A stretch of 12,374 nucleotides of DNA from Candidatus Helarchaeota archaeon (GTDB lineage: Archaea > Asgardarchaeota > Lokiarchaeia > Helarchaeales > JABXJV01), in NCBI GenBank assembly GCA_013375355.1, contig JABXJV010000437.1, forward strand, positions 1 through 12,374. Reading direction: 5' to 3'. Positions 1 through 12,374 of the stretch are shown in pieces. A program made the translations under genes and the position numbers. The notes below the pieces were generated by a model. The model searched no databases. It saw only the letters and a list, made by a program, of their open reading frames with translations, and was not told the DNA's origin. Numbering within the stretch: position 1 is the stretch's first letter; each line of letters opens with the position of its first letter.

Positions 1-842
1 CGTATTTCCCGATCGAACTGAACTCTCTCTGTGCTATAACGTAATGCTGTTTCAAATGCTGCTTTCGCAACCCCAACTCCTTGTCCCGCAATAGCGACAC
101 GTTCAGAATTAAGTTCATCCATTAGAACTTTAAATCCATAATTTTCTTCTGCTATCCTATTTTCAGCTGGAACCGTAACATTTTCAAAACGAAGATGCGA
201 AATCCTAGTTCCATTTAATCCCATCAATTCATAATCTTTTTCAACAGTGAATCCTTTCATTCCCTTTTCTACAATAAAAGCTGTCATTCCAGTTTTTGGA
301 CGTGTTATAGGTAATGGTGTCGTAATAGCGAATAAACAAATATAATCTGCTTGACTTCCATTTGTAATGAATCTTTTTTCACCATTAATAATGTAATAAT
401 CTCCTTCTCTGTGCGCTCTAGTTTTCATGCCAGCAGCATCTGAGCCTACATCAGGTTCTGTAATTCCTATAGCCCCGATTTTCTCGCCTTTTATTAAAGG
501 AACCAGAAATTTTTCTTTTTGTTCATGTGTTCCAAATCGATGTAAAGGCATACCACAAAGATGAATAGAAGCTAATCGAGATAGGTCCAGGGCAAAATTT
601 ACTGCACTAAGTTCCTCGGCAATGATAGTATCCCCGATGACCCCAAATTCGGAACCTCCATATTCTTTCGGATGTAATACCCGAAGAAAACCACGTTTTC
701 CTAATTCGTGGATAATATTTCTAATTGTATCATAAGACTTTGATTTCTCAATTTCGCCTACTTTAGGAGCAACATATTCTTCTGCAAATTGTTTTATTTC
801 TCCTTTGAGTTCCAGCTCTTCCTTTGAAAGAAATACACTCAA
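1..842 (-). CDS. Acyl-CoA dehydrogenase, C-terminus cut by window edge
   Basis: FAD-dependent enzyme that introduces a trans-2,3 double bond into acyl-CoA thioesters, normally cytosolic and coupled to electron-transfer flavoprotein. About 280 residues are visible of a family that usually has 380-400. The N-terminal helical domain runs to about residue 120. The middle beta domain carries the signature-like stretch GITEPDVGSDAAG (residues 126-138) and FITNG near residue 160, both typical of flavin and substrate contacts. The last residues (YSTERVQFDREI) begin the C-terminal helical domain. The catalytic glutamate expected near residue 370 lies outside the window. The start chosen is TTG at 842, because a GAGG Shine-Dalgarno lies 8 nt upstream and no ATG occurs near the conserved N-terminus. 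Substrate chain length cannot be read from this fragment. The family is certain; the physiological role (fatty-acid, amino-acid or syntrophic acid oxidation) is not. Confidence 0.93.
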   Translation of the reverse strand, partial: MSVFLSKEELELKGEIKQFAEEYVAPKVGEIEKSKSYDTIRNIIHELGKRGFLRVLHPKEYGGSEFGVIGDTIIAEELSAVNFALDLSRLASIHLCGMPLHRFGTHEQKEKFLVPLIKGEKIGAIGITEPDVGSDAAGMKTRAHREGDYYIINGEKRFITNGSQADYICLFAITTPLPITRPKTGMTAFIVEKGMKGFTVEKDYELMGLNGTRISHLRFENVTVPAENRIAEENYGFKVLMDELNSERVAIAGQGVGVAKAAFETALRYSTERVQFDREI

Positions 843-922
843 GTTTATATCCTCAATTTAAAATTATAAAAAGAATAGTCTATTCTAATTCAAAATTAGT
901 GAGGTTATAATCGTTTTTATTT

Positions 923-1147
923 TTATAGGTCTCGATATTTCTTTTTGCGTTTTTCGCTTTTACTTTGTTTTAATAATTCAGAATAACGCACATCGAATCG
1001 TATAAAATAAGTTCGACCACAAACTTTGCATGTAGCCTCTTTTACTTTATTATCAAGATAAATTGCAGCCCCACAAATGCAATGAATATCAAGAGAATAC
1101 TTGAATTCATTAAAAAACACCCTAGACTCATCTATAATCCGTGTCAT
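923..1147 (-). CDS. Small zinc-ribbon protein, function unknown
   Basis: A 74-residue protein with a CxC pair (C23, C25), a 14-residue spacer and a CxxC pair (C40, C43). This is the geometry of a single zinc ribbon or rubredoxin-like knuckle. The ribbon is followed by a very basic tail (KSEKRKKKYRDL), which suggests contact with nucleic acid or the ribosome, although this is inference. The start is set at ATG 1147, which has an imperfect Shine-Dalgarno-like GAAGTG six nt upstream. A TTG at 1165 would add six residues but has no ribosome site. It lies 80 nt upstream of the acyl-CoA dehydrogenase on the same strand and may be co-transcribed with it. I recognise no named family. Confidence 0.6.
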   Translation of the reverse strand: MTRIIDESRVFFNEFKYSLDIHCICGAAIYLDNKVKEATCKVCGRTYFIRFDVRYSELLKQSKSEKRKKKYRDL

Positions 1148-1165
1148 ACTCTTCACTTCTTTCAA

Positions 1166-1499
1166 AAATTAAAATCCAAATATAGAATTTTTCAAATCAA
1201 AATAATAATATAAATTCTTTTAATTATTTAAGATAACCATCGATAAAATAACAAATCAAAAACTTAAAGAAATGGGATATTAAAAGAAATCAATAATTGA
1301 TTTTTTAAAATTTAAAGAAAATTAACCTTCCTTAATGATTAAATCTACTCCATCATAAAAATATCCCTCAATTTAATTTTTTTAATTTGATAGACATTTA
1401 AAATTTCTACTTTATGATTTATTTTCTTCTTAAATTTTAACATTTTCTTGCATAGAACACATCCAAAAAATCTGATTTTCTAAAAGAAATAGAGGTAAT
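1166..1499. other. AT-rich intergenic region without a recognisable gene
   Basis: About 330 nt of almost pure A/T sequence between the zinc-ribbon gene (leftward) and the small plus-strand reading frame. It probably holds divergent promoters. Several TATA-like runs can be seen, for example around 1425-1440, but AT content this high makes any single choice weak. I see no tRNA, repeat array or convincing reading frame in it. Confidence 0.5.
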
Positions 1500-1688
1500 G
1501 TGAAACCTACTGAACCAATTAGGGTTACTATTGACGCATTGAGGTGCTCAAAATTGTTTGCCACAGGAGTTGGGGATAAGAAAAGTTCCAAAGGTAAAAT
1601 TTCACGAGAAATGAAAACTTTATTATTGAATCTAAAAAATTTTGGGTTGTTTTTAAAGAATTTAGCTGATTTTTTGGAATCAATTTAA
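1500..1688 (+). CDS. Possible small protein of 62 residues
   Basis: A GTG-started reading frame preceded by AGAGGT, with only 3 nt between the ribosome site and the start, which is tight. The first half looks like a beta segment (EPIRVTIDAL) followed by a basic linker. The second half is a predicted amphipathic helix (KTLLLNLKNFGLFLKNLADF). Base composition is clearly less AT-rich here than in the flanking gaps, which argues for coding. A 71-codon frame on the opposite strand (1528-1743) overlaps most of it, has no ribosome site and looks less likely. No family is recognised. It lies about 195 nt upstream of TBP on the same strand. Confidence 0.4.
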   Translation: MKPTEPIRVTIDALRCSKLFATGVGDKKSSKGKISREMKTLLLNLKNFGLFLKNLADFLESI

Positions 1689-1883
1689 CCCAAAGTTTCA
1701 CTTTTTTTATTTCTTCATCATTTGTCGGGTTTTCAGAAGCCATATTTTAATGTATTTAAAGTCTATGAAAACAGTTAAGCTGTCATTTTTAATATGTTAA
1801 ATGAAAGTAATTTTTTTTAATTTGAAACTTTTATCAAAAAATCAAATTTTAAAGATATTTCAAAATGAGGACAATTTAGGAAA

Positions 1884-2453
1884 ATGTTTTGTTTGTCTGA
1901 AGTCAATTATGAGATTGTAAATATTGTCGCTTCTGTTAAATTTGAAGTTGAGGAACCGATTGACCTTAAAAATATGGCTAAAAAGAATAAAGATACCACA
2001 TACAACCCTCATACTTTTCCGGGATTGATTTATAGATTACAAATTCCCAAAAGTACTGTACTTATTTTTTCAAATGGAAGGCTTGTATTAACAGGACTGA
2101 GAAAAACAAAAGATGTTTATTCTCTTACTAAAAAAGTTTTAAAGGTAATTCGCAAATATGGAACAAAAATAATTAGTGAACCCGAAGTAAAAGTTCAAAA
2201 CATTGTTGCGAGTGGAGATTTACATCAAAATTTAAACTTAGATTTAATGTCAATGAGTTTAACAATCACATTATACGAACCTGAAGTTTTCCCTGGTCTT
2301 ATTTACAGATTGCAAAACCCAAAGGTCGTGTTCTTAATTTTTGCAAACGGTAAGATAGTTTGCGTAGGAGCGAAATTGGAGACCGACTTAAAAAGTGCGG
2401 TTGCTCAATTGTTAGAAGAAATAAAAGGTCTGGGTTTTAATAGCAAATATTAG
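1884..2453 (+). CDS. tbp: TATA-binding protein (TBP)
   Basis: General transcription factor that binds and bends the TATA box and recruits TFB and RNA polymerase. The 189 residues hold the two imperfect direct repeats that form the saddle: repeat 1 about residues 9-95, repeat 2 about 100-185. Each repeat begins with NIVAS (13-17 and 106-110). Each also contains FPGLIYRLQ-PK followed by a LIF-NG strand. The four phenylalanines that intercalate into DNA in characterised TBPs are all present at F45, F62, F136 and F153. Length is normal for archaea, but the acidic C-terminal tail common in archaeal TBPs is missing; the protein ends GLGFNSKY. Repeat 1 is more diverged than repeat 2, with VLTGLRKTKD where VCTGAKSEED is usual. 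The ATG at 1884 sits only a few bases after AGGA, so the ribosome site is weak. The next gene follows after 61 nt. Confidence 0.97.
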   Translation: MFCLSEVNYEIVNIVASVKFEVEEPIDLKNMAKKNKDTTYNPHTFPGLIYRLQIPKSTVLIFSNGRLVLTGLRKTKDVYSLTKKVLKVIRKYGTKIISEPEVKVQNIVASGDLHQNLNLDLMSMSLTITLYEPEVFPGLIYRLQNPKVVFLIFANGKIVCVGAKLETDLKSAVAQLLEEIKGLGFNSKY

Positions 2454-2514
2454 TTTTGAAATCTTGTGTTTAGTTTCAATTTAAACTTTTTTACAATCAA
2501 TTTAAGGGATTTAA

Positions 2515-2928
2515 TTGGGAAGAAAAAAGCAAAAAAGCAATTCCCTATATATCAAGTGTAGAAAAGCTGGAAAATCGGTAAAGGAAGCATATAGAATTGT
2601 AAAAGCGATGTTCCCTGATTTTACTATGGAAAAGTCGGATTTAGAAAAAGAAAAATGGGAGTTTGCAAGCGAGTTATTTAAAAATCTTATGAAAAATACC
2701 GCTGCTTTAGCTAACGAAATTATTCCTGAACGAAATCTTATAGAACTTGATAAATCAAAAATAATCAAATTATTAGATCTAGATATGACCAAACTAATAA
2801 TTAGTTTCGAAATTAAATTAACTCTACAAGGAAATTACAAAGATGACATCGCTCCCTCTTCTGAAATAATTAAAGTACCTATTGATTTAAATAATTTAGA
2901 GAAATTAAAAACATTGGGTCTTTATTAA
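2515..2928 (+). CDS. Hypothetical protein downstream of TBP
   Basis: A 137-residue soluble protein that I do not recognise. It starts at TTG 2515, with AGGGAT a few bases upstream; no in-frame ATG lies near the N-terminus. The first 20 residues are strongly basic (GRKKQKSNSLYIKCRKAGKS), followed by a charged helical middle (about 20-70). The C-terminal half alternates hydrophobic residues like beta strands (TKLIISFEIKLTLQG, SEIIKVPIDL). There are no membrane segments and only one cysteine. It is 61 nt downstream of TBP on the same strand and may share its transcript. The basic N-terminus could bind nucleic acid, but no function should be assigned. Confidence 0.7.
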   Translation: MGRKKQKSNSLYIKCRKAGKSVKEAYRIVKAMFPDFTMEKSDLEKEKWEFASELFKNLMKNTAALANEIIPERNLIELDKSKIIKLLDLDMTKLIISFEIKLTLQGNYKDDIAPSSEIIKVPIDLNNLEKLKTLGLY

Positions 2929-2955
2929 TTAAGAAGATGAAATAATAACTTATAT

Positions 2956-3180
2956 CTATTTTGAGGTTAAGATTATGGCAGAATTTGAGATTGGATTAGA
3001 ACCTGCTTTGACCCCACCAACAATTGCAAGAACTCCTCTAGTAATGATTAATAGTATTAAAAAGATTTGGACTTTTGGATGAGCATTAATACTTATAAAA
3101 TAACTTAAAATAATAGAACCTATCCCATCTATTATACCTATAACCTTTCCGGCAGTATTTGGCGTTTAATACACCCCCAT
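2956..3180 (-). pseudogene. Small membrane-protein gene broken by an in-frame stop at codon 5
   Basis: Reading the minus strand from ATG 3180 gives MGVY, a TAA stop (3168-3166), then 69 uninterrupted codons in the same frame, ending at TAG 2958-2956. The post-stop product looks like real protein: TPNTAGKVIGIIDG, a first hydrophobic segment (IGSIILSYFI), a polar turn with HPK, a second hydrophobic segment (IFLILLIITRGVLAIVGGV), and a short polar tail. No ATG, GTG or TTG lies between the stop and the first membrane segment. The opening and the VGGV motif resemble small two-helix membrane proteins common in archaea, but I cannot name a family. A nonsense mutation or a sequencing error is the simplest reading. 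A 35-codon plus-strand frame (2975-3082) overlaps it and is taken as its shadow. Confidence 0.55.
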
Positions 3181-3308
3181 CCCTAATATTCTGATTTATT
3201 TTTTAATTATTTCAATTTTCTAATTAATAAATTTATAACTTTCAAACTCCTTAAGCCAATTAAATGGATCATAATATTCTTATCTTAATGTATAGAACTA
3301 CCTATAAG

Positions 3309-4130
3309 CTAATCTAAACTATTCTCACATAAAAATAATTTGTTATAATAACAATTTTTGCATTTTTTCAGACTTTTATGATTTCTTTCGATATAATGAG
3401 GGTCCTTGCACTCATTAATCATTTCTAGGAATTTATTCAGCGAATTCATGAGATTTTCAAAATTGAAAGGTATAAAGAAAATTTGATTGCTATATTTTTT
3501 GAAAAAATCCGAAGGATTTACCATTAATTCTTCCATAAAGTCTCTTTTATTAGTTGTATAACCCAAAATTGGATTCCCAATATTATAATTTATTAGCTGT
3601 TTGAGAAGATATTGGTATTTTTCTAAAAATTCAAAACCAATTTTTATCTGGTATTTTTTTCTTTCTCGATATAAGAATCGAAACAATAAAAGATTATAGA
3701 TGACAACAAGGTTTTTATCACTCTTATAAGCATATTTAGGAACCTTTTTCACTCTTTTTATGTTTAAAATATGAATGGTCTTGGATATATCATTAAATAA
3801 TATGAAATCTACAGATCCCATCAAATAGAAATCATTATCGACAAAAAGTGTTGTTTTCTGTTCAAAATTATTTGCAATAATTATAAATTCATCTTTTATT
3901 ATCGGTTCATTAATTTCAAATAATTTCGAGATATTATGATAATTGTTTTCTTTAAATTGACTAATATTTTGCCTTCTTGGAATCGGTCTTCCCCAAAATT
4001 TTGCTGTACAATGACAAAAATGCCATTCTTTTAAAAAACTAATTGGTATGTGTCTTATATTCAATCTACTTACCATTAAGTAGGTAAGTCTATGCTTTTT
4101 AAACCCATCAATAAATTGACTTATTGCCAA
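3309..4130 (-). CDS. Cas4/RecB-like PD-(D/E)XK Fe-S nuclease homologue, altered active site
   Basis: A 273-residue protein with the layout of Cas4/Dna2-type nucleases. An early cysteine region (FCHC, C39 and C41) and a C-terminal C-x2-C-x7-C (C257, C260, C268) match the four-cysteine Fe-S clamp. Between them lie G105-x-x-D108 and ILNIK (121-125), then a helix around NLVVIYNLLL (140-149) where the motif IV helix is expected. In active members the (D/E)xK motif has an acid two residues before the lysine; here it is N123. The enzyme may therefore be inactive, or may use another acid. The TTG start at 4130 overlaps the last codons of the upstream FmdE gene by 10 nt and has AAAGGA upstream, which suggests translational coupling. 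An internal ATG at codon 19 is the alternative. No cas genes or repeats are nearby, so a CRISPR role is not supported. Family assignment is by motif only. Confidence 0.65.
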   Translation of the reverse strand: MAISQFIDGFKKHRLTYLMVSRLNIRHIPISFLKEWHFCHCTAKFWGRPIPRRQNISQFKENNYHNISKLFEINEPIIKDEFIIIANNFEQKTTLFVDNDFYLMGSVDFILFNDISKTIHILNIKRVKKVPKYAYKSDKNLVVIYNLLLFRFLYRERKKYQIKIGFEFLEKYQYLLKQLINYNIGNPILGYTTNKRDFMEELMVNPSDFFKKYSNQIFFIPFNFENLMNSLNKFLEMINECKDPHYIERNHKSLKKCKNCYYNKLFLCENSLD

Positions 4131-4717
4131 TATTTTCCTTTAGCACAAGAAATACAAAGATTTTTTCCATCTTTTTTAATAATTTTAGTTGCCATTACTC
4201 CCTCTTGACAATTTTCACAAATTATAGTATTGAAAATTTGAGCTTCAGGAGGAACTTTCATTATAATCTGTTCAATTTTAAGGTATTCATTTTGAGGTTT
4301 TTCTAAAATTTCAAACATAATCTTTTTTAAAAACTCTTTCCGTTCTTCGGTACTCATTTCTTTCATCTGTTCACGTAAATCTCCTAATGTATTCCTTATT
4401 TGTGAAAAATCAAAACTTAATCGAATTCCTTTTCCTGTATTTCTGTCGAATATTGTTGCGGCAGTTTTTCCATAATCTTTCAAAATCAAATTGCCTTTTC
4501 CTAGAGAAGTGCCCAAAACAATTTGAAGTGCGTCCACCATACAAGATTGTCCTTCAGAAATCGTCACCACTTCTTCATCAATTGATCGTGAGGCTGCCAA
4601 TTCTTTTAATGCAATAATCCCGATAATCATTCCGGAAAGTAGTCCTGGACAACTATGCCCGTGAAATTCAACAGCTTTATCATATAATCCAGCAATATCT
4701 AAATCCAAATTCAGCAT
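4121..4717 (-). CDS. FmdE-family protein with C-terminal zinc finger
   Basis: A 198-residue protein of the FmdE family, named after a gene found with tungsten/molybdenum formylmethanofuran dehydrogenase, although family members occur widely without methanogenesis. The N-terminal core has HGHSCPG (H19, H21, C23), GQSCMVDALQ (C59, D62) and LGKGNLILKDYGK (72-84). These are the conserved metal-site and glycine motifs of the family. A helical linker (about 110-150) leads to a zinc finger with C167-x2-C170 and C188-x2-C191 around KKDGKNLC. The ATG at 4717 has only a weak AAGAG before it. Its stop overlaps the start of the nuclease-like gene, so the two are almost certainly expressed together; the reason for that pairing is unknown. 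Biochemical function of FmdE proteins is unsettled; metal-cofactor handling is the usual guess. Confidence 0.88.
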   Translation of the reverse strand: MLNLDLDIAGLYDKAVEFHGHSCPGLLSGMIIGIIALKELAASRSIDEEVVTISEGQSCMVDALQIVLGTSLGKGNLILKDYGKTAATIFDRNTGKGIRLSFDFSQIRNTLGDLREQMKEMSTEERKEFLKKIMFEILEKPQNEYLKIEQIIMKVPPEAQIFNTIICENCQEGVMATKIIKKDGKNLCISCAKGKYWQ

Positions 4718-4849
4718 CTCTTAATAATTAGGATTAAATAGAATAATATCCTAGAAAAAAACTATTATTTATTATTAAAATATCCTATAATAAAATTGGG
4801 TTAAATAATTTCTTTTGTTGGATTAGATTCTTGCTAAATCAGCTAATAG

Positions 4850-4858
4850 TTTAAATAT
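4850..4858 (+). promoter_or_regulatory. Putative TATA box of the retropepsin-like gene
   Basis: TTTAAATAT lies about 25-30 nt before the GAGGGT ribosome site of the gene starting at 4892, roughly the distance expected for an archaeal start site with a very short leader. A second AT run at about 4868-4876 is closer, so the assignment is tentative. Confidence 0.35.
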
Positions 4859-4891
4859 TTCAAAATTGAATATAATAACGAGGGTAACTTT

Positions 4892-5293
4892 TTGGTTATT
4901 AAAGAAGATGTAATAGTTAAAATTCAATCATGGAAAAAAGAAGAAGCAAAGTCCAAGAAAATTAAAGCGCTCATTGATTCAGGTGCTGGAGGTATTTATA
5001 TTGATAAAGAATTAATTGATGTTAAAGATCCAATTTATGGTGGAGAATGTTCCGGGGAGGGTATGGGCGGTGCTAAAATAAAGGGAAAATTCATTTCAAT
5101 ACAGATTGAAATTCCGAATAAATGCCATCCATTTCCTTTCTATGCTTGTGCAATCGATTTTAAACTAATTCCTGAGGATTTAAAAAGAAAAAGTATCCAA
5201 ATTATTTTAGGTAACGCATGGTTAGACGTTACAGGAGCTGAAACAAAAGGTCATAAATTAATAAAATGCTCTGGTGTGAGCGTGTTAATTTAA
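4892..5293 (+). CDS. Retropepsin-like aspartic protease homologue
   Basis: A 133-residue single-domain protein. ALIDSGAGGIYID (residues 26-38) carries the D-S-G-A active-site motif (D29), preceded by a strand (IVKIQSW) and followed by a beta-rich middle. The second landmark, IQIILGNAWLD (102-112), matches the ILG-x-x-WL segment that closes the monomer in retroviral-type and bacterial or archaeal 'Asp_protease' folds. Such monomers act as homodimers, with one catalytic aspartate from each chain. There is no signal peptide or membrane segment, so a cytosolic role is expected. The start is TTG at 4892, with GAGGGT seven nt upstream. It diverges from the FmdE gene and stands alone. Retropepsin folds also occur in Ddi1, a ubiquitin-proteasome shuttle, but this protein lacks the extra Ddi1 domains. 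Fold call is good; protease activity is inferred. Confidence 0.75.
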   Translation: MVIKEDVIVKIQSWKKEEAKSKKIKALIDSGAGGIYIDKELIDVKDPIYGGECSGEGMGGAKIKGKFISIQIEIPNKCHPFPFYACAIDFKLIPEDLKRKSIQIILGNAWLDVTGAETKGHKLIKCSGVSVLI

Positions 5294-5342
5294 TTATTTA
5301 CATTACTTTTTAGTATACTATGTAATCTTCAATCTGTAATAG

Positions 5343-5362
5343 AAAAAAATAGAAGAAAAAAA
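5343..5362 (-). terminator. T-rich terminator after the ferredoxin pair
   Basis: Two A7 runs on the plus strand (5343-5349 and 5356-5362) read as U-rich tracts just downstream of the ferredoxin stop codon. Archaeal RNA polymerase terminates at such tracts without needing a hairpin. Confidence 0.55.
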
Positions 5363-5367
5363 GAGAA

Positions 5368-5559
5368 TTAATTAGTTTCTACTTCAATAGCATTTTCTGG
5401 ACATTGATCTTGGCAAGCTAGGCATTCAATGCTTTCATCTTCTGCAACGACTTTAGTCTTACCTGCTGCGTTATCTAACTGGTATACCCCACTCGGGCAA
5501 AGATCCACGTATGTTCCACAACCAGTACATTTATCTATGTCTACTTTAATTTTTGGCAT
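5368..5559 (-). CDS. Degenerate 2[4Fe-4S]-type ferredoxin, one ligand lost per cluster
   Basis: A 63-residue paralogue of the ferredoxin encoded 56 nt upstream; both begin MPKI-VD-DKCTGCGT. Complete ferredoxins have two C-x2-C-x2-C-x3-C-P motifs. Here motif 1 is C11, C14, Y17, C21 and motif 2 is S43, C46, C49, C53. Position 17 has TAC and position 43 has AGC, each one base from the TGC cysteine codon. In this fold each cluster takes three cysteines from one motif and the fourth from the other, so each cluster is left with three cysteine ligands. It could carry 3Fe-4S clusters, use the serine as a ligand, or have become structural. The frame is intact and the rest is well conserved, so it is not obviously a pseudogene. 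AGGT lies 8 nt before the ATG. Confidence 0.9.
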   Translation of the reverse strand: MPKIKVDIDKCTGCGTYVDLCPSGVYQLDNAAGKTKVVAEDESIECLACQDQCPENAIEVETN

Positions 5560-5615
5560 ATCTCTTTACCTACTTCCATCTTTCTATTAAGAATTACCAG
5601 AGGAAAAAATTCTTT

Positions 5616-5807
5616 TTAATCCCCTTGTACTTCAATAGCAGTTTCTGGGCATTGATCAACGCAAGCAAGACACTCTATACATTCATCCTCATTAACTCTG
5701 CTTGTCTTTCCTGTGGCATCATTTAATTCAAATACTCCACTTGGACAGACATCGACGCAGGTTCCGCATCCTGTGCATTTATCATCATCAACAATAATTT
5801 TTGGCAT
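5616..5807 (-). CDS. 2[4Fe-4S] ferredoxin
   Basis: A 63-residue low-potential electron carrier with both canonical motifs complete: C11, C14, C17, C21-P and C43, C46, C49, C53-P. The two-fold pseudo-symmetric clostridial-type ferredoxin fold covers the whole protein, with an acidic surface. Likely partners are oxidoreductases such as pyruvate or 2-oxoacid ferredoxin oxidoreductases encoded elsewhere. It is first of two tandem ferredoxins and lies 63 nt downstream of cysS on the same strand. A TATA-like CTATAAAA at 5848-5841 suggests its own promoter. AAGGA is 11 nt before the ATG, a long spacing. Confidence 0.95.
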   Translation of the reverse strand: MPKIIVDDDKCTGCGTCVDVCPSGVFELNDATGKTSRVNEDECIECLACVDQCPETAIEVQGD

Positions 5808-5840
5808 TTTTCATCATTTCCTTCAATTTGTTCTTTGAAA

Positions 5841-5848
5841 TTTTATAG
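5841..5848 (-). promoter_or_regulatory. Putative TATA box of the ferredoxin pair
   Basis: CTATAAAA on the minus strand lies between the cysS stop codon and the first ferredoxin. A start site about 25 nt downstream would leave a leader of some 10-15 nt. Read-through from cysS is also possible because the gap has no strong T-run. Confidence 0.45.
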
Positions 5849-5870
5849 AAAAATTATATTTTATCTGTTA

Positions 5871-7271
5871 TTATATTTTTTTATACCAAATCGTTTTATT
5901 AGGCAAATCTTTAACTTCTATATTTAATTTATTTAATTCATCGCGAATCTTATCTGATAAAGCATAATCTTTATTCTGCCTTGCTTGTTGTCTTATTGCT
6001 AAGACCATATCTACCAATTTATCTGAAAAACTTTCCTTATTTTCCATATATATACCTAATATACTTCCCAATTCTAATAACAATTTATGAGCTCTTTCCA
6101 TTATTTCTGGATCAACAATTTCACTTGTTTGGGTTATTTTATTTATTTCTCGTGCTAGTGTTTGTAAATGAGATAAAGCAAGAGGGGTATTAAAATCGTC
6201 ATCCATTGCGAGTATAAATTCAGATTCGGTTTGTTGAATAGTTTTTTCCAATTCTGCTGTTAGTTTTTTCAACAAATTTTTATTTTCAGTAAAATGTGCA
6301 TTTCTTGAAGACTCTAAAGCCACATAAAATCTTTCGAGGACTCGTTGGGCATGATCTAAATTCTCTTCACAAAATTCCATTGGTTTTCGATAATGAGTTG
6401 AAATTAAAAAACAACGTAGATTTTCTGGAGACCTCTTCTCCAAAACTTCTTGAATAGTAAAGAAGTTCTTTAATGATTTTGACATTTTTTCCTTATTAAC
6501 TGTTAAAAATCCATTATGTATCCAATATTTAACAAATTTTTTTCCTGTATATGCCTCAGTTTGAGCAATTTCATTCTCATGATGAGGAAACACTAAATCT
6601 TGTCCTCCACCATGGATATCGAGCGTGCTCCCTAGATATTTTGTTGACATTATACTACATTCAATATGCCAACCAGGTCTTCCAAGTCCCCAAGGTGATT
6701 CCCAAAATGGCTCGTCTTCTTTTTTTCTCTTCCACAAAGCAAAATCTTTAGGATTTCGTTTATCAGGAGAATCTTCACTGTCTATGAGCTCTTCAAATGG
6801 TTTTCTTGATAATTTGCCATAATCTTGGAAGGAATCTACAGCGAAATAGACATTTCCATTTGATTCATATGCATATCCTTTTTGTATAAGAATCTTAATT
6901 GCTTCAATCATATCAGGAATGTGTTGTGTAGCTCGTGGAAAATAATCGGCTGATAATGCTCTCAATTTCTTCATATCTCTGAAATATAAATCTGTATATT
7001 TATCAGCAAGTTCAAAAATCGTTAAATTTTCCTCACGAGCCCTTTTTATTATTTTATCATCAATATCAGTTAAATTTTGAATGTATATTACATCAAAACC
7101 CCTAAATTTAAGATATCTATACATTATATCAAAAAAAACATAAGACCTAGCATGACCTACATGCGAATAATCGTATACTGTTGGTCCACAAACATACATC
7201 TTAACTTTATTTTTTTCTAAAGGAATGAATTCTTCTTTTTTTCCAGTTAAGTCATTATAAAGCTTTAACAT
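5871..7271 (-). CDS. cysS: Cysteinyl-tRNA synthetase
   Basis: Class I aminoacyl-tRNA synthetase that charges tRNA-Cys in the cytosol using ATP. Length (466) is normal. The Rossmann catalytic domain has the HIGH motif as HVGH (37-40) and KMSKS at 263-267. The catalytic zinc ligands that recognise the cysteine thiol are C28 (VCGPTVYDYSH), C205 (GWHIEC), H230 and E234 (FPHHENE). The C-terminal part (about 300-466) is the helical stem and anticodon-binding region, ending in the family's typical ALSDKIRDELNKLNIEVKD stretch. The ATG at 7271 has AAGGA 9 nt upstream. The gene for its substrate tRNA-Cys lies 66 nt upstream on the same strand, with no T-run terminator in between. A separate TATA-like ATATAATAA near 7310-7318 could also drive it. 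Presence of CysRS means the indirect SepRS/SepCysS route is not required. Confidence 0.98.
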   Translation of the reverse strand: MLKLYNDLTGKKEEFIPLEKNKVKMYVCGPTVYDYSHVGHARSYVFFDIMYRYLKFRGFDVIYIQNLTDIDDKIIKRAREENLTIFELADKYTDLYFRDMKKLRALSADYFPRATQHIPDMIEAIKILIQKGYAYESNGNVYFAVDSFQDYGKLSRKPFEELIDSEDSPDKRNPKDFALWKRKKEDEPFWESPWGLGRPGWHIECSIMSTKYLGSTLDIHGGGQDLVFPHHENEIAQTEAYTGKKFVKYWIHNGFLTVNKEKMSKSLKNFFTIQEVLEKRSPENLRCFLISTHYRKPMEFCEENLDHAQRVLERFYVALESSRNAHFTENKNLLKKLTAELEKTIQQTESEFILAMDDDFNTPLALSHLQTLAREINKITQTSEIVDPEIMERAHKLLLELGSILGIYMENKESFSDKLVDMVLAIRQQARQNKDYALSDKIRDELNKLNIEVKDLPNKTIWYKKI

Positions 7272-7337
7272 CTTGTTAGTTCCTTAGAGTTTCTGATTTA
7301 ATTAAGAAGTGAAATTATTATATTCCTATGAATATTT

Positions 7338-7427
7338 TGGAGCGGACGGAGAGATTTGAACTCCCGTGCATACAGCTCACTGCACTTAATGCTGCAGGCT
7401 GTTTCCTAACCACTCGGACACGTCCGC
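7338..7427 (-). tRNA. tRNA-Cys (GCA) with a 14-nt intron and encoded CCA
   Basis: On the minus strand the acceptor arms GCGGACG (7427-7421) and CGTCCGC (7348-7342) pair perfectly. A 3-bp D stem (TCC/GGA) encloses a loop containing GG, and the T arm is GGGAG/CTCTC around TTCAAAT. The anticodon stem is ACAGC (7402-7398) with GCTGT (7376-7372), but 21 nt lie between the arms instead of 7. Removing 14 nt (7391-7378, CATTAAGTGCAGTG) after position 37 leaves the loop CTGCAGA with anticodon GCA. In the precursor, CTGC pairs with GCAG of the intron, leaving three-base bulges AGC and TGA. This is the bulge-helix-bulge cut by archaeal splicing endonuclease, in a relaxed form because the inner loop is tiny. 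The discriminator is U73 (7341), the cysteine identity base, followed by genomic CCA (7340-7338). Confidence 0.95.
7378..7391 (-). other. 14-nt intron in tRNA-Cys
   Basis: Very short intron at the canonical 37/38 position. It ends TG before exon base A38, so the 3' bulge is TG|A and the 5' bulge AG|C. The 4-bp central helix pairs exon CTGC with intron GCAG. The remaining intron loop (ATTAAGT) can form at most one more pair. Exact cut sites are inferred from the usual bulge geometry. Confidence 0.85.
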
Positions 7428-7449
7428 AAGATCATATTATATTATTCGA

Positions 7450-7457
7450 ATATATAA
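7450..7457 (-). promoter_or_regulatory. TATA box of tRNA-Cys
   Basis: TTATATAT on the minus strand ends 22 nt before the first base of the mature tRNA. This is the spacing expected if transcription starts at or within a few bases of the tRNA 5' end. Confidence 0.6.
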
Positions 7458-7546
7458 CACTATTATATAATTATTTATTGAAAAATTTGATAAAAACAAT
7501 ATTAGTAATCAAAATTTTCTAATATTTGCTATCTTTAAAAATTTCA

Positions 7547-8314
7547 TCATTTATTTTCTTTTTTCATAATATGATTCCTGAAGACATATATCGCCCAACC
7601 TTGTGTATCTCTACCCCAACGTAGATATATCTCCTTCCATTTTTTAATTCGAGATATGATTTCTGCAAGATCTTGATCATCAGGGTTTTTACTTACATAA
7701 TCATCCGCTGCCCACCATTGGAATGTCTCATAATGATCCCAGTCGTCATGATTGCTTACTAAATTGTAAAGACAGGTTAATCCTTCTTCCTCCCCTAACT
7801 TCATATTTTCATAATGAGAGTGGTAATCCTCTTTCTTTATGTTCTCTGCCTTCAAATATTCTTCATTAGGTTCTTTTAACCAAAAAGGTTCTCCAATTAA
7901 AATTAGTCCATCTTGTTTTGTCATCTTTTTTAGAACTTTTATGGTTCCCAGATAACCACCATATACCCAGCTTGCACCTATACACATAGTTACATCAAAA
8001 AGTTCAGATGATTCGGGTTTATATTTTGCACCATCCATTTCTATAAATTTAATATCTGATTTAGGAACTCGTTTTTGCCGTTTTTCCGAACAATCTTTTA
8101 TACAAAAAGGTGATATATCAACACCGATACCAGATATATCATAAAGTTCAGCTAATCTGATTAGAAATTCTCCTTTTCCACAAGCTATGTCTAATACATA
8201 TGCTCCTCGTTTTAATTTGAGAAGTCTACAGAGCTTTTCAAACTTATCTTTATTCATTGGATTACATAATAAATGATTTTTATGAAGAATATCATAATAT
8301 TTCCACATGTCCAA
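7547..8314 (-). CDS. Class I SAM-dependent methyltransferase, substrate unknown
   Basis: A 255-residue soluble protein with the Rossmann methyltransferase signature. Motif I is VLDIACGKGEF (40-50), the acidic end of strand 2 is GVDIS (64-68), and motif III is EMDGAKY (92-98). The strand-4 region is FDVTMCIGASWVYGG (106-120) and strand 5 is GLILIGEPFW (136-145). The C-terminal part, rich in W, H and acidic residues (SNHDDWDHYETFQWWAADDY), probably forms the substrate lid. The start is TTG at 8314, with AGGTGA six nt upstream; the ATG two codons later is too far from that site. It diverges from the aminopeptidase gene, and both may use one AT box. The substrate could be a small molecule or a protein; nothing here decides. 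Confidence 0.85.
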   Translation of the reverse strand: MDMWKYYDILHKNHLLCNPMNKDKFEKLCRLLKLKRGAYVLDIACGKGEFLIRLAELYDISGIGVDISPFCIKDCSEKRQKRVPKSDIKFIEMDGAKYKPESSELFDVTMCIGASWVYGGYLGTIKVLKKMTKQDGLILIGEPFWLKEPNEEYLKAENIKKEDYHSHYENMKLGEEEGLTCLYNLVSNHDDWDHYETFQWWAADDYVSKNPDDQDLAEIISRIKKWKEIYLRWGRDTQGWAIYVFRNHIMKKENK

Positions 8315-8350
8315 TAAATTTCACCTAAATAAAGGAAATAATAGATAAAA

Positions 8351-8359
8351 TTTTTAAAT
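8351..8359. promoter_or_regulatory. AT box probably shared by two divergent genes
   Basis: TTTTTAAAT (ATTTAAAAA on the other strand) lies midway between the methyltransferase and the aminopeptidase. A start about 25 nt away in either direction falls just before each gene's ribosome site: AGGTGA at 8326-8321 leftward, GGAGG at 8382-8386 rightward. One box may therefore serve both genes, in a bidirectional promoter. Confidence 0.5.
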
Positions 8360-8393
8360 GTTATTAAATTAGATGGTCATTGGAGGAAATTTA

Positions 8394-9908
8394 ATGAAAA
8401 TCGAAGTGGAAAAAAACTCGCTCTTGAATGTCGATGCAGAATCCTTAGTTATTGGCATATTTGAAAACATAGAAGATTCAAAACACCTCATTGATGAAAT
8501 TGATGCAAAGCTGGATGGCTCTATTAATGAACGGATAGAAATTGGTGATTTTAAAGGAAAAATGGGACAAATTTCAACTATTTATACGCGTAAAAAGATT
8601 CCTGCTAAAAGAATTTTGTTGGTTGGCCTCGGTAAAAAAGAAGATTTAGATTATGAAAGAATTAGGCGAGTAAGTGGAATCGTAATAAAGAAAATTCGAG
8701 ATTCTGAGGTTAAAAAATTTAAAATCTGGCTAATGGGATTGGAAAAAACAGATCTAAAAGTTGAAGAAATAGCTCGAGCAATTACAGAAGGAGCTATATT
8801 AGGAAATTATAAATTTTATATACATAAGACTGAAAAATTAGATGAAATTAAGTTAGTAGAAGAATTTTCTGTTGTTTATAATGATTTAATTGATGAAATT
8901 AAGAATGGAATTCGATCTGGTCAAATAATTGCAGAGGCAACAAATTTTTCAAAAGATCTGACTAATGAACCAGCAAATATTGCAACTCCTACTTATATCG
9001 CAGAACAAGCAAAAAAAATGGCAGATGAATTAGGAATTAAATGTAACATTTATGGGGAAAAAGAAATAGAAGAAATGAAAATGGGTTCCTTTCTATCAGT
9101 CGCAAGAGGAAGTAATGAACCTTGTAAATTAGTAGTATTAGATTATAATCCTAATGAAAATTTAGAAACCATCGTTTTAATCGGAAAAGGAATTACTTTC
9201 GATACTGGTGGAATCTCCATTAAGCCATCAATGGGTATGTGGGAAATGAAGCAAGATATGGCTGGTGCGGCGGCAGTTATTGGGGCTTTAAAAGCTATTT
9301 CGCAGTTAAAAAGTCCATTACATATTGTAGGAATTACTCCGCTTACAGAAAACACACCTGGTGGTAGAGATCCTAATTTACCAGGAGATATAGTTAAGAG
9401 CCGTAAAGGTAAGACGATTGAAATTTTACATACTGATGCGGAAGGGCGTTTAATTCTTATTGATGTATTAGATTATGCTAATGAATTCAAGCCTAAAGTA
9501 GTTGTAGATATTGCCACTCTAACTGGGGCATGCGCTGTTGCCCTTGGAATTTACGCTTCTGGACTTTTCACTACAGACGATGATCTAGCAAATAAATTAA
9601 TTGAAGCCGGAGAAGAGACTCAAGAAAGATTATGGAGGCTTCCTTTATGGAAAGATCATGAGAAAATCATGGAGAGTAAGATAGCAGATGTTAGGAATAT
9701 TAATCCAAATCGTAAAGAAGGGGCTGGAGCTTCTAATGCGGCGGGATTTTTGAAACATTTCATTGGGGATTATAGATGGGCACATATTGATATAGCTGGT
9801 ACTGATTTGGAATCAAAAGGGAAAGATTATACTCCTCCAGGCGCATCAGGAGTTGGAGTTCGCTTAATTGTACAATTTCTTAAAAATTGGGGTAAAAAAA
9901 GTGGTTAA
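8394..9908 (+). CDS. pepA: Leucyl aminopeptidase, M17 family
   Basis: Two-metal aminopeptidase that removes N-terminal residues from peptides in the cytosol, usually as a hexamer; it would finish peptides released by the proteasome. Numbered from ATG 8394 the protein has 504 residues, the family norm. The N-terminal macro-like domain covers about 1-160 and the catalytic domain about 180-500. Metal and catalytic residues align with E. coli PepA: K265, D270 (GKGITFD), K277, D288, D348, E350 and R352. The M17 signature reads HTDAEGRL where NTDAEGRL is usual, a substitution next to the metal site. ATG 8394 is chosen because GGAGG lies 7 nt before it. An in-frame ATG at 8373 adds seven residues but precedes that ribosome site and lies near the predicted transcription start. 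Terminator signals after the gene are weak. Confidence 0.95.
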   Translation: MKIEVEKNSLLNVDAESLVIGIFENIEDSKHLIDEIDAKLDGSINERIEIGDFKGKMGQISTIYTRKKIPAKRILLVGLGKKEDLDYERIRRVSGIVIKKIRDSEVKKFKIWLMGLEKTDLKVEEIARAITEGAILGNYKFYIHKTEKLDEIKLVEEFSVVYNDLIDEIKNGIRSGQIIAEATNFSKDLTNEPANIATPTYIAEQAKKMADELGIKCNIYGEKEIEEMKMGSFLSVARGSNEPCKLVVLDYNPNENLETIVLIGKGITFDTGGISIKPSMGMWEMKQDMAGAAAVIGALKAISQLKSPLHIVGITPLTENTPGGRDPNLPGDIVKSRKGKTIEILHTDAEGRLILIDVLDYANEFKPKVVVDIATLTGACAVALGIYASGLFTTDDDLANKLIEAGEETQERLWRLPLWKDHEKIMESKIADVRNINPNRKEGAGASNAAGFLKHFIGDYRWAHIDIAGTDLESKGKDYTPPGASGVGVRLIVQFLKNWGKKSG

Positions 9909-9954
9909 TTAGGGAGAAAAAAACCAAATTCTTCTTTCACTTAATAATCGAAAA

Positions 9955-9985
9955 GTGTAGAAAAATAACTAAATATTTTCCACAC
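9955..9985 (+). promoter_or_regulatory. Inverted repeat around the TATA box of the ubiquitin-like gene
   Basis: Arms GTGTAGAAAA (9955-9964) and TTTTCCACAC (9976-9985) pair at 9 of 10 positions and enclose ATAACTAAATA, which contains a TATA-like CTAAATAT (9969-9976). A start site near 10000 would leave a leader of about 20 nt. The dyad could be an operator, or a hairpin at the end of the aminopeptidase transcript. Not tested. Confidence 0.4.
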
Positions 9986-10020
9986 TCCTATAATCTTAAC
10001 AAATTAAATAAGTGATAAAA

Positions 10021-10278
10021 ATGGTAAATTATCGATTTAGATTATTAGGAGTTCCCCCAGATCAAGCAGTAAAAACTGGAGATATTGATGTTAATCAAAA
10101 TGTCGCAGAAATAAAGAAGATAATAAGAAACGTATATAAATTAAACCCTATTGTGACAATTCAATTCATCCATAAAGGCAAAGTTTTACCTAATAATGTT
10201 AGATTTGCAAGTTTAGGTATAATCCCAAAAAAAGATGTTATAACAGTTATGGCAAGTCAAGTAGGGGGTAAAAATTAA
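10021..10278 (+). CDS. Ubiquitin-like protein with di-glycine followed by a two-residue tail
   Basis: An 85-residue beta-grasp protein matching ubiquitin along most of its length. Strand 2 is DIDVNQN, followed by the central helix VAEIKKIIRNVYK. The segment IQFIHKGKVLPNNVRFASLGI aligns with ubiquitin's LIFAGKQLEDGRTLSDYNI, and DVITVMASQVGG aligns with the last strand and LRLRGG end. The di-glycine is at 82-83 and is followed by K84 and N85. A protease of the JAMM/Rpn11 type would need to remove the last two residues to expose the conjugating glycine, as known for archaeal ubiquitin-like systems of Caldiarchaeum and Asgard archaea. ATG 10021 is chosen with GTGAT four nt upstream; GTG 10012 would overlap that site and add three residues. 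Archaeal SAMPs end directly at GG, so this is closer to ubiquitin. It is a single gene with no E1, E2, E3 or protease in the window. Confidence 0.85.
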   Translation: MVNYRFRLLGVPPDQAVKTGDIDVNQNVAEIKKIIRNVYKLNPIVTIQFIHKGKVLPNNVRFASLGIIPKKDVITVMASQVGGKN

Positions 10279-10292
10279 TTTTTTTTATTTTT
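10279..10292 (+). terminator. T-rich terminator of the ubiquitin-like gene
   Basis: T8, A, T5 begins immediately after the TAA stop, an archaeal U-tract terminator. Confidence 0.6.
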
Positions 10293-10318
10293 AATTTATA
10301 TTAAGGGGATTTACCGAT

Positions 10319-10325
10319 AAAAAAA
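10319..10325 (-). terminator. T-run terminator after hsp20
   Basis: A7 on the plus strand (T7 in the transcript sense) 17 nt after the hsp20 stop codon, in the convergent gap with the ubiquitin-like gene. Confidence 0.5.
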
Positions 10326-10341
10326 GAATATTTTATATGGT

Positions 10342-10812
10342 TTATTCAATTTCTACTTTCTTCTTTGTTCTTTTTATTGGTGCATTGATTTGAAGGATAC
10401 CTTTTTTAAAATCGGCCTTTATATCATCAGTATTTATCTTTACTGGCAACTTCAACGATTTATGGAAATATTGAAAGTTTTTCTGAAATGATTCCGTTCC
10501 CCATTTTTCAAATTTAATTTCGGATTTCATTTTTGCTTCAATTTCTATTGAATCTTCTGTTACATTTATTTCAACATCAGATTTATCTACGTTGGGTAAA
10601 TCAGCTGTTAAAATAACCTCGTCTTTAGTAATTCTGTAATCTATCAATGGTTGAAGGCAACAGAGTTCATCGTCCCAACTTGGGGAAAAAGTGCGTAAAC
10701 TGAACATATCTCTAAATTTACGTTCCATATCTGCAAAAAGATCATCATATAGGTCAAATATTGACTTTCTATGCCTCATAATTTTCATTTTTTTGTTATT
10801 TTCTTCACTCAT
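10342..10812 (-). CDS. hsp20: Small heat-shock protein, Hsp20/alpha-crystallin family
   Basis: ATP-independent chaperone that holds unfolding proteins, normally as large oligomers in the cytosol. The 156 residues comprise a charged N-terminal arm (about 1-54), an alpha-crystallin domain (about 55-146) and a short basic tail. The domain contains PLIDYRITKDEVILTADLP, the loop around EKWGTESFQKNFQYF, and the hallmark A133-DFKK-G138-I-L140. The tail carries V153-E-I155, an I/V-x-I/V motif that docks into neighbouring subunits. The ATG at 10812 has a strong GAGGTG ribosome site that overlaps the TGA stop of the PAC2 gene; only 9 nt separate the genes, so they form one operon. A heat-shock chaperone made together with a proteasome-assembly protein suggests joint induction under protein stress (inference). 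Confidence 0.95.
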   Translation of the reverse strand: MSEENNKKMKIMRHRKSIFDLYDDLFADMERKFRDMFSLRTFSPSWDDELCCLQPLIDYRITKDEVILTADLPNVDKSDVEINVTEDSIEIEAKMKSEIKFEKWGTESFQKNFQYFHKSLKLPVKINTDDIKADFKKGILQINAPIKRTKKKVEIE

Positions 10813-10821
10813 TTTCCCACC

Positions 10822-11571
10822 TCACCCGTACATAGCTGGTAAATCAACAGGACTCATCCCTGGCACTTGTTTAGGCATTGTTTCTTGGGTTCGTGCCATA
10901 ACATCACGTAATTTTATTCGTAATTCTTCAGCTTTTTCCATTAATTCCTTGATATCAATATTTGAATCTATTATTTTATTTAGATCTGTAACAAGATTTG
11001 CTGACGCTTGAGGATCCGGATATTGGGCGAATGTTTCTACACCAAGGGCAATAATGGGTAAATCCTGTTTTATCGCTTCCCAAATTATCGCTGCGTGCAT
11101 ACCTGCTAGAATTCCTGTATCAATAGATTTGATATCTTTATCTTTTAATAGCTTTTCATGATCAATGTTATTTGAATTTGCAAATGTTGCAGGGTTTTCT
11201 ATATTCAAACGGTTAGGCACAGGAATGCCGTAAAGACTAATTACATTCTTTATACTTTTAGTTTTCAACCATTTAACCAAAGCTTTTGCTAATGGAAATA
11301 TTGCAGTAGGAGGAATTGGAATTTCGCTAATAACAACAGTAATTTCATCATTTGAATAAATTCTTACAGGAGATTGAAATTTTCCTCCATGCATCACAAC
11401 TAAAGGAGGAAATAACTCACTCTGAATATGTCCTTTCTCAGGTAACTTTAAAGTTTCAATGATGTGCATGCAACTGATAAGCCCAACTAGTCCAACATCT
11501 GGAAATCCAATCAGAACTGACTGAGATTTCACACTAATACCTTCAATAATTTCAACTGAATCTTCCGCCAT
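10822..11571 (-). CDS. PAC2-family proteasome assembly chaperone with HbYX-like C-terminus
   Basis: A 249-residue member of the PAC2 family, which includes eukaryotic proteasome assembly chaperone 2 and archaeal PbaA/PbaB. The N-terminal motif VLIGFPDVGLVG (19-30) and the later GVETFAQYPDPQASANLV (177-194) are the family hallmarks. A C-terminal helix (about 205-228) precedes a flexible proline-rich tail. The final residues are M247-Y248-G249, fitting the hydrophobic-tyrosine-any (HbYX) motif that proteasome activators and some assembly chaperones insert into pockets of the 20S alpha ring. ATG 11571 is preferred: GGAAGGA is 5 nt upstream. The frame extends to GTG 11610, but a TATA box at 11621-11629 would start the RNA near 11600, excluding that start. 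It is first gene of an operon with hsp20. The role in proteasome assembly is inferred from the family. Confidence 0.88.
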   Translation of the reverse strand: MAEDSVEIIEGISVKSQSVLIGFPDVGLVGLISCMHIIETLKLPEKGHIQSELFPPLVVMHGGKFQSPVRIYSNDEITVVISEIPIPPTAIFPLAKALVKWLKTKSIKNVISLYGIPVPNRLNIENPATFANSNNIDHEKLLKDKDIKSIDTGILAGMHAAIIWEAIKQDLPIIALGVETFAQYPDPQASANLVTDLNKIIDSNIDIKELMEKAEELRIKLRDVMARTQETMPKQVPGMSPVDLPAMYG

Positions 11572-11620
11572 ATTATTCCTTCCATTATTAGATTTAGTAT
11601 TTCTAATCACTATTACTTAG

Positions 11621-11629
11621 TTATAAATT
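11621..11629 (-). promoter_or_regulatory. Putative TATA box of the PAC2-hsp20 operon
   Basis: AATTTATAA on the minus strand, about 50 nt before the chosen ATG. The predicted start near 11600 gives a leader of about 28 nt containing the ribosome site. Confidence 0.5.
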
Positions 11630-11847
11630 TTTTCAATAAAAATAATATCTTTTTCAAAAAATTGAATATATTTTCTGAATTGAATGATGTTTAATTATTT
11701 TTCTAAATAATTGAATGATTTTTATTAAATTTCGTTAGAATCATTTCTTAAAACATTGGATAACAAAGGTTTTTATTGCATTTTCGTTTAATAAATAATT
11801 TTTCCGTTCTTAAGGTTTAAGTCACACCTAGTTAGTAACACTTATAT

Positions 11848-11873
11848 ATTATGATTCTATAAAAGATCATAAT
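11848..11873 (+). promoter_or_regulatory. Perfect dyad enclosing the TATA box of grpE: likely operator
   Basis: Arms ATTATGAT (11848-11855) and ATCATAAT (11866-11873) are exact reverse complements and flank TCTATAAAAG, which holds a good TATA box (TATAAAA, 11858-11864). A dimeric regulator bound here would cover the TATA box and compete with TBP. Transcription would start near 11885, giving a leader of about 55 nt. The sequence does not match the Phr heat-shock operator I know from Pyrococcus, so the regulator is unknown. Confidence 0.55.
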
Positions 11874-11939
11874 GGATAATTTACTCACAAGTTGTGATAA
11901 AACTATAAGAATTACATTACAAAATATGGAATGATAAAA

Positions 11940-12374
11940 ATGCTATCAGGCTTGGATTTTAATGATTTCTTTAATTATGGCGGAACAAAAAAGAGACCAA
12001 AGGTCATTAAACTCGCAGAAGAAGAATATATTAAATTAAAGGAAAAATCCGAAAAATATGATGAATTACTTGTAATTAATGAGAAACTAGAAGAAAAGCT
12101 TGAAGAATTAACCGTCTTAGAGAAAGAGCAAGAGAAATTAAAAGAAAAAGCTGAACTTTCAGAGAAATATCTTAATGCTTTAGCGCGATTACAGGCAGAA
12201 TTTGACAACTACCAGAAAATTTCTGAAAGGGAAAACCATAAATTCAAAAAATTCGCTTTAAAAAACATTCTAATTGAACTATTAAAACTCTATGACGATT
12301 TACAAAGAGCTTTAAATTCTGCAAAGGGTAAAAAAGACTTTAAATCTTTACATCAAGGACTTCAAATGATTCTA
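11940..12374 (+). CDS. grpE: GrpE, nucleotide exchange factor of DnaK (cut by window edge)
   Basis: Co-chaperone that releases ADP from Hsp70 (DnaK) so the substrate can be freed; it acts as a cytosolic dimer. The first 145 residues are visible of about 180-200. After a short polar lead comes a long charged coiled coil (about 25-100) that forms the dimer stalk. It contains the family signature around LARLQAEFDNYQKISERE (81-98). The four-helix bundle begins with FALKNILIELLKLYDDLQRAL (105-125). The C-terminal beta wing that contacts DnaK is outside the window. ATG 11940 is chosen, with TGAT four nt upstream as in the ubiquitin-like gene; ATG 11931 in the same frame would add three residues. 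dnaK and dnaJ often follow grpE and may lie just to the right. Confidence 0.93.
   Translation, partial: MLSGLDFNDFFNYGGTKKRPKVIKLAEEEYIKLKEKSEKYDELLVINEKLEEKLEELTVLEKEQEKLKEKAELSEKYLNALARLQAEFDNYQKISERENHKFKKFALKNILIELLKLYDDLQRALNSAKGKKDFKSLHQGLQMIL

Follow-up and report, generated by a model that had tools for sequence, protein, structure and literature searches.

The last repeat of eukaryotic polyubiquitin ends in a di-glycine followed by one variable cap residue, and SAMP and Urm1 are small modifiers with a terminal di-glycine. In Caldiarchaeum subterraneum, according to the consulted parts of two reports, the ubiquitin gene lies in an operon with E1, E2 and RING genes, and the JAMM protease Rpn11 cuts after the di-glycine to remove a nine-residue tail, the uncut form being refractory to E1 (PMC5654768, PMC6043591). 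SAMP precursors are also spoken of in this organism, in one of these reports (PMC6043591). Loki- and Helarchaeota possess genes for ubiquitin, E2-like/UEV proteins and ESCRT components, as given in the consulted sections of an account of the Asgard ubiquitin-ESCRT system (PMC9192718). Archaeal ubiquitin genes are known from operons; the separation of modifiers from enzymes that led to the dispersed gene arrangement of eukaryotes has yet to be explained. The gene described here stands alone in a stretch of 12,374 nucleotides from Candidatus Helarchaeota (the window). Its stand-alone family is called lone Ub below, and the enzymes of a gene cluster without a ubiquitin (Ub) gene are called orphan E1 and E2.

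The window gene and its surroundings

The gene, its signals and its neighbours are located as follows.

8373..9908, + strand: M17 aminopeptidase, upstream neighbour; same order in L001
10010..10016, + strand: AAGTGAT, probable Shine-Dalgarno core 5' of the ATG at 10021; holds the in-frame GTG at 10012
10021..10278, + strand: stand-alone ubiquitin-like coding sequence, 85 aa, stop included in the coordinates; homologues, L001 synteny, dN/dS
10264..10269, + strand: di-glycine codons, G82-G83; GG in 63/63 orthologous loci
10270..10275, + strand: codons of the two-residue cap, K84-N85; orthologue tails of 0-7 residues, unconserved
10342..10812, - strand: Hsp20 protein, downstream neighbour; same order in L001
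10822..11610, - strand: PAC2-family protein; same order in L001
11931..12374, + strand: GrpE, incomplete at the window end; same order in L001

Translation of 10021-10278 (+) gives 85 aa and agrees with the frame ending in GG-KN claimed by the first-pass annotation, the C-terminus being VMASQVGG-KN followed by the stop. The frame is a real gene, as judged from 13 database homologues besides itself, from its orthologue L001 of Helarchaeota LW55_61, which is the nearest protein (88% amino acid identity), and from the divergence between these two genes (dN 0.059, dS 0.265). An alternative in-frame GTG start at 10012 gives a protein three residues longer. The ATG at 10021 looks like the preferred start, because the GTGAT at 10012 resembles a Shine-Dalgarno core and the ATG position is used by most orthologues; similar Shine-Dalgarno-like motifs lie upstream of many of them.

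The lone-Ub family was found in 63 of the 227 genomes of the phylum (E<=1e-20). Scanning the genomes with sequence patterns yielded 63 loci, in records named Helarchaeota, Lokiarchaeota/Lokiarchaeia or Sigynarchaeota. Most genomes have a single locus, and some have two. Of the 95 stretches matched by the patterns, 32 encode no relative; the patterns lie upstream of GG, and therefore GG itself was not selected for. The set of 59 rows used below comprises 58 loci and the window, L059-L063 being left out with their N-terminus missing. Sixteen of the 59 genes (L013, L022, L024, L029, L030, L031, L033, L035, L039, L040, L042-L045, L051 and L054) have no in-frame ATG, GTG, TTG or CTG from the upstream stop to Tyr4. 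Their start position is occupied by ATT (14) or ACG (2), mostly after a GTGAT- or TGTGA-like motif, and they probably use non-AUG starts.

Two copies are present in LW55_61, L001 of the window type (SQVGG-KN) and L003 (TQAGG-L), and the window gene corresponds to the second of the helarchaeal copies, which adjoins the Hsp20, PAC2 and GrpE genes. The neighbours that L001 has in common with the window keep their order. Because L001 alone of the 63 loci has the same chaperone/PAC2 context, the neighbourhood is a weak hint only and was dropped as a functional clue; a role of the window gene in protein quality control would be a guess. The window also encodes TBP and, at 5368-5807 (-), a tandem pair of 63-aa ferredoxin-like proteins that look nearly duplicated by eye.

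No E1, E2, RING or JAMM was found among the ten window proteins scanned, nor any cascade match in the window. We further compared the ORFs of 64 loci (the 63 and the window), several of them with short flanks, with 20 reference proteins from five cascades. Fifty loci had no match, 13 have a ThiF-like gene 4-8 kb off that is 24-32% identical to the E1 of the T2 cascade described below, and a cascade E2, of the orphan type, lies near one alone (L007). The claim that the gene stands outside a Caldiarchaeum-type E1-E2-RING-Rpn11 cluster is thus borne out.

Ubiquitin kinship and the C-terminal di-glycine

By profile comparison, the window protein is a member of the ubiquitin superfamily, and we infer a beta-grasp fold for it. 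It matches PF00240 with E 2e-4 and 21.5 bits, under the curated cut-off of 25.4, which is passed by five Loki/Sigyn lone Ubs (33-43 bits) and narrowly missed by four helarchaeal ones (23.0-24.6 bits). Among solved chains, a family profile of 34 sequences finds Get5/Mdy2 (E 7e-7), RAD23B (3e-4) and ISG15 (1e-3), and it reaches ubiquitin itself mainly via tandem copies, at about 8.5 bits each. In a profile comparison, residues 19-71 line up with human ubiquitin 14-65 (E 5e-4, 32% probability only). In this weak-probability alignment, no variation is seen across the 59 sequences at the positions matching K27, I44 and G47, and the position matching K48 is constant in 58/59. The N-terminal 12-20 residues lie outside the alignment in all these matches, so the likeness to ubiquitin proposed in the first pass holds as kinship and is overstated as an alignment along the whole length. 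Among other modifier families, ThiS, MoaD and Urm1 gave no match when Pfam and NCBIfam were searched to E=1, where HMMER filters drop most hits above about 0.1. UFM1 was rejected as a relative, being alike in length and in a short stretch by eye, whereas the Ufm1 profile found nothing at E values of 1 or below; the single terminal Gly of the UFM1 type is absent from the window protein, which has GG. No viral relative was confirmed.

The di-glycine is kept in all 63 loci, and the residues after it number 0 in 19, 1 in 37, 2 in 5, 3 in 1 and 7 in 1, with no conserved tail motif among them. Apart from the query, 13 homologues were found in the database, and 12 of them have GG, P0013 being the exception. 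The tail is at most two residues long in 57 of 59 complete genes (mean 0.95), compared with a mean of 15.6 and 20% at <=2 in control frames directly downstream (n=176), the lone-Ub rows being related to one another, so that the significance of this difference is overstated. On a DNA tree of the 59 rows with many weak branches, the fewest changes required are 12 for tail presence and 31 for the exact tail. The constancy of GG against variable tails, together with these counts, indicates that GG is strictly kept and that the cap drifts. Read most simply, the mature protein would end at GG, with any cap trimmed off, and maturation of the GG-KN form by a protease is a fair inference. The first pass had expected homologues to conserve both GG and the extra residues; the former is kept and the latter are not. 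It had also taken the tail to set the protein apart from SAMP and Urm1. This distinction falls, with 19 of 63 loci tail-less and with the SAMP precursors spoken of in the consulted part of the Caldiarchaeum report (PMC6043591); the tail is not diagnostic because many orthologues end at GG like SAMP or Urm1.

The last basic residue ahead of GG, as read from the sequence, is K71. A tryptic remnant would consequently span the 12 residues 72-83 (DVITVMASQVGG; in most orthologues DVITVMATQAGG), and the mass spectrometry of GG remnants proposed earlier would, with trypsin, miss lone-Ub conjugates.

Several further relatives were noted. L202:4935-6671 (+) encodes a 578-aa protein with a near-N-terminal lone-Ub-family domain ending in SGG, then many Cys-pair zinc-finger-like motifs; Pfam names its Ub domain alone, weakly. 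Two small stand-alone relatives are GG-less, L212:5432-5710 (-) ending in NPNKI and L209:983-1237 (+) ending in NPNP.

Two readings without a dedicated ubiquitin cascade have to be weighed here. Lone Ub might be a SAMP/Urm1-like carrier or an E2-independent modifier, with a MoeB/ThiF-like E1 (MoeB is our label) acting on GG for sulfur transfer or simple tagging. The 19 loci that end exactly at GG and the 13 with a ThiF-like gene within 4-8 kb are consistent with this, whereas the kinship lies with PF00240 and UBL domains and the ThiS, MoaD and Urm1 searches were empty; we hold this reading to be quite improbable. Lone Ub might instead be a non-covalent UBL adaptor of the Get5/RAD23 kind for chaperones or the proteasome, its GG being structural or a relict. 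The best solved relatives are indeed the Get5 and RAD23 UBL domains, which are not known to be conjugated and so count against conjugation of lone Ub, and related domains in larger proteins as well as the window neighbours Hsp20, PAC2 and GrpE would suit such a role. However, GG is invariant and lies 0-2 residues from the end in 57/59, and its loss in the diverged relatives L212, L209 and P0013 implies that it is not kept by default, which makes an adaptor very unlikely in our judgement.

Conjugation enzymes in related genomes

The first pass had reasoned that the enzymes must be elsewhere or the system reduced. They are encoded elsewhere in close relatives, and a reduced system is not supported by the nearest genome, G001 (LW55_61), which has 9 ThiF, 5 UQ_con and 7 JAB matches. 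The genome check for E1 and JAMM proposed there, made in relatives of the window, found E1, E2 and JAMM proteins in G001 and six others, all seven having 3-9 ThiF, 2-5 UQ_con and 5-9 JAB matches. At least two Ub-bearing E1-E2 clusters are present in G001, besides one E1-E2-JAMM cluster without a Ub gene. The Ub-bearing cascades of related genomes are given under our own names.

T1: JAMM-E2-E1-Ub; Ub end S[T/I]AG; from gene maps
T2: E1-E2-Ub; Ub end TEGG; with a RING-like protein that scores under the Pfam cut-offs; mapped in two Helarchaeota
T3: JAMM-E2-E1-Ub; one genome, Helarchaeota G003, L158:3899-6341
T4: JAMM-E1-E2-Ub; Ub end VIGG + 0-2 residues; adjoins a nitrilase-like gene

With 62 bits, the T3 Ub fits the PF00240 model much more closely than the window protein does, and it ends in SIAG plus eight residues. 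The T1-type Ubs L144, L149, L153, L155 and L164 have the S[T/I]AG end with one glycine and are tail-less in 4/5, L164 ending in AGGF; they carry long, often acidic N-terminal extensions, and several copies occur in G005. One Loki chromosome encodes three JAMM proteins close together (L151:3867-8716; 321, 491 and 447 aa), of which the 491-aa protein shares 42% identity across 201 aa with the JAMM from the Ub-less cluster of Helarchaeota. The nitrilase-like/JAMM/E1/E2 cluster was rejected as a Ub-less partner, having its own adjoining Ub.

The Ub-less cluster of LW55_61 (L145) is composed of a UQ_con-related 421-aa protein, which may be a UEV, an E1, an E2, a JAMM, one further ThiF protein and a VWA protein, whose RING-like fingers give RING matches under the cut-off. 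No PF00240 match was found in it. Its parts are distributed on two contigs in Helarchaeota G002, likewise without Ub. A check of 36 Ub-less-cluster loci gave no plausible GG-ending ORF; the few GG-ending ORFs there have no ubiquitin likeness by eye, and those placed are antisense to E1 or E2. The motif CTxKGxPxxRxHC, which we take to be the catalytic Cys site, is invariant in 6/6 orphan E1s, and HPN and Cys92 are present in 3/3 orphan E2s. In a tree that has some long branches and does not include the T4 E1, the seven orphan E1s sampled (Hel, Loki, CR_4 and Sigyn genomes) cluster together, separate from the T1-T3 E1s, with support 99/99. Orphan E2 is present in 63/227 phylum genomes (E<=1e-45, weaker fragments such as that of G157 being left out and the E2 of G006, broken by a run of N, being counted absent). 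Orphan E1 is present in at least 68 (>=350 bits plus one G071 fragment adjoining orphan E2; next hit 346 bits). The two lie within 6.2 kb of each other in 46 of the 58 genomes with both.

Counting E1 among the matches listed, an orphan E1 or E2 occurs in 58 of 63 lone-Ub genomes versus 15 of 164 others, and lone Ub or either enzyme is present in 78 genomes, of which 58 combine Ub with an enzyme, 5 have Ub only and 15 enzyme only. This co-distribution amounts to one clade and is therefore compatible with joint function and no proof of it. The sole direct linkage (1/64 loci) is found at L007, contig C630 of G160, in the order lone Ub (366-617), a protein of 379 aa that contains another lone-Ub-family domain (807-1946) and orphan E2 (1934-2452), the lone Ub lying 1.3 kb from the E2. 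This adjacency is a modest but specific hint of pairing.

On balance we lean, by a narrow measure, towards lone Ub as a GG-ended modifier whose cap is trimmed and which is served by a dedicated Ub-less E1-E2(-JAMM) set. It would be made as a nearly mature precursor, from which a protease, most simply JAMM, would trim 0-2 (rarely more) residues after G83. The exposed GG would be activated by the dedicated E1 and handed to the dedicated E2, which would join lone Ub to substrates, perhaps assisted by a RING-like factor. The genes of the putative partners in related genomes, E1 and E2 and for two Helarchaeota also JAMM, lie elsewhere, in clusters where no Ub gene was found.

Several observations count against this proposal. 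Inside the clade, Ub and enzyme show no additional association, and G154, G181, G191, G193 and G214 have lone Ub and neither orphan enzyme, E1 being counted among the matches listed; G193 carries two lone Ubs on long contigs and T1-like E1 and E2 only. Direct linkage is scarce, two lone-Ub copies face one orphan-type E2 in LW55_61, and tail-less orthologues would need no protease for trimming. Stand-alone T1- and T4-type Ubs, both found in G005 (L153 and L152), could serve the Ub-less cluster, and thus the argument by elimination is weakened.

Such copies also bear on another explanation, that lone Ub is conjugated via a Ub-bearing cascade (T1, T2, T4) or a shared E1 and that the Ub-less cluster has a different partner, for instance a T1-type Ub that stands alone. 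G193, where lone Ub occurs with T1-like enzymes and no orphan E1 or E2 is among the matches listed, would fit it, as would the coexistence of several cascades and the T1 E2 and JAMM without an adjoining Ub at L141 of G006, where the E1 is truncated. Against it, each of these cascades has its own adjoining Ub with a different C-terminus (S[T/I]AG, TEGG, VIGG) in at least one genome, and the next-best E1/E2 homologues, T1-like by score, are found in many genomes without lone Ub; we regard this explanation as unlikely.

Returning to the pairing of lone Ub with the orphan enzymes, a wider picture has, to our mind, a chance just short of even: several parallel ubiquitin systems per Lokiarchaeia cell, one with its modifier uncoupled from the enzyme genes as in eukaryotes and with a drifting, JAMM-trimmed cap, duplications and fusions having carried the modifier domain into larger proteins, including one with many zinc-finger-like motifs.

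Comparison with known systems

A conserved stand-alone Ub and a Ub-less E1-E2 set in the same Asgard genomes make a well-defined pair for testing. The drifting cap amounts to an experiment of nature, in which capped and cap-less orthologues predict when a protease is needed. No description of the lone-Ub family or its tails was found in the literature searched, which was seen in part, with preprints and most subscription papers outside it. In the consulted sections on the Asgard ubiquitin-ESCRT system, the stand-alone family and its tails are likewise not described, whereas the candidate UEV related to UQ_con in the Ub-less helarchaeal cluster is a point of likeness (PMC9192718). As far as the consulted parts of the Caldiarchaeum reports go, lone Ub resembles that system as an archaeal ubiquitin-family protein with GG and a tail, and trimming of the cap would fit the processing by Rpn11 there; it differs from the operon-borne gene with a nine-residue tail in standing alone and in its mostly 0-2, unconserved residues. 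Lone Ub is like SAMP and Urm1 in small size and GG end and unlike them in having no sequence-family match. With the last polyubiquitin repeat it shares GG and a variable cap, but it is encoded by a monomer gene and the cap is missing in 19 of 63 loci.
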